DNA of 64,000 bases from Mesobacillus jeotgali (GTDB lineage: Bacteria; Bacillota; Bacilli; Bacillales; Cytobacillaceae): contig NZ_CP109811.1 of NCBI RefSeq assembly GCF_014856545.2, forward strand, positions 1,482,001-1,546,000, read 5' to 3'. Under the pieces are notes generated by a model, which was not told where the DNA came from, made no database searches, and worked only from the letters and a program-made list of their open reading frames with translations. Position numbers and translations under genes: made by a program. Of this stretch, positions 1 to 64,000 are shown in pieces; the stretch's first letter is position 1; every line of letters begins with the position of its first letter.

Positions 1-492
1 GATAATGAGGCCATTTATGGTCTTGAATCTACAGGAATCCTTACCCAGCTATCTAATGTCAGTATTAGAGGAAAGCTTGATGAAGCAGACTATTTTATTC
101 TTTTTATCGGGACGAATGACTTGATCAATAGCAATGGCGGGACTTTAGAAAATCTGAAGCATGAAAAAATAGAACAGGGGCAGGACGTTTATTTGCAAAA
201 CCTTAATGCGATCCTTAAAATATTGACGGATGGAAACGAGAAAGCGCCCATCCTGCTGCTTGGCCTCTATAATCCATACCCCGACAGCGCAGCAATTGAA
301 GCGGTGATTGATGATTGGAATAAAGAAATAAGGAAAGTATCTAAAAATGAAAAACAGGTCGTTTTCGTTCCAACCAATGACCTGTTCAAAGGGAAAGATA
401 AAAACCAGTATTTTAGTGATTCGCTGCATTTAAATGATAAAGGCTATAAACTGATCACCGACCGCATTTTAGAAAGTTACACGTTCAAATAG
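1..492 (+). CDS. SGNH/GDSL-type hydrolase, C-terminal part (5' truncated by window edge)
   Basis: The frame is open from base 1, so this is the C-terminal ~163 residues of a longer protein. It contains the SGNH block III signature GTND (about residues 37-40 of the visible part) and the block V catalytic Asp-His signature DSLHLNDKGY near the C-terminus. Both are diagnostic of GDSL/SGNH esterases and lipases. The nucleophile block I lies before the window. Such Bacillus proteins are often secreted or membrane-anchored YpmR-like lipases, but the N-terminus that would show this is missing. A strong terminator follows. The family is secure; the substrate cannot be named. Confidence 0.85.
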   Translation, partial: DNEAIYGLESTGILTQLSNVSIRGKLDEADYFILFIGTNDLINSNGGTLENLKHEKIEQGQDVYLQNLNAILKILTDGNEKAPILLLGLYNPYPDSAAIEAVIDDWNKEIRKVSKNEKQVVFVPTNDLFKGKDKNQYFSDSLHLNDKGYKLITDRILESYTFK

Positions 493-534
493 AATCTCTG
501 GAAAAGCGGAAAATTGCTTCAATAAAAAAATAAT

Positions 535-566
535 GCCTGGCAACAACATTGCCGGGTTTTTTCTTG
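535..566 (+). terminator. Rho-independent terminator of SGNH hydrolase
   Basis: CCTGGCAA and TTGCCGGG arms (one G-T wobble) around a short loop, followed by a T-rich tract. Confidence 0.8.
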
Positions 567-652
567 GTTTTTTTCAAAAACTTCCATGAAACCAATTATG
601 AAGTAAATTCGTAATATAATAGATTAAAAGAAAAGCTGAAAGGAATTTTTTT

Positions 653-1219
653 GTGAAAAAACAACTGCTTGGCAACGCATCCATCACTTTTCTGCTGATT
701 TTGGCTGCGCTCCTGCTATATTATCAATTCCTCACCAGGCCTGAAATCAATGAAAATGTTCCTTTGCCACAGGACCTGCATCCAGTTGTCCAGAAAAATA
801 AGGATGTGCTGATCCAGAAGGCAGCAGAGAAAGGGATCAGGGTCCTGGTGACCGATGGGTTCCGTAGTTTTGAAGAACAGAACCAATTATATGAAAAGGG
901 AAGATCAATAGAAGGACAAATAGTCACTCACGCGAAAGGCGGGGACTCATATCATAATTTTGGTCTGGCAATAGATTTCGCTTTATTGAATAAACAAGGT
1001 AAAGCTCTTTGGGACACCACTTATGATGGAAATGGAAATGGGAAATCTGATTGGATGGAAGTAGTAGACATTGCCAAAGAGCTCGGATTTACATGGGGAG
1101 GAGACTGGAAACACTTTAAGGATTATCCGCACCTTGAAATGCGTTTTGACCTGACAATCAATGACTTGAAACGCGGAAAACGCCCACCGGAAGACGCGCT
1201 GACAGCATCACAAAATTAG
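653..1219 (+). CDS. M15 family peptidase (VanY/CwlK-like D,D-carboxypeptidase or L,D-endopeptidase)
   Basis: 188-residue protein starting at GTG behind GAAAGGAA. Residues ~8-27 form one N-terminal hydrophobic segment (signal anchor or signal peptide), so it acts outside the membrane on peptidoglycan. Zinc-peptidase M15 motifs are visible: SYHNFGLAIDF (the SxHxxGxAxD motif with Zn-binding His and Asp) and a C-terminal PHLEM with the last Zn His. The TDGFRSFEEQNQLYEKG stretch is also typical of CwlK/VanY. Length matches CwlK/YcdD-like enzymes. It stands alone between two terminators, with a TATAAT box at 615-620. Whether it cleaves D-Ala-D-Ala or L-Ala-D-Glu bonds cannot be told from sequence. 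Confidence 0.85.
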   Translation: MKKQLLGNASITFLLILAALLLYYQFLTRPEINENVPLPQDLHPVVQKNKDVLIQKAAEKGIRVLVTDGFRSFEEQNQLYEKGRSIEGQIVTHAKGGDSYHNFGLAIDFALLNKQGKALWDTTYDGNGNGKSDWMEVVDIAKELGFTWGGDWKHFKDYPHLEMRFDLTINDLKRGKRPPEDALTASQN

Positions 1220-1220
1220 A

Positions 1221-1255
1221 AAAAGCATCGGGGCCTATTGGGTACCGATGCTTTT
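1221..1255. terminator. Bidirectional terminator between convergent genes
   Basis: AAAAGCATCGG and CCGATGCTTTT arms flank a loop; A and T tracts on opposite sides serve both the M15 gene (+) and the NADH dehydrogenase gene (-). Confidence 0.8.
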
Positions 1256-1283
1256 AAGGTTACAACGATCTATTGAAAAGCTA

Positions 1284-2513
1284 TTATTTATGTTTGGAAA
1301 CAGCCAACTCTGAATGTGGCTTGGCAACCTTAAGGAATTGCTTGATGACTAATCCAGGTCCGCCAAGTACGAAAAGATAACGGGCCTCGATTACCTGCTT
1401 CATTAAGGCAGCGAACAACCCGCTGATTTTCAAGCCGAAGACTTTGCCCACGGCTGCTTTGTTGCCGATGGAAGCAACTGTACCTTTGTGGTGATATTCG
1501 AATGCTTTAAGCTGTTCACCTCTCAAGATCGCGATTAAATTTGGTCCGCACACCTCTGCCTGTTGAATGGCCACCTGGGCAGTCGGAGGGAGTGGGGTTC
1601 CGTCATCTTTCAAGAACAGCGCAGCGTCCCCGATACAAAAAACATTTTCCATTCCTTTTACCCGCAAAAACTTATCAATGATGATGCGGCCCTTCGAAAT
1701 AGGTAAATCCAGCTTTTCAAGCAGGGTATTGCCACGGACGCCGCCAGACCATATCAATGTCCTTGCCGGAAGTTCTTCGCCGTTGTCCAATGTGATGGAA
1801 GTTGGAGAACATTCTAGAATCTTAGTAGAGGTCATCAATTCCACGCCATTCTTTCTTAAATAGCTTTCTGTAAAATCAATGGCCTCCTTATCAAATCCAG
1901 GGAGAACTGATGGTGAAGCTTCTATATTGATAATTCTCGCTTCTGACACAGGGATATCATATTTAAGGCAAAGCTTGGGCAAGGCTTCTAAAAGTTCGCC
2001 AATCATTTCAATTCCGGTAAAACCTGCACCGGCTACAGCAAAAGTCAATCTAGAAGGGTCGTGATCCTCCTTATACGCAGCAAACTGTCTGAGCAGATGA
2101 TTGTATATTGCCTTCGTGCTCCTGAAGCTTTTGATTTTAAAAGCATTTTCTTCCACTCCAGGAATTCCAAATGTACTCACATCAAAACCAAGACCAATCA
2201 TCAGGTAGTCATAATCAATAGACTCACCAGACTCCAGCTGTACTTGCTTTGCAGTGAAGTCTACACCTTGGACAGCTCCTTTTTTAAATTTTATTTTATT
2301 GGTCTTTAAAAGTTCAGGTATATGTAAGGTTATTTTTTCGTCCGAAGCCGTACCCGCCCCAGTCTTATGAAGTTGAGTAGAAATATAGTGATAATCATGT
2401 TTATTGATCAAAGTTATTTCAGCTTCGCCGTTCCGCAGGTTCTTCTCAAGCTGTCTGCTGGTAATAAGACCGCCATATCCTGCACCTAGAATGACTATTT
2501 TTGGAGTTTGCAT
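1284..2513 (-). CDS. Type II NADH:quinone oxidoreductase (Ndh/YumB-like)
   Basis: 409 residues, close to B. subtilis Ndh (392) and YumB (406). The N-terminal FAD-binding motif GAGYGGL is at residues ~10-16, a second nucleotide-binding motif GAGFTG lies mid-protein, and the FAD-contacting GDAALF plus the PPTAQVA stretch typical of NDH-2 are present. It would oxidise NADH and reduce menaquinone at the inner face of the membrane without pumping protons. The ATG is preceded by AAAGAGGG. Two Rex-type operators lie 26-101 bp upstream, matching the known Rex-ndh redox feedback in Bacillus. Other FAD-dependent disulfide oxidoreductase-fold enzymes are possible, but the motif pattern favours NDH-2. 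Confidence 0.85.
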   Translation of the reverse strand: MQTPKIVILGAGYGGLITSRQLEKNLRNGEAEITLINKHDYHYISTQLHKTGAGTASDEKITLHIPELLKTNKIKFKKGAVQGVDFTAKQVQLESGESIDYDYLMIGLGFDVSTFGIPGVEENAFKIKSFRSTKAIYNHLLRQFAAYKEDHDPSRLTFAVAGAGFTGIEMIGELLEALPKLCLKYDIPVSEARIINIEASPSVLPGFDKEAIDFTESYLRKNGVELMTSTKILECSPTSITLDNGEELPARTLIWSGGVRGNTLLEKLDLPISKGRIIIDKFLRVKGMENVFCIGDAALFLKDDGTPLPPTAQVAIQQAEVCGPNLIAILRGEQLKAFEYHHKGTVASIGNKAAVGKVFGLKISGLFAALMKQVIEARYLFVLGGPGLVIKQFLKVAKPHSELAVSKHK

Positions 2514-2538
2514 TGTTGTTCCCTCTTTCTGGTTATTA

Positions 2539-2556
2539 TTGTGAAAACATTCACAT
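2539..2556 (-). promoter_or_regulatory. Rex box 1 (ndh operator)
   Basis: TTGTGAAAACATTCACAT matches the Rex consensus TTGTGAA-N4-TTCACAA at 17 of 18 positions counting N. It lies 26 bp before the NADH dehydrogenase start codon, as expected for a repressor site sensing NADH/NAD+. Confidence 0.75.
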
Positions 2557-2596
2557 GTTAGTGTAAAAAAATAAAAAATCTTAGTTGTTTATTTTA

Positions 2597-2614
2597 ATGT
2601 GAAGTATTTCACAA
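2597..2614 (-). promoter_or_regulatory. Rex box 2 (ndh operator)
   Basis: ATGTGAAGTATTTCACAA is a second near-perfect TGTGAA-N4-TTCACA palindrome, centred 58 bp from box 1 (about 5.5 helical turns). The pair could allow cooperative Rex binding. An Fnr/CRP-family factor could also recognise TGTGA-N6-TCACA, but the AA/TT inner bases favour Rex. Confidence 0.7.
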
Positions 2615-2711
2615 TCATTATCTACCAATAGATTACGATATATATATTTTTATATCAATACGTATTTTGGGTTTAAATTCAACAAAAGTTTGACAAACAT
2701 CCAAAGAAGGA

Positions 2712-2737
2712 GGAGATGGAATAGCTCCATCTCCTGA
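2712..2737 (-). terminator. Hairpin downstream of ydaG, weak terminator
   Basis: GGAGATGGA and TCCATCTCC form a perfect 9-bp stem downstream of the minus-strand ydaG stop. The following minus-strand tract is only weakly T-rich, so termination is uncertain. Confidence 0.4.
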
Positions 2738-2788
2738 AAGTAGGTTGTTTTCGTAAAGCTTGTTGTTAAAAATCAGAAAAGAGCTTAA

Positions 2789-3208
2789 TTATAAATTCAT
2801 TGTTTCGGGTTCTCCGTTATCGTTCATCAACCGAATGGTTTCTGGTTTTACCTCCAGGATAATGTAATCAGGATCATTAGGACTCTCAATCCATTTGCTC
2901 ATCTTTTCATTCCAAAATTTTTCCTTGAGTGACTGATCTTCGCGGATTGAGGCTTTTCCCTGGACTTCGATATAGGCATCGCCCATTCCTTCTCCTTCAT
3001 ATCCAAGCAGAATATGGACATATGGGTTTCTTTCAATCTCTTCCGCTTTGTACGTTTCTTTGCTTGTTGGTGTGTACAATGTCAAGTCCTCGTTGAAAAA
3101 GGTCATGTATCTGGAGTGCGGCTTATTCCCGACTACGGTTGCAAGCGTGCCAACCTTTGATTCACCGAGAACTTGGGTGATTTTTTCTTTTAATTTTTGA
3201 CTATCCAT
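2789..3208 (-). CDS. ydaG: General stress protein 26-like FMN-binding split-barrel protein (YdaG family)
   Basis: 139 residues, the length of B. subtilis YdaG. It shows the pyridoxamine-phosphate-oxidase-like split-barrel pattern: VGTLATVVGNKPHSRYMTF near the N-terminus and the IEVQGKASI strand mid-protein. These cytosolic flavin-binding proteins are general-stress (SigB) proteins of unclear reaction. The start is supported by an AGGAGGAATTC Shine-Dalgarno. A GTTTAT-N15-GAATAT arrangement at 3241-3267 (minus strand) resembles a SigB promoter (GTTTAA-N13-15-GGGTAT) but has several mismatches. It overlaps the terminator of the upstream gene. Confidence 0.8.
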   Translation of the reverse strand: MDSQKLKEKITQVLGESKVGTLATVVGNKPHSRYMTFFNEDLTLYTPTSKETYKAEEIERNPYVHILLGYEGEGMGDAYIEVQGKASIREDQSLKEKFWNEKMSKWIESPNDPDYIILEVKPETIRLMNDNGEPETMNL

Positions 3209-3265
3209 ATGAATTCCTCCTTTTTTTGTACCTGTTCATAATATTCTCTTTCTAAAGCTTCATAA

Positions 3266-3293
3266 ACCAAAAAAGCCCTGGCATTACCAGGGC
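3266..3293 (-). terminator. Terminator of the small acidic protein gene
   Basis: GCCCTGG and CCAGGGC arms with a 5-nt loop; on the minus strand the hairpin is followed by a run of six T. Confidence 0.8.
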
Positions 3294-3298
3294 GATTA

Positions 3299-3538
3299 TT
3301 ATAATTCGTTGTCGATATCTACGTTGTACTTCTTTTCGCTTGAGGATGAATCCTTTGAGTGATGGCCGTCCTTTTCTTCATGTTTTTCCTGATTAAGGTC
3401 CTCCATCGGAATAGGGTCAACAGTCAATTCACTTTTGAATTTGTCATGAAGACTTTTAGTCGTTGTTTCATATTGCTCAGGATTGTCCATGTTTTGGGTA
3501 TTATCAACTGGAATGCTCTTCTTATTTTCTTTTCCCAC
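3299..3538 (-). CDS. Small hydrophilic protein of unknown function
   Basis: 79 residues, highly charged, with no hydrophobic segment and a low-complexity HHSKDSSSSEKK stretch near the C-terminus. I recognise no family. The start at GTG 3538 is preferred over the in-frame GTG at 3547, because GGGAGAGGTG sits at proper spacing before 3538 and overlaps the other codon. It is the second gene of a probable two-gene unit with the 42-residue gene just upstream and ends at its own terminator. Composition resembles small hydrophilic stress or spore proteins of Bacillus, which is only an inference. Confidence 0.6.
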   Translation of the reverse strand: MGKENKKSIPVDNTQNMDNPEQYETTTKSLHDKFKSELTVDPIPMEDLNQEKHEEKDGHHSKDSSSSEKKYNVDIDNEL

Positions 3539-3565
3539 GGTGATCACCTCTCCCTTTATTTAAGG

Positions 3566-3694
3566 TTATCTGTCAGTTTTTGATTCTTCCTGAGGTTTTA
3601 CTGGATCCCTTTGAGGCTCAATATCCTTGTTGTGTGCCTTTTTATTTTCCTGTTCAACTGAACCATCGTTTTTATTTTGATTCTTTTCTGTCAT
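3566..3694 (-). CDS. Very small hydrophilic protein (42 aa)
   Basis: Reads MTEKNQNKNDGSVEQE..., 42 residues, with an AAGGAGG Shine-Dalgarno seven bases before ATG 3694. It is extremely polar (Lys, Asn, Gln, Glu, Asp) and lacks hydrophobic residues, so it is probably intrinsically disordered. It lies 27 bp before the next small hydrophilic gene in the same orientation, suggesting co-transcription. No known family is recognised. The strong ribosome-binding site and co-directional partner argue it is real. Confidence 0.55.
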   Translation of the reverse strand: MTEKNQNKNDGSVEQENKKAHNKDIEPQRDPVKPQEESKTDR

Positions 3695-3892
3695 AATGAA
3701 GCCTCCTTGTCACTGTGATAATAATAAAAATACCCTTTTATTGATAAATAAAACAAACGTTGCGACTGCCCTGACGTCATTGACCAAATAATTCAGAACT
3801 ATTATTGAAAGCCACTCCAATGTCTTTTCAGCCATTCACCTTCATATAGTTAGAATGTATGTTTAACTAACGGAATATGGAGGGGGAGTGTG

Positions 3893-4621
3893 ATGATAAT
3901 CATACGGTTTCCAGATGGTGCAAGCGGCCAGATGCTGCAGAATCTTTCTGGGAAACAGAAGGAAATATACGACCAATTAGACAATAGCCTGACAATGTTC
4001 GAGTATGACACAACCTTTCAGCTTCTTTTTGAAATAAAGCTTCGCGAGAATATCATTGAAGCGGCATTAAAGCTTAAGGATGCTTCTGTAGCTTTTACCT
4101 CCTTCAAATATTCAAGATTCAATCCAGTTTATTGGACGAAAGGACCCAGGGGCTATCTTTTGAATCCAAATGTCCGCCCTTCTGACGCAATCAATGATAT
4201 TTACGAAAATGGCCAGGAGTATGCTTTCGAGTGCTCCACGGCAATGGTTGTCATTTTTTACAAAGCTGTCCTGGATTCTATAAGGCTGTCGGACTTTAAC
4301 TATTTGTTCAGGGGGCTGCTCGTTTGGAATTGGAATTATGACCCTGATTTGGCCATCATTACTTTAGAAGGGAATGAGTTTATCCCCGGCGATGTGGTTT
4401 ATTTCATGAACCCGGATTTTGATAAACCTATTTGGCGCGGAGAAAATGCAGTTGTTCTTGGAAATGGATTATATTATGGACATGGTATTGGGATTGGTAC
4501 AGCTGAGGAAATGGTCAAAGCCCTGAATACACTTCGGAAGCAAGGCTCTACTACCTCCGCATTTATGCTCCAACAGCATAGCAGGCTGAATTTTAAATAT
4601 TTGTCCCAGTTTTCCAAGTGA
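3893..4621 (+). CDS. tgl: Protein-glutamine gamma-glutamyltransferase (spore-coat transglutaminase)
   Basis: 242 residues against 245 in B. subtilis Tgl. The catalytic-cysteine motif YAFECSTAMV carries Cys114, corresponding to B. subtilis Cys116. The WRGENAVVLG and YYGHGIGIG blocks are also family-typical. Tgl forms epsilon-(gamma-glutamyl)lysine cross-links between coat proteins such as GerQ late in sporulation, in the mother cell. ATG 3893 is chosen over GTG 3890 because the GGAGG core then has nine-base spacing. It is monocistronic with a terminator. I could not identify a convincing SigK promoter. Confidence 0.92.
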   Translation: MIIIRFPDGASGQMLQNLSGKQKEIYDQLDNSLTMFEYDTTFQLLFEIKLRENIIEAALKLKDASVAFTSFKYSRFNPVYWTKGPRGYLLNPNVRPSDAINDIYENGQEYAFECSTAMVVIFYKAVLDSIRLSDFNYLFRGLLVWNWNYDPDLAIITLEGNEFIPGDVVYFMNPDFDKPIWRGENAVVLGNGLYYGHGIGIGTAEEMVKALNTLRKQGSTTSAFMLQQHSRLNFKYLSQFSK

Positions 4622-4640
4622 TAAACCAAGAAAATAGTAA

Positions 4641-4669
4641 AAGGCTGGCTAAATTGCCGGTCTTTTTTT
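4641..4669 (+). terminator. tgl terminator
   Basis: AAGGCTGGC and GCCGGTCTT arms (with G-T wobbles), followed by seven T. Confidence 0.75.
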
Positions 4670-4823
4670 CTATTTCTTTTTGCTCATTTTTAAAAACAGG
4701 ATTTCTTGTATCATTTACGAGGCATAGTTTTATAAATTGGGGGAATATAAAAAGAGACATAATATATACATTTCTAGTTCCGGATTTGGAATTTATAGGT
4801 ATGTTAAAAAGGGAGTTTTGGAA

Positions 4824-6296
4824 ATGAGATTAAGCAAGGTGCTTGAGGCACTCGGCGGCAGTTTAAAAAAATATAGGAATGATGCTGATCCTGAATTATC
4901 TGGCATTCAGATGGATTCTCGTAAAGTGAAGCAGGGTGATTTATTTGTAGCGATTACAGGATTTCAAATAGATGGGCACAAATTTATTGATGAAGCCATA
5001 AACAATGGTGCAGCAGCTGTTATAGGGGAAAATGAACTGAATCTAGCTGTCCCGTATATTCAGGTATTTGACAGCAGGCTGGCTCTTGGCAGGGCAGCGA
5101 GTACATTTTATCAACATCCGTCGAGAAAGCATACTGTGATTGGCATTACGGGGACAAATGGAAAAACGACCGTTTCATATATTTTAAAGCATATTCTTGA
5201 GCATGCGGGCAAAAGCTGCTCCCTGCTCGGCACTGTGTCTTATATCATAAATAATGAGGTGTACAAGCCTTCCAATACCACTCCGGATGCTTTGCAAATA
5301 CAAGAGCTGATTTCGAAAAGCAATGATGAGTTTGTTGTTCTGGAAGTGTCATCACATGCCCTGAAGCAATACAGAATTGAGGGGCTGGAGCTGGATTATG
5401 GATTGTTCACGAATTTATCTCATGACCACCTGGATTACCATCCGACGATTGAGGACTACTTCGAGGCAAAAACATTGATGTATAATTACATGAAAAAAGA
5501 TGGTTCAGCCGTTGTAAGCAGACTTGGAGAATGGGGGGACAAGCTGACAAGTATATTATCAGCTAAAGGGATCCCTGTATATTCAATTGGCTATGATGAC
5601 ACCCATGATCTGAAAATTGAGGACATAAAATTGAATGGGGAAACCAGATTTGAGATCAAAATGGGAGGAATCACTTATCCATTGACTTTCCCATCACCTG
5701 GTCTTCACAATGTCTACAATGCAGCGATGGCCTTTTTGACAGCTGTGAAAGTTGGCATAAGTCCTGATTCGATTGCTGAGGCGCTAAAAACTTTCCCGGG
5801 CGTACCTGGAAGGTTCGAAATGATCTCCCATCCTGAAGGTGCTACTTTCATTGTCGATTATGCACATACAAAGGATGCGATTGAATACTGTCTTCAGGCA
5901 GCTCAAGAGCACGAAGCAGTGAAGATCAAGCATATATTTGGCTTCCGAGGAGAGCGGGACAAAACGAAAAGAGAGCATATGGTCAAAGCGTCCGCCTCAA
6001 TGAGTGATGAATTCACTTTGACCTTCGATGACCTGAACGGAATTTCGGAAGAAGAGATGGCCAGTGAATTAAAGGAATTGAATGAACGCTTTGGCATGAA
6101 TAAAGGAAGAGTCATTACAGACAGGACCCTGGCTATCAGAAATGCATGGGAAAACGCCAGGATGGGTGAGTGGATCCTCATCACTGGAAAAGGACCAGAG
6201 GAGTATCAGTCGATGTATGAACTTCCCACATCATCAGATAAAGAAACACTGTTATATTTGCAAAAACTGCAGAATAAGGCAAAGGTAATTGGGTGA
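4824..6296 (+). CDS. MurE-like UDP-MurNAc-tripeptide ligase paralogue with divergent substrate motif
   Basis: 490 residues, the length of MurE. The MurE N-terminal domain (MDSRKVKQGDLFVAITG), ATP-binding P-loop GITGTNGKTT, SNTTPDAL loop, EVSSHAL, FTNLSHDHLDYH, a lysine (EAKTLMY) at the usual carbamylation site and VPGRFE are all present. The amino-acid-selecting loop, normally DNPR in diaminopimelate-adding enzymes, reads DDLNG here, and the GKGHE motif reads GKGPE. The gene stands alone, outside any division/cell-wall cluster, with its own terminator. It is therefore probably a second MurE or a specialised Mur ligase rather than the housekeeping enzyme. The start at ATG 4824 follows AAGGGAG; upstream in-frame codons lack one. 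Confidence 0.8.
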   Translation: MRLSKVLEALGGSLKKYRNDADPELSGIQMDSRKVKQGDLFVAITGFQIDGHKFIDEAINNGAAAVIGENELNLAVPYIQVFDSRLALGRAASTFYQHPSRKHTVIGITGTNGKTTVSYILKHILEHAGKSCSLLGTVSYIINNEVYKPSNTTPDALQIQELISKSNDEFVVLEVSSHALKQYRIEGLELDYGLFTNLSHDHLDYHPTIEDYFEAKTLMYNYMKKDGSAVVSRLGEWGDKLTSILSAKGIPVYSIGYDDTHDLKIEDIKLNGETRFEIKMGGITYPLTFPSPGLHNVYNAAMAFLTAVKVGISPDSIAEALKTFPGVPGRFEMISHPEGATFIVDYAHTKDAIEYCLQAAQEHEAVKIKHIFGFRGERDKTKREHMVKASASMSDEFTLTFDDLNGISEEEMASELKELNERFGMNKGRVITDRTLAIRNAWENARMGEWILITGKGPEEYQSMYELPTSSDKETLLYLQKLQNKAKVIG

Positions 6297-6303
6297 ATGC
6301 CCA

Positions 6304-6334
6304 GCAGGCTGATTTAAAATCAGCCTGTTTTTTT
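6304..6334 (+). terminator. Terminator of the murE-like gene
   Basis: CAGGCTGATTT and AAATCAGCCTG arms followed by seven T. Confidence 0.85.
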
Positions 6335-6401
6335 AGGAGTTTAAACTCAATTCCTTTAAACTGACACAAATTTTTCTTCAATTAATGACAATAATATGAA
6401 A

Positions 6402-6445
6402 TGTGAAGAGTGTCACTCCACTATTTTTCCAGCATCTCTTATGAT
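6402..6445 (+). promoter_or_regulatory. Fnr-type box and class II promoter of the MIP18-family gene
   Basis: TGTGA-AGAGTG-TCACT at 6402-6417 matches the Bacillus Fnr consensus TGTGA-N6-TCAC(A/T). The -10 box TATGAT is at 6440-6445 with no good -35. The box centre is 42.5 bp before the predicted start site, the geometry of an activator replacing the -35 element. It precedes an Fe-S assembly gene, which fits oxygen-dependent control. Confidence 0.6.
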
Positions 6446-6495
6446 ATAAGTAAGCAAGGCAATTGACCTGACTATTATGGGAGGAGGTACTCAAT

Positions 6496-6795
6496 ATGGA
6501 TAAAAAAGAAATTTATAAAATGCTTGAGGATATAGAAGAACCAATGCTCGGAGTCGATATTGTGAACCTGGGCCTCGTCTATGAAGTCTGTGTCAAGGAT
6601 GATAAAGATGTCGAAATCGTTATGACCACAAGGAATGCTGATTGCATGCTAGCTGATTATATTGCCCTCTCTGCCCGTGAACATCTGGCTGGACAGATAG
6701 GCAGCGACGAGCATATCGATATCAAAATGGTCTCGGCTCCTAAATGGACAAAAGACCGCATGTCCCAATACGCTAAATATTTATTGGACCTTTAA
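6496..6795 (+). CDS. MIP18/DUF59-family metal-sulfur cluster assembly factor
   Basis: 99 residues with the domain signature DIEEPMLGVDIVNLGLVYEV at the N-terminus and a conserved cysteine (TTRNADC, Cys50) in the position of the family's active Cys. Relatives (YitW, SufT, PaaD) help mature [4Fe-4S] proteins in the cytosol. The usual T-x-x-G-C-P context is altered to NADCML, so this is a divergent branch. GGGAGGAGG lies eight bases before ATG. It is a single gene with its own terminator and an Fnr-type promoter upstream. The physiological client is unknown. Confidence 0.75.
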   Translation: MDKKEIYKMLEDIEEPMLGVDIVNLGLVYEVCVKDDKDVEIVMTTRNADCMLADYIALSAREHLAGQIGSDEHIDIKMVSAPKWTKDRMSQYAKYLLDL

Positions 6796-6814
6796 ATTCT
6801 CTCTAGGCTCACTT

Positions 6815-6848
6815 AAAAGATTGCGATAATCGTATTGCAGTCTTTTTT
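6815..6848 (+). terminator. Terminator of the MIP18-family gene
   Basis: AAAGATTGC and GCAGTCTTT arms, 11-nt loop, then T-rich tract. Confidence 0.65.
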
Positions 6849-6990
6849 CTGTGAAAATAATTAATTCTGTCTTCTTCGAATAATCTTGATCATATTCGGC
6901 AATCATTAAAATAACCTAAAAAAGCCAATAAGAAAGCAGGGCTACCGGTAGGAGGGTAACCGTGTATACTTCTATTTGGTTTTGGTTATA

Positions 6991-8130
6991 CTAAATAACT
7001 TGTCTTTCTTTAAATGGCTCCTTGTTTATAAGCATGGAGTAGATGATTCGAAGCATTCGATGCGATGTCGCAACGAGTGCTTTTTTCTTTCCTCTTCGAG
7101 CGGCAGTAGACCAATATTTCGTAGCTAACCACCTATTTCGACTTCTTGAAACGGCCCAGGCTGCTTCACACATGGCTGATTTAATGTGCGGATTTCCTTT
7201 TGTTGTCCGAGTACTCTTGCGTTTCCCTGCACTTTCATGATTGCCAGGAGATACACCTGCCCACGAAGCTAAGTGTTGAGAGGTGGGGAATTGGTTCATA
7301 TCCACTCCAATCTCGGCAATAATGATGGCTGCTGTATCTTTCTTTATTCCAGGAATGGTCAGGAGTAAATGAAGTTCTTCTTTAAATTCCTCTAGAAGCT
7401 GGTCAATTCTTTTTTCCACCTCTACAATATGTCCCTCCAGCTGTTGAATATGAAGCCAAGACTGTTTGATTAGAAATCTTTGATGGTCATTGATTGTGCC
7501 GAAGAGCGAGTCAGTAATTAATTGTTTTTTAGATGACATCTTTCCGTGTATCCGGCTTTCGACATCATCGCCATCTACGTATCCCTGTTCCACCAGTCTC
7601 TCAAGCAGCTTTCTCCCTGAAACCCCAAAGACATCGGAAATAACAGAACTCAGCTTTACATTTGAGCACTCCAGAACCTTCTGAATCCGGTTCTTCTCGG
7701 AAGTTAAATGACCTATCCACTTTTTTCGAAGGCGTGTAAGGTCCCGTAGCTCCCGGATATCGGAGGGAGGCACGAAACTCTTTTCGATGAGTCCGTGTCG
7801 CAATAATTTGGCAATCCACTCGGCATCGGAAACATCTGTTTTTCTTCCAGGGACGTTCTTAATCCTTTGGGCATTCGCAAGAGTAATATCAAAAAAGTCT
7901 TCAAGGATATTAAACACAGGCTTCCAATATACTCCCGTGCTTTCCATCGCAATATGGGTAACCCCATGGTCTTCCAGCCATTTTAAGAGACGGAAGAGAT
8001 CTTTCGTCAAGGTTGGAAAGGTTTCAGTTACCCTAATCAAATCTTCGTCCTGTTTGCCCGTCAGAACACAGGCAACGATTGTCTCCGAATGAACGTCAAG
8101 ACCAGCACAACGTTCAATAAATACATCCAT
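6991..8130 (-). CDS. IS110-family DEDD transposase/recombinase
   Basis: 379 residues, intact. The N-terminal RuvC-like DEDD domain carries Asp12 (GLDVHS), Glu63 (AMESTGVYW), Asp99 and Asp102 (KTDVSDAEW). The C-terminal Tnp_20 domain has PGIKKDTAAIIIAEIG (helix-hairpin-helix-like) and SWAGVSPGNHESAGKRK, which contains the candidate catalytic Ser. A coiled region lies between them. ATG 8130 follows GGAGGA. In characterised IS110 members the recombinase works with a bridge RNA from the 5' non-coding end. The gene looks functional, with no frameshift. Confidence 0.95.
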   Translation of the reverse strand: MDVFIERCAGLDVHSETIVACVLTGKQDEDLIRVTETFPTLTKDLFRLLKWLEDHGVTHIAMESTGVYWKPVFNILEDFFDITLANAQRIKNVPGRKTDVSDAEWIAKLLRHGLIEKSFVPPSDIRELRDLTRLRKKWIGHLTSEKNRIQKVLECSNVKLSSVISDVFGVSGRKLLERLVEQGYVDGDDVESRIHGKMSSKKQLITDSLFGTINDHQRFLIKQSWLHIQQLEGHIVEVEKRIDQLLEEFKEELHLLLTIPGIKKDTAAIIIAEIGVDMNQFPTSQHLASWAGVSPGNHESAGKRKSTRTTKGNPHIKSAMCEAAWAVSRSRNRWLATKYWSTAARRGKKKALVATSHRMLRIIYSMLINKEPFKERQVI

Positions 8131-8330
8131 AATACCAATCCTCCGCGTGTTAAATCACAAACAGCGAGTGGATTTGAAAATAGGCATTTTTCTGTACGTG
8201 GTCATCCTTCCCAAAGGGAATGAGCCAACAAAGGGTTGATCACCAAATCCACTCAAACAGTTTTTATTACAGGGTCTTAGCCACCATAAAAAGCCACGTC
8301 CTATAAACCGTTTGTGTCCTCTACATTATG
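8131..8330 (-). ncRNA. Candidate IS110 bridge RNA region
   Basis: The non-coding DNA directly upstream of the recombinase is where IS110 elements encode the bridge RNA. An 11-bp inverted repeat (8166-8176 with 8244-8254, GAGTGGATTTG and its complement) encloses further pairs, including the perfect palindrome TTCCCAAAGGGAA at 8208-8220. This gives a multi-stem fold. Exact RNA ends and the donor and target loops were not determined. Confidence 0.5.
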
Positions 8331-8475
8331 GACATAGAAGATTTATTTTCATGCATGAGTTGGGAGTCGAAGGAATCATGATAGTTTTTATTGTATTTGG
8401 TTGTGTTGAAGGATAGAAACTGTAGCTGAAAAACGAAGAGAAAACCTTTTGTATTTTTTCCGAAGTCATAGCAAG

Positions 8476-8650
8476 TTCAGACAAAACGATGGCTCATCCT
8501 TATAATTTTGTCTGAAGTGATACTAAGCTTCAGACAAAACATCGGTTTATTTTCGTGATTTTGTCCGAGTCTTAGCAGGTTCGGACAAAACGATGGTTCA
8601 TCCACGTGATTTTGTCCTAAGTCATACCAGGGTTCTGACAAAGCGCCAGC
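8476..8650. repeat. About 52-bp tandem stem-loop repeat, three units plus a partial
   Basis: Units begin at 8476, 8529, 8580 and 8633 (periods 53, 51, 53). Each opens with TTC(A/G/T)GACAAA and, in the first three, closes with TTTTGTC(T/C), so every unit folds into a stem-loop. A degenerate half-unit may precede at ~8445. The overlapping minus-strand frame translates as a repeated peptide and is not considered a gene. The stretch 8331-8475 holds nothing recognisable. Confidence 0.75.
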
Positions 8651-8799
8651 ACCCTTTTTGACCATACAAATTCATATAAGTTTTGGATTGGGATTCCCAA
8701 TAACATCCTTTGGAATTTTTCCCATACCCTAATATAATCTTACGTTTTATCGAATTGTCTTTTAGAATAGAAGTTGGGGGAAAACTGGAGGCAATTTGA

Positions 8800-9162
8800 A
8801 TGATCTATAAAAAAATAGCTGGAATCAGCATGTGGCAGTTGAACAGGACTTTAAAAAAACTCGCATTCGCAAGAATGGAACTGGAAAAACAAATGCGGAA
8901 GGAATTAATTGTGGTCCTGCTTGAGCCGAAAAAAGAAAACGTTCTAGCAAGTGCAGAAGAGAAAAAAGAAATCGAGGAAGCAGTTCAGGAACTAAGCGGC
9001 TTTGAGACATTGAAACTATGTTTGCTCGAAGATTGTAAGCCGGTGTACAGAGAAAAAGTGAACAATAATGGTGTGTCAAGATGGCTGGAAATACCGGTCA
9101 AACCTTTGATTACATATGAATTTCTAAATGAGGCCCAAGAAAATCAAGTGAAAATAGGATAA
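8800..9162 (+). CDS. Conserved-looking cytosolic protein of unknown function
   Basis: 120 residues, no signal peptide or membrane segment. The N-terminal half is Lys/Glu rich and likely helical (about residues 15-70, e.g. KKEIEEAVQEL); the C-terminal half (~75-115) looks like a small alpha/beta region. ATG is preceded by GGAGG with eight-base spacing. It stands alone between the 52-bp repeats and an interspersed repeat. I do not recognise the family. Confidence 0.6.
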   Translation: MIYKKIAGISMWQLNRTLKKLAFARMELEKQMRKELIVVLLEPKKENVLASAEEKKEIEEAVQELSGFETLKLCLLEDCKPVYREKVNNNGVSRWLEIPVKPLITYEFLNEAQENQVKIG

Positions 9163-9221
9163 GCACCAATGCGAAGAAGAGGACCATTCAAGGTTCTCTT
9201 TTTTGTTTGGCATCGCTAGCC

Positions 9222-9372
9222 GGGGCTGACCAAGGCGCTTGCGCTTTTCTTTGTCCAGCTCCAGCGCCTAGCCCCTCGAGTCGTTTCGGTCCTGCCAATG
9301 AAGTCAAAGAACGACTTCACTGTCAGGCCCTCCAACGCTTGTCGGGGCTGACCAAGGCGCTTGCGCTTTTCT
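9222..9372. repeat. Interspersed Bacillus-type repeat, copy A
   Basis: A GC-richer non-coding block bounded by a 28-bp direct repeat (9222-9249 and 9344-9371, beginning GGGGCTGACCAAGGCGCTTG). It has an internal GAAGTC/GACTTC stem (9300-9318). Related sequence recurs at 21455-21500 and 48655-48893. The block falls in the ~300-bp gap before the YjcZ-type genes. Confidence 0.75.
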
Positions 9373-9461
9373 AATTGGGCTAGTATTTTTTTCGTTGTTT
9401 AATTGCACAAATGTCCCGACCTGAATAGGATGTAGGGACACAAAAAAAGGAGGTTGTTACG

Positions 9462-9560
9462 ATGTCTGAAGGATGCGGCTATGGTGGCGGTTTCGCCCTG
9501 CTTGTAGTATTGTTCATTCTTTTAATCATAATCGGAGCGTCTTGGGGTTTCGGTTACTAA
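9462..9560 (+). CDS. YjcZ-family small membrane protein
   Basis: 32 residues: a polar Gly/Cys-rich start (MSEGCGYGGG) and one transmembrane helix ([18 protein letters not shown]). This is the layout of the YjcZ/SscA small sporulation proteins. AAGGAGG lies seven bases before ATG. A TGTCCC...GGGACA inverted repeat lies at 9412-9440. It is followed 36 bp later by a second member, so the two are probably co-transcribed. Confidence 0.8.
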   Translation: MSEGCGYGGGFALLVVLFILLIIIGASWGFGY

Positions 9561-9596
9561 ACTCTGAATAAGAAAACTTCATTGGGAGGTTTTATC

Positions 9597-9728
9597 ATGT
9601 ACGGATACAGCGGAGGCTGTGGTTATGGCGGTTACGGTGTAGGAGGAGCTGGATACGGAAGCGGTTTTGTTTTGATCGTTGTCCTGTTTATCCTCTTGAT
9701 CATCGTCGGCTGCGCATGCTATCGCTAA
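9597..9728 (+). CDS. YjcZ-family small membrane protein, second copy
   Basis: 43 residues: a Gly/Tyr-rich N-terminus ([14 protein letters not shown]) followed by one transmembrane helix ([19 protein letters not shown]) almost identical to that of the preceding gene, so the two look like tandem duplicates. GGGAGG precedes the ATG. B. subtilis relatives are tied to spore-coat assembly, which suggests but does not prove the role here. Confidence 0.8.
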
Positions 9729-9740
9729 TAATAACCTGGA

Positions 9741-9791
9741 AAGAGGCTGTTACAAGGGTCAAGATGACTCTTGACAGCCTCTTCTTTTTTT
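9741..9791 (+). terminator. Terminator of the YjcZ pair
   Basis: GAGGCTGT and ACAGCCTC outer arms with an inner AAGGGTCAA/TTGACTC-like stem, followed by a run of T. Confidence 0.8.
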
Positions 9792-9946
9792 CGCTGACAA
9801 AACATTTTTTACAGCGGGTTAGTTAATTAGGACGATGAAAAAATAAGGAATTCTTGTTATTTTTAAATAAATTAAAAATATTCCGAAAATAAGTGATTCT
9901 TTTTTTATGCTCGTTCGTCTAACTGTCTGTAAAAGGGGGGAGAATT

Positions 9947-10474
9947 TTGAGCGATCACTACAGCATTCATTTCCAAAAGGTATACGAGGAATACAGTGAC
10001 AAGGTTTATGGCTATCTCCTGTTATTGACCGGCAAGAAGGAAGTCGCGGAGGATTTGACCCAGGAAACATTTTTAAGGGTGTACAAGCATATCCATCAAT
10101 TTAATGGTGATTCACAAATTTTTACATGGCTTGTGAAAATTGCCCGGAATGTTGCAATAGACCATTTAAGGAGAGGAAGACGGCTGCGCTTTTTTTCATT
10201 GGATAAATATTCTTTCGAATCCTGTCAGCCATCGCCAGTCGAAATCATTGTAAAAGGAGAAAAAACTTCACTCCTTTACAAGGGTATTAAAGCACTGAAG
10301 CTGAGCTACCAGGAGGTATTGATTTTAAGGAAAATCAAAGAATTCTCGATAAGGGAAACGGCACTGATCCTTGGCTGGAGCGAAAGCAAAGTGAAAATTA
10401 CTACTTCCCGGGCAATGGCTGCTTTAAAAAAAGAGTTAAAGAGAAGAGGGGAAATAATTGAAGAAATCATTTGA
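9947..10474 (+). CDS. ECF-type RNA polymerase sigma factor
   Basis: 175 residues. Region 2 (YSDKVYGYLLLLTGKKEVAEDLTQETFLRVY, ending IFTWLVKIARNVAIDHLRR) and region 4 (YQEVLILRKIKEFSIRETALILGWSESKVKITTSRA) are intact, with no region 3, as in ECF factors of the SigX/SigM type. The TTG start is supported by AAAAGGGGGGAG. A CGTC at 9916-9919 could be an ECF -10 for autoregulation, but no AAC-type -35 is visible. It overlaps the next gene by 17 bp, typical of a sigma/anti-sigma pair. Confidence 0.85.
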   Translation: MSDHYSIHFQKVYEEYSDKVYGYLLLLTGKKEVAEDLTQETFLRVYKHIHQFNGDSQIFTWLVKIARNVAIDHLRRGRRLRFFSLDKYSFESCQPSPVEIIVKGEKTSLLYKGIKALKLSYQEVLILRKIKEFSIRETALILGWSESKVKITTSRAMAALKKELKRRGEIIEEII

Positions 10475-11075
10475 ACTAGAGGATAGCTTCAAGAGCCTTA
10501 GCCACATTCCAAGGTCTGAGATACAAAAGCGTAAAACTTATAATACAATCATTCGGAACGGACGGCCGGAGAGACCGGTTCATTACATAGTAAAAAATTG
10601 GACAGGCAGTCTCCTGACCTTTGTGATGATATTAGTATGTTCAGCTTATCTTTTGACAGAAATCAAAAATCCTTCCCAGGAGGGGGAAGCCGCTCTCAAT
10701 ACTGCTGAGATCTATGCGGCAAGCGAAGTTGTCATTACGTATCTTACCAAATCTGATTCAGCTGACCATTTTAATCTGCACGCCAACCTTACGAGAAAAG
10801 GAGTTTCCATCATAGACGAAGCAAGTTGGCTGAAAACCATGAATGAGACGATCAACGGCCGAAACAGCGTGAAGAATGCACCGGATCTGAAGGATGGATA
10901 TGATCTATTGTTAATTTACGAGGGAAGAAAACCTGATAAATGTAAATTATGGATTAATGATGGAAATGTATATATGCAAAGAATGAAAGAACAAAGGGTA
11001 TATAAAGTAGAGGCAAATAAAGCAGGAAAGGTGATTTCAATGATTGAAGATATGGAAAAACAGATTCAATTTTGA
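10458..11075 (+). CDS. Probable membrane-anchored anti-sigma factor
   Basis: 205 residues starting at TTG inside the end of the sigma gene. An N-terminal cytosolic segment (~1-45) would bind the sigma factor; one transmembrane helix (WTGSLLTFVMILVCSAYLL, ~48-66) is followed by a ~140-residue outer domain. No zinc HxxxCxxC anti-sigma motif is present, so the assignment rests on gene order and topology. The outer domain ends in a basic/acidic region without a recognised fold. The terminator overlaps the stop codon. Function is inferred, not shown by a motif. Confidence 0.65.
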   Translation: MKKSFELEDSFKSLSHIPRSEIQKRKTYNTIIRNGRPERPVHYIVKNWTGSLLTFVMILVCSAYLLTEIKNPSQEGEAALNTAEIYAASEVVITYLTKSDSADHFNLHANLTRKGVSIIDEASWLKTMNETINGRNSVKNAPDLKDGYDLLLIYEGRKPDKCKLWINDGNVYMQRMKEQRVYKVEANKAGKVISMIEDMEKQIQF

Positions 11076-11088
11076 ATCTGTTTTTTTA
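11056..11088 (+). terminator. Terminator overlapping the anti-sigma stop codon
   Basis: ACAGATTCAA and TTGAATCTGT arms followed by seven T; the stop codon is in the hairpin. Confidence 0.85.
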
Positions 11089-11204
11089 TATGTCTTTTCG
11101 ACTATTTTTTTATAAAACTTATAGAATATGTTTAGTTTGTCGAAAGGTGTGGTAAGAGTAAGTTTGTACTTATTAATCAACTTGAATATACAGGAGGAAG
11201 AAAA

Positions 11205-12497
11205 ATGAAGAGGGGTCTAGCAATCATTGTTGCAGTATTTATGCTAATTGGCTTGCTGGCTGGCTGCTCAGGAGAGCAAAAAGCAGATGCCGAAAAAACG
11301 AAGGACGGAAAAGTAGTAGTCGATTTTTGGACGTTCTGGGGATCAGAAACACGCCGTCCGATTATAGAAAAAATCATCGATGATTATAACAATTCCCAGG
11401 ATAAGGTGTTTGTTAAACATACTTTCTTGCCATGGGGCGATATTTGGACAAAAAACCTTGCCTCAGTCGCAGCCGGCAACCCTGCTGATGTCATCATCAA
11501 CGACATCAACACAGTTGCCCAGCGTGCTGAAAACAAGCAGGTTGAGGATTTAAGCCAGTATATAGATGATTCTTTCAAGCAAAAATTTTATCCGCATTTA
11601 TGGGAGACTGTCGAGTATGAGGGCAAGTCTTTTGCTGTCCCATTCAATACAGACACACGTCTTCTTTTCTACAATAAGACTGCATTCAAGGAAGCAGGAC
11701 TGGATCCTGAGAAGCCGCCTGCAACCTGGGCAGAGCTCGAGGAGTACGCAAAGAAGTTAGATGTTAAAGATGGCGATCGCTATGAGCGAGTAGGATTCTA
11801 TCCTTTATGGGGAAGTGTAGGTGCATCCAGCTGGATGACAAACGCAGATAGCGGCAAGGGTTTTATTGAAGATGGTGAGTTGACGATCAACACTCCGAAA
11901 AAAGTTGAAGCTCTTAATTGGATCCTTGACTGGAAGGAACGCCTCGGGGAAAACACGGTACAGGCCTTCCAGGCAGAATTCGGAAGTGAACAGGCAAATC
12001 CATTCATTGCTGGAAAAGTAGCGATGTGGGTTGATGTAGGAACATTCTACACACAGTTAAGAGATTATGGACAGGATGTCGATTTTGGCGTTGCCCCAAT
12101 TCCTGCAAACGAGGAAGGTTCAGGTAACTGGTCAGAGGGCGGCGGATTTGTAGTTGAAATTCCGAAAGGCGCTAAACACCCAGAAGAAGCAATGGATTTC
12201 ATTAAGTATCTGACAGATGTTGAAGCTCAAAAATATTGGTCGGTCAAAAACTATGACAATGTTGCAAACATTGAAGCTGCAGAAGCTGCTTTAAATGAGC
12301 TTGAGGGACCTGACAAGATGGTCTATGAAGCTTCAGTTAAAAACTTGGATCAAACAAAAATGTTCCCGGTACCAGTAGAGTATCCGGATTATCACAGCAG
12401 ATTAAACCCGCATATCGACAATGCCCTATTAGGAAAAACTTCTCCTGAAAAAGCATTGGAAGAAGCTGAAGAAGATATCGAAAAAATGAAGAAGTAA
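11205..12497 (+). CDS. Sugar ABC transporter substrate-binding lipoprotein
   Basis: 430 residues of the family 1 extracellular sugar-binding type. The signal peptide ends in lipobox LAGC (Cys21), so the mature protein is lipid-anchored outside the membrane. Downstream are VDFWTFWGSETRRPIIEKII, VIINDIN and the SBP signature region NPFIAGKVAMWVDVG. The ligand is probably an oligosaccharide or glycoside but cannot be named. AGGAGGA precedes ATG. A terminator follows, so the two permease genes downstream are likely expressed at a lower level by read-through or from their own promoter. Confidence 0.88.
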   Translation: MKRGLAIIVAVFMLIGLLAGCSGEQKADAEKTKDGKVVVDFWTFWGSETRRPIIEKIIDDYNNSQDKVFVKHTFLPWGDIWTKNLASVAAGNPADVIINDINTVAQRAENKQVEDLSQYIDDSFKQKFYPHLWETVEYEGKSFAVPFNTDTRLLFYNKTAFKEAGLDPEKPPATWAELEEYAKKLDVKDGDRYERVGFYPLWGSVGASSWMTNADSGKGFIEDGELTINTPKKVEALNWILDWKERLGENTVQAFQAEFGSEQANPFIAGKVAMWVDVGTFYTQLRDYGQDVDFGVAPIPANEEGSGNWSEGGGFVVEIPKGAKHPEEAMDFIKYLTDVEAQKYWSVKNYDNVANIEAAEAALNELEGPDKMVYEASVKNLDQTKMFPVPVEYPDYHSRLNPHIDNALLGKTSPEKALEEAEEDIEKMKK

Positions 12498-12504
12498 TAA
12501 ACAC

Positions 12505-12538
12505 AAAAAGAGAAGGCGCATTCCGCCCTTCTCTTTTT
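12505..12538 (+). terminator. Terminator/attenuator between binding protein and permease genes
   Basis: AAAAAGAGAAGGCG and CGCCCTTCTCTTTTT arms with a 5-nt loop. Its place inside the transport cluster fits the usual excess of binding protein over permease. Confidence 0.85.
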
Positions 12539-12724
12539 AATAAAAACCGTGTTTTTTAAAGAAATCCTGTCTTAAGGTATTGGAAATACTTGTAAAAATT
12601 CTGATGGGTGTGAAAGCAGCAAGGTTGCCGAAAAAATCTTGAAAAACAACAAAGAAAAAGTTGATAATGGATAGCCATTTTTTTCGGAATAGTCACTTAA
12701 ATTCAATAGGGGGGTTTGGGAGCG

Positions 12725-13717
12725 ATGAAGTCATCTGATAGTACATTAGTACACACAGAAACTGGGTCTAAAGTTATAAGGGAACGTCAAACTGCTGAAG
12801 CAGCCCGAACGAAGGGGCTCAGCAGAAAAGCAAAAGACAACCTGGCTGGTTACTTATTCATTTCACCATGGATCATTGGGTTTCTCGGTCTGACCTTAGG
12901 TCCCTTGCTATTCAGTCTGGCCGCTAGTTTCACAGATTACAATATTACTTCAAAAATGAATTTCATTGGTCTGGAAAACTATAAACGTATGTTTACGATG
13001 GACGATTTATTTCGCACTTCTCTTTTTAATACTCTTTATTATGTTATTTTCTCTGTTCCATTGACGACTGCGGGTGCTATTTTACTAGCTGTTCTGTTGA
13101 ACCAGAAGATCAAGGGGATGAAGTTTTTCAGGACAATCTATTATTTGCCTGCGGTGTTATCCGGTGTTGCTGTATATTTTCTTTGGATGCAGCTACTGAG
13201 TCCATCAACAGGGCTGGTGAACACGATGCTTGGCTGGTTCGGGATTGATGGTCCGGCCTGGCTGTTTGATCCTGAATGGACAAAACCAGCATTGCTGTTA
13301 ATGAAAATGTGGAGTGTAGGCGGGGGAATGTTGTTATACCTTGCAATCATGCAAGGGGTTTCGCCTCAGATGTATGAAGCAGCTGATATTGAAGGTGCAT
13401 CTCCTTGGCAAAAGTTTTACCATATAACTCTTCCAATGATCTCTCCGATTATTTTCTTTGATGTGATCACGAGTACAATTGGTGCATTCCAGATTTTCCA
13501 GGAAGCATATGTTATGACCGAAAACGGAAGCGGCGGTCCTGGGAATTCGCTATTATTCTATAACCTGCATATGTGGAATAACGCATTTGAAGTCTTTAAC
13601 ATGGGATATGCTTCTGCAATGGCATGGTTATTGTTCATTATTGTCATGATCTTGACAGCAGTGAACATGAAGCTTGGCAAGCGATGGGTACATTATGAAG
13701 GGGGTGACGGCAAATGA
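12725..13717 (+). CDS. Sugar ABC transporter permease, MalF type
   Basis: 330 residues with about six transmembrane helices after a ~40-residue polar N-terminus. The EAA cytosolic loop reads YEAADIEGASPWQKFYHITLPMI, the contact site for the ATPase. ATG 12725 is preferred over TTG 12716 because GGGGGG sits ten bases before it. The stop overlaps the next start (ATGA), so the two permeases are translationally coupled. No ATP-binding subunit is encoded in the cluster, implying use of a shared MsmX-type ATPase. Confidence 0.88.
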   Translation: MKSSDSTLVHTETGSKVIRERQTAEAARTKGLSRKAKDNLAGYLFISPWIIGFLGLTLGPLLFSLAASFTDYNITSKMNFIGLENYKRMFTMDDLFRTSLFNTLYYVIFSVPLTTAGAILLAVLLNQKIKGMKFFRTIYYLPAVLSGVAVYFLWMQLLSPSTGLVNTMLGWFGIDGPAWLFDPEWTKPALLLMKMWSVGGGMLLYLAIMQGVSPQMYEAADIEGASPWQKFYHITLPMISPIIFFDVITSTIGAFQIFQEAYVMTENGSGGPGNSLLFYNLHMWNNAFEVFNMGYASAMAWLLFIIVMILTAVNMKLGKRWVHYEGGDGK

Positions 13718-14583
13718 GTTCAATGACAGCACCAAAATTTTATGAAACTAAAAAGTTCAAAGACAGGGTAAGACTCTCATTTGTGACTCTGCTGCTTCTT
13801 GCCGGCAGTACGCTAATCCTTATGCCGTTATGGTGGATGATTTCCACATCCTTAAAATCACCCGCAGAGATTGCGCAGTATCCGCCGACATTTTTCCCAA
13901 AGGAATTTAATTTCAATAATTATATCGAGGCTTGGCAGACTGCGCCTTTCACTCGGTGGGCTTTAAACACATTATTCCTTGCAACTGTCGGCACAATCGG
14001 AAGTGTACTTGTCAATTCACTGGTTGCATATGGCTTCGCAAAAATCAAATTCAAGGGAAGGAATGCACTGTTTGTCTTGGTACTCTCGACGATGCTTATT
14101 CCGGGGTTTGTGACAATGGTGCCTCAGTATATCCTCTTTTCAAAGCTTGGATGGATTGACACGTATCTGCCATTGCTTGTGCCTGCATTCCTTGGCAGCG
14201 CGTTTTTCATCTTCTTGCTGCGCCAGTTCATGATGGGAATCCCGAATGAACTCATCGAAGCTGCAGTACTTGATGGTGCAGGCCACCTCCAGATTTGGTG
14301 GCATATTATGATCCCGTTGACAAAGCCAGCATTGATTACAGTAGCGATCTTTTCATTTAACGGTGCATGGAATGACCTGTTAGGGCCATTGCTTTATATC
14401 AATGATGAAAGCAAGTACACGCTGCAGATTGGCCTGCAAACCTTCAAGGGTACTGTCCAGACACAATGGCATTACTTGATGGCAATGTCCGTCACCGTTC
14501 TATTGCCGGTTGTTTTGTTATTCTTCTTTTTCCAAAAATACTTTATCGAAGGCTCAAATATTTCCTCAGGAACTAAGGGATAA
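13714..14583 (+). CDS. Sugar ABC transporter permease, MalG type
   Basis: 289 residues, six predicted transmembrane helices. The EAA loop reads IEAAVLDGAGHLQIWWHIMIPLTKPA and the C-terminus is typical of MalG-like proteins. It starts within the stop of the MalF-type gene and ends before a strong terminator. It forms the heterodimeric channel with its partner. Confidence 0.88.
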   Translation: MSSMTAPKFYETKKFKDRVRLSFVTLLLLAGSTLILMPLWWMISTSLKSPAEIAQYPPTFFPKEFNFNNYIEAWQTAPFTRWALNTLFLATVGTIGSVLVNSLVAYGFAKIKFKGRNALFVLVLSTMLIPGFVTMVPQYILFSKLGWIDTYLPLLVPAFLGSAFFIFLLRQFMMGIPNELIEAAVLDGAGHLQIWWHIMIPLTKPALITVAIFSFNGAWNDLLGPLLYINDESKYTLQIGLQTFKGTVQTQWHYLMAMSVTVLLPVVLLFFFFQKYFIEGSNISSGTKG

Positions 14584-14589
14584 AAGAAT

Positions 14590-14630
14590 ACAGCAAAAAG
14601 GATGCCACAGACTGGCATCCTTTTTGCTGT
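14590..14630. terminator. Strong terminator after the sugar permease genes, possibly bidirectional
   Basis: AGCAAAAAGGATGCC and GGCATCCTTTTTGCT arms, 7-nt loop; A and T tracts are inside the stem, so it may serve the minus-strand gene too. Confidence 0.85.
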
Positions 14631-14703
14631 ATTTTAACGGCTGCTTCGTAAAGGTTGTTGTGAAATCCTAAAAAAGCTATTTAGCTCTTGAGAAAAGAGC
14701 CTT

Positions 14704-14940
14704 TTAATTCATGACTGGGCAGGTTGTCAGCCACACGCCTGATACACAGGTTCTATAACCATTATGATAAACGTACTTAGTGCACTGCCAGCATGTGTAC
14801 CCATCTGGATTTACTCCGGTTTTGCCCTGGTAATCCTCGACAGGACTGGCATTCCTATTTGTGTTTTGTGAAGAGGAGGCAATGACAGAACCTGAGAAAA
14901 CAAGCAGCAATACGAAAGTCAACATAAACAGTTTTTGCAT
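14704..14940 (-). CDS. Secreted small Cys-containing protein of unknown function
   Basis: 78 residues. A Sec signal peptide (hydrophobic ~4-20, cleavage plausible after VIA) precedes a ~57-residue mature part with four cysteines (CWQC, YRTC, TTC), enough for two disulfides or one metal site. The spacing CxxC-x14-C-x9-C is visible. Start ATG 14940 has AAGGGGGAT before it. An inverted repeat (14974-15005) lies in its promoter region. No family is recognised; a toxin-like or stress-peptide role would be speculation. Confidence 0.65.
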   Translation of the reverse strand: MQKLFMLTFVLLLVFSGSVIASSSQNTNRNASPVEDYQGKTGVNPDGYTCWQCTKYVYHNGYRTCVSGVWLTTCPVMN

Positions 14941-14973
14941 AAATTCATCCCCCTTATTTTTATAGAAATAACG

Positions 14974-15005
14974 TAACAGTAAGCTTTGTAAAAAATTTAC
15001 TGTTA
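14974..15005. promoter_or_regulatory. Inverted repeat upstream of the secreted Cys protein
   Basis: TAACAGTAA and TTACTGTTA form perfect 9-bp arms 14 bp apart, centred ~50 bp before the ATG. This is consistent with a dimeric operator; the regulator is unknown. Confidence 0.45.
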
Positions 15006-15106
15006 ATTATAAGGTACGGAATGGCCTATCGATTTAGAATAGGACAAAGTGTTTAATCACTAAAAGGCCACTTTTGACCCAGGAGGAGAACCTTAATTTT
15101 CCCAAC

Positions 15107-15131
15107 AAAAAAGCCCGTGAATTTCCGGGCT
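15107..15131 (-). terminator. Terminator of DUF1232 gene
   Basis: AGCCCG and CGGGCT arms overlapping the stop codon region, followed on the minus strand by a run of T. Confidence 0.8.
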
Positions 15132-15582
15132 AATTAAGGCTATGCGTATTTTTTTCAAATGGGGTTTCTTCAATAATGGTATTGCTGGCTTGATGATTTT
15201 CCTTCCAGATACGGTATCTTTCCAGGTCAACAGTAATCTGTTTTAAAACAAAACCGATTACCGCCGCATCATCTACGATTCCCAGCCCAAGAAGGAAGTC
15301 TGGAATTAAATCAATGGGAGACACGAAGTAAATGATTGAAGCGATAATGGTCACGATAGATCTCGTCGGTATTTTCCTGTACTCTCCCCGGCGCCATGCT
15401 CCAACTAAATCAAACAGCAGCTGGAGGTTGTCCCAAATCTCAGCAAGGGAACCTTTATGGTCATCAGCCTTTTTACCGGCATCCTTCAATAGTATATCCG
15501 TCTTCTCAGGTTTATTTATATACTCTCTTGCCTTGGATTCAAACTTTTTATAGCCTTCTTCGAGTTTCTTTGTTCCTATCAT
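15130..15582 (-). CDS. YkvA/DUF1232 domain membrane-associated protein
   Basis: 150 residues. The DUF1232 core IIYFVSPIDLIPDFLLGLGIVDDAAVIGFVL (about residues 90-118) is unmistakable: a hydrophobic hairpin with the conserved SPIDLIPD motif. The N-terminal ~70 residues are charged and probably helical. The family's biochemical role is unknown. ATG 15582 is taken as the start because GGAAGGGTG is correctly spaced from it; the upstream GTG abuts the Shine-Dalgarno. Confidence 0.8.
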   Translation of the reverse strand: MIGTKKLEEGYKKFESKAREYINKPEKTDILLKDAGKKADDHKGSLAEIWDNLQLLFDLVGAWRRGEYRKIPTRSIVTIIASIIYFVSPIDLIPDFLLGLGIVDDAAVIGFVLKQITVDLERYRIWKENHQASNTIIEETPFEKNTHSLN

Positions 15583-15750
15583 TCCCAACACCCTTCCTGC
15601 AAATATTGCTTATCTCTTATTTTTACCCTTTTAGTTCTTTTAACCAAACATCTCTAGTAACTGGTAAATTTTTGTCCTGAATGTCTTCAGAAGCTAAACG
15701 GCTGTTTGAAATCACTGTTTATGGGAAATTTAAAGGATGATTAAAAACAG

Positions 15751-15807
15751 TTGACTAATCATGTATATACAAGTAAAATGAAAACGTAAACAACATGTAT
15801 ATACAAG
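15751..15807 (+). promoter_or_regulatory. tre promoter with two TreR operators and a cre site
   Basis: The -35 TTGACT (15751-15756), a 17-bp spacer and the -10 TAAAAT (15774-15779) form a strong SigA promoter. The 14-mer CATGTATATACAAG, matching the TreR operator core TTGTATATACAA with one mismatch, occurs at 15760-15773 (inside the spacer) and 15794-15807. Between them ATGAAAACGTAAACAA (15778-15793) fits the CcpA cre consensus WTGNAARCGNWWWCAW at every position. This predicts induction by trehalose-6-phosphate and repression by preferred sugars. Confidence 0.9.
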
Positions 15808-15872
15808 TGTTTGGATTTATAGAAGTGTTTTTTTTTTAGATGAATGAAAACGGTAACAGGAGGAGAGTAAAT

Positions 15873-17279
15873 ATGAATCGACAAGAAGTTGAGCAAATTG
15901 TTGAAGCAGTTGGCGGTAAAGAAAATATTGCTGCTGCCACCCACTGTGTTACAAGGCTGCGTTTTGCCCTGAAGGATGAAGGAAAAGTAGATAAAGACAA
16001 GCTGGAGAATATTGATCTTGTAAAAGGATCATTTTCCGCAAATGGCCAATATCAGGTCGTTATTGGACAGGGGCTTGTTGACAAGGTATACGCAGAAATG
16101 GTTTCGATTACCGGTATTGGGGAAGCTTCAAAAGAAGAAACCAAAGATGCTGCAGCCCAGAACTTGAACCCTCTTCAAAGGGCAATCAAGACGCTGGCAG
16201 ATATCTTCATTCCAATCCTTCCAGCGATTGTTACTGCTGGTTTGTTAATGGGGATCAATAATATCCTGACTGGAGAGGATATCTTCTTTGAAGGGCAGGC
16301 ATTTATTGACGTTTATACCGGCTGGGCTGATTTTGCCAGCATCATTAACTTGATTGCCAATACAGCCTTTGTGTTTCTGCCAGGTTTGATTGGATGGAGT
16401 GCGGTAAATAAATTTGGCGGTAGCCCGCTTTTTGGTATTGTACTGGGACTTATGCTTGTACATCCAGATTTGCTGAATGCCTGGGGTTACGGGGCAGCAG
16501 AAGAAATTCCTACATGGAATTTGTTTGGACTGACAGTTGAGAAAGTAGGGTATCAAGGACAGGTATTGCCTGTATTGCTAGCTTCTTACGTATTGGCGAA
16601 AATGGAAATTTTCTTGCGCAAGCGGATACCTGATGCGTTCCAGTTGTTGACCGTTGCGCCAATCGCTTTATTGGTAACAGGCTTCTTATCATTCATCGTG
16701 ATTGGACCGATCACTTTTGCAATTGGGAACATGATTACTGATGGCGTTGTCGGAATTTTTGATGCAGCGCCTGCAATCGGCGGATTGATTTATGGCGGCC
16801 TTTATGCACCGCTCGTTATCACAGGTATGCACCATACCTTCCTTGCAGTGGATTTACAGTTGATAGGAACAATCGGCGGTACCTTCCTATGGCCGATGGT
16901 AGCACTTTCAAACATCGCACAGGGATCAGCAGCTTTTGCGATGATGTTTGCTGACAAGAATAATGAAAAATTAAAAGGTCTTTCGATGACATCAGGCATT
17001 TCCGCATGGCTTGGAATCACTGAGCCTGCAATGTTCGGTGTCAACCTTCGCTACAGATATCCATTTATCGCAGCGATCATCGGTTCAGCAATTGCCGGAA
17101 TTGTCATCACACTCCGCGGAGTCATGGCACCATCAATTGGTGTAGGCGGCCTGCCTGCTTTCCTATCCATTTTCAATGAGTTTTGGGGGATTTTCTTCAT
17201 CGGTATGGGAATTGCAATTGTCGTACCATTCGTACTGACATTCGTTATGGCTAAAACAAGAAAGAAAAAAGAAGCGTAA
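15873..17279 (+). CDS. treP: PTS trehalose-specific EIIBC component
   Basis: 468 residues (B. subtilis TreP 470). The N-terminal EIIB domain carries the phosphorylated cysteine in ATHCVTRLRF; residues ~105-465 form the multi-spanning EIIC domain, with GITEPAMFGVNLRY near its end. There is no EIIA domain, so it must borrow one, as TreP does from the glucose PTS. It imports trehalose as trehalose-6-phosphate. ATG 15873 follows CAGGAGGAG; the upstream in-frame codon at 15840 lacks a site. Followed by treA in the same operon. Confidence 0.93.
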   Translation: MNRQEVEQIVEAVGGKENIAAATHCVTRLRFALKDEGKVDKDKLENIDLVKGSFSANGQYQVVIGQGLVDKVYAEMVSITGIGEASKEETKDAAAQNLNPLQRAIKTLADIFIPILPAIVTAGLLMGINNILTGEDIFFEGQAFIDVYTGWADFASIINLIANTAFVFLPGLIGWSAVNKFGGSPLFGIVLGLMLVHPDLLNAWGYGAAEEIPTWNLFGLTVEKVGYQGQVLPVLLASYVLAKMEIFLRKRIPDAFQLLTVAPIALLVTGFLSFIVIGPITFAIGNMITDGVVGIFDAAPAIGGLIYGGLYAPLVITGMHHTFLAVDLQLIGTIGGTFLWPMVALSNIAQGSAAFAMMFADKNNEKLKGLSMTSGISAWLGITEPAMFGVNLRYRYPFIAAIIGSAIAGIVITLRGVMAPSIGVGGLPAFLSIFNEFWGIFFIGMGIAIVVPFVLTFVMAKTRKKKEA

Positions 17280-17322
17280 TCACAACTAGAGAGTAAATCC
17301 TGATGGAGGTGGATATTTTATC

Positions 17323-19008
17323 ATGACTGAACCATGGTGGAAAAAGTCGGTTGTCTATCAAATCTATCCAAAGAGTTTTTATGATACAACCGGCAATGGA
17401 ACAGGCGACCTGCCAGGGATTATCGCCAAGCTGGACTATTTGAAGGAGCTGGGTGTAGACGTGATATGGCTGACGCCGGTTTACGATTCACCTCAGCGAG
17501 ATAATGGCTACGATATTAGGGATTATTATCAGATATATGAAGAATACGGGACGATGGAAGACTTCGACCGTCTGCTTGAGGAAGCTCATTCACGCGGCAT
17601 CAAGGTGATCATGGATTTAGTCGTGAACCACTCATCAACGGAGCATGAGTGGTTCCAGGATGCTCTGAAATCCAAGGATAGCCGTTACCGCAACTATTAT
17701 ATATGGAAAGATCCCAAGGAAGACGGAAGTGCTCCGACTAATTGGGAATCCAAATTCGGCGGGAATGCATGGGAATATGACGAGACTACAGGACAATACT
17801 ACCTTCATTTATTCGATGTGACCCAGGCCGATTTGAACTGGGAAAATGAACAGCTCCGCAATGAAGTATATGAGATGATGCATTATTGGTTCAAGAAAGG
17901 CATTGATGGCTTCAGGCTAGATGTCATTAACCTGATTTCAAAGGATCAGGATTTCCCTGATGATGATGGCTCGGTACCGCCGGGTGATGGCCGGAAATTT
18001 TACACGGATGGGCCGAAAGTTCATGAATATTTGCAGGAAATGAACTCTGAGGTTCTATCCAAATATGACAGCATGACGGTTGGGGAAATGTCTTCTACTA
18101 CAATCGAAAACTGCATCAAATACTCAAACCCTGAGCGGAACGAATTAAGTATGACGTTTAACTTCCATCATTTAAAGGTGGACTATGAAAATGGTGACAA
18201 GTGGACTCTTGCAGATTTTGATTTTCTTGCCCTTAAACGGATTTTATCTTTGTGGCAGGTTGAAATGCATAAAGGCGGAGGCTGGAACGCATTGTTCTGG
18301 TGTAACCATGACCAGCCAAGAGTCGTTTCGCGATATGGGAATGATGGTGAATACCACCTGGAATCAGCGAAGATGCTGAGTACTGCCGTCCATATGATGC
18401 AGGGGACGCCATATATCTATCAGGGCGAAGAAATCGGCATGACCAATCCTTATTTTGATAGCATCGAGGATTATCGAGATGTTGAATCATTGAATATTTA
18501 TCAAATCAAAAAGGAAGAAGGCATGGCTGAGGAGGAAATCCTGAAGATTCTGCAGAGCAAGTCACGTGATAATTCCAGAACCCCTGTCCAGTGGAATGCC
18601 GAAAAGCATGCAGGCTTTACAAACGGCACTCCGTGGATTGATGTTGCCAGGAATTATCAGACCGTAAATGTTGAAAACGCGCTCGCTGATAAAAATTCAG
18701 TGTTCTATCATTATAAAAAGCTGATTCAGCTGAGAAAACAATATGATATTATCACATATGGCGATTACCAGCTCATTCACGAAGAACATCCCGACATATT
18801 TGCATATGTAAGGAATGGACAGGATGAAAAACTGCTTGTCATCAATAATTTTTATGGTAAAAATACTATGTTTGAACTGCCAGACTCAGTTGAAGCTGAG
18901 GGCTATCAAGCTAAAATCCTGCTTTCCAATTATGAGGATTCATCTGCAGATATATCCCTGATCAATCTGCGTCCATATGAATCGATTGTTTATCATTTAA
19001 CGAAATAG
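17323..19008 (+). CDS. treA: Trehalose-6-phosphate hydrolase (GH13)
   Basis: 561 residues, identical in length to B. subtilis TreA. GH13 landmarks: VVYQIYPKSFYD, DLVVNHSS, nucleophile Asp200 in DGFRLDVIN, acid/base Glu255 in VGEMSS, and FWCNHDQPRV with the third carboxylate. It splits cytosolic trehalose-6-phosphate into glucose and glucose-6-phosphate. It lies 43 bp after treP with GATGGAGGTGG before ATG. The usual third gene, treR, does not follow here. A family GH13 alpha-glucosidase reading is possible, but linkage to treP decides it. Confidence 0.93.
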   Translation: MTEPWWKKSVVYQIYPKSFYDTTGNGTGDLPGIIAKLDYLKELGVDVIWLTPVYDSPQRDNGYDIRDYYQIYEEYGTMEDFDRLLEEAHSRGIKVIMDLVVNHSSTEHEWFQDALKSKDSRYRNYYIWKDPKEDGSAPTNWESKFGGNAWEYDETTGQYYLHLFDVTQADLNWENEQLRNEVYEMMHYWFKKGIDGFRLDVINLISKDQDFPDDDGSVPPGDGRKFYTDGPKVHEYLQEMNSEVLSKYDSMTVGEMSSTTIENCIKYSNPERNELSMTFNFHHLKVDYENGDKWTLADFDFLALKRILSLWQVEMHKGGGWNALFWCNHDQPRVVSRYGNDGEYHLESAKMLSTAVHMMQGTPYIYQGEEIGMTNPYFDSIEDYRDVESLNIYQIKKEEGMAEEEILKILQSKSRDNSRTPVQWNAEKHAGFTNGTPWIDVARNYQTVNVENALADKNSVFYHYKKLIQLRKQYDIITYGDYQLIHEEHPDIFAYVRNGQDEKLLVINNFYGKNTMFELPDSVEAEGYQAKILLSNYEDSSADISLINLRPYESIVYHLTK

Positions 19009-19009
19009 T

Positions 19010-19042
19010 AAAAGTGGAGGCCTTTGGGTCTTCGCTTTTTTT
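19010..19042 (+). terminator. tre operon terminator
   Basis: AAAGTGGAGGCC pairs with GGTCTTCGCTTT (G-T wobbles), followed by T. Confidence 0.75.
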
Positions 19043-19060
19043 ACTTTTGTTTCAATTGGC

Positions 19061-19102
19061 AGTGATTATCACTAAATTCTTAGTGATTAAAGTACCTATA
19101 AT
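19061..19102 (+). promoter_or_regulatory. Overlapping palindromes at the yugN promoter
   Basis: AGTGATTATCACT (19061-19073) is a perfect palindrome that shares its right half with a second, ATCACTAA-ATTC-TTAGTGAT (19068-19087). A TATAAT -10 box lies at 19097-19102 without a good -35. This gives three alternating half-sites, as in a dimer-binding operator. The cognate regulator is not recognised; the core is only loosely Fur-like. Confidence 0.5.
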
Positions 19103-19193
19103 ATTATTACCAGTGTGCTGTTAGATGTTTGATGACCTTTTCGTGGTGGAAAAAAGCTAATATACCAATCCATTACGAAATGAGGTTTGCAGT

Positions 19194-19604
19194 ATGATTC
19201 CGATTCAATCTAATATAGACGGCAAAGAGCTTACTGTGGGTGAATTGAAGCAAAAGCTGGGACCGCTTGGCTTCAATGTCAACGGTCAGTGGGAATATGA
19301 CCATGCATATATTGACTACAAAATGAACGATGACCATGGTGACCGCCAGTACGTGCGCATTCCATTCAAGTCGACTGGTGGTCCATTGGATAATGATGGC
19401 ACCTTCGTCCAGATTGGGACGCCATTCCTGCTTGATCATCAATTCCAGACAGATGTTGATGAGGAGGGGAACATTGGAGCACTGACCGGTTCTTTCGATC
19501 AATTTAAATCGCCCGCTGACAAGGATGCTCCATTTCCAAAGGGACTTGTTGAAGAAGGGAAGACCCTGATCAGCAAGGCAGAGCATGCCTTAGATACGAT
19601 ATAG
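19194..19604 (+). CDS. yugN: YugN-family protein
   Basis: 136 residues, colinear with B. subtilis YugN (similar length; MIPI start, KLGPLGFNVNGQWEYDHAYIDYK region, IGTPFLLDHQFQ). A soluble cytosolic protein of unknown biochemical role, conserved in Bacillaceae. ATG 19194 has a weak GAGG upstream. Single gene between the tre terminator and its own terminator, with a palindromic operator-like region ahead. Confidence 0.8.
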   Translation: MIPIQSNIDGKELTVGELKQKLGPLGFNVNGQWEYDHAYIDYKMNDDHGDRQYVRIPFKSTGGPLDNDGTFVQIGTPFLLDHQFQTDVDEEGNIGALTGSFDQFKSPADKDAPFPKGLVEEGKTLISKAEHALDTI

Positions 19605-19613
19605 TAATACAGA

Positions 19614-19643
19614 GACAGCTTCCGGAATAGGGAGCTGTTTTTA
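19614..19643 (+). terminator. yugN terminator
   Basis: ACAGCTTCC and GGGAGCTGT arms followed by five T. Confidence 0.75.
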
Positions 19644-19741
19644 TATAATTTTTAATGATTTTCAGGATACCGGCAGGATTGCTTGCTGATAAAAATGCTA
19701 TACTGATTAGCATAGTTACGAATCGGAGCGTGAAGAAAGCC

Positions 19742-20923
19742 ATGGAAAATAAATTGTATTATCGCGATGCATACTTAAGAAACTTCTCAGCGGAACTGAT
19801 TGAGCAAAAGGAAGATGAAACTGGGAGGAAGTATGTGACCCTTTCACAGACAGCCTTTTATCCGACAGGCGGTGGCCAGCCATCCGATACTGGACGCCTA
19901 AATGGCATTGAAGTAGTGGATGTTGAGGAGGTTAGTGGTGAAATTCGCCATTACATAAAGGAAGAACTGAAGGAAGGAAATCGTATAGAAGGGGCAATTG
20001 ACTGGGAGCGACGATTTGACCATATGCAGCAGCACGCTGGGCAGCATATTCTTTCGGCTGCGTTTGAGGAGCTATATGAATACAAAACGGTCAGCTTCCA
20101 TCTTGGGAAAGATACACTGACAATCGACTTGGACACAGAAAATCTTGGTACTGTTGAGGCTGGAAAGGTCGAGGAGCTCGCCAACCAGATAATCCTTGAA
20201 AACCGCCCAATCCACACCAAATGGGTTGGTGAGGATGAATTGAAGCAATATAGACTCAGGAAAGAGCTATCTGTTTCGAATAACATCAGGCTCGTCATCA
20301 TACCCGACTTTGACTACAATGGATGCGGCGGCACTCATCCAAATAGCACTGCTGAAGTTGGCTCGCTGAAAATCCTTGGGTGGGAAAGGCAAAAGAAATT
20401 GGTACGCGTCGAGTTTGTTTGCGGCCAAAGGGTACTGGACAAGCTCGGCCAAAAGCATGAAGTCATCAAGGAGCTCACAGGCCTGCTGAATTCACCTGAA
20501 CAGGATATGGGTGCTTCAGTAAATAGACTTCTTTGGCAAAAGAAAGAGCTTGAGAAAAACATTGATGAATTAAAGGACCGATTATTAAAATATGAAGCAG
20601 CCGATATGATCGTAGCGGGAAAAGGGGCGATCATCAGCCGCGTCTTTCAAAACAGGAACATTCAGGAACTTCAAAAGCTCGGCAGGATGCTGGTTTCGGA
20701 TGCTGAAGACAAGATTTTCTTGCTTGCCTCTGAAAATGAGGAAAAGCTTCAGTTCGTTTTTGCTAAAGGGAAGAATGCAGAAGGCAATTTAAAGGAATGG
20801 TCCAAACAAGCTCTATCCATGATTGATGGTAAGGGCGGAGGAAACGAAATGCTTGTACAGGGTGGAGGCCGGTTGATTCCAGGTGAAGAATTTATCCGGA
20901 AGGTTACCGGATTTATCCAATAA
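19742..20923 (+). CDS. Alanyl-tRNA editing protein (AlaX type with C-terminal DHHA1 domain)
   Basis: 393 residues. The N-terminal part has the AlaRS/ThrRS-editing signature PTGGGQPSDTG, the zinc motif HMQQHAGQHILSA (HxxxH) and CGGTHP with the other zinc ligands. These hydrolyse Ser-tRNA(Ala) or Gly-tRNA(Ala). A coiled-coil segment (WQKKELEKNIDELKDRLL, ~265-285) leads to a DHHA1-like end (DGKGGGNEMLVQGGG). No aminoacylation domain is present, so it is a stand-alone trans-editing enzyme. ATG 19742 was chosen because the upstream frame lacks a ribosome site and is not protein-like. Confidence 0.87.
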   Translation: MENKLYYRDAYLRNFSAELIEQKEDETGRKYVTLSQTAFYPTGGGQPSDTGRLNGIEVVDVEEVSGEIRHYIKEELKEGNRIEGAIDWERRFDHMQQHAGQHILSAAFEELYEYKTVSFHLGKDTLTIDLDTENLGTVEAGKVEELANQIILENRPIHTKWVGEDELKQYRLRKELSVSNNIRLVIIPDFDYNGCGGTHPNSTAEVGSLKILGWERQKKLVRVEFVCGQRVLDKLGQKHEVIKELTGLLNSPEQDMGASVNRLLWQKKELEKNIDELKDRLLKYEAADMIVAGKGAIISRVFQNRNIQELQKLGRMLVSDAEDKIFLLASENEEKLQFVFAKGKNAEGNLKEWSKQALSMIDGKGGGNEMLVQGGGRLIPGEEFIRKVTGFIQ

Positions 20924-21049
20924 TTTGAATGAAAGATGAAATATAAAGACATCTTCAAGGTAAAAGGGTTTAGTTCTAAAGTGGTGATTTCCTCGAAAAA
21001 AACTATTTATTTATTGTTTTTATAGGTAAATCATGAAAAACACCGACTA

Positions 21050-21111
21050 ATAACCTATTTTTTACAGTTTGATTGGTTATAAATGAAAGTTTTACCATTT
21101 AAAAATAGGTT
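21050..21111 (+). other. Competing inverted repeats upstream of a 70-aa gene
   Basis: AACCTATTTTT (21052-21062) is perfectly complementary to AAAAATAGGTT (21101-21111). The overlapping ATAACC (21050-21055) can instead pair with GGTTAT (21075-21080). The two stems exclude each other. They lie 48-109 bp before the next start codon. Confidence 0.4.
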
Positions 21112-21158
21112 TAACTCCCTCATAATGGAATTCAACCAGAGAAATAGGGGGAATCAGA

Positions 21159-21371
21159 ATGTTTGAAGTTGAAAGAGGATCTGTTGAAGAGGCAATCATG
21201 ATCCTGCAAAATCTCGGTCTTAAAGTGAATGAATACGAGAAGACGAATTCAATGATTCCGGTAGAAAAATATAAAGAGTTATTGGAATTCACCATTGCTG
21301 TGGCAAGGAAAACGAATGAAGTTACTGTTACTATAGATGAAATGATGGATGATATATCAACGAAATTGTAA
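21159..21371 (+). CDS. Small soluble protein of unknown function
   Basis: 70 residues, acidic, no hydrophobic segment, predicted mostly helical with a beta turn at ~30. The start is supported by AGGGGGAATCAG. It has its own terminator. I do not recognise a family; a fold resembling short swapped-hairpin regulators is imaginable but unsupported. Confidence 0.6.
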   Translation: MFEVERGSVEEAIMILQNLGLKVNEYEKTNSMIPVEKYKELLEFTIAVARKTNEVTVTIDEMMDDISTKL

Positions 21372-21381
21372 ACGTGTATAG

Positions 21382-21413
21382 AAAGAGCAGCCAACTTTAA
21401 GGCTGCTCTTTTT
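21382..21413 (+). terminator. Terminator of the 70-aa gene
   Basis: AAAGAGCAGCC and GGCTGCTCTTT arms with 8-nt loop and T tail. Confidence 0.85.
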
Positions 21414-21454
21414 GATTGTATGGTCAGAAATGCTATGTTCAGTGATATCTTTTT

Positions 21455-21500
21455 GCCCTCCAGCGCTTGTCGGGGCTGAACGAGGCGCTTGCGCTTTTCT
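21455..21500. repeat. Interspersed repeat, copy B (right end only)
   Basis: A 46-bp block matching the right end of copies A and C (GCGCTTGTCGGGGCTGA ... GGCGCTTGCGCTTTTC), without the rest of the element. It abuts the 3' end of the minus-strand hydrolase gene. Confidence 0.7.
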
Positions 21501-21502
21501 TT

Positions 21503-22372
21503 CTATTGAGTTTTATCGATATATTCAAACAGGAAGGATTGTCCGTTTCGGTAGAAGCGTGGATCGTATACTCCCAACCTATCTCCATCGTCGACGATCA
21601 CAACAAATGGGGACCATTCAGTAAGCGTCTTAGCTTCAGGTTTCTCAGCGAATAAAGCATTAAGATCAGCGTTTTCAGCAGATGTAAGCTCATATTGAAG
21701 CTTTCTTTCTGTAAAAAGATTATCCTGATAAATATTAACTTCACCTTCATTCTTGGCGATTACCGTAAATGTCCATGGAACGAACCCGGCAGAAAGAGCG
21801 ATTTGATCATAATTTTCCTCATATTGATTGTAGAGTACCCAGCCCTGGATACTTTGGATAATGATATGCAGAGCAATGAACACCCATGCAAGTTTGAAAT
21901 AGGCTGGACTTTTTACTTTATTAAATCTTGACGCTACAAACGCTGTTCCAAGGATCACCCAGAAAACGAAATCTATGATGGGGATTGTCCCGAATGTAAT
22001 TCTGATGTTGGAAAATGGCTCGAGATAGCCAGTTCCCCAGGCGTTGAATAAATCGCTGGTGTTATGGATGATGACTGCAAGCCAGCCAAGGAAAAATAGT
22101 TTTGCATCTTTTACTCTAAACAGAAGGAATGATAGTAAAATAAATAGAGCAGCCCATATTGGTGTCAGGAAAATTGAATGGGTGATGCCTCGGTGCCACA
22201 TCTGATAAAGTCCTTCATTATCCCAGAGTTGTGAGATGACATCGATGTCCGGGATCTGGCTTGCGCCAACTGCGGTGAGTAAATAAGCACGCTTTTGGGA
22301 TTTTTCCATATGTTTTTTATCAACGGCACCATATAAGGCTAAACCGAAAAGTGTATGTGTAATTGAATCCAT
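21503..22372 (-). CDS. DUF457-family membrane-bound metal-dependent hydrolase
   Basis: 289 residues, four or five transmembrane segments. The N-terminal MDSITHTLFGLALYGAV, PDIDVIS, HRGITHS and HNTSDLFNAWGT carry the His/Asp metal ligands of the YdjM/DUF457 family (B. subtilis YfhP is a relative). The C-terminal ~90 residues form an outer soluble domain. ATG 22372 is chosen for its CAGGAGGTG site; the longer frame starts without one. The substrate is unknown. Confidence 0.8.
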   Translation of the reverse strand: MDSITHTLFGLALYGAVDKKHMEKSQKRAYLLTAVGASQIPDIDVISQLWDNEGLYQMWHRGITHSIFLTPIWAALFILLSFLLFRVKDAKLFFLGWLAVIIHNTSDLFNAWGTGYLEPFSNIRITFGTIPIIDFVFWVILGTAFVASRFNKVKSPAYFKLAWVFIALHIIIQSIQGWVLYNQYEENYDQIALSAGFVPWTFTVIAKNEGEVNIYQDNLFTERKLQYELTSAENADLNALFAEKPEAKTLTEWSPFVVIVDDGDRLGVYDPRFYRNGQSFLFEYIDKTQ

Positions 22373-22516
22373 GCTGCACCTCCTGAGGTACATTATAATC
22401 CTTAAAGGAAAATTTTTAAAAGCTTAGATATGCATTGCAGGATTGCAAACTTACACCTATAAAGATAAGATTAAATTTATGAGGAATTTTGCCTTTAAAC
22501 AGAAAGGAAATATGTA

Positions 22517-24094
22517 ATGATGAAAAAATTAAAAGATGAAGTACAATCGCGAAGGACATTTGCGATTATTTCCCACCCGGATGCCGGGAAAACGACCCTA
22601 ACGGAAAAGCTGTTGCTGTTCGGCGGCGCAATCCGTGATGCTGGGACGGTAAAAGCGAAGAAGACGGGGAAATTTGCGACGAGTGACTGGATGGAAATCG
22701 AGAAGCAGCGTGGAATATCCGTTACCTCCAGTGTTATGCAATTTGATTATGATGGCTTCAAGGTGAACATTCTTGACACACCAGGCCACCAGGATTTCTC
22801 TGAGGACACGTATAGAACGTTAACTGCGGTCGACAGCGCCGTGATGATCATAGACTCAGCAAAGGGTATCGAGGACCAGACTCTAAAGCTTTTCAAGGTT
22901 TGCCGCATGAGAGGAATTCCAATTTTTACCTTTATCAACAAGCTGGACCGCCAGGGGAAGGCACCTCTTGAGCTGCTGGCTGAATTGGAAGAGGTCCTTG
23001 GAATTGAATCTTATCCAATGAACTGGCCGATTGGCATGGGCAAGGAGTTCCTAGGGATTTATGACCGGTTCAACAACCGGATTGAACAGTTCCGTGTAGA
23101 TGAGGACAAACGCTTTGTTACATTGAATGAAGAAGGAGAAATCGATGGCGAGCATTCTTTGAAAGAATCTTCATTATACGACCAGACTTTAGAAGAAATC
23201 ATGCTGTTGGATGAAGCAGGAAATGAATTTTCAAAAGATCGTATTGCCGATGGAACTTTGACACCGGTATTTTTTGGAAGCGCCTTGACGACTTTTGGCG
23301 TACAGACCTTCCTTGATTCCTATCTGCAATTTGCACCTGAGCCACAGCCAAGGAATTCCACAGCAGGAGAAATTGATCCGCAATCTGAGGAGTTTTCTGG
23401 TTTTATCTTTAAGATCCAGGCAAACATGAACCCGGCTCACCGTGACCGAATCGCCTTCCTCCGCATTTGCTCAGGCAAATTTGAGCGCGGCATGACCGTC
23501 CAGCTTAGCCGTACAGGTAAATCAATGAAACTTGCACAGTCCACCCAGTTCATGGCTGATGACCGCAGTACGGTCGAAGAGGCTGTAGCAGGTGACATCA
23601 TCGGGCTTTACGACCCGGGCACATACCAGATTGGAGATACCATTGTTTCTGGCAAGGAAGGCTATCAGTATGAAAAACTTCCACAATTCACCCCTGAACT
23701 TTTCGTCAGGGTATCTGCAAAGAATGTCATGAAGCAAAAGCATTTCCATAAAGGAATCCAGCAGCTTGTCCAGGAGGGAGCCATCCAGCTCTTCAAGACA
23801 TTGAAGACGGAAGAATATCTTCTGGGAGCTGTTGGTCAGCTCCAATTCGAAGTATTCGAAGCAAGGATGCGCAACGAATATAATGTAGAGGTCCTGATGG
23901 AAAGACAAGGTTCCAAAATTGCCCGCTGGATCGAAGGCGACGATGTAAACGATAACCTGTCCAGCTCCAGGAGCCTGCTTGTCACTGACCGTTATGATAA
24001 AAAAGTATTCTTATTCGAGAATGAATTTGCCTTAAGGTGGTTCCAGGATAAGAATCCAGAAGTAAAACTTTATAATCCAATGGATGCATCATAA
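22517..24094 (+). CDS. prfC: Peptide chain release factor 3
   Basis: 525 residues, typical RF3 length. G domain: [15 protein letters not shown] (G1), [10 protein letters not shown] (G2), [16 protein letters not shown] (G3) and NKLDRQG (G4). The [15 protein letters not shown] insertion and C-terminal [13 protein letters not shown] are specific to RF3 rather than EF-G. It recycles RF1/RF2 from the ribosome using GTP. Two adjacent ATG codons (22517, 22520) follow AGAAAGGAAA. Monocistronic with terminator. Confidence 0.95.
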
Positions 24095-24100
24095 TAAGTT

Positions 24101-24131
24101 GAGCCGGCAATGATCAATGCCGGCTCTTTTA
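24101..24131 (+). terminator. prfC terminator
   Basis: GAGCCGGCA and TGCCGGCTC arms followed by T. Confidence 0.85.
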
Positions 24132-24215
24132 TATGTAGCTGGAATTTATAGAGATTAGAATTAGATGTTAATGAGGGGACTTCCAGAAAAAGCAGTACTT
24201 TTAAAGTATTATCTA

Positions 24216-24244
24216 TTGACTTTTTCCAGAACAGGTACTATATT
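24216..24244 (+). promoter_or_regulatory. SigA promoter of the T-box/nhaC unit
   Basis: TTGACT (24216-24221), 17-bp spacer, TATATT (24239-24244). A perfect hairpin AACGCTTT/AAAGCGTT follows at ~24258-24281, before Stem I of the T-box. Confidence 0.8.
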
Positions 24245-24294
24245 TATATTATTCTATAACGCTTTTATGCATAAAGCGTTTAAGTGTAAAAGTT

Positions 24295-24497
24295 GAATAG
24301 TTAGTGCCTTCAGTAATTAGTAGAATCCCCATGAGCAGCATAAAGAAACTGGATGGTTGCTGAAAATCCAGGCAATGGCTGATTTGAAATACACCTGTCA
24401 AAGAAAGGCACTGTCAATGAAGTGGGCAAATATGATTGTTTGCCAATTAGGGTGGTACCGCGGAGCTCCTTCGTCCCTAGACGGACAGGAGCTTTTT
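24295..24497 (+). ncRNA. T-box riboswitch, tyrosine specifier
   Basis: The universal T-box sequence AGGGTGGTACCGCG is at 24449-24462, within the antiterminator. A terminator hairpin (GCTCCT...AGGAGC, 24464-24491) with T tail follows. Stem I closes by AGTGCCTT (24303-24310) with AAGGCACT (24405-24412). The specifier position, 5' of a conserved purine in the Stem I internal loop, reads TAC (24390-24392), i.e. tyrosine. The UGGU bases fit an ACCA tRNA end, as for tRNA-Tyr. Uncharged tRNA-Tyr should permit read-through into the transporter. Confidence 0.92.
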
Positions 24498-24526
24498 GTA
24501 TTTTACTACTAATTGGGGGAATCATC

Positions 24527-25924
24527 ATGTTAAACCAAAACCAATCTATCACGTTGAAAACTTCTGAAGCTGCTGCAGTTATATTATTGCTTCTGACGGG
24601 AATCGGTTATGGCATGATAAAACTTGAACTAATGCCGCATATTCCGGTCCTGACAGGGGTCGGGGCATTGATCATTTTTGGATTGTTGAAAAAAATAAAG
24701 ATGGCTGAGCTTGAACAAAGTATGGTTGAAGGTGCCAAAGCGGGCCTTGGAGCTGTGATGATTTTTTTCTTTATCGGAATGCTGGTCAGCAGCTGGATTG
24801 CTGCGGGGACCATTCCTACTCTTATCTTTTTCGCATTTGAATTAGTGACAGGAAAGTGGTTTTATGCGATTGTCTTTATTGTTACATCTATTGTTGGGTT
24901 AAGTATAGGCAGTTCACTGACAACCTCAGCTGTGATCGGTGTTGCGTTCATCGCGGTTAGTGAAGCACTGGGATTCTCGTTGGCAATCACGGCCGGGGCG
25001 GTTGTTTCAGGGGCATTCCTGGGAGATAAAATGTCACCGCTCTCGGATACAACAGTTCTGGCTTCTTCTACTGTAAAAGTAGATCTGTTTGAGCATATTA
25101 AAAATATGTCCTGGACAACGATACCTGCGTTCTTCATTTCACTTGTCATGTTTGCCGCTTTGTCTCCAGAATTGAGTTCAGTTGACTTCGCAAAACTTGG
25201 CAGCTTGCAGAATACTCTCAAGGAGATGAATCTAGTACACTGGTACTCGATCATTCCTCTTGCTATCATTGCGATTCTTGCTGTGAAAAAAGTATCGTCT
25301 GTTTTGACACTTGGGGCAGGGACGCTCTCTGCGATGCTCATCAGTATGATGGTTGTCCCGCAAAAGGACTGGGGAACACTTCCGGGAATTTTATATTCCG
25401 GCTATGTTTCTGAGAGCGGAAACACGCAGCTGGATTCCCTATTGACTCGGGGAGGCATTGAGAGTATGTTCTTTTCAGTATCGCTTGTCCTCCTTGCTTT
25501 AAGCATGGGCGGATTGCTTTTCAAGCTTGGTGTTCTTCCTGCTCTATTGCGAGGACTTGAGAGCAGTCTGGAAAAGGTGCCCGTCCTTGTAGGATCAACA
25601 GCTTTATCTGCAGTCGGGATCAACTTTTTGATCGGTGAGCAATATCTGTCGATCCTGATAACAGGCAATACATTTGCAGGCCATTTCGAAAAAGCTGGCT
25701 TGCATCCAAAAAATCTCTCGCGTGTCCTTGAAGATGCCGGGACAGTACTCAATCCACTTGTACCCTGGAGTGTGTGCGGCGTTTTCCTTAGCGGCGTCCT
25801 TGGAGTCAGTACAATGGATTATGTGCCATTTGCGTTCTTTTGTCTGCTGTCACCGGTATTGACACTGGCAGCAGGATTTACTGGAATAACCTTATCAAAG
25901 TCAGGGAAAAATGCGGTGGCATAG
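24527..25924 (+). CDS. NhaC-family antiporter under tyrosine T-box control (YheL-like)
   Basis: 465 residues, about eleven transmembrane helices. NhaC family features: SLTTSAVIGVAF, FLGDKMSPLSDTTVLAS and the C-terminal NTFAGHFEKAGLHPKNLSRVLEDAGTVLNPLVPWSVCG. Annotated relatives are Na+/H+ antiporters. The tyrosine T-box leader, also known for B. subtilis yheL, suggests tyrosine uptake or tyrosine/H+ (Na+) exchange instead. ATG 24527 follows TTGGGGG, just after the T-box terminator; the longer upstream frame runs through the riboswitch and is not coding. Confidence 0.87.
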   Translation: MLNQNQSITLKTSEAAAVILLLLTGIGYGMIKLELMPHIPVLTGVGALIIFGLLKKIKMAELEQSMVEGAKAGLGAVMIFFFIGMLVSSWIAAGTIPTLIFFAFELVTGKWFYAIVFIVTSIVGLSIGSSLTTSAVIGVAFIAVSEALGFSLAITAGAVVSGAFLGDKMSPLSDTTVLASSTVKVDLFEHIKNMSWTTIPAFFISLVMFAALSPELSSVDFAKLGSLQNTLKEMNLVHWYSIIPLAIIAILAVKKVSSVLTLGAGTLSAMLISMMVVPQKDWGTLPGILYSGYVSESGNTQLDSLLTRGGIESMFFSVSLVLLALSMGGLLFKLGVLPALLRGLESSLEKVPVLVGSTALSAVGINFLIGEQYLSILITGNTFAGHFEKAGLHPKNLSRVLEDAGTVLNPLVPWSVCGVFLSGVLGVSTMDYVPFAFFCLLSPVLTLAAGFTGITLSKSGKNAVA

Positions 25925-25940
25925 GCTGCCGCTTTTTTTA
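25912..25940 (+). terminator. Terminator overlapping the nhaC stop
   Basis: GCGG...CCGC stem spanning the stop codon, followed by seven T; the stem is imperfect. Confidence 0.55.
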
Positions 25941-25958
25941 TGTTGTTTTATTAATGGT

Positions 25959-26027
25959 GATTATGTGCCCGAAACTCGATGGCAAAGCAGGAAACCGGTA
26001 ACATGAACGGGATTATGTGAGCGAAAC
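25959..26027. repeat. 17-bp direct repeats 52 bp apart in the nhaC-swrC gap
   Basis: GATTATGTGCCCGAAAC (25959-25975) recurs as GATTATGTGAGCGAAAC (26011-26027). The rest of the 350-bp gap holds only the two palindromes listed separately and AT-rich DNA. Confidence 0.6.
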
Positions 26028-26173
26028 ACTAAAATAGCCAAGAGGTGGAGAACAGAACCTTAAAGTTGTGAAAATTTATAGTGCCTTAAAGTTTCTTTAA
26101 TTCTTTTGTTACTTTAAAATGAAAGGTATGCTTACGGGATGTAAGTGTTAAAAAATGTCCTTTTAAATTGCAG

Positions 26174-26244
26174 CTGGATAGTTGAATTATCCAGTGTGCT
26201 TCACTATATTTAGGATGGTAGAATAATAACCGTCCGGTCAGTCA
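26174..26244 (+). promoter_or_regulatory. Operator-like palindromes before the RND pump gene
   Basis: CTGGATA-GTTGAAT-TATCCAG (26174-26194) is a perfect 7-bp inverted repeat. At 26227-26244, TAACCGTCC-GGTCAGTCA is an imperfect palindrome (six of nine positions) whose right half resembles TetR-family efflux operators. No regulator gene is adjacent, so assignment is tentative. Confidence 0.4.
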
Positions 26245-26274
26245 CTGTGTTTTATTGCCGAAAGGAGTTAGCGT

Positions 26275-29200
26275 ATGAAAATCAGCAATTTTTCAATCAG
26301 AAGGCCTGTTTTTACATTAGTGACCATGTTCCTGGTCCTGATACTAGGGGTTGTTTCATTGATGAGGATTCCTTTGAAACTGATCCCGGATATAAATCCA
26401 CCTGTTGGGGTAGTTGTCACCAATTATCAGGGGGCAAGTCCAGAGGAAGTCGTTGAAAAGGTGACGAAGCCACTTGAAGCGAATTTGGCTACACTGCCGG
26501 GAATCAAGACAATGACGTCTACGTCACAGGAGGGCGCCAACCTGATTCTGATGCAGTTTTCCTGGACAACCAATATCGATGATATCCAGGATGAAGTCAT
26601 CCAGAGGCTGGATATGACGCCGATTCCAGACGACGCGAATAAGCCGAGATTCATGAAGTTCGATCCGTCTCAATTTCCAGTCATCCAGCTATCATTAAGC
26701 TCTGGCCAGGATGAATCTGCGCTAAGGGAGCTGGCGGAAGAACTAGAATTGGAGCTCACCAAGGTTGAAGGGGTCGCAAGCGTCAACTTATCCGGTACAT
26801 CCGTACGCGAAGTAAGAGTGGAGCTCGACCAGGAGAAGCTTAGAAGCTATAAACTGAGCCAGTCTGACATCGTGGATCTGATCAGGGCTAATGATGTATC
26901 AATGCCTGGTGATACGATTTTGACAGACGGCAAAGAACTGACGACTAGGATCATCAGTACCTTGGATTCATTAGATACATTAAAGAACCTGACAGTATTC
27001 AATAATCCAATGACAAAGCAAAAGATCACATTGGAGGATGTTGGGAAAGTTGAACTGCAAAAACAGGATGATAATACAATCACGAGGACGAACCAGACTC
27101 CATCTGTCCTGCTGAGTGTCCTGCAGCAATCCGATGCTAATACTGCAGAAGTTTCTGAAGCTTTTCTAGAAGAGTTGGAGACCTTGCTTGAAAGAGATAA
27201 ATACTCTGGAATAGAGTCGGAGGTACTGTTTGACCAGGGTGATTATATCAAAATGGCAATCGGCAATATTTCCAATTCCCTCATTGTCGGGGGATTGCTT
27301 GCGATGGCCGTTCTGTTTTTCTTCCTTAGGAATGTGAAGAGTCCGCTTATCATCGGTATCGCCATTCCGTATTCCGTCATCTTCACCTTCGTATTGATGT
27401 TCTTTGCTGATTTTACTTTGAATATCATGACACTTGGCGGGCTGGCTCTTGGAATAGGGATGCTGGTTGATAACGCCATAGTTGTCATTGAAAATATTTA
27501 TCGTCATCTCTCAATGGGCAAGGATCCAAAAACAGCGGCAAGGGCTGGAGCTAAGGAAGTAGGAGCAGCCATTACTGCATCAACTTTGACGACTGTAGCA
27601 GTGTTTTTGCCAGTTGTATTTATATCAGGTATCATCGGCGAGCTGTTTACAGAGTTCGCATTGACGATTTCATTTAGTTTGTTTGCATCATTGGTGGTTG
27701 CATTGACTGTTGTGCCAATGCTGGCAAGCAGGCTGTTGAAGGCTCCTAAGAAAAATCTCGAAGCGAGAAGACAGCGCTCAGGCTCAATGAGAGGGTTGGA
27801 AAAGTCGATCAGATGGGCACTTCGCCATCGATTCATCGTCATTTTAGTAACTTTGCTGATGCTTGCCGGAGGCGGCTATGGAGTGACAACCGTTGGTACT
27901 CAATTTATTCCTCCTACGGATGAAGGATTCTTCAGCGTCAGGGTGAACCTTGAAAATGGGGCAGCTCTCTCAGAAACTCAAAAAGTTATGGCAGCCTTAG
28001 AAGATAAATTGAAAGATGAAGAAGATGTCGACGTATATGTAAGTTTGGTAGGCACGACTCAAGAAGCTTCATTCAGAGGCACTACCAATGCAAATGTCGG
28101 TGAACTATACGTAAAGATGGACGAGCTTGAAGAACGGGAAATCAGTACCTTCCAGTTTGTCGATGATGTAAAAAAAGAGCTGGAACAGGCTGCGGAAAAT
28201 GCAAACAGCACTGCTGAACTGAGTTTTAACATGCAGTCCACATCCGGTTCTGCACCGAATACCCTGACCTTCAATGTTCGCGATTCCAGTGAAAAACGAC
28301 TGAATGAGTCTGTCGATCGAATTTATGATTCCTTGAGAGAACTTGATGATGTCAATGAGCTCACTACAAGCCAGAATGACACAGTCGAGGAAATCCAAAT
28401 TACTGTGGACAGGGAAAAGGCACTGGCACAGGGACTCGCACCAGCGCAAATTGCCATGATTGTCAATAACGTAACCCGAGGGGATATGGCGACACAAATG
28501 CCTGGAGAAGATGGTGAAATTCTTGGTGTGTATGTAGAGTATGATAGTGAAGTAACCAGGAATATCGATCAACTGAAACAGTTGTTAATCAAGAAGCCAG
28601 ATGGTAACTATGTCACCCTAGGCCAGGTTGCAAATATCGAAACTGGCAGCGGTCCTGTAAAAGTTCAGCGAATCAATCAACAGGGTGCAGTTGAATTCAC
28701 AATGAAATACAAATCCTCAACGAATCTTGGTGATATATCCAAGAAAGTGGATGAGAAGATAGACGAACTTGATTTACCAGAAGAAACTGAAGTCGTATTC
28801 AGCGGAGACAGAGAACTGCTCGAATCATCAATAGATGATCTTGTATTGGCTTTCGTTCTGGCTATCATCCTGATTTATCTCGTAATGGCTGCGCAGTTCG
28901 AGTCATTGAAGTATCCGTTTGTCATTATGTTCACGGTTCCGCTGATGGTAATTGGTGTCGCACTTGCCCTGACGGCAACGAGAACACCAATAAGCTTGAC
29001 GGTGGTTATCGGAATCATTGTGCTTGCAGGTATCGTAGTTAATAATGCAATTGTAATCGTTGACTATATCAACCAGAAGAAAGAGCGTGGTTTGATACCG
29101 CATGAAGCCATTGTCCTGTCGGTAAAAGATAGGGCACGACCTATCCTGATGACAGCGCTGACGACGATTCTTGGGCTTCTCCCGCTTGCGCTCGGCGTCG

Positions 29201-29544
29201 GAGAAGGAACTGAAATCAATCAGCCGATGGGAATCACAGTTATTGGCGGCTTGATCAGCAGTACATTCCTGACCCTGTTTGTCATTCCGGTAGTCTATAG
29301 TTTCTTTGATAAGGATTATCGCAGAAGGAATAAAATGTATGCTACCCCGGATGGGCATCTCGTTCCTGCCTACCTGCTGAAAGAACATACAGAATCAGAT
29401 TATGAATCGGGAACGGAAGAGAGGCCGGCTGCCTTCCAAAAGGGAAAATACTCTAAAGAAGAAATGGCCGGTATGTTAGAAGAGCTCCTTCAACTCGTCA
29501 AAGAAGAAGAAGATTCAAATCAAGATTATAGAAGAAGAAGATAA
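26275..29544 (+). CDS. swrC: RND-family efflux transporter, SwrC/YerP-like
   Basis: 1089 residues (B. subtilis SwrC 1065). Twelve transmembrane helices with two large outer loops (~40-330 and ~555-860). HAE1-type landmarks include the N-terminal FSIRRPVFT, GIGMLVDNAIVVIENIYR with the TM4 Asp of the proton relay, and the mirrored GIVVNNAIVIVDYINQ. In B. subtilis it exports surfactin and other amphiphiles. GAAAGGAG precedes ATG. Monocistronic with terminator. The substrate here is inferred only from family membership. Confidence 0.88.
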   Translation: MKISNFSIRRPVFTLVTMFLVLILGVVSLMRIPLKLIPDINPPVGVVVTNYQGASPEEVVEKVTKPLEANLATLPGIKTMTSTSQEGANLILMQFSWTTNIDDIQDEVIQRLDMTPIPDDANKPRFMKFDPSQFPVIQLSLSSGQDESALRELAEELELELTKVEGVASVNLSGTSVREVRVELDQEKLRSYKLSQSDIVDLIRANDVSMPGDTILTDGKELTTRIISTLDSLDTLKNLTVFNNPMTKQKITLEDVGKVELQKQDDNTITRTNQTPSVLLSVLQQSDANTAEVSEAFLEELETLLERDKYSGIESEVLFDQGDYIKMAIGNISNSLIVGGLLAMAVLFFFLRNVKSPLIIGIAIPYSVIFTFVLMFFADFTLNIMTLGGLALGIGMLVDNAIVVIENIYRHLSMGKDPKTAARAGAKEVGAAITASTLTTVAVFLPVVFISGIIGELFTEFALTISFSLFASLVVALTVVPMLASRLLKAPKKNLEARRQRSGSMRGLEKSIRWALRHRFIVILVTLLMLAGGGYGVTTVGTQFIPPTDEGFFSVRVNLENGAALSETQKVMAALEDKLKDEEDVDVYVSLVGTTQEASFRGTTNANVGELYVKMDELEEREISTFQFVDDVKKELEQAAENANSTAELSFNMQSTSGSAPNTLTFNVRDSSEKRLNESVDRIYDSLRELDDVNELTTSQNDTVEEIQITVDREKALAQGLAPAQIAMIVNNVTRGDMATQMPGEDGEILGVYVEYDSEVTRNIDQLKQLLIKKPDGNYVTLGQVANIETGSGPVKVQRINQQGAVEFTMKYKSSTNLGDISKKVDEKIDELDLPEETEVVFSGDRELLESSIDDLVLAFVLAIILIYLVMAAQFESLKYPFVIMFTVPLMVIGVALALTATRTPISLTVVIGIIVLAGIVVNNAIVIVDYINQKKERGLIPHEAIVLSVKDRARPILMTALTTILGLLPLALGVGEGTEINQPMGITVIGGLISSTFLTLFVIPVVYSFFDKDYRRRNKMYATPDGHLVPAYLLKEHTESDYESGTEERPAAFQKGKYSKEEMAGMLEELLQLVKEEEDSNQDYRRRR

Positions 29545-29548
29545 TCGC

Positions 29549-29585
29549 GAGATGCCTGGCAGAGACTAGCCAGGCATCTTTTTAT
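29549..29585 (+). terminator. swrC terminator
   Basis: AGATGCCTGGC and GCCAGGCATCT arms, 8-nt loop, T tail. Confidence 0.9.
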
Positions 29586-29727
29586 GTATAGAAAACTTTA
29601 AAATGATTTTGTTGGTATAACTTAAAGGCATCTTAAGAAGACAGAGAACACCACGATAAACGGGGAGATGCCTTGAACAGCTGTACCCCGATATTTATCG
29701 TATTTTTCAGAATAGTCAGCAAAGTTA

Positions 29728-29756
29728 TTGCGGATGTAAGCGCTTATCGTTAAAAT
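29728..29756 (+). promoter_or_regulatory. Promoter with cre-like site before the reductase/ALDH pair
   Basis: TTGCGG (29728-29733), 17-bp spacer, TAAAAT (29751-29756). The spacer is filled by ATGTAAGCGCTTATCG (29734-29749), a cre-like palindrome matching the consensus except in the last CA, so CcpA binding would block the promoter. Confidence 0.6.
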
Positions 29757-29785
29757 ATAGCTAATGAATGTTGAGGAGGATACTC

Positions 29786-30883
29786 ATGGAGTACGGATAC
29801 TTTTTTACAGGATTTCCTGGATTCATCAGCAATCAATTGATTCGAGAGATTTTGCGTAAAAATGATGGCAAAGGAAAATTCCATGTTTTAGTACTGCCAA
29901 ATATGGTCGATAAGGCAGTGGATGAGAGAGCGGCAATCATCCAGGGTTTTAGCCTGGCTGAGAACCAGTTTGAGATTATCGAAGGGGACATCACGGCTCC
30001 TGGCCTGGCTATTGACCCAGACAAACAAGCTCAACTCGAGTTGGAAGTAACACATGTTTTCCATCTGGCAGCAATCTACGATCTCGCAGTCCCGAAGGAA
30101 ATTGCCTATCGTGTGAATGTAGATGGAACACGGAACGTAAATGATTGGGCGAAGACATTGAAAAATATCCAGCGATATACGTACTTCAGCACCGCTTTTG
30201 TTGCCGGCAAACGGGAAGGTATACTGTACGAGGATGAATTAATCAAGCCACCTGGTTTCAAAAACTATTACGAAGAAACAAAATATGAAGCAGAAGTCCT
30301 TGTAGACGCATTGAAATCTGAAGTACCTGTCACGATCATCCGGCCAGGGATTGTTAAGGGCCATTCAACAACAGGAGAAACAATCAAGTTTGATGGTCCG
30401 TATTTTATCATGAATTTTATCGACCGTCTTAGCTTCATGCCATTTTTGCCAAAGCTTGGCAAAGGCGATACGGTTGTCAATCTTGTACCCGTGGATTATA
30501 TTATTGAAGCGACAACCTATTTGACATTTTCCGATAAAGGAGCAGGAAAAACCTATCATCTTACAGACCCTAAACCATACAAGGTGTCTGAGCTTTATGA
30601 AATGATGATGTTTGAATTATTGAAGAAGCAGCCTAAAGGTTCTGTACCATTGGCACTGGCAAAGGGAGGCCTCAATTTCCGGGTGCTTAGGAGGTACTTG
30701 GGAGTCGAAAAAGAAGCTCTTGATTATTTTACATGGAGAGGCACTTTCGATTCATCCCATGCTCAGGACGATCTGAAGGATTCCGGAATCAAATGCCCGG
30801 ACTTCAAGGAAGGGATTGCCGCAATGGCGACTTTTTATCAGGAAAACAAACATAAGTCTCAATATCAGATCAACATAGTGTAA
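29786..30883 (+). CDS. Extended SDR / thioester-reductase-like NAD(P)-dependent oxidoreductase
   Basis: 365 residues. Rossmann motif TGFPGFIS at residues ~9-16, HLAAIYDLAVP and VNVDGTRNV, and the catalytic YxxxK in YYEETK. The order matches the extended SDR or male-sterility/thioester-reductase (acyl-CoA reductase-like) group. The C-terminal ~90 residues are a variable substrate domain. ATG 29786 follows GAGGAGG. It is 22 bp from an aldehyde dehydrogenase gene, suggesting that one makes or uses an aldehyde handled by the other. Whether the substrate is an acyl thioester, alcohol or sugar nucleotide is unknown. Confidence 0.72.
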   Translation: MEYGYFFTGFPGFISNQLIREILRKNDGKGKFHVLVLPNMVDKAVDERAAIIQGFSLAENQFEIIEGDITAPGLAIDPDKQAQLELEVTHVFHLAAIYDLAVPKEIAYRVNVDGTRNVNDWAKTLKNIQRYTYFSTAFVAGKREGILYEDELIKPPGFKNYYEETKYEAEVLVDALKSEVPVTIIRPGIVKGHSTTGETIKFDGPYFIMNFIDRLSFMPFLPKLGKGDTVVNLVPVDYIIEATTYLTFSDKGAGKTYHLTDPKPYKVSELYEMMMFELLKKQPKGSVPLALAKGGLNFRVLRRYLGVEKEALDYFTWRGTFDSSHAQDDLKDSGIKCPDFKEGIAAMATFYQENKHKSQYQINIV

Positions 30884-30905
30884 ATCTCATTTTTTTGGCA
30901 GGTGA

Positions 30906-32459
30906 ATGAACGTGCATTCAGTTGAAGAAGTTCGCAAGATGTCTGTTGTGGCACCAGCAACAGGAAAGGTTATTGCTGAAATTGAAGAGACGCCTGTCTA
31001 TGAAGTTCCGTTTTTTTATCAGAAGGCGCGGGAAAGCTTTGGGAACTGGAGCGGCCTAGCGATTTCTGAACGGATCAGGTATTTAAAGAATCTGAAGCAG
31101 CTGATGGTTGATGAAATGGACCAGATTGCAAAAATCATATCAGATGATACAGGCAAGGTGTTGACCGAGTCAATTGTGGCCGATATTATGCCGACACTTG
31201 ATGCGATCGACCATATTATCAGGCATGCTGAAAAAGTTCTCAGCAGGAAGAAAGTGAAAACACCCTTATTGCTAATCGGAAAAAAGTCATTTATTGAATA
31301 TATGCCCCGTGGTGTTGTACTTGTAATTTCTCCCTGGAATTACCCTTTGCAGCTGGCAATGGTTCCGATGATCAGCGCACTCGCTGGAGGCAATTCGGTC
31401 ATCCTAAAACCATCAGAAGTAACTCCGCTTGTTGGAAAATGCATCGAGGACTTGTTCCGTCGTTCAGGCTTTCCTGAAGGAACAGTTCAGGTCGCACATG
31501 GCGGCAAAGAGGTGGGTGCTGCTTTTACTGCGGGCAAACCAGATTATATCTTCTTTACAGGCTCGGTCCGTACGGGGAAAATCATCCAGCAGCAGGCTGC
31601 AAAGGATTTAATTCCTACAACTCTTGAGCTTGGCGGCAAGGATCCGATGATTGTATTTGATGATGCAAATCTCGACAGGGCTGTGAAAGCAGCTGCCTGG
31701 GGTGCTTTTACAAACAGCGGACAGGTTTGCATGAGTGCTGAGCGATTATATGTGCAAAAATCGATTTATGGCAAGTTCCTTGAAAAGTTGAAAAAAGAAG
31801 TCAATTCTCTTCAGCAGGGGACAGACCTGGATTCAGATATCGGGTCTATGACTTTTCCGGGCCAGAAAGAAGTGGTGAAAGCACAGTTGGATGAAGCGAT
31901 TGAACGGGGAGCGAAATTGGAGACTGGTCTGAAGCCTTCTGATTGGAAGGGAGACATGTTCCTGCCGCTGACAGTCATTACTGAAGTGAAGCAAGATATG
32001 AAGATCATCCAGGAAGAATCTTTCGGTCCGTTGCTTCCGGTTGTTCCATTTGACACGGAAGAAGAAGCAATTGAATATGCCAATGGAACCGTGTTTGGCC
32101 TGAATGCGAGTGTCTGGACCAGGGATAAAGCTAAAGCTCGTCGTGTCGCATCCAGACTGGTGTCTGGAGCTGTCGTTATCAATGATGTAATCATTACTGT
32201 GGCAAACCATGGCCTTCCTTTTGGAGGAACCAAGGAAAGTGGCATTGGCAGATACCATTCGGAGGCCGGATTGAGAATCTTTTGTCATGAAAAAGCAATC
32301 ATGGAAGACATGGGTTTCATGAAATCGGAAATTCAATGGTACCCTTATAAAGGCAAGTATCCATTGTTCCTGAAATTATTCCAAAGCTATTTTACCGAAA
32401 AAAGAGATTGGCTTAATTTTGCTAAAAACTATATTGCCCTTTTAAAACGCAACAAATAA
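30906..32459 (+). CDS. NAD(P)-dependent aldehyde dehydrogenase
   Basis: 517 residues. ALDH landmarks: SPWNYPLQLAM, KPSEVTP, FFTGSVRTGK, the catalytic Glu in TLELGGKDP and catalytic Cys in NSGQVCMSAERLY, then EESFGPLLPV and PFGGTKESGIGRYH. The C-terminal ~50 residues are extended and basic/hydrophobic. That resembles class 3/fatty aldehyde dehydrogenases that touch membranes, which fits a long-chain aldehyde. It is the second gene of the cre-controlled pair. Exact substrate not determinable. Confidence 0.85.
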   Translation: MNVHSVEEVRKMSVVAPATGKVIAEIEETPVYEVPFFYQKARESFGNWSGLAISERIRYLKNLKQLMVDEMDQIAKIISDDTGKVLTESIVADIMPTLDAIDHIIRHAEKVLSRKKVKTPLLLIGKKSFIEYMPRGVVLVISPWNYPLQLAMVPMISALAGGNSVILKPSEVTPLVGKCIEDLFRRSGFPEGTVQVAHGGKEVGAAFTAGKPDYIFFTGSVRTGKIIQQQAAKDLIPTTLELGGKDPMIVFDDANLDRAVKAAAWGAFTNSGQVCMSAERLYVQKSIYGKFLEKLKKEVNSLQQGTDLDSDIGSMTFPGQKEVVKAQLDEAIERGAKLETGLKPSDWKGDMFLPLTVITEVKQDMKIIQEESFGPLLPVVPFDTEEEAIEYANGTVFGLNASVWTRDKAKARRVASRLVSGAVVINDVIITVANHGLPFGGTKESGIGRYHSEAGLRIFCHEKAIMEDMGFMKSEIQWYPYKGKYPLFLKLFQSYFTEKRDWLNFAKNYIALLKRNK

Positions 32460-32463
32460 TTAT

Positions 32464-32491
32464 CAGCCGTCCCGACTTCCGGGGCGGCTTC
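32464..32491 (+). terminator. Weak terminator after the ALDH gene
   Basis: GCCGTCCCG and CGGGGCGGC arms; the T tract is interrupted. The ~270 bp to the next gene shows a small AACTTTT/AAAAGTT hairpin and no other element. Confidence 0.55.
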
Positions 32492-32753
32492 ATTTATGTT
32501 TTTGAAGTCTGACATAGAAGAAGTGTGGTTAAACTTTTTCAAAAGTTAAATTTCCGTGTGTATTGGATTGTGAAATAAATTTAACAAATAACTGGGAAAA
32601 TGATAATTCAAAGCACAATTTGGACAATATAAAACAAGTAGCAAGATGCGAAGGACTTTGAAAGCACGGATTTCTAAGTTGTCCTGTTAACACTTTGGGG
32701 AAAAAATAGCATTCATAAAGCATCAATAATATGACTAAAGGATGAAACATAAC

Positions 32754-33227
32754 GTGGCGATAAAAAAGAAACTAACCAAACTAGAAGCGGTAATGTGGAG
32801 CATCGCACTTCCAGGGTTTGCCCAGCTGCTGACTGGAAAACTCATAAAGGGGATCTTCTTTGTCATTCTCGAGTTCCTTGTTAACGTGAATAGTAATTTT
32901 AATAAAGGAATAATGTACAGCTTCCTTGGGGAGACAGAAAAGGCCATGTATGTCCTCGACTACCAGTGGCTGATGTTTTACCCATGTTTATATATGTTCG
33001 CCATGTGGGATGCGTATAGGAGCGTTATGCCTGAAGACGAAAAAATAACCTTTTTGCCTTTTGTATTTTCTGCCTACTTCGTAACAGTAGGTTTGATGAT
33101 ATCACCGAAGGTTAAACTATTTGGTTTGTTTCCAGGACCTGTTTTCCTTCCAATGCTATTTGTGATTCCCGGAGTGATCACCGGATTTTTGATCAGGAGT
33201 TTATTACTTAAGTTTTATTACAACTAG
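32754..33227 (+). CDS. Small multi-spanning membrane protein, TM2-like
   Basis: 157 residues with about four transmembrane helices. The first part (ALPGFAQLLTGKLIKGIFFVILEF) resembles the TM2-domain pattern of a Gly-rich turn between helices. No catalytic motif is seen. The start is uncertain: GTG 32754 with AAAGGA 11 bases upstream is chosen over ATG 32742, which overlaps that site. Function unknown. Confidence 0.6.
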   Translation: MAIKKKLTKLEAVMWSIALPGFAQLLTGKLIKGIFFVILEFLVNVNSNFNKGIMYSFLGETEKAMYVLDYQWLMFYPCLYMFAMWDAYRSVMPEDEKITFLPFVFSAYFVTVGLMISPKVKLFGLFPGPVFLPMLFVIPGVITGFLIRSLLLKFYYN

Positions 33228-33425
33228 AATTGATGGGTTCCCAATTACATATTAAAAGCATTACTTGCCTTGGGGAATCATCTTTCCTGGTTTGTAAACG
33301 GTCTGCCAGCTTGCCTAGCATGACCCATTTCCATTGACGGACCAGGGCTGCTGAATCTGCCCTCATTAAAATTTTAAAAGGTAAAATTCCTTATAAATCC
33401 TGATATAACAACAATATTCTTAATA

Positions 33426-33460
33426 CTTCAGTCAAGTTTTGACTGAAGCTTTTTATTTTT
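33426..33460 (+). terminator. Terminator in the gap before the DUF5667 gene
   Basis: CTTCAGTCAA and TTGACTGAAG perfect arms followed by a long T-rich tract. It ends the membrane-protein transcript ~200 bp after its stop. The DNA between holds a CCTGG...CCAGG pairing but no recognised gene. Confidence 0.8.
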
Positions 33461-33469
33461 TTCTAAAAA

Positions 33470-33492
33470 ACCCCCATACCATAGTAAGCGTA
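33470..33492 (+). promoter_or_regulatory. Possible SigI promoter of the DUF5667 gene
   Basis: ACCCCC (33470-33475) equals the B. subtilis SigI -35 consensus. CGTA (33489-33492) follows after 13 bp, one mismatch from the CGAA -10. It lies 59 bp before ATG of a secreted protein encoded next to sigI-rsgI. Confidence 0.4.
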
Positions 33493-33550
33493 TACGTAAC
33501 TTTGTAGTGATTAAAGCGGCCGCTCCACAAACTTATGAGGTGAATGACGA

Positions 33551-34705
33551 ATGAAGAAACTTTCAAACCAAGAGATGAAAAAAATCGCCAAGAGTACATT
33601 GGCTTTGGTGCTTGCTGGAACATTTACATTTTCGCCAATTGCAATGGCAGAAGGAAACTATTCTGAGGTTGAGACTGTAGAACTGCAAAATGTCAGCCCG
33701 GAAGAGATTGAAGAAGCAAAAACACAGGTCGATGACCTTGAAGAGACAAATCCATCTTTGATTCCAGGTGACTTCTTCTATTTTGCCAAAATCGCATTGG
33801 AGAAAATAAGGCTCGCTTTTACACTTGATAATGCTAAAGAAGCAGAATTGCTTGCTACATACGCAGCAGAACGCCTTCAAGAAGCAAGTGCTTTATTCGC
33901 TGAGGGAAAAGAAGAAGAAGCCCTTAAAGTGATCGAAGCTGCTGTTGAATACATGGAATCTTCACAGGAAATTGTAGATGAGGAAGGTTCAAAGGAAGAA
34001 GATACTGACTCAGAAGAAGAAACCGGCACGGAAGAAGAAGTTAGCTCTGATGAAGAAACAGAATCTGAAGAATTAACTGAAGATGGCAATGAGCCTGCAG
34101 ATGATGTAGTCGCGGAAGAGCCAAGTGACGAAGATGCAGAAGAAGTTTCAGAGGAAGAAGAAGTTGTAAACGAAGACCCTTTCGAAGAAATTGAAGGAAT
34201 GCTCAGACAGAATATCGTAGCATTGAAAGCCGCCATGGAACACGTTGGCAATGACAATGCAAGAGCACAGCTTCAAAAGAACATTGACAAAACATACGCA
34301 AAGATGGCTAAGAAATTGGCTAAATTAGAAGGTAAATATGCAGAGAAGCCTGTTGAGGAAGAAGAAGATACCCAAACGGCTGAGCCAGTAGAATTAGAGC
34401 CGATAGTAGAGCCAGATCTTTTGCCTGCTGATGAAACACCTGCAGTTGAAGAGCCTGCTGATGAAACATTGCCTGTAAATGAGGACGCAAATGTAGTTCC
34501 AGTAGTATCGCCAAAGGCTGAAAAAGAAAAAGCTAAACAAGAGCGTAAAGCAGAAAAAGCTGCTGAAAAACAAGAGCGCAAGGAAGCTAAACAGCAAAAG
34601 AAAGCAGAAAAACAACAGGCAAAGCAGGAAAAGAAAGCAGAAAAGAAATCTAATCACCATGGAAATAAAGGCAATGGCAACGGAAAAGGCAACGATAAAA
34701 ACTAA
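33551..34705 (+). CDS. Secreted DUF5667-domain protein with acidic and basic low-complexity regions
   Basis: 384 residues. Signal peptide (~12-33, ending AMAEG). The DUF5667 domain at ~68-130 carries PGDFFYFAKIALEKIRLAFT and AELLATYAAERLQEA. A Glu/Ser/Asp-rich stretch (~135-210), a second helical part (~213-265), a Pro/Glu-rich linker and a Lys-rich tail (~325-384) ending in Gly/Asn/Lys repeats follow. The opposite charges of middle and tail suggest wall or polymer binding outside the cell. It precedes sigI-rsgI, whose RsgI tail has similar GNGKGN-type composition. Confidence 0.75.
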   Translation: MKKLSNQEMKKIAKSTLALVLAGTFTFSPIAMAEGNYSEVETVELQNVSPEEIEEAKTQVDDLEETNPSLIPGDFFYFAKIALEKIRLAFTLDNAKEAELLATYAAERLQEASALFAEGKEEEALKVIEAAVEYMESSQEIVDEEGSKEEDTDSEEETGTEEEVSSDEETESEELTEDGNEPADDVVAEEPSDEDAEEVSEEEEVVNEDPFEEIEGMLRQNIVALKAAMEHVGNDNARAQLQKNIDKTYAKMAKKLAKLEGKYAEKPVEEEEDTQTAEPVELEPIVEPDLLPADETPAVEEPADETLPVNEDANVVPVVSPKAEKEKAKQERKAEKAAEKQERKEAKQQKKAEKQQAKQEKKAEKKSNHHGNKGNGNGKGNDKN

Positions 34706-34726
34706 TGCAAAATGAACAATAGACTC

Positions 34727-34755
34727 GAAAAGATAGCCATGATTGGCTATCTTTT
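34727..34755 (+). terminator. Terminator between the DUF5667 gene and sigI
   Basis: AAGATAGCC and GGCTATCTT arms with T tail. Confidence 0.8.
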
Positions 34756-34790
34756 CACTGCCTAACCACAAAAGCATAATTGACAGACTG

Positions 34791-34799
34791 TGATATAAT
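34791..34799 (+). promoter_or_regulatory. Extended -10 promoter of sigI
   Basis: TGATATAAT (extended -10) ends 24 bp before the proposed TTG start. The predicted start site (~34806) excludes the upstream GTG at 34800 as initiation codon. Confidence 0.6.
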
Positions 34800-34823
34800 G
34801 TGGGAAGAAAAGAGGTGAGGCTA

Positions 34824-35570
34824 TTGCTAAGTTTATTGTTCATGGCAAAGAAAAAGCGCAGGCCGCTGGAAGAAACCGTAGAAAAGATCCACCAGGGGGA
34901 TGTTGCTTTAAGAGAAGAATTAATTGATTCTTACAAGCCATTTATTGCAAAGACTGTTTCGTCTGTCTGCAAGAGATACATACATGAGTCGGACGATGAA
35001 TTTAGCATTGGCCTCATCGCTTTTAATGAGGCAATCCAGAAATATTCATCTGAAAAAGGGAATTCATTATTAAGCTTTGCAGAAGTCATGATTAAGCGAA
35101 GGGTAATTGATTATATCCGCCAGCAGAGCCGGAATCAAAACCTGAGCTTCCATATATCGAATGACCCGACTGAGGAAGAACAACAGAGGTCGACGATTGA
35201 AGATGAGCTTTCTCTTGATGAGTTTAGAAAGAAAACTGAACAGGAACTCAGAAGAGAAGAAATCATTCAATTCCAGGGTATCCTGAAAGATTTCGACCTA
35301 TCTTTCCAGGACTTGCTCGAGCAGTCGCCTAAACATGCAGATGCGCGTAAAAACGCCATGCTTGTTGCAAAATCAATGGTTGAAAACGAGGAGTTAAAGA
35401 ATTTGCTTCTTGATAAAAAACGCTTGCCAATCAAGCAATTAGAAGACATGGTCAATGTCAGCAGAAAAACCATAGAGAGAAACAGAAAATATATTATTGC
35501 AATTGCACTTATTTTAATTGGGGATTATGTATATCTAAAGGATTATATTAAAGGGGTGTTAGAGACATGA
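34824..35570 (+). CDS. sigI: RNA polymerase sigma factor SigI
   Basis: 248 residues (B. subtilis SigI 251). Diagnostic stretches: YKPFIAKTVSSVCKRYI, DDEFSIGLIAFNEAIQKYS, FAEVMIKRRVIDYIRQQ and the C-terminal VSRKTIERNRKYIIAIALILIGDYVYLKDYIKG. The TTG start matches the LLSLLF beginning of homologues and follows AGAGGTGAGG. SigI governs heat and cell-wall stress genes in Bacillus. Its stop overlaps rsgI (ATGA), giving translational coupling with its anti-sigma. Confidence 0.95.
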   Translation: MLSLLFMAKKKRRPLEETVEKIHQGDVALREELIDSYKPFIAKTVSSVCKRYIHESDDEFSIGLIAFNEAIQKYSSEKGNSLLSFAEVMIKRRVIDYIRQQSRNQNLSFHISNDPTEEEQQRSTIEDELSLDEFRKKTEQELRREEIIQFQGILKDFDLSFQDLLEQSPKHADARKNAMLVAKSMVENEELKNLLLDKKRLPIKQLEDMVNVSRKTIERNRKYIIAIALILIGDYVYLKDYIKGVLET

Positions 35571-36628
35571 GAAAAGGGGTTATCCTTGAAATCAATGATC
35601 TTTACCTAACATTGTTGACCCCCGAAGGCGAGTTTTTACGGGCCCGAAAGCTTCAACAAGATTATCAGGTAGGAGAAGAAATTCACTTTTTTCCAGAAAC
35701 GCTAACAGTTAAAAAGAAAAGATTCAATCTATCGTTTTTAAATAGCTTTAAGACAAGAAGTATTGCGCTTGCAGCAGTATTCATGCTTGCGATGACTGCG
35801 CTTGTTCCTGCGTACCAAAACGGACAGGTTTACGCTTATATGTCCATTGATGTTAATCCAAGCATTGAACTGGCAGTAAATGATGATTTAAAGGTCCTTC
35901 GTATGAAAGGGTATAATCCTGAAGGGGAAGAAATCATAGCGGAGATAAAAGACTGGAAGAAGAAGGATGCAGCGACGGTGGCAGAAATGATCCTTGAGGA
36001 AATCGAGGAAGAGGGATTCTTCAAAGAAAAGAATGATGTTGTCATCGCAACGGTCCATAATAAAAAGGCAAAAGAATCTGTTGATCAAAAGTTAGAAAAA
36101 AAGATATCTGAAATTAAAAAATCAAAACAAGATGAAGACCTGAATTTCAAGGTTATGGAGGCCACAAGTGAAGACAGGGAGAAGGCCCAAAAGCAGGGTG
36201 TAACAACGGGTGTATACAAGGAAAAGCAAAAAGATATACCAAGGCCTGCAGTAAAGCCTGCTGACAAGCTTAAAAAAGCCAACCCAGAGCCTGGCAAGAA
36301 AAAACCTGCTGAAACTGTTGTTCCACAACCTGAAAAGAAGGTACCGCCAGGTCAGGATAAGAAGAATAATCCTGAAGTTCCGAAAGGGAAATCGAACAAA
36401 GAAAAACCGTCCGTACCTGAAAAAGGCAAAGGAAACAGCAATAAAGACAAAAACAATAATGGCCAGGGCAACAACAAACAGGCTAATAAGAGCAACAAGA
36501 AAAATAACGGTGTTGATCAGGACGGCAAGCAATATAAAAATGAAAAAAAGCCTGACACACAGCAGGGACCCAGCAGCAAGAACAGGGGACAAGCAGGAAA
36601 AAATAAAGACAATCCTGGCAAAAAATAG
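35567..36628 (+). CDS. rsgI: Anti-sigma-I factor RsgI
   Basis: 353 residues. The N-terminal RsgI domain (~1-55) binds SigI in the cytosol; one transmembrane helix lies at ~65-82. Just outside, YMSIDVNPSIELAVN contains the Asn97-Pro98 bond, the conserved site of spontaneous cleavage in RsgI proteins. Residues ~215-353 are a Lys/Asn/Pro/Gly-rich disordered tail ending in NPGKK. The tail probably senses the wall or an extracellular polymer. Transcribed with sigI, ends at a strong terminator. Confidence 0.93.
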   Translation: MRKGVILEINDLYLTLLTPEGEFLRARKLQQDYQVGEEIHFFPETLTVKKKRFNLSFLNSFKTRSIALAAVFMLAMTALVPAYQNGQVYAYMSIDVNPSIELAVNDDLKVLRMKGYNPEGEEIIAEIKDWKKKDAATVAEMILEEIEEEGFFKEKNDVVIATVHNKKAKESVDQKLEKKISEIKKSKQDEDLNFKVMEATSEDREKAQKQGVTTGVYKEKQKDIPRPAVKPADKLKKANPEPGKKKPAETVVPQPEKKVPPGQDKKNNPEVPKGKSNKEKPSVPEKGKGNSNKDKNNNGQGNNKQANKSNKKNNGVDQDGKQYKNEKKPDTQQGPSSKNRGQAGKNKDNPGKK

Positions 36629-36635
36629 CCAATTT

Positions 36636-36667
36636 TAAAAAGTCCGGAATTCAATCCGGACTTTTTT
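36636..36667 (+). terminator. sigI-rsgI terminator
   Basis: AAAAAGTCCGGA and TCCGGACTTTTTT arms with a 6-nt loop. Confidence 0.9.
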
Positions 36668-36732
36668 CCATGCTCATATTCAATTGTTTGTGGAGATATT
36701 GGATATCCTAAACCATAGCCAAAATCTTTAAT

Positions 36733-36933
36733 TTATTGTTTGTTTTGTCCTGAGAGCTGTGCCTGTGCCTGCTGCACCAGTCGTTTAGTGATCTCTCCGC
36801 CAACTGAACCGTTTGCTCTGGAAACCGTATCGGAACCGAGATTAACCCCGAATTCCTGAGCAATCTCATATTTAACCTGGTCCATGAATTGTTCAACGCC
36901 AGGAACAAGCAATTTATTTGAATTTCGAGCCAT
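36733..36933 (-). CDS. Alpha/beta-type small acid-soluble spore protein
   Basis: 66 residues with both SASP signatures: [10 protein letters not shown] (containing the GPR protease site EFG) and [16 protein letters not shown]. Coats and protects spore DNA; synthesised in the forespore under SigG. ATG 36933 follows AAAGGAG at nine-base spacing, whereas the upstream TTG overlaps it. A perfect inverted repeat sits in the 5' leader. No convincing SigG promoter was found. Confidence 0.95.
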
Positions 36934-36957
36934 TTTTGTTTTCAACTCCTTTGATAG

Positions 36958-36983
36958 TTTACAGAGGTATTTTTCTCTGTAAA
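36958..36983 (-). promoter_or_regulatory. Perfect inverted repeat in the SASP gene leader
   Basis: TTTACAGAG and CTCTGTAAA, 8-nt loop, placed just 5' of the SASP ribosome-binding site. Could be an mRNA-stabilising hairpin or an operator. Confidence 0.5.
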
Positions 36984-37213
36984 GTTAGTTTGAGCAAAGA
37001 ATGTAAGTTCATGAATGGTAATCTTTTATCCTTTTGGTTTTTGTTTACCATATTAATTTTAAGTCTTTTTTGGTGATAGGCCAGGCTTTAGGGTAAAGTT
37101 GAACTTGAAGGAATGGAGAATGGGACTTTCAATCGCAAGAAAGTACTTTATTAATCAGATGATATTCTTTATCATAGGTATGTATATGAATGAGGGCTGA
37201 AAGGATAGCAATT

Positions 37214-38569
37214 ATGTGGATTAATATTAGAAGAAGGTTAGACAAATTATCACCTGCGCAAATTATTGTTGCGTATTATTTGATAGCGGTAGTTGTCTCG
37301 ATGAGCTTATTAAGTTTGCCTGTTGCCATACAGCCCGGGGCAAAGTGGTCATTCATGGATGCATTATTCACAGCTGCCAGTGCCGTCAGTGTGACTGGAT
37401 TATCAGTTATTACGGTACGTGATACCTTTACGGTGCCGGGAATCTTTATTCTTATGTTTGTCCTGCAGTTCGGCGGAATTGGTGTTATGGCGCTTGGCAC
37501 TTTCTTCTGGTTGATCATAAGGAAGAAAATAGGCCTGAAGGAACGCAGATTGATTATGATGGACCAGAACCAGACTTCCATGTCAGGACTCGTGAAACTG
37601 CTGAAAGAAATTCTTTTGATCATTGTCATTATTGAAATTATTGGTGCGCTTCTATTAGGTTTATATTTCTTGAAATACTTTCCGACATGGCAAGAAGCTT
37701 TTCTCCATGGCTTGTTTGCATCTGTAAGTGCCACTACAAATGGAGGGTTTGATATTACTGGGGCCTCACTGATTCCATATGCTCAGGATTATTTTGTGGT
37801 TACAATCAATATGCTATTGATTACTCTTGGTGCAATTGGTTTCCCGGTGCTGGTTGAATTGAAAAGTTTCCTTTTCAGAAACAAAAAAAACGGGCCGTTC
37901 CGATTCTCACTATTCCTTAAGATTACAACTCTTACGTTCCTCGGCCTTCTAATTTTTGGAACAGTTGCAATCTGGGGTTTGGAATATAATCATTTCCTAT
38001 CCGATAAATCTTTGCTGGATTCATTCTTTTATGCGTTTTTCCAGTCTACCACAACCAGAAGCGGTGGATTGGCGACAATGGATGTTAATGATTTTACAGA
38101 CCCTACATTGTTTTTGATGGCAGCTTTGATGTTCATCGGGGCATCACCAAGCTCGGTCGGCGGTGGGATCCGAACAACAACTTTCGCGCTAAACCTCTTA
38201 TTCCTTTACCATTTTGCGCGAGGAAGGCGAGCAATTAAAATATTTAACAGAGAATTGCACCAGGATGATATTATCAAGTCTTTGGTTGTTTCCATTATGG
38301 CTGTTCTTATATGTTTCTTTGCGGTCCTTATCTTGATGGTGACAGAGAATCAATCCTTGTTGGCCATTATTTTTGAAGTTGCATCTGCTTTCGGAACAAC
38401 AGGCCTATCCATGGGCATCACGCCAGAGCTTTCAAATATCGGAAAAATGGTTCTGATCATCTTGATGTTCATCGGAAGAGTTGGAGTCATATCCTTCTTG
38501 TTGATCATTGGCGGAAAAACAGAGAAAGAAAGCGTTCATTATCCAAAAGAGCGTGTGATAATAGGGTAA
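37214..38569 (+). CDS. Ktr-type potassium uptake channel subunit (KtrB/KtrD family)
   Basis: 451 residues with four M1-P-M2 repeats. The selectivity-filter glycines sit in SVTGLSVIT, TNGGFDITG, TRSGGLAT and GTTGLSMG. N-terminal LDKLSPAQIIVAYY is typical of KtrB/KtrD. It works with a cytosolic KtrA/KtrC RCK subunit, which is not encoded here, as with B. subtilis ktrD. ATG 37214 has AAAGGAT upstream and gives the family start; an upstream ATG at 37190 is possible. No c-di-AMP riboswitch is seen in the ~280-bp leader. Confidence 0.9.
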   Translation: MWINIRRRLDKLSPAQIIVAYYLIAVVVSMSLLSLPVAIQPGAKWSFMDALFTAASAVSVTGLSVITVRDTFTVPGIFILMFVLQFGGIGVMALGTFFWLIIRKKIGLKERRLIMMDQNQTSMSGLVKLLKEILLIIVIIEIIGALLLGLYFLKYFPTWQEAFLHGLFASVSATTNGGFDITGASLIPYAQDYFVVTINMLLITLGAIGFPVLVELKSFLFRNKKNGPFRFSLFLKITTLTFLGLLIFGTVAIWGLEYNHFLSDKSLLDSFFYAFFQSTTTRSGGLATMDVNDFTDPTLFLMAALMFIGASPSSVGGGIRTTTFALNLLFLYHFARGRRAIKIFNRELHQDDIIKSLVVSIMAVLICFFAVLILMVTENQSLLAIIFEVASAFGTTGLSMGITPELSNIGKMVLIILMFIGRVGVISFLLIIGGKTEKESVHYPKERVIIG

Positions 38570-38580
38570 TGATTTATATC

Positions 38581-38610
38581 AAAAAATCCGGGATATCCCG
38601 GATTTTTTTT
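38581..38610 (+). terminator. ktr terminator
   Basis: AAAAAATCCGGG and CCCGGATTTTTTTT form an almost loopless perfect hairpin; also suitable for the opposing gene. Confidence 0.9.
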
Positions 38611-38630
38611 GTTCACTTTCAAGAGCTTTA

Positions 38631-38978
38631 TTAATCTTGGCCTTTGCTTACGTCCTTTGTAGGGTGCATGAATGGATAGCCCTGCGGTTTTCTTTTTTCC
38701 TCAAGAAGCTCTCTGTTTTCTGCTGTATTCCAACCGATATCGTTGGTCGGATGGACCCATTCATCGCCAGCCATGACAGCGGGATCCGTCTCGTCAGTCC
38801 AATTCTCGAGCGGGGAGTTTTCTGATGCGTATAGACTGTCCCCGATGATGACTCCATGCTCATTTTTGAACGGAGCCTTCATATCGATTCCAGTATCCTT
38901 GAAGCTTGGAGCATTAATTTGATGAGGCAAGGTTTCTTCGATATCCAATGGTTTCAGGTCCCGGTCTTTTTCATCCAT
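38631..38978 (-). CDS. DUF3905-family protein
   Basis: 115 residues, acidic, soluble, rich in short conserved blocks (LPHQINAPSFKDTGIDM, GDSLYASENSPLENWTDETDP, GDEWVHPTNDIGWNTAENRELL). I recognise these as the DUF3905 family found in spore-forming Bacillaceae. The function is unknown. AAAAGGAGGAGC precedes ATG. Single gene. Confidence 0.72.
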   Translation of the reverse strand: MDEKDRDLKPLDIEETLPHQINAPSFKDTGIDMKAPFKNEHGVIIGDSLYASENSPLENWTDETDPAVMAGDEWVHPTNDIGWNTAENRELLEEKRKPQGYPFMHPTKDVSKGQD

Positions 38979-39115
38979 TTAAGCTCCTCCTTTTTAAGCT
39001 TATTTTTTGTTTCATTCCGGTTTTTATCAGAAAATCACTATTGTAAATTTAGGTAATCAATTCAGTACATAGCTAATCGTGTATTGAAAAAAATAGAAGT
39101 ATGGAGGTGGTTAAA

Positions 39116-39277
39116 ATGGCTAAGAGGAAGGCAGAAAGAAATGCTTTGGCTAAATATACAAATACACCTAAGAAAAATCTTCAGGAAAGCGAATTTTCTG
39201 CAGAGTTTGCCCATGGAGAAGATCCGGGCAAATTCGCGAACAGAAATTCAAAGCAAGGCAGGAAAGGAAGATCATGA
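39116..39277 (+). CDS. Small basic protein, possible spore protein (first of a coupled pair)
   Basis: 53 residues, Lys/Arg-rich N-terminus and C-terminus around an acidic core SEFSAEFAHGEDPGKF. Composition and the EF(S/G)xEF motif resemble short gamma/minor SASP-like proteins (SspO/YfhD style), but I cannot place it in a named family. ATGGAGGTGG precedes the start. The stop overlaps the next start (ATGA), so the two are coupled. Confidence 0.6.
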   Translation: MAKRKAERNALAKYTNTPKKNLQESEFSAEFAHGEDPGKFANRNSKQGRKGRS

Positions 39278-39420
39278 TGAAAAAGCATGAAGGACGGCAC
39301 CAAAAGCCGCTGAACGTCGAATTTGGCATGGAGTTTGGCGATATAAATGCAGGAAAACTTTATGAACTCCCTTTTAATAGCAAAAAGTCGAAAATGAAAG
39401 CAGATAAAGATTGTAAATGA
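39274..39420 (+). CDS. Small basic protein, possible spore protein (second of a coupled pair)
   Basis: 48 residues (or 47 from the second ATG) with the core NVEFGMEFGDINAGKL. This aligns with the EFSAEFAHGEDPGKF core of the preceding protein: EF-x2-EF-x5-7-GK. CAGGAAAGGAAG precedes it. EFG-type cores recall GPR-cleaved SASPs, so a role in the spore is a reasonable guess only. Confidence 0.55.
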   Translation: MMKKHEGRHQKPLNVEFGMEFGDINAGKLYELPFNSKKSKMKADKDCK

Positions 39421-39428
39421 ACATAAGT

Positions 39429-39456
39429 AAAAAGCCGGCTGTGTTAAGCCGGCTTT
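39429..39456. terminator. Bidirectional hairpin between convergent genes
   Basis: AAAGCCGGCT and AGCCGGCTTT arms; overlaps the last codons of the minus-strand radical SAM gene. Confidence 0.75.
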
Positions 39457-41204
39457 ACATCTTTCATCTTAAAAGTGAAGAATTGAGGATGCTCCATTTT
39501 AGAATCAAAATAAACAAGCATGTATGAAGAAGAATGCTCAATTTCGCCATCTTCAATAAATGTCTCGAGATCAATGTTAATATTCTCAAGCAGTGTATGC
39601 TTATATAAATCTTTTTCACTAATGTTCAATTCGGAGTACTGATGGCCAAGGGCTTCAGGTTTATGGATGATGCCGCGGTACAATTCGGAACGCTCTTGTT
39701 TGTCCAGACTTAGTTCCCACCATGGCTTTCTTGGTTTGTATTTCATGCTGGCAAGATAATCATACTTCATCAGGCTTTCAATTGCTTCAAGATTATCTAC
39801 ACCTTTTTCCTGAAGAAAGCTAAACAGCCTTTTGAACAAGTCTTCGAGCTGATGGCCAATCCGGGACCAGCCTTTTGTCTCCCAATAAGAACCGAAATCC
39901 TGGAAGAAGTCAAATGGCGATGGGAATACCTTTGTAACAAGATATTCAATGGTACGATCCATCCGGTGGTCATTCCAATATTTCTCAAGTACATCTTCAA
40001 CCTGCTTAATCCTGATGATGTCATTGAAATTAAGGACATTATTCCCAAGGATTTCATACGGTGAATGATCCATATACACGTAATCATGTTGTTCAGCTCT
40101 CAGTCTCAAACCCGTCCCTCTAAGCATCTTCAGGAAGCCAAGCTGCAATTCTTCAGGACGCATGGCAAACACATCATTGAACGTTTTTTTGAACGACTGA
40201 TAATCTTCTTCCGGCAGGCCAGCGATTAAATCAAGATGCTGATCAATTTTTCCGCCATCCTTGACCATAGTTACGGTACGCTTCAGCTTATCGAAATTCT
40301 GTTTCCTCATGACCAGTTCGTTTGTGTAATCATTAGTCGACTGGACTCCGATTTCGAAGCGGAACAACCCGGCAGGCGCCTCCTGGTTCAGGAATTCAAT
40401 GACCTCAGGGCGCATGATATCAGCAGTGATCTCAAATTGGAACACCGTCCCAGGCAAGTGCTCATCAATCAGGAAACGGAACATTTCCATTGCGTAGCTG
40501 CGGCTGATATTGAACGTTCTGTCGACGAATTTGATTGTCTTTGCTCCGTTTGACATTAAGTAACGGATATCCTCCTTGACCTTCTCCCGGTCGAAGTACC
40601 GGACCCCAACTTCAATCGAGGAAAGGCAAAACTGGCAGCTGAACGGGCAGCCGCGGCTTGTTTCCAAATAAGTGACCCTTTTAGCTAGATGGGGAAGGTC
40701 AGCTTCAAAACGATATGGAGACGGAAGTTCTTTCAAATCCAGCTTATTGCGCTGGGGATTCATTTGGATGATGTCGTTTTTTCGGTAAGCTATGCCAGGT
40801 ACTTCGGAAAAATCCGTTCCTGAAGCTAGTGCAGAAAGGAGCTGCTTGAATGTCTGCTCACCTTCACCGATGACGATGAAATCAAACTCCGGCACTTCCT
40901 TCATCCATTCCTGGACGTCGTAAGTAACCTCTGGTCCCCCTGCAATGATTTTTATTTCAGGATTGATTTTCTTAATCATCTTGATGACTTTAATGGTTTC
41001 TTCAATATTCCAAATGTAGCAGCTGAACCCAATAACATCTGGCTGCTTTTGAACCAAATCCGAGACAATATTTATTGCAGGGTCTTTGATTGTATATTCA
41101 ACAAGCGTCACGTCAAACTCCGGCTGAGCATATGCCTTAAGGTATCTTATTGCAAGGTTTGTGTGTATATATTTCGCGTTAAGCGTTGTTAAAACTATTT
41201 TCAT
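39444..41204 (-). CDS. B12-binding-domain radical SAM protein with DUF4080-like C-terminus
   Basis: 586 residues. N-terminal cobalamin-binding-like fold (~1-135: VLTTLNAKYIHTNLAIRYLK, DVIGFSCYIWN, GGPEVTYD, IGEGEQTF). Radical SAM core from ~165 with CxxxCxxC in GCPFSCQFC and the LETSRG strand. The C-terminal ~200 residues are family-specific. These enzymes do methyl transfers or C-C chemistry; this branch is widespread in Bacillus without known substrate. ATG 41204 is chosen for its AAAGGAG site; the longer frame lacks one. Oxygen-sensitive [4Fe-4S] cluster expected. Confidence 0.85.
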   Translation of the reverse strand: MKIVLTTLNAKYIHTNLAIRYLKAYAQPEFDVTLVEYTIKDPAINIVSDLVQKQPDVIGFSCYIWNIEETIKVIKMIKKINPEIKIIAGGPEVTYDVQEWMKEVPEFDFIVIGEGEQTFKQLLSALASGTDFSEVPGIAYRKNDIIQMNPQRNKLDLKELPSPYRFEADLPHLAKRVTYLETSRGCPFSCQFCLSSIEVGVRYFDREKVKEDIRYLMSNGAKTIKFVDRTFNISRSYAMEMFRFLIDEHLPGTVFQFEITADIMRPEVIEFLNQEAPAGLFRFEIGVQSTNDYTNELVMRKQNFDKLKRTVTMVKDGGKIDQHLDLIAGLPEEDYQSFKKTFNDVFAMRPEELQLGFLKMLRGTGLRLRAEQHDYVYMDHSPYEILGNNVLNFNDIIRIKQVEDVLEKYWNDHRMDRTIEYLVTKVFPSPFDFFQDFGSYWETKGWSRIGHQLEDLFKRLFSFLQEKGVDNLEAIESLMKYDYLASMKYKPRKPWWELSLDKQERSELYRGIIHKPEALGHQYSELNISEKDLYKHTLLENINIDLETFIEDGEIEHSSSYMLVYFDSKMEHPQFFTFKMKDVKPA

Positions 41205-41304
41205 TGAAATAATCTCCTTTGTAAAAATCCAGCAGCAAATCAACTTTAAATTATATCTCAGTTTGGACAAAAAAGACAGGTGGAATGCAGTTGAAGATAA
41301 AGGA

Positions 41305-41333
41305 AAAGAGCCATTCTTGAAGAATGGCTCTTT
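41305..41333 (-). terminator. Terminator of the acyltransferase gene
   Basis: AAAGAGCCATTCT and AGAATGGCTCTTT arms with T tail on the minus strand. Confidence 0.8.
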
Positions 41334-41356
41334 CTATTCTTGATATTTCGGAATGT

Positions 41357-42403
41357 CTAATTACTCAACATCTTCCTTCTATAGAACCTCAGGATGGCTG
41401 TGAACCGGGTTTTGAGCCGGTTGATTCTTGAAGTTTTGAATTCGATCAGCGGCTGTGCGATTGCTGCAGCGTACTTGCTGGACAACAGGAAGGTCAGCAG
41501 GAGTGCGATGACAGCCAGCAAAAGGATACGTTCAGGACTATGGAAGAAGTTCTGAACTTCGCTTTCGCGGAAGGTTCGTACAAAAAATCCGTGCAGCAAG
41601 TAGACATAAAGCGTATTCTTCCCAAGGTTTGTAAAGAAATATTGTTTCTTTGGAACGATGGTCAAGAAGCTGAACACCATTAGCAGACTTAATAGATAGA
41701 AGCCTAATCGTGTTAGCATGCTTGATATTGAAGCTGCTTCCATTATTGAATAAGGTTTTGAACCAAGGAGCCATTTATAATCTATTTCCGGGTTGAACAA
41801 GAATCCTAAAAACACTACAGTGAAGACCGCCAATGCTCCAATTTTGAAGGCGGGCCTCGTCAATGTTTTTATATGGTCCTTCGTTAAATGGTACCCAAGC
41901 AGGAACAATGGAAAGAAGACAAAAGTCCTCGAAAGGCTCAGATAGTTGGAAATCCAGTCTACATATCCGACACCCAATCCCAATCCAAAAGCAATCAACA
42001 GTCCAACTGGTGCCTTAAGTTTTGAAAAACCAATCAGCATAATGTTCCAACAGAATAAGCTGATCAAAAACCATAGAGACCAATGAGGGTTCAATGGATC
42101 CATCGTAAAAGTAGACTTGCTGTAAAGGAAATAATAAAAAATAGAATAGATAAGCTGAAAAATAAAATATGGCAATATTAACTTTTTGGCTATTTTCATT
42201 ACATAGCCTTTTTTATTGAAGCCTCTTGCAAAAAATCCCGAAACAAGAATGAAGGCCGGCATATGGAATGTATAAATGACTTTATAAATATTGTAAATCA
42301 TTTCATTGTCTTCAATGAACGAGCGCAAAAGATGGCCAAATACGACGAAAAAAATCAAGATGAACTTGGCATTGTCAAAGTAGTAATCTCGCTGTTGTTT
42401 CAT
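41357..42403 (-). CDS. Acyltransferase-3 family integral membrane protein
   Basis: 348 residues, about ten transmembrane helices. N-terminal YYFDNAKFILIFFVVFGHLL carries the family's conserved His; YTFHMPAFILVSGFFARGF is the second landmark. Acyltransferase-3 proteins O-acetylate exopolysaccharide, peptidoglycan or lipid-linked sugars; this subgroup resembles OatA-less or fucose-4-O-acetylase-like forms. The C-terminus is a basic cytosolic tail. GGGAGGAAAT precedes ATG. Single gene; acceptor unknown. Confidence 0.82.
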   Translation of the reverse strand: MKQQRDYYFDNAKFILIFFVVFGHLLRSFIEDNEMIYNIYKVIYTFHMPAFILVSGFFARGFNKKGYVMKIAKKLILPYFIFQLIYSIFYYFLYSKSTFTMDPLNPHWSLWFLISLFCWNIMLIGFSKLKAPVGLLIAFGLGLGVGYVDWISNYLSLSRTFVFFPLFLLGYHLTKDHIKTLTRPAFKIGALAVFTVVFLGFLFNPEIDYKWLLGSKPYSIMEAASISSMLTRLGFYLLSLLMVFSFLTIVPKKQYFFTNLGKNTLYVYLLHGFFVRTFRESEVQNFFHSPERILLLAVIALLLTFLLSSKYAAAIAQPLIEFKTSRINRLKTRFTAILRFYRRKMLSN

Positions 42404-42628
42404 ATTTCCTCCCTTAATTAGAGACCCCCAAAATACTAACCCTTATTTACCCCTGATAGGATAAAAACAAACTAGGCTATTTGCTCAAAATTAAGGAACA
42501 AGCTCCTAAATCAGGAAAAATTATTTCTGTACTATTACAATTTTATTTCTGTTATATAAAAGATTTTTCATTATAACATACGGATTAAGTCTAATATTTT
42601 TGGGTGTGTTTCAAAAAAAGTTCAAATG

Positions 42629-42671
42629 TTTGATATATGTCACAGCTTAATGAATGTAAAGTCTATAAAAT
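42629..42671 (+). promoter_or_regulatory. Fnr-like box and promoter of the ferredoxin oxidoreductase operon
   Basis: TTTGA-TATATG-TCACA (42629-42644) differs from TGTGA-N6-TCACA at one base. TATAAAAT (42664-42671) supplies a -10 box in either register, placing the box centre 39.5-41.5 bp before the start site. No -35 hexamer is evident. The rest of the 328-bp gap is AT-rich without other features. Confidence 0.5.
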
Positions 42672-42731
42672 TATTAGTGGGGAATGTTTTAAAGTCAATT
42701 ACCTTTTATAACCAAATTGGGGAGGGAGATT

Positions 42732-43745
42732 ATGTCTATCTTACCGAAAAAGAATGAATTAGGTTTTTATGAGATACGGCTAGAGTCGATTGGAGGGCTT
42801 GGTGCAAACCTTGCTGGAAAGATGCTTGCGGAAGCAGGTGTTTTGGGCCTTGGATTAAACGGTTCCAACTTTTCTTCATATGGATCGGAGAAAAAAGGAT
42901 CGCCGGTGAAAAGCTTTATCCGTTTCTGTGAACCTGATACTGAGATCAGGGTTCATAGTCCAATAGAAGAGCCGCATGTTGTTGGTGTATTCCATGAGGC
43001 ACTTTATAAAATGGTCGATGTAGTCAGCGGTTTGCGCCCAGACGGGATTCTGCTGGTGAATTCAACGAGAGACTTTGACGATATCAAAAAAGATCTTCAT
43101 CTAGAGCATGGAACACTTGCAATTGTTGATGCACTTTCAATCGCAGTGGAAGAAAAAACGAAAGTAAATACAGCGATGCTAGGAGCATTGTACCGCATCA
43201 TTGACTTCCTTGATCCCGAAGCGATGAAAAATGTCATCCGCAAAACTTTTGAAAAGAAATATCCTCATTTAGTCGAGCCGAATATCAGAACGTTCGAGAG
43301 AGGCTACAATGACGTTCATTTTAAAACATACGCACCTGAAGAAGGTGCAAAGGGCAAAGAATTCAAACGTCCAATGCCGCTTCTTGGTTATGAAACACAA
43401 GAAATCGGCGGTGTGATTACAGCGCAGGCAAACAGCGTCCTCAAGGATTTAAGCGGTTCCAGACAGGGATTCCTGCCCCAATTCAATCAGCAGGAATGCA
43501 TCAACTGCGCTGCATGTGATACTGCATGTCCTGATTATTGCTTTGTTTGGGAAGAGGGAGAAGACAAACGAGGCAGAAAGCAAATGTTCCTAAAGGGAAT
43601 CGATTATCAATATTGCAAAGGCTGCCTGAAGTGTGTAGAAGCATGTCCTACTACTGCATTAAGTGAGCTGAGGGAAATGATCGGCTATGCTGAGGAGAAT
43701 CAAGTTAAACATAACTATCCTTATGTGACTGGAGGGGTTTCTTAA
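42732..43745 (+). CDS. 2-oxoacid:ferredoxin oxidoreductase, fused gamma and ferredoxin (delta) subunits
   Basis: 337 residues. Residues ~10-190 are the gamma domain (IRLESIGGLGANLAGKML, GSNFSSYGSEKKGSPVKSF). Residues ~245-320 carry two [4Fe-4S] motifs (CINCAACDTACPDYC and YCKGCLKCVEACP). Together with the next gene this makes a complete pyruvate-type oxidoreductase that forms acetyl-CoA, CO2 and reduced ferredoxin in the cytosol. ATG 42732 follows GGGGAGGGAG. The stop overlaps the next start (TAATG). Confidence 0.88.
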   Translation: MSILPKKNELGFYEIRLESIGGLGANLAGKMLAEAGVLGLGLNGSNFSSYGSEKKGSPVKSFIRFCEPDTEIRVHSPIEEPHVVGVFHEALYKMVDVVSGLRPDGILLVNSTRDFDDIKKDLHLEHGTLAIVDALSIAVEEKTKVNTAMLGALYRIIDFLDPEAMKNVIRKTFEKKYPHLVEPNIRTFERGYNDVHFKTYAPEEGAKGKEFKRPMPLLGYETQEIGGVITAQANSVLKDLSGSRQGFLPQFNQQECINCAACDTACPDYCFVWEEGEDKRGRKQMFLKGIDYQYCKGCLKCVEACPTTALSELREMIGYAEENQVKHNYPYVTGGVS

Positions 43746-46039
43746 TGTCTGTTCTTGAAGAAAATGTGAAGGCAATGAGTACAGCAGAGCAGGTGACAAC
43801 CTTTGAATCAGGAAATGAAATGGCGGCGATGGCTGCAGCTCAAATTAATTATCATATTATGGGCTATTTCCCGATTACCCCTTCTACAGAAGTTGCACAG
43901 TATCTGGATATGATGAAATCCAGGGGAGAGCATGATATCAAATTGATTCCTGCGGATGGAGAACATGGTTCTGCAGGAATCTGTTATGGAGCAGCAGCAA
44001 CCGGAGCCCGCGTGTTCAACGCAACAAGCGCTAACGGGTTGATGTATATGCTTGAGCAGCTCCCGGTCCAATCCGGTACACGTTATCCAATGGTCTTAAA
44101 CCTGGTAACTCGTTCAATCAGCGGTCCGCTTGATATCCGCGGTGATCATTCAGATTTGTATTTTGCGTTAAATACAGGATGGGTTATTCTGACCGCCAGG
44201 ACACCACAGGCTGTCTACGATATGAACATAATGGCACTGAAAATCGCAGAACACTCAGATGTGCGACTGCCTGTAATGGTAGCTTATGATGGCTTCTTTA
44301 CATCTCACCAAAAACGCAAAGTGAACTATTTCAAGGATAGGGCTGTTGTACAGAGATTTGTTGGCGAAGCACCGACGGAATATAATTTTGCCAGAGATCC
44401 TAAGAAGCCGTTGACAATCGGAGCGCACATGAATGGCGACGACTTGACCAACAACCACTTCCAGCAGTCAGAAGCAATGTACAGAGCGAAGGATGTTTAT
44501 AAAGAAGTAGCAGCAGAATATGCAAAACTATCAGGAAGAAACTATGATATCCTTGACCTTTATCAAATGGAAGATGCTGACGTAGCACTGTTCCTATTGA
44601 ACTCAGCAGCAGAGTCTGCAAAGGATGTTGTAGACAGACTTCGTGAGAAGGGAATCAAAGCCGGCGTTATCAGTCCAAATATCATCCGGCCGTTCCCTGC
44701 ACAAGAAATCAGGGAAGCACTGAAGAATGTCAAATCACTTCTTGTTGGTGAGCGAGCAGACTCCTACGGTGGACATGGGCCTAACCTAACGCACGAAATT
44801 AAGTCCGCGCTTCAGGAAGACAGGGAAAATACGACAATCGTCCAGAGCAGGGTGTTTGGACTTGGCGGCAAGGACTTCTATGCAGATGATGCTGAAGCAT
44901 TTTTCGGTATGGCAATTGACGCTATGGAAAAAGGATACGCAGAAAAGCCGTTCGACTACTACGGACATGTTGCTGGCGATCCTGAAAAAGCATTGAAGCA
45001 AGTCATTGAACCGCAGCATGGCGATGTCTATAATTCAGGACTGATCCAGGTAACAAGAGATGAAGAAAAGAATAAATTGAATGTCAAAATTCCGCCTTTA
45101 AGAGCCTTGACTACAAAGCCGAAGCGAATTGCGTCAGGTCATGGCGCATGTCCAGGCTGCGGCATCTTCGGCGGACTGGAGCTATTCTTTAAAGGGATTG
45201 AAGGAGACCTCGTCATACTATTCCAAACGGGCTGTGCTTATGTAGTCACAACTGCGTATCCTCACACATCCCATAAGCAGACGACAATCCATAACCTGTT
45301 CCAGAATGGGGCGGCAACGTTATCAGGTACTCTCGAAGCATTCCTTGAACTGAAGCGACGCGGTGAAATCGAAGTGTCAGCAGATGCGACCTTCGTTATG
45401 GTTACCGGAGATGGCGGTATGGACATTGGCATGGGTTCGGCTATCGGTACGGCACTTCGCGGACACAAACTGATCATGCTCGAATACGATAACGAGGGTT
45501 ATATGAACACCGGGTCCCAGCTTTCCTATTCCACTCCTTTCGGCCATATGACGAGCACATCAAACGTCGGAAAGGCACAAAAGGGTAAAGCGTTCCATCA
45601 TAAGGATACAGCCCAGATCATGGCATCTACCAATATTCCTTATGTATTCACTGGAACGGAAGCCTTCCCGCAGGACCTAGTGAAAAAGGCCGCAAAGGCT
45701 CAGTGGTATGCGCAAAATGTAGGTACTGTTTACGGTAAACTTTTGATAACATGCCCGCTCAACTGGAAATCTGAGGATCGCTTTGGCCAGACAATTGTCG
45801 AAGCAGCTGTGAACTCGAACTTCTTCCCGTTATACGAAGTGGAACAAGGTATCACAAATATAACTTATGATCCTGAAGCGAAAAATAAGAAGATCCCATT
45901 AGCAGATTGGCTGAAATATATGGGAAAAACCAAGCATTTATTAAAAGAAGAAAATAAAGATATGCTTGTAGAATTTGAAGAAGAAGTCGAAAAAAGATGG
46001 CAGCGTCTTAAAGCAAAACATGAGAACGAGTATCTATAA
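43745..46039 (+). CDS. 2-oxoacid (probably pyruvate):ferredoxin oxidoreductase, fused alpha and beta subunits
   Basis: 764 residues. Alpha part (~20-440) begins with GNEMAAMAAAQINYHIMGYFPITPSTEVAQYL. Beta part (~450-764) has HGACPGCG, TGCAYVVTT and a later ITCP Cys for a [4Fe-4S] cluster, plus the thiamine-diphosphate motif GDGGMDIGMG...YDNEGYMN. Alpha-beta fusion with a separate gamma-delta fusion is a compact two-gene layout. Pyruvate is the likely substrate from similarity to POR; 2-oxoglutarate or other 2-oxoacids are not excluded. Such enzymes are O2-sensitive, which fits the Fnr-like promoter. Confidence 0.85.
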   Translation: MSVLEENVKAMSTAEQVTTFESGNEMAAMAAAQINYHIMGYFPITPSTEVAQYLDMMKSRGEHDIKLIPADGEHGSAGICYGAAATGARVFNATSANGLMYMLEQLPVQSGTRYPMVLNLVTRSISGPLDIRGDHSDLYFALNTGWVILTARTPQAVYDMNIMALKIAEHSDVRLPVMVAYDGFFTSHQKRKVNYFKDRAVVQRFVGEAPTEYNFARDPKKPLTIGAHMNGDDLTNNHFQQSEAMYRAKDVYKEVAAEYAKLSGRNYDILDLYQMEDADVALFLLNSAAESAKDVVDRLREKGIKAGVISPNIIRPFPAQEIREALKNVKSLLVGERADSYGGHGPNLTHEIKSALQEDRENTTIVQSRVFGLGGKDFYADDAEAFFGMAIDAMEKGYAEKPFDYYGHVAGDPEKALKQVIEPQHGDVYNSGLIQVTRDEEKNKLNVKIPPLRALTTKPKRIASGHGACPGCGIFGGLELFFKGIEGDLVILFQTGCAYVVTTAYPHTSHKQTTIHNLFQNGAATLSGTLEAFLELKRRGEIEVSADATFVMVTGDGGMDIGMGSAIGTALRGHKLIMLEYDNEGYMNTGSQLSYSTPFGHMTSTSNVGKAQKGKAFHHKDTAQIMASTNIPYVFTGTEAFPQDLVKKAAKAQWYAQNVGTVYGKLLITCPLNWKSEDRFGQTIVEAAVNSNFFPLYEVEQGITNITYDPEAKNKKIPLADWLKYMGKTKHLLKEENKDMLVEFEEEVEKRWQRLKAKHENEYL

Positions 46040-46042
46040 GAC

Positions 46043-46074
46043 TAAGAGAAGCCAGAGCCCTGGCTTCTCTTTTT
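46043..46074 (+). terminator. Terminator of the oxidoreductase operon
   Basis: AAGAGAAGCCAG and CTGGCTTCTCTT arms, T tail. Confidence 0.85.
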
Positions 46075-46219
46075 GGTTTTATAAATACTAAACTATTGGA
46101 ATAAGCTCCATTTGGAAAAGAAAGCAGGATATCAAGGAAATAATCGCAATTTTAAAGGGATTTTTACCATCTATGTAGAAATTACTAGAAAAATGGGAAT
46201 CCGACAAGGAGGCTTTCTG

Positions 46220-47803
46220 GTGAGTAGTGCTAACAAGGCAGATGAGATAAAGGCACTGAAGGAAAAAATAGCCGCTTTAGAACAAGAAAATTCCTCATTA
46301 AAAGAGAGGATCAATAGCGATCAGAGAAAAGCATCCGACTCTTTTGTACATATGGCCTCTGCAGAAGGCCAGGCAACAAATTTCGCTGATAAATTCAGTA
46401 CGGACGAGGGTTTGCTAAAAAGCTTTTTCCTGGATACTTTGGATGGAATTGTGTTCTGGGGTAAATGCGGGCAAATCATTGCAGCTAATGAAGCAACCTG
46501 CAAGATTTTCGGGCTCACTCAGGATGAATTGTTAAAGCATAAAATATCGGACTTTATCTATAAAAAGGACGAGAAATATAGAGAGATGAAACAAACGATC
46601 AATGAAAAAGGCGCATTGCGTGAGGAAACGTTCTTTCTGCTGCCGAATGGGGAGAAAAGGCTGCTCGAATTCACTGTAAAGCTCAATGCTGGCGATGGTT
46701 TTCACATGACCATTGTCCGCGATGCAAGTGAGCGCTATCATATGGAGCAGCAGCTCCGGAAAAGTGAAGAGCGCTTCAGGAGAATTTTTGAAGGATCAAT
46801 TGAGGGTATGATTCTTTGGGATGAGAATTGTAAGCACTATGAGATCAATCCTTCAGGAAGGGCTAAACTCGAATTGAAGCCGGAAGACCTGAAAGAGGAG
46901 AACTTCCGGAAGCTGTTCATGAATCTAGGACTCTCGGAAGAATTGATCGATGAAAAAATTCAGTCATTGCTCCGGAAAGGGAGACTTGACGGCAGGATTA
47001 CCATTCCGTATGCAAATGGCCGGATGAAGCATTTTGAATACAGTATTAAACGTCATTTGGTCGACAATTTGAATCTCATTGTTTTTAGGAACATCACTGA
47101 AAAAATAGAGATGGAAGCCCAGTTGCATAAATCAGATACACTCAATATGCTAGGGGAACTGGCAGCAGGCATTGCACATGAAATCCGCAATCCAATGACC
47201 GCTCTAAAAGGGTTCATCCAGCTGCTTGAGAGCAGCTCGGGTGATGCTTATTCGCTATATTTCCAGGTAATCAAGACCGAACTGCAGAGGATTGATTCGA
47301 TCATCAATGAGTTCCTGGTTTTGGCCAAACCGCAATCAATTAAATTCGAATATACCAATATTTCAAGGATCATGGATGAGACTGCGGCCCTTCTGACCGC
47401 ACAGGCGGTACTCCATGATGTGCAAATCAAAACCATTTATGACGATGATTTGCCAGAACTCATGTGTGAACCTAATCAATTAAAAAAGGTCTTTATCAAT
47501 ATCATAAAAAACGCAATAGAAGTCATGGCAAAAGGGGGCTTTGTGACTGTTACTGTCAGTCAGGCTCCAGGGAACAGAATACATATTTGCATCAAGGATG
47601 AAGGCGAAGGAATCCCTGCGGATCAGATCAAAAAGCTTGGTGAACCTTTTTACACCACAAAGGAAAGAGGAACAGGGCTCGGCCTGATGGTGAGTTTCAA
47701 AATTATTGAAGAACACGGGGGTACTATCGAAATAGAGAGCGAAGTGGGGCACGGAACGATCTTTCATATTTATTTGCCAATAACCAAGGAAGCGTCTGAT
47801 TGA
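46220..47803 (+). CDS. Soluble PAS-domain histidine kinase of the sporulation (KinA/KinE) type
   Basis: 527 residues. An N-terminal leucine-zipper-like coiled coil (IKALKEKIAALEQENSSLKERI, ~8-30), PAS 1 (~70-175), PAS 2 (~185-300), HisKA H-box GELAAGIAHEIRNPMTALKGFIQLLE and HATPase with DEGEGIP and ERGTGLGLMVSF. No transmembrane segment. The H-box is nearly that of KinA-KinE, which feed Spo0F. No response regulator is adjacent, as for those orphan kinases. GTG 46220 is favoured by AAGGAGG seven bases ahead; the upstream frame has no ribosome site. Confidence 0.87.
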   Translation: MSSANKADEIKALKEKIAALEQENSSLKERINSDQRKASDSFVHMASAEGQATNFADKFSTDEGLLKSFFLDTLDGIVFWGKCGQIIAANEATCKIFGLTQDELLKHKISDFIYKKDEKYREMKQTINEKGALREETFFLLPNGEKRLLEFTVKLNAGDGFHMTIVRDASERYHMEQQLRKSEERFRRIFEGSIEGMILWDENCKHYEINPSGRAKLELKPEDLKEENFRKLFMNLGLSEELIDEKIQSLLRKGRLDGRITIPYANGRMKHFEYSIKRHLVDNLNLIVFRNITEKIEMEAQLHKSDTLNMLGELAAGIAHEIRNPMTALKGFIQLLESSSGDAYSLYFQVIKTELQRIDSIINEFLVLAKPQSIKFEYTNISRIMDETAALLTAQAVLHDVQIKTIYDDDLPELMCEPNQLKKVFINIIKNAIEVMAKGGFVTVTVSQAPGNRIHICIKDEGEGIPADQIKKLGEPFYTTKERGTGLGLMVSFKIIEEHGGTIEIESEVGHGTIFHIYLPITKEASD

Positions 47804-47821
47804 AATAAATCAGGCGTTTTT
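47791..47821 (+). terminator. Kinase gene terminator
   Basis: GCGTCTGATT and AATCAGGCGT arms around the stop codon, T tail. Confidence 0.75.
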
Positions 47822-47914
47822 CTGTGGGGGGAAATGGTGCCATAGAAATAAAACATCCATGAAAAATAAAAAAATTTCCAAATCCCCTTTAAATTTTGCG
47901 GAGAATGCCTTATA

Positions 47915-47930
47915 TTAGATATATACCTAA
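47915..47930 (+). promoter_or_regulatory. Palindrome upstream of the ArsR-type gene, possible operator
   Basis: TTAGATATATACCTAA is a 16-bp near-perfect palindrome 34 bp before the ATG, in the expected place for autoregulation. Confidence 0.45.
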
Positions 47931-47963
47931 TTAGATAAATATTAAATTAAATGGAGTGTTTTT

Positions 47964-48548
47964 ATGCAATTAGACAAAATTGTCGCTTTCCATAAAGCGA
48001 TGGGAGACCCGACAAGGATCAGGATTGTGGCATTACTTGCAAATGGGCCGCTTCATGGCCAGGCGATTGCAGGAAAACTGGGCCTTACTCCGCCGACAAT
48101 CACACATCATATCAAGAAATTGCGGGATATAAATGTCATTGTTGAGCGCAGAGATAAAAATACAATTTATTTTCACCTGAATGAATCAGTAATCAAGCAA
48201 CAGGCAAGGACGCTAGGCAGGTTAATCGAGAAAAAAGAAGGGAAGGTGGAAGAGATGATTGAACAAAATATCGAAAGGCAAAAGGTGCTCGAGAATTTCT
48301 TGACGAAAGACGGTAAATTAAAAAATATTCCGGCACAACGGAAGAAGAAGCTGATGGTATTTGAATACATGGTCCGAGGTTTGAAAGCCGGAAAAAAATA
48401 TCCGGAAAAGGAATTGAACGAATATATTACAAAGTTCCATGAGGATTATGCGACAATCAGAAGAGAATTCATCATCAATCATTACATGTATCGTGAAAAT
48501 GGGATTTATGAATTGAACCCTGAAGAAATGTGGGCAAAACCTGAGTAA
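47964..48548 (+). CDS. ArsR-type winged-helix regulator with DUF2087 C-terminal domain
   Basis: 194 residues. N-terminal HTH (~1-85): FHKAMGDPTRIRIVALLANGPLHGQAIAGKLGLTPPTITHHIKKL. C-terminal DUF2087 (~105-185) with KKKLMVFEYMVRGLKAGKKYPEKELNEYI and IRREFIINHYMYRENGIYEL. There is no cysteine metal-binding motif, so it is not a metal sensor of the classical kind. The ligand is unknown. It stands alone with its own terminator; a palindrome lies upstream. Confidence 0.85.
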   Translation: MQLDKIVAFHKAMGDPTRIRIVALLANGPLHGQAIAGKLGLTPPTITHHIKKLRDINVIVERRDKNTIYFHLNESVIKQQARTLGRLIEKKEGKVEEMIEQNIERQKVLENFLTKDGKLKNIPAQRKKKLMVFEYMVRGLKAGKKYPEKELNEYITKFHEDYATIRREFIINHYMYRENGIYELNPEEMWAKPE

Positions 48549-48568
48549 TTTCCCTCAAGAACAGTATG

Positions 48569-48605
48569 AAAACCGCCCTAGGCATAGACCTTGGGCGGTT
48601 TTTTA
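48569..48605 (+). terminator. Terminator of the ArsR-DUF2087 gene
   Basis: AAAACCGCCC and GGGCGGTTTT arms, T tail. Confidence 0.85.
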
Positions 48606-48654
48606 CAGTGTTAAGAAATTAAATAATTGTGAATAACTATTGGGTCTTCCTAAT

Positions 48655-48893
48655 CCAGCTTCAGCGCCTAGCATCTCGAGACGCTTGTCTAGTGTCGCCT
48701 CCTAGAAACTCCGAAACTTCAACTCCGCCGGCATAAGCAAAAGCGCTTCTTTGTCGGAGTCTCCAGTTCTGCGTTTCTGGGCAGTCGGCTATACTTTTCG
48801 ATTTCGGTCCTGCCAATGAAGTCAAAGAACGACTTCACCGGTCGGCCCTCCAGCGCTTTTCGGTGCTGACCAAGGCGCTTGCACTTTTTGTTT
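48655..48893. repeat. Interspersed repeat, copy C (long form)
   Basis: Shares with copy A the left part (CAGCGCCTAGC...CTCGAG), the middle (TTTCGGTCCTGCCAATGAAG, then GTCAAAGAACGACTTCAC) and the right part (GCTGACCAAGGCGCTTG). About 110 bp of extra GC-rich sequence sits after the CTCGAG. It fills the 344-bp gap and abuts the mtnU stop codon. Confidence 0.75.
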
Positions 48894-49678
48894 TAATACA
48901 GTTCTGGCCTGCGGTCCGTAAAGATAGGAATCCTGCTCCTTGCTTCCTTAACCTCGTCTAGATCGATTTCCGTCAGGAGGATTTCCTCTCCTTCTCCACC
49001 TTCAGCGATCACTTCACCCCATGGGTTAATGACCATTGAATGGCCGGCGAAAGTATTATTAGGGTCTGAACCAGCACGGTTGCATGCTACTATAAAGCAT
49101 TGGTTTTCGATCGCACGGGCGATGAGCAATGCCCGCCAGTGTTCCAACCGCTGGATTGGCCATTCAGCGACAACAAACATCGCTTCGACATCATGGAGTG
49201 CATGAGCACGAACCCATTCCGGGAACCGAATATCATAGCAAATCAGGCCGGCAAACTTGTGGCCATCCAAGGAAAACAACCCTTTTTCCTTGCCGGCAGC
49301 CAGATACAAATGCTCATCCATTAGCTTGAATAAGTGAAGCTTGCTGTAGGTTCCTGCCTGCTCTCCATTTTTATCAAAAACAAGCAATGTATTTTCAATG
49401 CCTGCTTCTGTTTTATTGGCAACAGACCCGCCTATGAAATGGGAGCTGTATTCCATAGCAGCATCCTTGAAAAACACTTTGGCTGCTTGTGCTCCTTCTT
49501 CTGCAGTGGTTTTTAGATTATCCAGATCATACCCAGTAGTCCAGAGCTCCGGAAGGACTATGATATCAGGATTTTGACCGTTTGCCTGTGCAATCAGTTT
49601 AGAAGCGTTTTTGTAATTCTGTGCAGGATCCCCAAAGGCAATATCCATTTGCAGGCATGCTATTTTAAATTTCATCAT
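48893..49678 (-). CDS. mtnU: Nitrilase-superfamily omega-amidase of methionine salvage
   Basis: 261 residues. The nitrilase triad is Glu in VLPELW, Lys in YSKLHLF and Cys in GLICYDIRFPEW. MtnU/YkrU-like enzymes hydrolyse 2-oxoglutaramate, the by-product of glutamine-dependent transamination by MtnE. The gene lies next to mtnE, divergently transcribed with a 123-bp shared region that has no visible S-box. Two ATG codons (49678, 49675) are possible. Confidence 0.87.
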   Translation of the reverse strand: MMKFKIACLQMDIAFGDPAQNYKNASKLIAQANGQNPDIIVLPELWTTGYDLDNLKTTAEEGAQAAKVFFKDAAMEYSSHFIGGSVANKTEAGIENTLLVFDKNGEQAGTYSKLHLFKLMDEHLYLAAGKEKGLFSLDGHKFAGLICYDIRFPEWVRAHALHDVEAMFVVAEWPIQRLEHWRALLIARAIENQCFIVACNRAGSDPNNTFAGHSMVINPWGEVIAEGGEGEEILLTEIDLDEVKEARSRIPIFTDRRPELY

Positions 49679-49801
49679 TCATCACCGCCATACTTTCTGA
49701 AAATTATATCTTTACAAGTTACTCTTTACGTTATATCATTTGTGACTAGAATTTCAATTAAAATTTTGAAATAATAATATATTTCCTAAGCAGGTGAGAA
49801 A

Positions 49802-50983
49802 ATGGAATTTCCACAATCAGATTTACTGAAAAGCCTGCCCAAGCAGTTTTTTGCTTCACTGGTGCAAAAGGTGGGCGCTTATACAGAAAAAGGGGCAGAC
49901 ATAATAAACCTGGGGCAGGGGAATCCTGACCAGCCGACTCCACAGCACATTGTTGAGAGATTAAAGCAAGCTGCGGATAATCCGGTTAATCATAAGTATT
50001 CGCCTTTCAGAGGATTGCGCTCCTTAAAAGAAGCTGCAGCAGCATTTTACAAAAGGGAATACGGGGTCGATCTTAACCCGGAAGAGGAAATTGCCATCCT
50101 ATTTGGAGGTAAGGCCGGCCTGGTAGAAATACCTCAATGCCTGTTGAATCCTGGAGACACGGTTCTCGTTCCTGACCCCGGCTATCCTGACTATTGGTCT
50201 GGTGTCGAGCTGGCAAAGGCAAGGATGGTGACGATGCCACTCCGGGAAGAGAATGACTTTTTGCCTGACTATGCTGAATTAAGTGAAGACGAATTGGATA
50301 AAGCAAAGCTGATGTTCCTCAACTACCCAAATAATCCGACGGGTGCAGTGGCCGATAAGAAATTTTTTGATCAAACCATCGAGATGGCACGAAAAAATGA
50401 AATTTGTGTAGTTCACGATTTTGCCTATGGAGGAATTGGCTTTGACGGGAACCGCCCGCAAAGTTTTTTACAGTCCGAGGGCGCGAGGGAAGTAGGCATT
50501 GAGATTTATACTCTGTCAAAAACATATAATATGGCTGGCTGGCGTGTTGGCTTTGCGGCAGGGAATAAAAGTGTAATTGCTGCGATCAACTTGCTGCAGG
50601 ACCATATGTATGTCAGCTTGTTTGGTGCTGTCCAGGAGGCAGCGGCAGAAGCTTTGATGGGACCGCAGGCATGTGTGGCTGAGCTAAATGATTTATATGA
50701 ATCTAGGAGAAATGTACTCATTGACGGCCTTAGGAATATTGGCTGGCAGGTGACTGCTCCAAAAGGCTCGTTTTTTGCCTGGCTGAAGGTCCCTGAACCA
50801 TTCACTTCGGTCGAATTCGCGGATTACTTGCTGGAAAAAGCACATATAGCAGTTGCGCCAGGTGTAGGGTTCGGTGAACATGGAGAAGGGTTTGTGAGGG
50901 TTGGCTTGCTGACTTCGGAAGAAAGATTGCGTGAAGCAGTCGGCAGAATTGAAAGCTTGGAAATATTCAAAAAAAATAGTTGA
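49802..50983 (+). CDS. mtnE: Methionine-salvage aminotransferase (KMTB + glutamine)
   Basis: 393 residues, fold-type I PLP enzyme. INLGQGNPDQPTP near the N-terminus, LNYPNNPTGAV, HDFAYGGIGFDG with the PLP-binding Asp/Tyr, and the Schiff-base Lys in YTLSKTYNMAGWRVGF. MtnE converts 2-keto-4-methylthiobutyrate to methionine. AGCAGGTGAG precedes ATG. The stop codon overlaps the -35 box of the mtnW promoter, so the next four genes are a separate S-box unit. Confidence 0.88.
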   Translation: MEFPQSDLLKSLPKQFFASLVQKVGAYTEKGADIINLGQGNPDQPTPQHIVERLKQAADNPVNHKYSPFRGLRSLKEAAAAFYKREYGVDLNPEEEIAILFGGKAGLVEIPQCLLNPGDTVLVPDPGYPDYWSGVELAKARMVTMPLREENDFLPDYAELSEDELDKAKLMFLNYPNNPTGAVADKKFFDQTIEMARKNEICVVHDFAYGGIGFDGNRPQSFLQSEGAREVGIEIYTLSKTYNMAGWRVGFAAGNKSVIAAINLLQDHMYVSLFGAVQEAAAEALMGPQACVAELNDLYESRRNVLIDGLRNIGWQVTAPKGSFFAWLKVPEPFTSVEFADYLLEKAHIAVAPGVGFGEHGEGFVRVGLLTSEERLREAVGRIESLEIFKKNS

Positions 50984-51008
50984 CATTGAATTGCGAACCT
51001 GACATAAT
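50980..51008 (+). promoter_or_regulatory. SigA promoter of the mtnWXBD operon
   Basis: TTGACA (50980-50985), 17-bp spacer, CATAAT (51003-51008); overlaps the end of mtnE. Confidence 0.85.
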
Positions 51009-51060
51009 CCTAATTAACAAATTTACTTTAACCAATTAAATAACTTGATTAAATTATTTT

Positions 51061-51213
51061 CTTATCAAGAGCAGGCGGAGGGACGAGCCCGATGAAGCCC
51101 GGCAACCGATCCAGCATTTAGCTGGGCACGGTGCTAATTCTTGCAGCGAAAGCTGAAAGATGAGAAGAGTTTAGTGTATTTTCTAACCTCTTCTTTGTGA
51201 AGAGGTTTTTTTA
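51061..51213 (+). ncRNA. SAM-I (S-box) riboswitch with terminator
   Basis: Conserved S-box core: CTTATCAAGAGCAGGCGGAG, GGGACGAGCCCGATGAAGCC, CGGCAACCG, the pseudoknot-bearing loop and AAAGATGAGAAG. A terminator hairpin AACCTCTTC/GAAGAGGTT with seven T follows (51184-51213). High SAM should stop transcription before mtnW. Confidence 0.95.
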
Positions 51214-51261
51214 TGCCCAAATTACAACTGAATTCAATAAGTACTGAAGGGATTGATCTTC

Positions 51262-52485
51262 ATGAGTGAAATTACAGCGACATATATAGTCCATGACGCC
51301 AAACATAACCCCGAAAAGAAAGCAGAGGGAATCGCGCTTGGCTTAACAGTGGGTTCATGGACTGACTTGCCGGAACTGGATCAAAAACAATTAAAAAAGC
51401 ATAAGGGGAGAGTGGTTTCTGTTGAAGGTTCAAGCCTGGACCACAATTCAGAAACTGTGGCAACAATCAAAATCGCTTATCCAGCCCTGAACTTTTCACC
51501 TGACCTGCCAGCCATTCTTACAACAGTTTTTGGAAAACTTTCGCTTGATGGCAAGGTAAAACTTATCGACCTTGAATTTGGAGAAGAATTAAAGAAAGAC
51601 TTTCCTGGTCCGCGCTTTGGGATTGAAGGAATCAGGAACAAGCTTGGCGTCCACGACCGCCCATTGCTCATGAGTATCTTCAAAGGTGTCATCGGACGTG
51701 ATATGGATTTTCTGCTAAAACAGCTTAAAGAACAAAGCCTTGGAGGAGTTGACCTGATCAAGGACGACGAAATCCTGTTTGAAAATGAGCTTACACCTTT
51801 TGAAAATAGGATCGCTCTTGGTAAAGAGGTCCTCGAAGAAGTCTATGAATCTACTGGGCACCGAACTCTATATGCTGCCAATCTTACAGGAAGAACCTTA
51901 CAGTTGAAGGACAAAGCAAGAAAAGCGGCTGAACTGGGAGCCGATGCACTGTTGTTCAATGTATTTGCCTATGGCTTGGATGTTTTACAAGAACTAAGGG
52001 AAGATGATGAAATTGGCATCCCGATCATGGCTCACCCTGCAGTAAGCGGTGCGTTGACATCGGCTGATGAATATGGTTTTTCACATTCTTTGCTTCTGGG
52101 AAAATTACTCCGCTATGCCGGGGCTGACTTCTCACTGTTCCCGTCACCTTATGGAAGTGTAGCGCTCGAAAAGCAGCAGGCGTTATCAATAGCCGAGGCA
52201 CTGACTGCTGAGGATCAATTCAAAAGGACATTCCCGGTACCATCAGCAGGCATACATCCTGGAATGGTACCGCTGCTTATAAAAGATTTCGGTGTGGACT
52301 CAATCATAAATGCTGGTGGAGGCGTCCATGGACATCCTGGTGGAGCACAGGGCGGCGGCAAGGCATTCAGACAGGCAATTGATACCGTTCTTCAAGGAAA
52401 AACACTTGAAGAAGGCGCCCTTGAGCATGATGAGTTGAAAACGGCTATTGCTCTTTGGGGGTCGTCAGAGGCGGTGGCGAAGTGA
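51262..52485 (+). CDS. mtnW: 2,3-diketo-5-methylthiopentyl-1-phosphate enolase (RuBisCO-like)
   Basis: 407 residues, RuBisCO large-subunit fold. [31 protein letters not shown] occupies the catalytic Lys region. [16 protein letters not shown] and [25 protein letters not shown] form the phosphate-binding end. It enolises DK-MTP-1-P in methionine salvage. The RuBisCO loop-6 Lys is absent, as in YkrW-type RLPs. ATG 51262 follows AAGGGATTG. It overlaps mtnX (GTGA). Confidence 0.93.
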
Positions 52486-53144
52486 GACAGCCGGTAATTT
52501 TTTGTGACTTTGACGGGACAGTAACCGAAAAGGACAATATCATAGCGATCATGAAAGAATTCGGTTCTGACGGCTGGGATGAAATAAAAGAAGCAGTGCT
52601 TGACCGCAGTATTTCAATCCGGGAAGGAGTAGGGAAAATGTTTTCCCTGCTGCCGGTCTCCAAGAAGGAAGAAATTATTCAATTTGCTGTACAGAATGCC
52701 AGGATCCGCCCGGGTTTTCAGGAGTTTCTTGATTTTGCCCGTGAGGAAGGGATTCCTGTTTACATCGTCAGCGGCGGTATAGACTTTTTTCTCGAACCCA
52801 TCATTGAACCATTCGGACCGATAACAGGCATTTACTGCAACGGTTCAGATTTTACCGGAGAAACGATAAAAATTGAATGGCCAAACAGCTGTGATGATCA
52901 GTGTTCAAATGATTGCGGCTGCTGCAAACCATCAATCATGAGAAGGATAGATCAAAGAGATGCTTATAAAATCGTCATCGGGGACTCCGTAACAGATTTG
53001 GAAGCTGCCAAGCAAGCAGACTTTGTACTGGCTAGAGATTACTTGAAGGATAAATGCGAAGAGTGGGCAATTGCACATAGACCATTTGAAACGTTTTATG
53101 ACTGTATAGAAGCACTTAAAACTGAGACAGGGGTGAGAGGATGA
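52482..53144 (+). CDS. mtnX: 2-hydroxy-3-keto-5-methylthiopentenyl-1-phosphate phosphatase
   Basis: 220 residues, HAD superfamily. [12 protein letters not shown] supplies the nucleophile Asp and general acid; [10 protein letters not shown] motif [16 protein letters not shown] motif IV. A Cys-rich loop ([15 protein letters not shown]) is a hallmark of MtnX and may bind metal. GTG 52482 is the start because it overlaps the mtnW stop and has GAGGCGGTGG upstream. Coupled to mtnB by ATGA. Confidence 0.9.
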
Positions 53145-53776
53145 GCATTTTAGAGTGTAAGTGGGAAGAACTGGCGGATGTAAAGGCCGAACTGGCAGAG
53201 CGTGATTGGTTTATGGGAACGAGCGGCAACCTGGCGATTAAAGTGAATGACGACCCGGTGCAATTCCTTGTAACAGCAAGCGGGAAAGATAAGCGGAAAA
53301 GAACGGACGAAGACTTTTTGCTCGTAGACCAATTCGGCCGGCCAGTTGAAGAAACACATCTTAAGCCGTCTGCTGAAACGCTCCTCCACGTCGAGGTATA
53401 CAAAAAAACAAACGCCGGCTGCAGCCTGCATGTCCATACCATTGACAATAATGTCATCTCAGAAGTCTATGGAGACAGGGGCGAAGTACAGTTTCAGGGA
53501 CAGGAATTAATTAAGGCTTTTAATATTTGGGAGGAGGATGCTGTCCTCAAGATTCCCATAATTCCGAATTATGCGCATATACCAACGTTGGCTAAAGCAT
53601 TCTCAGAGCATGTAAAAGGAGATACAGGCGCGGTCTTAATCCGTAATCATGGAATCACTGTCTGGGGGAGAAACGCTTTTGAAGCAAAGAAGATTCTTGA
53701 GGCTACTGAGTTTTTATTCCGCTACCAGTTAAGGCTCCTTGAACATAAACCATTCCAGTTGTTCAAGGTGGTTTAA
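53141..53776 (+). CDS. mtnB: Methylthioribulose-1-phosphate dehydratase
   Basis: 211 residues of the class II aldolase/adducin family. [11 protein letters not shown] substrate loop, [11 protein letters not shown], zinc-binding HVH in [11 protein letters not shown] and the distal His in [10 protein letters not shown]. Removes water from MTRu-1-P to give the MtnW substrate. Starts within the mtnX stop. Confidence 0.93.
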
Positions 53777-53840
53777 CTCAGGACTTTTTAAACAGATTTC
53801 ATAAGTAGATTAAACATTAAGATAAAAGGGAGAGATTCAC

Positions 53841-54374
53841 ATGGCATTTATCGTAAAGCAAAACACACAGGAAAGAATCGTTGAAGAGCAGCAGGTAGAA
53901 GCATTCCTGAACGCACAGGAAGTTATCTATGAAAAGTGGGATATCAATAAGCTGCCATCAAATCTTCAGGAAAAGTTCCTGTTGACTGACGAGGAAAAAC
54001 AGCAAATACTCGACGTATTCAAAGCTGAGATTGAGGACATTTCAGAACGCAGAGGCTACAAGGCACAGGACGTCATTTCATTGTCGGACAATACACCGAA
54101 TCTTGACCAGCTGCTTGCTAATTTTAAGCAGGAACACCATCACACAGATGATGAAGTAAGATTCATCGTAAGTGGTCATGGAGTGTTTGTCATCCAGGGC
54201 AATGACGGAGAATTTTTTGAAGTGTTCCTGAATCCTGGAGACTTAATCTCAGTCCCTGAAAATACACGCCATTATTTCACTCTTCAGGATGATCGCCAGG
54301 TAGTTGCGGTAAGAATTTTCGTGACAACTGAAGGCTGGGTGCCAATTTACGAAGAGGAAAAAGTCAGCCAGTAA
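53841..54374 (+). CDS. mtnD: Acireductone dioxygenase
   Basis: 177 residues, cupin fold. Metal ligands in HHHTDDEVRFIVSGHGVF (HxH and Glu) and the C-terminal His in PENTRHYF. With Fe2+ it makes 2-keto-4-methylthiobutyrate, the substrate of MtnE, thereby closing the salvage route. It is 64 bp after mtnB with AAAAGGGAGAG before ATG. No clear terminator follows. Confidence 0.93.
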   Translation: MAFIVKQNTQERIVEEQQVEAFLNAQEVIYEKWDINKLPSNLQEKFLLTDEEKQQILDVFKAEIEDISERRGYKAQDVISLSDNTPNLDQLLANFKQEHHHTDDEVRFIVSGHGVFVIQGNDGEFFEVFLNPGDLISVPENTRHYFTLQDDRQVVAVRIFVTTEGWVPIYEEEKVSQ

Positions 54375-54531
54375 TCATAACAAACCGCAAACTTTGTCGA
54401 AGTAAATTTTTTCTGCCGTGAATATTGTCTTATTTTGCGAATCTATTTACATTCATCCTAGCATTTGCCATAATTCTTCAAGTAATCTATTTATTTTATT
54501 AAGCAATTAAAGTAGTAGAGGAGATATAGAA

Positions 54532-54777
54532 GTGTATCAATCGCAAATCGCTTTGTTGAAGGAAATTGATCGCGTTAGGGAATTGATGGTGGCTTCTGCA
54601 CTGGAAACGGGATACACTAGTGCTGAAACAGTCCGTCGCAGCCAGGAACTTGACACTCTAATTTATGAGTATCAGGCATTGTGCAGGGAGACGGAGCTGC
54701 AGAGGAAAAAAACAAGAATCCTTTTCAGGCAGATGATCCTGCTTACAAAGAAACAATATATTTTATCGCATGCGTGA
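54532..54777 (+). CDS. Spo0E-family aspartyl-phosphate phosphatase
   Basis: 81 residues. Two helices with the Spo0E signature SQELD at residues 37-41, preceded by YTSAETVRR and followed by TLIYEYQ. The C-terminal ~25 residues are basic and extra to the core. Members dephosphorylate Spo0A~P and delay sporulation. GTG start with GAGGAGATAT upstream. Its own terminator follows. Confidence 0.87.
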   Translation: MYQSQIALLKEIDRVRELMVASALETGYTSAETVRRSQELDTLIYEYQALCRETELQRKKTRILFRQMILLTKKQYILSHA

Positions 54778-54800
54778 TACCATTCAGACATATGGAAAAA

Positions 54801-54844
54801 TTTAGCCACTGCCAATAAACCGGCGGTGGCTAAAGTGTTTTTAT
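54801..54844 (+). terminator. Terminator of the Spo0E-like gene
   Basis: TTTAGCCACTGCC and GGCGGTGGCTAAA arms, then T-rich tract. Confidence 0.85.
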
Positions 54845-55403
54845 AAGAGCAAAAAAATTTAACAATTTGCTCAAATTTTCACGATAATGTATCTTTGTGT
54901 GATTTTTATCATATTTTTATAGGATTATTTTATATATTTTTAACATAGATAGCTTCTTATCATCAATCTGCTAATGCACCTCTCATCTTGTAACTTTCAA
55001 TAATTTTTTTACAGCTGACTTTAGTATGTTTATGAAAGTTTATCCTCATTTTTCTTAAAACAATATCACCTATGTTATCTACTTTTTTAATTGTTGGTAC
55101 TATGCATGTAATACGATTCATATATCGTACTACATAGCATTTTATTTATATAAGGCTGTGTGAAAAGCAACTATCTGGATTTGTCATAAATTAATGTCAC
55201 ATAAGCCTGTATTACAGCTGTTTTATAATACTCGTTTTCTGCAGGGGCTAAAGCCATCTGAACAGGAGGGTTTTTCTTGGTATCAAAAATTCCTTCCTTA
55301 TTAAATTACCCTTCATATTAAAGAAAACGTTTTAAACGAAAACAGCTAAAAGTAACCGCTTACAAATTAATAGTTTTACATTTTGAGGAGGGGAAAAGAG
55401 AGT
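54845..55403 (+). promoter_or_regulatory. Long fixA upstream region with hairpin, short ORF and two cre-like boxes
   Basis: About 560 bp without a normal gene. Visible: TGTGA-TTTTTA-TCATA (54898-54913, one mismatch to Fnr); a long hairpin at ~55099-55139 (CTATG...CATAG enclosing TACGAT/ATCGTA); a TATAAT at 55224-55229; and a 14-codon frame 55277-55321 starting TTG behind GGAGGG. Cre-like sequences are at 55331-55346 (TTTTAAACGAAAACAG) and, on the other strand, 55351-55366 (TTGTAAGCGGTTACTT). Each cre-like box has one core mismatch. Which promoter drives fixA is not certain. Confidence 0.5.
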
Positions 55404-56231
55404 ATGCACATTGTCGTTTGTGTCAAGCAAGTGCCCGATACAAAAATTATCAAAATCAATCCTAAGACCAATACTCTGGACAGGCGAAGCGCACCAGCCA
55501 TTTTGAATCCTTATGATGCTCACGCTGTACAGGAAGCAGTCAAAATCAGGAATAAAACAGGAGGAACTATTTCTGTTCTTTCAATGGGGCCGCCTCAGGC
55601 TGTCGCTGTTATTAAAAAAAGTGTAGAAATTGGCGCGGATCGCGGATACCTGATCTCAGACAGAGCATTTGCAGGAGCAGATACCCTTGCTACAAGCTAT
55701 GCGCTCTCCAAAGCGCTTGAAAAAATTTCGAAGGATAATCCGATAGACTTAGTCATTTGCGGGAAGCATGCGATCGATGGTGACACAGGACAAGTAGGAC
55801 CAGGAATTGCCCGCCGGCTTGATATACCTCCAATCACGAATGTTATTGAAGTTTCAGAGGTTAATAAGAAAGAGAAATATGTTCACATAAAGCGTAAGCA
55901 AATCGATGGCTACGAGGTGCTTGAATCACAGCTGCCTTGCTTACTGACTGTTGAAAAAGAGATTAATGACATAGAATATGCACCGCTTCCAAATATGATC
56001 AATGCGGCACGATATGAACCGGTCATCTGGTCTGTGAATGACCTTGAGGATGTTGACAAGACGCAATTGGGTTTAAAAGGATCTCCAACGATTGTTGGCA
56101 AGATGTTCAGTCCTCCAAAACTTGAAGGCGGGAAAAGGATTGAAGGAAATCCTGATTCACAAGTAGAGCAGTTAATGGGAATTTTAATGGAAAGAAAAGA
56201 TTTATTGAAATTAAAAACAGCCAACTCTTGA
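55404..56231 (+). CDS. fixA: Electron transfer flavoprotein beta subunit, FixA type
   Basis: 275 residues. MHIVVCVKQVPDT start, LNPYDAHAVQEAV, VLSMGPPQA, CGKHAIDGDTGQVGPGIARRL (ETF-beta signature). Pairs with FixB to hold FAD. In FixABCX this subunit binds the bifurcating flavin and receives electrons from NADH. ATG 55404 follows TGAGGAGGGG. First gene of a four-gene operon with 26-bp or shorter gaps. Confidence 0.9.
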   Translation: MHIVVCVKQVPDTKIIKINPKTNTLDRRSAPAILNPYDAHAVQEAVKIRNKTGGTISVLSMGPPQAVAVIKKSVEIGADRGYLISDRAFAGADTLATSYALSKALEKISKDNPIDLVICGKHAIDGDTGQVGPGIARRLDIPPITNVIEVSEVNKKEKYVHIKRKQIDGYEVLESQLPCLLTVEKEINDIEYAPLPNMINAARYEPVIWSVNDLEDVDKTQLGLKGSPTIVGKMFSPPKLEGGKRIEGNPDSQVEQLMGILMERKDLLKLKTANS

Positions 56232-56257
56232 TTCGATTTAAAAGGGGGAATAGCAGA

Positions 56258-57283
56258 ATGGAAGAAAACCAGGGAGTCTGGGTATTCATTGAAGTAAATG
56301 ATGGAAAAATCGAAGGAGTTTCACTGGAATTACTGGGTGCAGGAAGGAAGCTTGCCGACAAGCTGGAAGTGCCGCTTTCCGGGGTTATGCTTGGGGAAGG
56401 TGTCATGCCTTTAGCTAATGAAGTGATATATGCTGGTGCAGACCAAGTATATGTCGTTGACCATCCTGTCCTGAAGGATTATCGAACTGAGTCCTTCATG
56501 AAGGGAGTCTGTACACTTGCTGAAAAATATAAGCCAGAAATTTTCCTTTATGGAGCAACACCAAATGGAAAGGACCTGGCGAGTGCGGTTGCAACGGATC
56601 TAAGTACTGGTTTGACAGCTGATACGACGATGCTTGATGTCGATATTGAGAAAAGGCTGCTCGAAGCCAGCCGTCCTGCTTTTGGCGGAAATATAATGGC
56701 AACCATTCTATGTAAAAAACACAGGCCGCAAATGGCAACGGTACGGCCTAAGGTGATGAAAGCCCTTGAAACAGATGAAGGCAGGAAGGGAGTCATCATT
56801 GAAGAAGAGCTAGAACTTCGCGAAGAGGATATGCGCACAAAAGTGCTTAAAATTGTGAAGGATGTAACAAAAAAAGCAAGCCTTGCTGAAGCCCATGTCA
56901 TCGTGGCTGGCGGAAAAGGACTAGGCGATATCCAGGGATTCCAGCTAATTCATGAGTTAGCGGAAGTTATCGGTGCAAGTGTTGGAGGTACAAGGGATGT
57001 GGTTGAGGCAGGATGGCTGAAGCATGAGCAGCAAATAGGCCAGACTGGCGAGACTGTCACTCCGAAAATCTATTTTGCGATCGGTATTTCAGGGGCAATC
57101 CAGCATGTCGAGGGGATGAAAAACTCTGAGCTGATCATTGCCATCAACAAGGATCCAAACGCTCCAATTTTCGATGTAGCCACTTATGGCATTGTCGGGG
57201 ATGCCTTAGAAATTGTACCGAAACTGATCAAGCAGTTCAAGGAGCTCAGCAAAGAGAAGGGCGGGGAAATGAGCTATGTCTGA
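56258..57283 (+). CDS. fixB: Electron transfer flavoprotein alpha subunit, FixB type
   Basis: 341 residues. N-terminal QGVWVFIEVNDGKIEGVSLELLGAGRKLAD, mid GATPNGKDLASAVATDL. The C-terminal FAD domain has GGKGLGDIQGF, VGGTRDVVEAGW, GQTGETVTPKIYFAIGISGAIQH and INKDPNAPIFDVATYGIVGD (ETF-alpha signature). ATG 56258 follows AAGGGGGAATAG. It overlaps fixC by 8 bp. Confidence 0.92.
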   Translation: MEENQGVWVFIEVNDGKIEGVSLELLGAGRKLADKLEVPLSGVMLGEGVMPLANEVIYAGADQVYVVDHPVLKDYRTESFMKGVCTLAEKYKPEIFLYGATPNGKDLASAVATDLSTGLTADTTMLDVDIEKRLLEASRPAFGGNIMATILCKKHRPQMATVRPKVMKALETDEGRKGVIIEEELELREEDMRTKVLKIVKDVTKKASLAEAHVIVAGGKGLGDIQGFQLIHELAEVIGASVGGTRDVVEAGWLKHEQQIGQTGETVTPKIYFAIGISGAIQHVEGMKNSELIIAINKDPNAPIFDVATYGIVGDALEIVPKLIKQFKELSKEKGGEMSYV

Positions 57284-58571
57284 AAAATTTGATGTAATCG
57301 TCGTAGGAGCCGGCCCTGCTGGAACGTCATGTGCATACAACTGTGCCAAAAACGGACTGAAAGTATTATTGATAGAGCGTGGTGAATACCCGGGATCGAA
57401 GAACGTCATGGGCGGAGTTCTTTACCGTAAGCAAATGGAGGATATCATTCCGGAGTTCTGGAGAGAAGCCCCTCTCGAAAGGCCGGTTGTTGAGCAGCGA
57501 TTCTGGATGATGGATAAAGAATCGGTTGTCCAGTTTGGTTATAAAGGTCTCGAATGGGCGGTTGAACCATATAATAACTTTACAGTACTGCGTGCACATT
57601 TTGACCAATGGTTCGCACAGAAAGCTGTCGAACAGGGTGCGTTGTTGATAAATGAAACAGTTGTTACTGAATGTATCGTAGAAAATGGCAAGGTTATAGG
57701 GGTGCGTACCGACCGCCCTGATGGAGAAGCATTTGCCGATGTTGTCGTGCTTGCAGATGGTGTAAACTCCCTGCTCTCCAAGCAGCTTGGCTTCCACAGG
57801 GAATTCCGTCCTGATGAAGTTGCCCTGACGGTTATGGAAGTAATCAATCTGCCGAAGGACAAAATAAATGAACGCTTCAATCTTGAAGGAAATCACGGAA
57901 CTACGATTGAGATTTTCGGTGATTCAACACAAGGCAATCTTGGTACCGCCTTCCTTTATACTAACAAGGAAAGCTTGAACATCGGTGTAGGAACTACACT
58001 TTCAAGCATGATCAAAGCTAAATTGAAGCCATATGAGCTGCTTGATTACCTGAAAAAACATCCAATGGTTCGTCCTTATCTAGAGGGAGGGGAATCGGCA
58101 GAGTACCTGGCCCACTTAATCCCTGAAGGGGGATTCAATTCCGTGCCAAGGGTTGCCGGAAACGGTGTGCTTGTAGTAGGAGATGCTGCCCAGCTGGTAA
58201 ATGCCATTCACCGTGAGGGCTCAAACATGGCGATGGCTTCAGGGCAAATGGCAGCAGAAGCCATCGTAGAAGCCAAAAATGATGGCGACTTCAGCGAGAA
58301 CAGCCTGAACCGCTATAAGGAAGCATTGTTCGGCAGCTTCATTATTAAAGACCTTGAAAAATATAAGGATGCTGCACATACCTTTGAGACATACCCGCAA
58401 TATTTCAAGGAATATCTGCCAATGATGAACAAAGCAATGAGCAAGTTCTTCACAGTAGATGGAACACCTAAGAGAGAAAAACAAAAGGAAATCATGCGCA
58501 GCGTGACGGCTGAAAAAGGAACCTTTAAAGTAATGCAAGACATCTATCGTGCCTGGAAGGCGGTGAAATAA
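57276..58571 (+). CDS. fixC: FixC, ETF:quinone oxidoreductase-like flavoprotein
   Basis: 431 residues. FAD-binding VVGAGPAGTSCAYNCAKNGLKVLLIERGEYPGSKNV at the N-terminus, LADGVNSLLSKQLG, and VGDAAQLVNAIHREGSNMAMASGQMAAEAI near ~300. Homologous to ETF-QO but without its ferredoxin domain, which is supplied by FixX. Passes the high-potential electron to menaquinone at the membrane. Overlaps fixB (8 bp) and fixX (TAATG). Confidence 0.92.
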   Translation: MSEKFDVIVVGAGPAGTSCAYNCAKNGLKVLLIERGEYPGSKNVMGGVLYRKQMEDIIPEFWREAPLERPVVEQRFWMMDKESVVQFGYKGLEWAVEPYNNFTVLRAHFDQWFAQKAVEQGALLINETVVTECIVENGKVIGVRTDRPDGEAFADVVVLADGVNSLLSKQLGFHREFRPDEVALTVMEVINLPKDKINERFNLEGNHGTTIEIFGDSTQGNLGTAFLYTNKESLNIGVGTTLSSMIKAKLKPYELLDYLKKHPMVRPYLEGGESAEYLAHLIPEGGFNSVPRVAGNGVLVVGDAAQLVNAIHREGSNMAMASGQMAAEAIVEAKNDGDFSENSLNRYKEALFGSFIIKDLEKYKDAAHTFETYPQYFKEYLPMMNKAMSKFFTVDGTPKREKQKEIMRSVTAEKGTFKVMQDIYRAWKAVK

Positions 58572-58855
58572 TGTCAACGACAAACATCGAGGAAAAACAA
58601 TTTCTTTTAAGGTTTAAGTGTGACACGAAATCACATCTGACAGTTTTGGACCATGACGTCTGCATGACGCAGTGCCCTGACAAACTCTGTACCGTATTTT
58701 GCCCGGCTGAAGTATACAAGTGGGAAGGGAAAAGGATGCAGGTAGGCTATGAAGGCTGTCATGAATGCGGCAGCTGCCGGATCGGCTGCCCTTACCAGAA
58801 TATCAAATGGGAATATCCAAAAGGCGGACACGGAATCGTATTCAGGCTAGCCTGA
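58571..58855 (+). CDS. fixX: FixX ferredoxin-like protein
   Basis: 94 residues. A classical [4Fe-4S] motif CHECGSCRIGCP lies at ~67-78, with a second Cys group CMTQCPDKLCTVFCP at ~33-47, as in FixX. Connects FixC to the quinone pool. Ends the operon before a strong terminator. Confidence 0.92.
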   Translation: MSTTNIEEKQFLLRFKCDTKSHLTVLDHDVCMTQCPDKLCTVFCPAEVYKWEGKRMQVGYEGCHECGSCRIGCPYQNIKWEYPKGGHGIVFRLA

Positions 58856-58872
58856 TTTGTTTGGTTAACATG

Positions 58873-58908
58873 AAAAGACCGGCGGACAAATCGTTCGCCG
58901 GTCTTTTT
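58873..58908 (+). terminator. fixABCX terminator
   Basis: AAAAGACCGGCG and CGCCGGTCTTTTT arms, 11-nt loop. The following ~220 bp hold no recognisable feature. Confidence 0.88.
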
Positions 58909-59130
58909 GTTGTGTAAGCTTGTCTAATAAATGAGGAGAATGGAAGGATAAATAAATGATACATGGACTGTGAGAAGGAAAAGGAATAAAAAACAAACTG
59001 ATATAGATAAAGGAATATGTACTCAACAAGCTGGCCATCAACAATTGTTCTATATTCATCATATGTAAGTTAATTCACAAATGGGTTCAAAAAAAGGTGG
59101 AGCTTTTAAGTGAGGGATTTGAAAGAGGGG

Positions 59131-59466
59131 TTAACTGATTTTTTCTTGCTGGCGTAATGCGTGAAGCTGGTCACTGCGGATCTCTTTTTCTATCTTCCGC
59201 GCTGCCTCTACAGCATCATCAAACCGGTCATACAGAGTTGATTCATAAACTGGTTTGTCAGCATCATAGATTCCGGATGAGTCTGATTTGTATATAGTTA
59301 CGTTCCAATGATAGAATTCACGGTCATTGTCTTGATGTCCCTGAAGTCCAATTATTAAGTGGGTATGCAGTACATCAGGCTGGATTTCGAGGAACGCCTT
59401 CTTGTCGCTAAGCCCTGCTGGCACAAGTGACTTTTGATAAAAATCCCGGTACGAATTATTCTGCAA
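59131..59466 (-). CDS. Soluble protein of unknown function
   Basis: 111 residues, no membrane segment. Central part (HLIIGLQGHQDNDREFYHWNVTIYK) looks like a beta-sheet, followed by a helical acidic/basic end (FDDAVEAARKIEKEI). TTG start with AAAAGGAGTGAT upstream. I recognise no family. Confidence 0.6.
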   Translation of the reverse strand: MQNNSYRDFYQKSLVPAGLSDKKAFLEIQPDVLHTHLIIGLQGHQDNDREFYHWNVTIYKSDSSGIYDADKPVYESTLYDRFDDAVEAARKIEKEIRSDQLHALRQQEKIS

Positions 59467-59605
59467 GGTGAAATCACTCCTTTTCCATTAAGCTATAACT
59501 TTATTATATGTAAGGATTTATAATATTTGAAGGCGAATTGTTAAAATTTTTTGAAATTTTAACAAAGTGTCATTTTTCCTTCACATTTTCTTAAATAAAT
59601 CAAAA

Positions 59606-59649
59606 TTGTGATGCCTATCACAACTGAGACTTCAATTGCTTTTTATAAT
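59606..59649 (+). promoter_or_regulatory. Fnr-type box and class II promoter of the hemerythrin gene
   Basis: TTGTGATGCCTATCACAA (59606-59623) is a perfect TGTGA-N6-TCACA palindrome. TATAAT at 59644-59649 puts its centre exactly 41.5 bp before the predicted start site, the standard Fnr/CRP class II position. The inner bases (TGCCTA) do not fit Rex. Confidence 0.75.
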
Positions 59650-59681
59650 CAAATTATAAGAGATATAGGAGGCCGATTGAT

Positions 59682-60209
59682 ATGACAGGTTGTATGAGCG
59701 GTATAAACCAAGATTCAAGTTTTACATTAAGTGCAGGTCTTCAGCAATTAAAAAATGAACATCCCCCCTTATTGGATATGCTGGCAAACCTTTTGGATAT
59801 TTCATTGAAAATTGAGGAAGGGGGGCAGATGGAGGAGAATTTCTCAAGGTTGAGAGAGCTGGTCATTGAGTTTCTTGCTGAGCTTGAGCCGCATTCTGAG
59901 CGTGAAGAAGGCGTATTATTTGAAATGATGGCTGTTTATATCGGAAGGGAAATGGGGCCGATTGCGGTTATGGAATATGAACATGATCAGGCAAAACGAT
60001 TCATTGGAACCTTCCTCCATAACACAAAGGATGGCACGACAGGTTTTACAAGTGAGAAAATGATTGAAAACGCCCAGATGATTAAAAATGCAAATTACAC
60101 TTTAGTGAGCCATTTTGCTAAAGAAGAAAGCATTCTTTTCCCAATGGCAGAGAATATGTTCAGTGAGGAAGAAAAGCAGGAACTGGCAGCGCGTATAAAA
60201 TTGATCTAA
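59682..60209 (+). CDS. Hemerythrin-domain protein
   Basis: 175 residues, four-helix bundle with iron-ligand pattern: NEHPPLLDML (first His), EPHSEREEGVLFEMM (HxxxE), EYEHDQAKRF, and VSHFAKEESILFPMAE (HxxxE). Similar to the C-terminal part of ScdA/YtfE-type di-iron proteins involved in nitrosative or Fe-S damage repair, but without the N-terminal ScdA domain. GGAGG precedes ATG. Expected to be induced at low oxygen from the upstream Fnr-type site. Confidence 0.82.
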   Translation: MTGCMSGINQDSSFTLSAGLQQLKNEHPPLLDMLANLLDISLKIEEGGQMEENFSRLRELVIEFLAELEPHSEREEGVLFEMMAVYIGREMGPIAVMEYEHDQAKRFIGTFLHNTKDGTTGFTSEKMIENAQMIKNANYTLVSHFAKEESILFPMAENMFSEEEKQELAARIKLI

Positions 60210-60270
60210 TAGGGATAAAAAAGCGCATGCTTCAGTCAGCACCGGCGCTGGACTATGTGAAAAATAATTT

Positions 60271-60305
60271 AAAAAGGGTGAAGCCGTCGCGGCTTCACCC
60301 TTTTT
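60271..60305. terminator. Symmetrical terminator before the group II intron
   Basis: Perfect 15-bp arms (AAAAAGGGTGAAGCC and its complement) with loop GTCGC; works in both directions. The intron starts four bases beyond it. Confidence 0.92.
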
Positions 60306-60308
60306 GTA

Positions 60309-62194
60309 GTGCGCCCGGCATGGGTGCAATCTATAGGGTGCAAGTCCCGAGCCACGAAGGCAGTAGTAGTGGTTAGCTTAACGCAAGGGTGTCCGCGGCG
60401 ACGCGGAATCTGAAGGAAGCGAGCGGCAAACCTCCGGTCTGAGGAACACGAACTTCATACAAGGCTAGGTACCATTGGATGAGTTTGCTACACAAAACAA
60501 AGTCCTTACTGCCGAAGGTGGTACAGAGTAAATGAAGCAGATAGATGGAGGGAAAGATTGTACTCTTACCCGGGGAGGTCTGGTTGAAACGCCAAGTACA
60601 CTTGGTAACCTATTTAGCAATAAATAGCTGAACAACCAGAAGTCAGCAGAGGTCATAGTACCTTACCGACTCGAGACGGTAGGGGAAGGACTGAACAATT
60701 AGGAAGAACGAGAACTAGGTATACAATTCCTGTGTAGAAGCAGACAATCCGAAAGGACTTACTTGAAGGAGGACGTGGTGAATTCCACAGGGGACTTCAG
60801 GAGGGTGGAGCAGGAATAACATAATTAGACTTCTACGTTCACGTCGAAAGGAAATATCACATGTTAATGGATCTGATTCTGTCACGGGAAAACTTAATAG
60901 AAGCACTTAAACGTGTGGAGAAGAACAAAGGGAGTCACGGCATAGATGGAATGTCCGTAAAATCCCTACGAAGATATCTCTATGAAAACTGGGACACCCT
61001 TTGTGATTCTTTAAGGAAAGGTACCTATCAACCTAACCCAGTCCGTCGAGTCGAAATCCCGAAACCGACCGGAGGAGTTAGATTACTAGGAATACCTACC
61101 GTGACAGACCGGTTCGTTCAACAGGCTATCGCTCAAGTTTTAACCCCGCTCTTTGACCCAACCTTCTCAGAACATAGTTATGGGTTCAGGCCAAATCGAA
61201 GAGGCCATGACGCTGTTCGTAAAGCAAGGGGATATATAAGCGAAGGTTTCAGATGGGTGATAGACATGGACTTGGAGAAGTTCTTTGACAAAGTGAATCA
61301 TGATAAGTTGATGGGGATATTGGCAAGCAGAATCCAAGACCGATTGGTCTTGAAATTAATACGGAAATATCTCCAAGCAGGAATCATGATAAATGGTGTA
61401 GTCTACGATGCAGAAGAAGGAACACCACAAGGAGGTCCACTGAGCCCTCTTCTTTCGAATATCCTTTTGGATAAGCTTGATAAAGAGTTAGAAAGGAGAG
61501 GGCACAAGTTTGTCCGCTACGCCGATGATTGTAATATCTACATGAAATCGAAGAAAGCTGGAGAACGAGTGATGAACTCGATTACATGCTTCATCGAGCA
61601 GAAATTAAAGCTCAAAGTAAATAGAGAGAAATCAGCGGTTGACCGCCCGTGGAAACGAAAGTTCCTTGGCTTTAGCTTTACGGTTAATAAGAAACCGAAG
61701 GTTCGAATAGCCAATGAAAGTATTAAAAGGCTTAAAGCCAAAATACGAGAGCTAACCTCCCGTTCTAAACCAACCCCTATGGAAGTTAGAATTGAGAAAC
61801 TGAATCAATATCTAACGGGATGGTGTGGATATTTTGCATTGGCTGATACACCAAGTAAATTCAAAGAATTTGATGAGTGGATTAGAAGAAGACTTCGTAT
61901 GATTGAATGGAAACAATGGAAGAACCCCAAGACAAGAGTAAGAAAGCTCAAAAGTCTAGGCGTTCCTGATCAAAAGGCATACGAATGGGGAAACTCCAGA
62001 AAGAAATACTGGAGAATAGCCTCTAGTCCAATTCTACACAAAACCCTCGATAACTCTTACTGGAGTAATCGAGGGCTCAAAAGTCTATATCAAAGATATG
62101 AATTTCTACGTCAAACTTAATTGAACCGCCGTATACCGAACGGTACGTACGGTGGTGTGAGAGGTCGGGGGTTAGTCACCCCCTCCTACTCGAT
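60309..62194 (+). mobile_element. Group IIC intron with encoded reverse transcriptase
   Basis: The 5' end GTGCGCCCGGCATGGGTGCA and the following ~500 bp match the Oceanobacillus iheyensis/B. halodurans IIC intron RNA closely, including GGGTGTCCGCGGCGACGCGG and GGAACACGAACTTCATA. Domain V is at ~62123-62157 and domain VI ends CTACTCGAT. The RT gene sits in domain IV. It lies directly after a terminator hairpin, the known target choice of class C introns. The 3' end (AT at 62193-62194) is set by the AY rule and could shift by a base. Confidence 0.92.
60861..62120 (+). CDS. ltrA: Group II intron reverse transcriptase/maturase
   Basis: 419 residues, intact. RT blocks: KGSHGIDGMSVKSL, KPTGGVRLLGIPTVTDRFVQQAI, SYGFRPNRRGHDAV, VIDMDLEKFFDKVNHDKL, GTPQGGPLSPLLSNILLDKLD, catalytic YADD at 220-223, then FLGFSF. 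A maturase (X) region follows; no HNH endonuclease domain, as is usual for class IIC. AAAGGAAAT precedes ATG. The symbol is generic for intron-encoded proteins. Confidence 0.93.
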   Translation: MLMDLILSRENLIEALKRVEKNKGSHGIDGMSVKSLRRYLYENWDTLCDSLRKGTYQPNPVRRVEIPKPTGGVRLLGIPTVTDRFVQQAIAQVLTPLFDPTFSEHSYGFRPNRRGHDAVRKARGYISEGFRWVIDMDLEKFFDKVNHDKLMGILASRIQDRLVLKLIRKYLQAGIMINGVVYDAEEGTPQGGPLSPLLSNILLDKLDKELERRGHKFVRYADDCNIYMKSKKAGERVMNSITCFIEQKLKLKVNREKSAVDRPWKRKFLGFSFTVNKKPKVRIANESIKRLKAKIRELTSRSKPTPMEVRIEKLNQYLTGWCGYFALADTPSKFKEFDEWIRRRLRMIEWKQWKNPKTRVRKLKSLGVPDQKAYEWGNSRKKYWRIASSPILHKTLDNSYWSNRGLKSLYQRYEFLRQT

Positions 62195-62199
62195 TATAA

Positions 62200-62394
62200 T
62201 TAAGCTTCTGTAATCGTAACAAGCTTAATGTCTTTTGTATCGAATCTATAAAAAACATTATCCTCTCCAGTGAACTCGATCATCCCTTCTTGATCTTTCG
62301 CATCCTGGATGGCTTCTGAAATGTTTTCTACCTCGATTGGTCGTGAAACTTGAAAATCTTTTTCAAAAAAATAGTTAATCTTAAATTTAGACAT
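62200..62394 (-). CDS. Small soluble protein of unknown function
   Basis: 64 residues: KFKINYFFEKDFQVSRPIEVENISEAIQDAKDQEGMIEFTGEDNVFYRFDTKDIKLV, a beta-alpha-beta-beta pattern with no membrane segment. ATG 62394 follows AAGAAGGGAG; the longer frame lacks one. The stop lies six bases from the group II intron, which now separates it from the shared terminator. No family recognised. Confidence 0.65.
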   Translation of the reverse strand: MSKFKINYFFEKDFQVSRPIEVENISEAIQDAKDQEGMIEFTGEDNVFYRFDTKDIKLVTITEA

Positions 62395-62496
62395 GTTGTT
62401 CTCCCTTCTTTTTATCCTCACTTTCTTTTTTTCCTTAACAGGAGTATGTCTAAACATGAATATGCAAATGGAATATTTTAATTTTCATTCTCGAGC

Positions 62497-63729
62497 TTAA
62501 TTGTTCCATTCCGCCAGTTTTTCATCGGAAGGAAGGAACATAGTCAGAATTCCCAGAAGGGGCAGGAATCCGACACAGATGATCATCAGAGGCAATCCGA
62601 TCAAGTCAGCAAGGTATCCTAATCCGACAGAACCGATGGCCCCCATACCGAATGCGAGACCTACTGTCAGGCCAGCCATCGTACCGATTTTGCCCGGAAC
62701 GAGCTCCTGTGCATATACAACAGTTACTGAAAAGCTCGACATCAGAATAAAGCCGCTTACCGTCAGCAGAGCAAACGCAATAGTATATGGCATAAATGGA
62801 ATGATTGCGGACAATGGAGCAGTAGCAATCATCGATAAAAATATGATGTTTTTCTTTCCAAATCGGTCTGCCAGCGGACCGCCGAAAAATGTGCCGAATG
62901 CACCGGCAACAAGGAACGCAAACAGGAATATTTGTGCCTCCCTGATCGAAAGGCCATATTTCTCGATTGCATAAAACGCGTAAAAATTCGTCATCCCTGA
63001 AATATACCAGGACCGGGCAAAAATCAAAAATAGAATCAAAACGAGTGCCATTTTAATGTTTTTTGAGATTCCCTTGCTGACCTGTACGCTTGCTTTCTTG
63101 GCTTTGGCGGCTAATTTTTCATAATCCAATTTACGGCTGTACCAGGCTGCGATATATAAGAGCAGACCAACAGCAATTGCTGCAACTAACGTAAACCAAA
63201 TTGCTCCGAATTGACCGAGCGGTACGAGGATGAGCGCAGTAATCAGCGGGGCAAGTGCCTGCCCGGAATTGCCGCCGACCTGGTATATGGACTGTGCCAA
63301 TCCCCTGCGCGGGCCGGCTGCCATATAGGCTACACGGGAGCCTTCTGGATGGAAAACAGCTGACCCAAGTCCTATGAATAAAACGGAAAGAATAACAAAT
63401 TCAAAACTTGAAGCGAATGCAAGGCCAAGAACACCGAACATTGTCGAGGTCAAACCCAGCGGCAGGGCATAAGGCATTGGCTTTTTGTCAGTTGCCATTC
63501 CAATCAAGGGCTGAAGGATGGAGGAGACAATATTCAAAGAAAAGGCGATCATCCCTAATTGGGTAAATGAAAGCCCCATAGATTTTTCAAGGATCGGGAA
63601 CATCGCTGGAATAACAGATTGAATAGAATCATTAAGTAAATGTACTAATCCGATGATGAAGAGTATTTTATATGCTGTATCGTTTTGGTTCTGCGGTTTT
63701 GCTCTAACGGCGGCAGCTGATTGGCTCAT
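62497..63729 (-). CDS. MFS transporter of the fosmidomycin-resistance (Fsr) type
   Basis: 410 residues, twelve transmembrane helices. GLVHLLNDSIQSVIPAMFPILEKSMGLSFTQLG and GLGSAVFHPEGSRVAYMAAG are typical of the Fsr/YfnC-like drug-efflux group. The second half starts SWYISGMTNFYAFYAIEKYGLS. Substrate unknown. GTAGGAGA precedes ATG. Confidence 0.87.
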   Translation of the reverse strand: MSQSAAAVRAKPQNQNDTAYKILFIIGLVHLLNDSIQSVIPAMFPILEKSMGLSFTQLGMIAFSLNIVSSILQPLIGMATDKKPMPYALPLGLTSTMFGVLGLAFASSFEFVILSVLFIGLGSAVFHPEGSRVAYMAAGPRRGLAQSIYQVGGNSGQALAPLITALILVPLGQFGAIWFTLVAAIAVGLLLYIAAWYSRKLDYEKLAAKAKKASVQVSKGISKNIKMALVLILFLIFARSWYISGMTNFYAFYAIEKYGLSIREAQIFLFAFLVAGAFGTFFGGPLADRFGKKNIIFLSMIATAPLSAIIPFMPYTIAFALLTVSGFILMSSFSVTVVYAQELVPGKIGTMAGLTVGLAFGMGAIGSVGLGYLADLIGLPLMIICVGFLPLLGILTMFLPSDEKLAEWNN

Positions 63730-63871
63730 GAATGTCTCCTACTGAAATTATTTCGGTTTCCTACATATCATTTTACAAAAAAAGTCACAAGATAAAAATA
63801 GCTTTTCTGCCGAAAAATATGTTCTAATATAATTTAGAAAATACAGATTATTTATAAGGGGGAACTTTTGA

Positions 63872-64000
63872 ATGGAAAAAGCCGTGAGTTCATTGATGAA
63901 CCAGGAGATTTTAAATGATTTTCTGGATCGGTTTAATCTGGAGAGGGAAGTAAAAAAACTGGGTGATTTTGAGAACTATGTTTTTGAAACATATAGAAAT
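63872..64000 (+). CDS. Probable phosphotransferase (APH/choline kinase-like), N-terminal fragment
   Basis: Only the first 43 residues are in the window. ATG 63872 follows AAGGGGGAA. The beginning (NQEILNDFLDRFNL) and especially KKLGDFENYVFE resemble the N-terminus of Bacillus aminoglycoside-phosphotransferase-family enzymes, where a similar segment forms the nucleotide-binding strands. The catalytic part lies outside, so this is a tentative call. Confidence 0.5.
   Translation, partial: MEKAVSSLMNQEILNDFLDRFNLEREVKKLGDFENYVFETYRN

Follow-up and report, generated by a model that had tools for sequence, protein, structure and literature searches.

The 64,000-nucleotide stretch of Mesobacillus jeotgali DNA analysed here (the window) carries a complete fixABCX operon, and both the phylogeny and the residues of its products support its placement in group 2 of the bifurcating electron-transfer flavoproteins (ETFs). 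The best overall explanation, which we consider probable, is that its four genes specify a FixABCX (EtfABCX) complex, associated with the membrane, that would supply low-potential ferredoxin and would be controlled through a cre-like site and a leader element.

The operon and its place among the ETFs

As the sequence-only reading had proposed, fixA-fixB-fixC-fixX occupy positions 55404-58855 as four intact, co-directional and tightly spaced open frames:

55404..56231, + strand: fixA, 275 aa, EtfB-like, with the bifurcating-FAD site by homology
56258..57283, + strand: fixB, 341 aa counted from ATG, EtfA-like, carrying RPAFGG
57276..58571, + strand: fixC, 431 aa, quinone-side flavoprotein, overlapping fixB by 8 bp
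58571..58855, + strand: fixX, 94 aa, with a pair of cysteine motifs of the [4Fe-4S] type, overlapping the fixC stop by 1 bp
58873..58908, + strand: likely operon terminator 3' of fixX, a GC-rich stem with a T run, read by eye, its loop exceeding the size allowed in the terminator scan

The products match the expected Pfam families (ETF for FixA, ETF and ETF_alpha for FixB, FAD-oxidoreductase families for FixC, Fer4_ETF_QO for FixX), and NCBIfam gives the same family names, with none of the four proteins reaching its curated cut-off. Of the nine cysteines of FixX, eight align with cysteines of chain D of 7KOE and make up two cluster motifs, in keeping with its description as a two-cluster protein. 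Among solved structures, the Thermotoga maritima EtfABCX (7KOE) gives FixA, FixC and FixX their best matches, which cover almost the whole of each protein; for FixB the first solved match is CarE and 7KOE is the second.

A phylogeny of FixAB had been suggested as the way to establish whether these proteins belong with the bifurcating ETFs, and our tree, built on a small reference set of 22 sequences, puts them there. The canonical ETFs split off at 100/100, including the genome's own ordinary ETF (etfAB at 3573.5-3577.0 kb, adjoined by a frame that we read as enoyl-CoA hydratase-like), so that in this tree the Fix proteins fall outside the canonical beta-oxidation ETFs; they group instead with nif-linked FixAB (support 91.9/91).

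The residues expected around the bifurcating FAD are present in two motifs out of three. The RPxFGG motif reads RPAFGG at FixB 139-144; its arginine lies beside the bifurcating FAD and has been shown to be essential in T. maritima (PMC10734219). The SPTxV part of GxxSPTxV is present as SPTIV at FixA 227-231, the full motif, as printed in that source, having one residue fewer before SPT than is found in 7KOE and FixA. The group 2 motif RxGV keeps its arginine but reads RRSA, and a second FixAB paralogue reads RRTA at this position; these replacements count against the explanation preferred here. The mismatch is nevertheless not exclusive of group 2, since the same source attributes RxGV to most rather than all group 2 sequences and reports that T. 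maritima variants at this site retained part of their activity (PMC10734219).

Distribution in Bacillaceae and the split loci

The operon had been called an unusual respiratory tool for its group, a view that does not hold: FixC is present in 163 of 193 family genomes and in 20 of 25 genera, and fixABCX belongs to the core of Bacillaceae, mostly in conserved synteny, standard rather than an oddity. FixC and a bifurcating-type FixB occur together in 163/163 genomes and are both absent in 30/30, from lists compared by eye. E. coli possesses FixX. The Pfam control search for FixX gave no match in B. subtilis or in E. coli and, since it missed the E. coli protein too, is no proof of absence in B. 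subtilis. Literature searches for FixABCX with Neobacillus or Cytobacillus, each genus in turn, returned nothing.

In two species, Neobacillus fumarioli (L034) and Neobacillus thermocopriae (L056), the fix locus has fixCX without fixAB, all that is left of fixA ahead of fixC being short stretches with weak tblastn matches (E 0.1 and 0.01). This arrangement, together with the RRSA replacement, would fit a complex that has lost bifurcation and serves as a plain NADH or ETF:menaquinone oxidoreductase. However, the FixB search found a second FixB, 67-68% identical, in genomes G109 and G159, which from identical contig coordinates we take to be those of L034 and L056 respectively, and the fetched regions show this second locus to be fixAB without fixCX. 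The idea of FixCX acting without FixAB in these species was therefore not retained as a firm conclusion: between them the two loci still supply genes for all four subunits, which favours a bifurcating complex. With RPxFGG and SPTxV retained, a second bifurcating-type fixAB in both split species, and a bifurcating-type FixB in every one of the 163 FixC-positive genomes, we consider the loss of bifurcation improbable.

Redox partners and the neighbouring oxidoreductase

FixABCX here likely bifurcates NADH electrons to menaquinone and ferredoxin, as its relationships suggest. NADH would give two electrons to FixAB at the bifurcating FAD, one of which would reach menaquinone through the second FAD, FixX and FixC, while the other would reduce ferredoxin. 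The ferredoxin partner that had been asked after is encoded in the genome (82 aa, Fer4_13); PF00258 found no ordinary flavodoxin, its sole match in the genome lying in a WrbA-like frame of 201 aa. Nitrogenase, noted earlier as missing from the vicinity, is absent from the results genome-wide as well: searching the whole genome with PF00148 gave no match to NifDK (in the control, 4 of 14 genomes were positive), which sets the operon apart from nif-associated Fix systems. Without NifDK, low-potential ferredoxin would most likely feed reductive steps when preferred sugars are scarce, the candidate users being ferredoxin-dependent enzymes, NADPH formation by ferredoxin-NADP reductase, or the neighbouring 2-oxoacid:ferredoxin oxidoreductase. 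The latter is encoded by two genes:

42717..43745, + strand: 2-oxoacid:ferredoxin oxidoreductase, gamma-delta fusion (Pfam, NCBIfam), conserved neighbour
43745..46039, + strand: 2-oxoacid:ferredoxin oxidoreductase, alpha-beta fusion (Pfam, NCBIfam), conserved neighbour

The earlier suggestion that Fix runs with this enzyme, then called the PFOR at 42.7-46.0 kb, stands as regards linkage. In 109 of the 120 genomes with both places listed, the oxidoreductase lies on the same strand as fixC and 3.0-16.1 kb upstream of it. Four such regions were fetched, and there just one gene and a spo0E-like gene separate it from fix, with an extra reverse gene in one. Such a conserved neighbour may hint at the purpose of fixABCX. 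Among 193 genomes, 138 have both, 25 FixC only, 7 the oxidoreductase only and 23 neither; the enzyme is thus absent from 25 of the 163 FixC-positive genomes and cannot be the sole Fix partner. The linkage, the few intervening genes, the co-occurrence and the cre-like site in the fix leader (see below) would all suit a more specific role, in which FixABCX powers the neighbouring oxidoreductase in carboxylation (e.g. acetyl-CoA + CO2 to pyruvate), for anaplerotic or gluconeogenic ends in a respiring member of the Bacillaceae. Set against this are the genomes that lack the enzyme, the alpha-beta protein scoring below curated NCBIfam cut-offs, so that its substrate is only putative, the chance that co-loss stems from block deletion of neighbours among related genomes, and the fact that in aerobes the usual reaction of such enzymes is the oxidative one; we hold this role to be unlikely.

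The genome encodes three 2-oxoacid:ferredoxin oxidoreductases, which could make reduced ferredoxin without Fix, a point against the preferred bifurcating supply of ferredoxin. The same three enzymes, one of them the conserved neighbour, could feed a reverse run (confurcation) in which reduced ferredoxin and menaquinol yield NADH. By our own summation of the ferredoxin, NADH and menaquinone potentials given in PMC10734219 that reaction would be uphill, and we regard it as very improbable.

The fix leader and its possible control

Four sites lie upstream of fixA:

54801..54834, + strand: terminator-like stem of the spo0E-like gene upstream of fix (terminator scan)
54898..54913, + strand: FNR-like inverted repeat, 1 mismatch to the consensus, backed by enrichment in relatives
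55096..55150, + strand: conserved leader element, a hairpin or palindrome with the core CATATATCGT, then a T run
55350..55365, + strand: cre-like site for CcpA, differing from the consensus applied by 1 mismatch

The leader element has one match per genome in 132 of 193 genomes, directly upstream of the fix genes in 130 of these. In 57 of 73 leaders the distance from the start of its core to that of fixA is 80-99 nt (75-79 or 120-392 nt in the others). It may be an RNA element or a palindromic DNA operator. A role as the upstream gene's terminator is unlikely, given the core position and the stem at 54801..54834, which makes the fix hairpin unnecessary for that purpose. No consistent fit to a sigma-54, sigma-E or sigma-A promoter was seen by eye, and promoter-like sites in the leader region were not above shuffles (8 vs 11.5). 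As a genome-wide operator it was rejected, the exact core having a single site in the whole genome (with two mismatches, four sites vs one for the reversed control).

Folding favours RNA structure (mean z -3.6, with 56 of 62 sequences below -2), although six of the 62 fold no better than z = -2. Rfam found no family in the leader except one sub-threshold miRNA match (E 0.07), and RNAalifold predicted no consensus structure for the element. In an unfitted alignment of 28 sequences the double-change pairs were not above shuffles (236/500), while the covariation score was (reached in 2/500). An alignment fitted to the proposed structure, on which the following values depend, gave double changes in 8 of 16 pairs (2/500 shuffles) and a covariation score reached in 0/500.

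A cre-like site with at most two mismatches occurs in 56 of 78 fix leaders; the other 22 speak against the proposed CcpA control. The cre-like site and the fix-specific leader element would together control the operon. A more speculative proposal, to which we give a low probability, is that FixABCX and the oxidoreductase linked to it act as a single module in respiring Bacillaceae, with bifurcation at the menaquinone pool driving reductive carboxylation or other ferredoxin-dependent synthesis under sugar limitation, under CcpA and a once-per-genome, family-specific leader.

Beyond the sequence-only reading, the leader element, the conserved oxidoreductase linkage and the two-locus Neobacillus species are new. 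Aerobes account for 53% of the Fix homologues surveyed in PMC6085437, a paper that calls the physiological role unknown in several non-diazotrophs. That fixABCX occurs throughout a family of culturable soil-type bacteria, where its neighbour and control elements are conserved and two species have split loci, makes the role of FixABCX without nitrogenase testable by gene removal.

Among known systems, canonical ETFs (human 1EFV; the genome's own etfAB) have the PF01012 fold family in common with Fix, but lack the KQVPD, SPTxV and RPxFGG signatures and form a separate clade (100/100). The Fix-class enzyme of Caldalkalibacillus thermarum TA2.A1 is a further, putative close counterpart. The diazotroph FixABCX encoded on plasmids (Sinorhizobium fredii, Cupriavidus taiwanensis, Rhizobium leguminosarum) is the nearest tree group (91.9/91) and has the same ABCX gene order, with FixB about 46-51% identical to that of Mesobacillus, but these copies adjoin nif genes, whereas the Mesobacillus genome has no NifDK match. 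The T. maritima EtfABCX (7KOE) has the same four subunits, RPxFGG and SPTxV and, like the Mesobacillus operon, has no tie to nitrogen fixation (PMC10734219); the Mesobacillus system differs from it in its RRSA at the RxGV position, its Bacillaceae host, and its own neighbourhood and leader element.

The fix operon and its placement among ETFs

The sequence-only reading of a complete fixABCX operon was right. Four co-directional Fix frames encode proteins of 275 (FixA), 341 (FixB), 431 (FixC) and 94 aa (FixX), separated by a 26-bp gap, then an 8-bp overlap, then a 1-bp overlap, and by eye a GC-rich stem and T run lie 3' of fixX. The host genome, one contig of 4.84 Mb, is Mesobacillus-like, judged by its closest FixC relatives; in named genomes these include M. 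boroniphilus (99%) and M. selenatarsenatis (98%; best segment, among the 80 best of 290 confirmed relatives).

Features of the window
2540-2555, 2598-2613, 42629-42644, 54898-54913, 59607-59622: FNR-like or Rex-like repeats (five of nine)
34800-36628: sigma-factor domain protein, then RsgI-like anti-sigma protein
42717-46039 (+): 2-oxoacid:ferredoxin oxidoreductase, gamma-delta fusion and alpha-beta fusion, one of the genome's three POR_N proteins
51059-51166: SAM riboswitch, preceding methionine-salvage genes
55404-58855 (+): fixA-fixB-fixC-fixX
60392-62120: group II intron RNA domains and an intron-type reverse transcriptase frame (the latter read from the sequence)

Among solved structures, ranked by sequence, the chains of Thermotoga maritima EtfABCX (7KOE) are the top relatives of FixA, FixC and FixX, and for FixB, CarE (6FAH) ranks first and 7KOE second; the bit score of FixA is 222 with 7KOE and 79 with human ETF. 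Such scores alone part the ETF groups poorly, because the genome's own ordinary EtfB has 1EFP first (151) and the bifurcating chain CarD second (134), and its own EtfA scores highest with bifurcating chains. Unlike the scores, a tree of FixA/EtfB plus FixB/EtfA (22 sequences, 614 columns, LG+G4) separates the groups. The Bacillaceae FixAB form a single clade (100/100), which groups (91.9/91) with nif-linked FixAB from three symbiotic plasmids and is split (100/100) from a canonical clade of human ETF, Rhizobium non-nif ETF and the genome's own canonical ETF. According to PMC10734219, T. maritima arginine 140, within RPxFGG, is essential for bifurcation, and R38, P239 and V242 matter less. The window FixAB has RPAFGG and SPTIV, and an arginine at the R38 equivalent, but the RxGV motif reads RRSA in the five window-like (type I) tree sequences and RRTA in the six of type II, a second paralogue found elsewhere in family members; the other tree sequences that carry the bifurcating signatures keep RxGV, with the single exception of the Enterococcus plasmid ETF (RDSS). 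The earlier claim of bifurcation is thus favored by the clade with nif-linked FixAB, apart from canonical ETF, and by the kept motifs, but not by RRSA, and bifurcation is probable.

Spread, linked oxidoreductase and a split locus

The operon had been called unusual for the group, which is wrong: FixC (E <= 1e-60) is present in 163 of the 193 family genomes surveyed, across 20 of 25 genera. When tables were compared by eye, all 163 FixC-positive genomes had a bifurcating-type FixB (E 6.5e-100 or better), and the 30 FixC-negative genomes reached a FixB E of about 1e-77 at best, or gave no match. Among the best 80 of 290 FixC relatives, a spo0E-like gene lies upstream of fix in 78 loci and a small reverse gene downstream in 71, with an MFS gene in 60 and a hemerythrin gene in 50; 70 of the loci span at least 13,230 bp, and 41 of those show all four neighbors. 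This wide presence, together with the kept neighbors, marks the operon as an old, core part of the family. Four fetched regions of other family members (L128, L129, L130 and L131) contain the second paralogue as a complete fixABCX, with about 68% identity. FixC 84-98% identical to the window's also appears in records titled Chryseobacterium, Paenibacillus and Pseudomonas (L008, L028, L059, L066), which are probably misnamed or contaminated.

A relative of the alpha-beta oxidoreductase protein is found in 145/193 genomes. FixC and the oxidoreductase occur together in 138, FixC only in 25, the oxidoreductase only in 7 and neither in 23 (Fisher p 6e-11, with related genomes and neighboring genes, so that the test is not independent). 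In 109 of the 120 genomes with both places among the matches listed, the oxidoreductase lies 3.0-16.1 kb upstream of fixC on the same strand; in 10 others the two sit on different contigs, and in 1 they are far apart. The order in four fetched regions is oxidoreductase, one gene, spo0E-like gene and fixABCX, with a reverse-strand gene added before fix in one; the window differs in having methionine-salvage genes and others in between. A PAS histidine kinase follows the window's oxidoreductase. G084, a genome from the same genus as the window, is without fixC, bifurcating-type fixB and the oxidoreductase, possibly lost as one block. No nitrogenase gene had been seen nearby, and a NifDK search of the host genome gave no match; that genome has one Fer4_13 ferredoxin (82 aa), one Flavodoxin_1 match, WrbA-like in appearance, and three POR_N proteins.

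At the fix locus, Neobacillus fumarioli (L034) and N. thermocopriae (L056) keep just fixC and fixX (86-87% and 89% identical to the window's), preceded by short weak fixA remnants. The genomes taken, by their contig coordinates, as those of the two species (G109 and G159) have one FixC match each, and carry second-type fixAB without adjoining fixCX. Since the two fixAB are sisters in the tree (99.9/100), the split may be a single event. Both species still encode all four subunits, though from two loci, and this speaks for a working unit made of all four; that the fixAB and fixCX products assemble is our inference.

The fix leader

With the fixA start located at 77 loci and in the window, 73 of the 78 leaders contain a conserved element. 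It consists of GTACTATGC, CATATATCGT and GCATTTT in that order, with one variable arm between the first two and another before GCATTTT; a covariance model places it in 77/81 sources, window included. Its hairpin fold scores below z = -2 for 56/62 distinct sequences, and RNAalifold found no structure for it; double changes exceed shuffles on the structure-fitted alignment and are mixed on the unfitted one. Searching whole genomes, with filters strict enough that weak matches may be lost, gave a single match in each of 132/193, none of them FixC-negative. Of these matches, 126 share contig and strand with fixB and precede it by 892-1202 nt, and 4 further ones lie before fixC; G069 has no listed fix place for comparison, and the match in G059, on another contig (E 0.009), is probably false. 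Our reading is a cis element specific to fix, in the form of a palindromic operator or of an RNA hairpin.

A cre-like site (<=2 mismatches) occurs within the last 100 nt before fixA in 56/78 leaders vs about 6% of shuffled ones; its presence suggests that fix may be used when preferred sugars are absent. Of eleven leaders listed, four are without the cre-like site, three from Cytobacillus and one from Robertmurraya. An FNR-like site (<=1 mismatch) occurs in 18/78 upstream regions vs about 2% of shuffles. Both counts come from related loci, and neither is an independent test. The window as a whole is enriched in FNR-like or Rex-like repeats (TGTGA-N6-TCACA), with 9 at <=1 mismatch vs 2.0 in shuffles, a count reached by 0/100 shuffles of the window; one stands ahead of the 42.7-kb oxidoreductase, and the hemerythrin gene is preceded by an exact copy.

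Function and comparison with known systems

The most likely function of FixABCX here is NADH-dependent ferredoxin reduction driven by menaquinone reduction. FixABCX together with Neobacillus or Cytobacillus was not found in a literature search covering few subscription papers. The present analysis adds the leader element, the conserved linkage to the oxidoreductase and the split locus to what is a known kind of system. In published work, 53% of Fix homologues are in aerobes and their role in several non-diazotrophs is called unknown (PMC6085437), glutamate synthesis is suggested for a Fix-class enzyme in Caldalkalibacillus (PMC7561548), and in vitro results in favor of bifurcation by FixABCX from A. 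vinelandii are summarized (PMC5861303).
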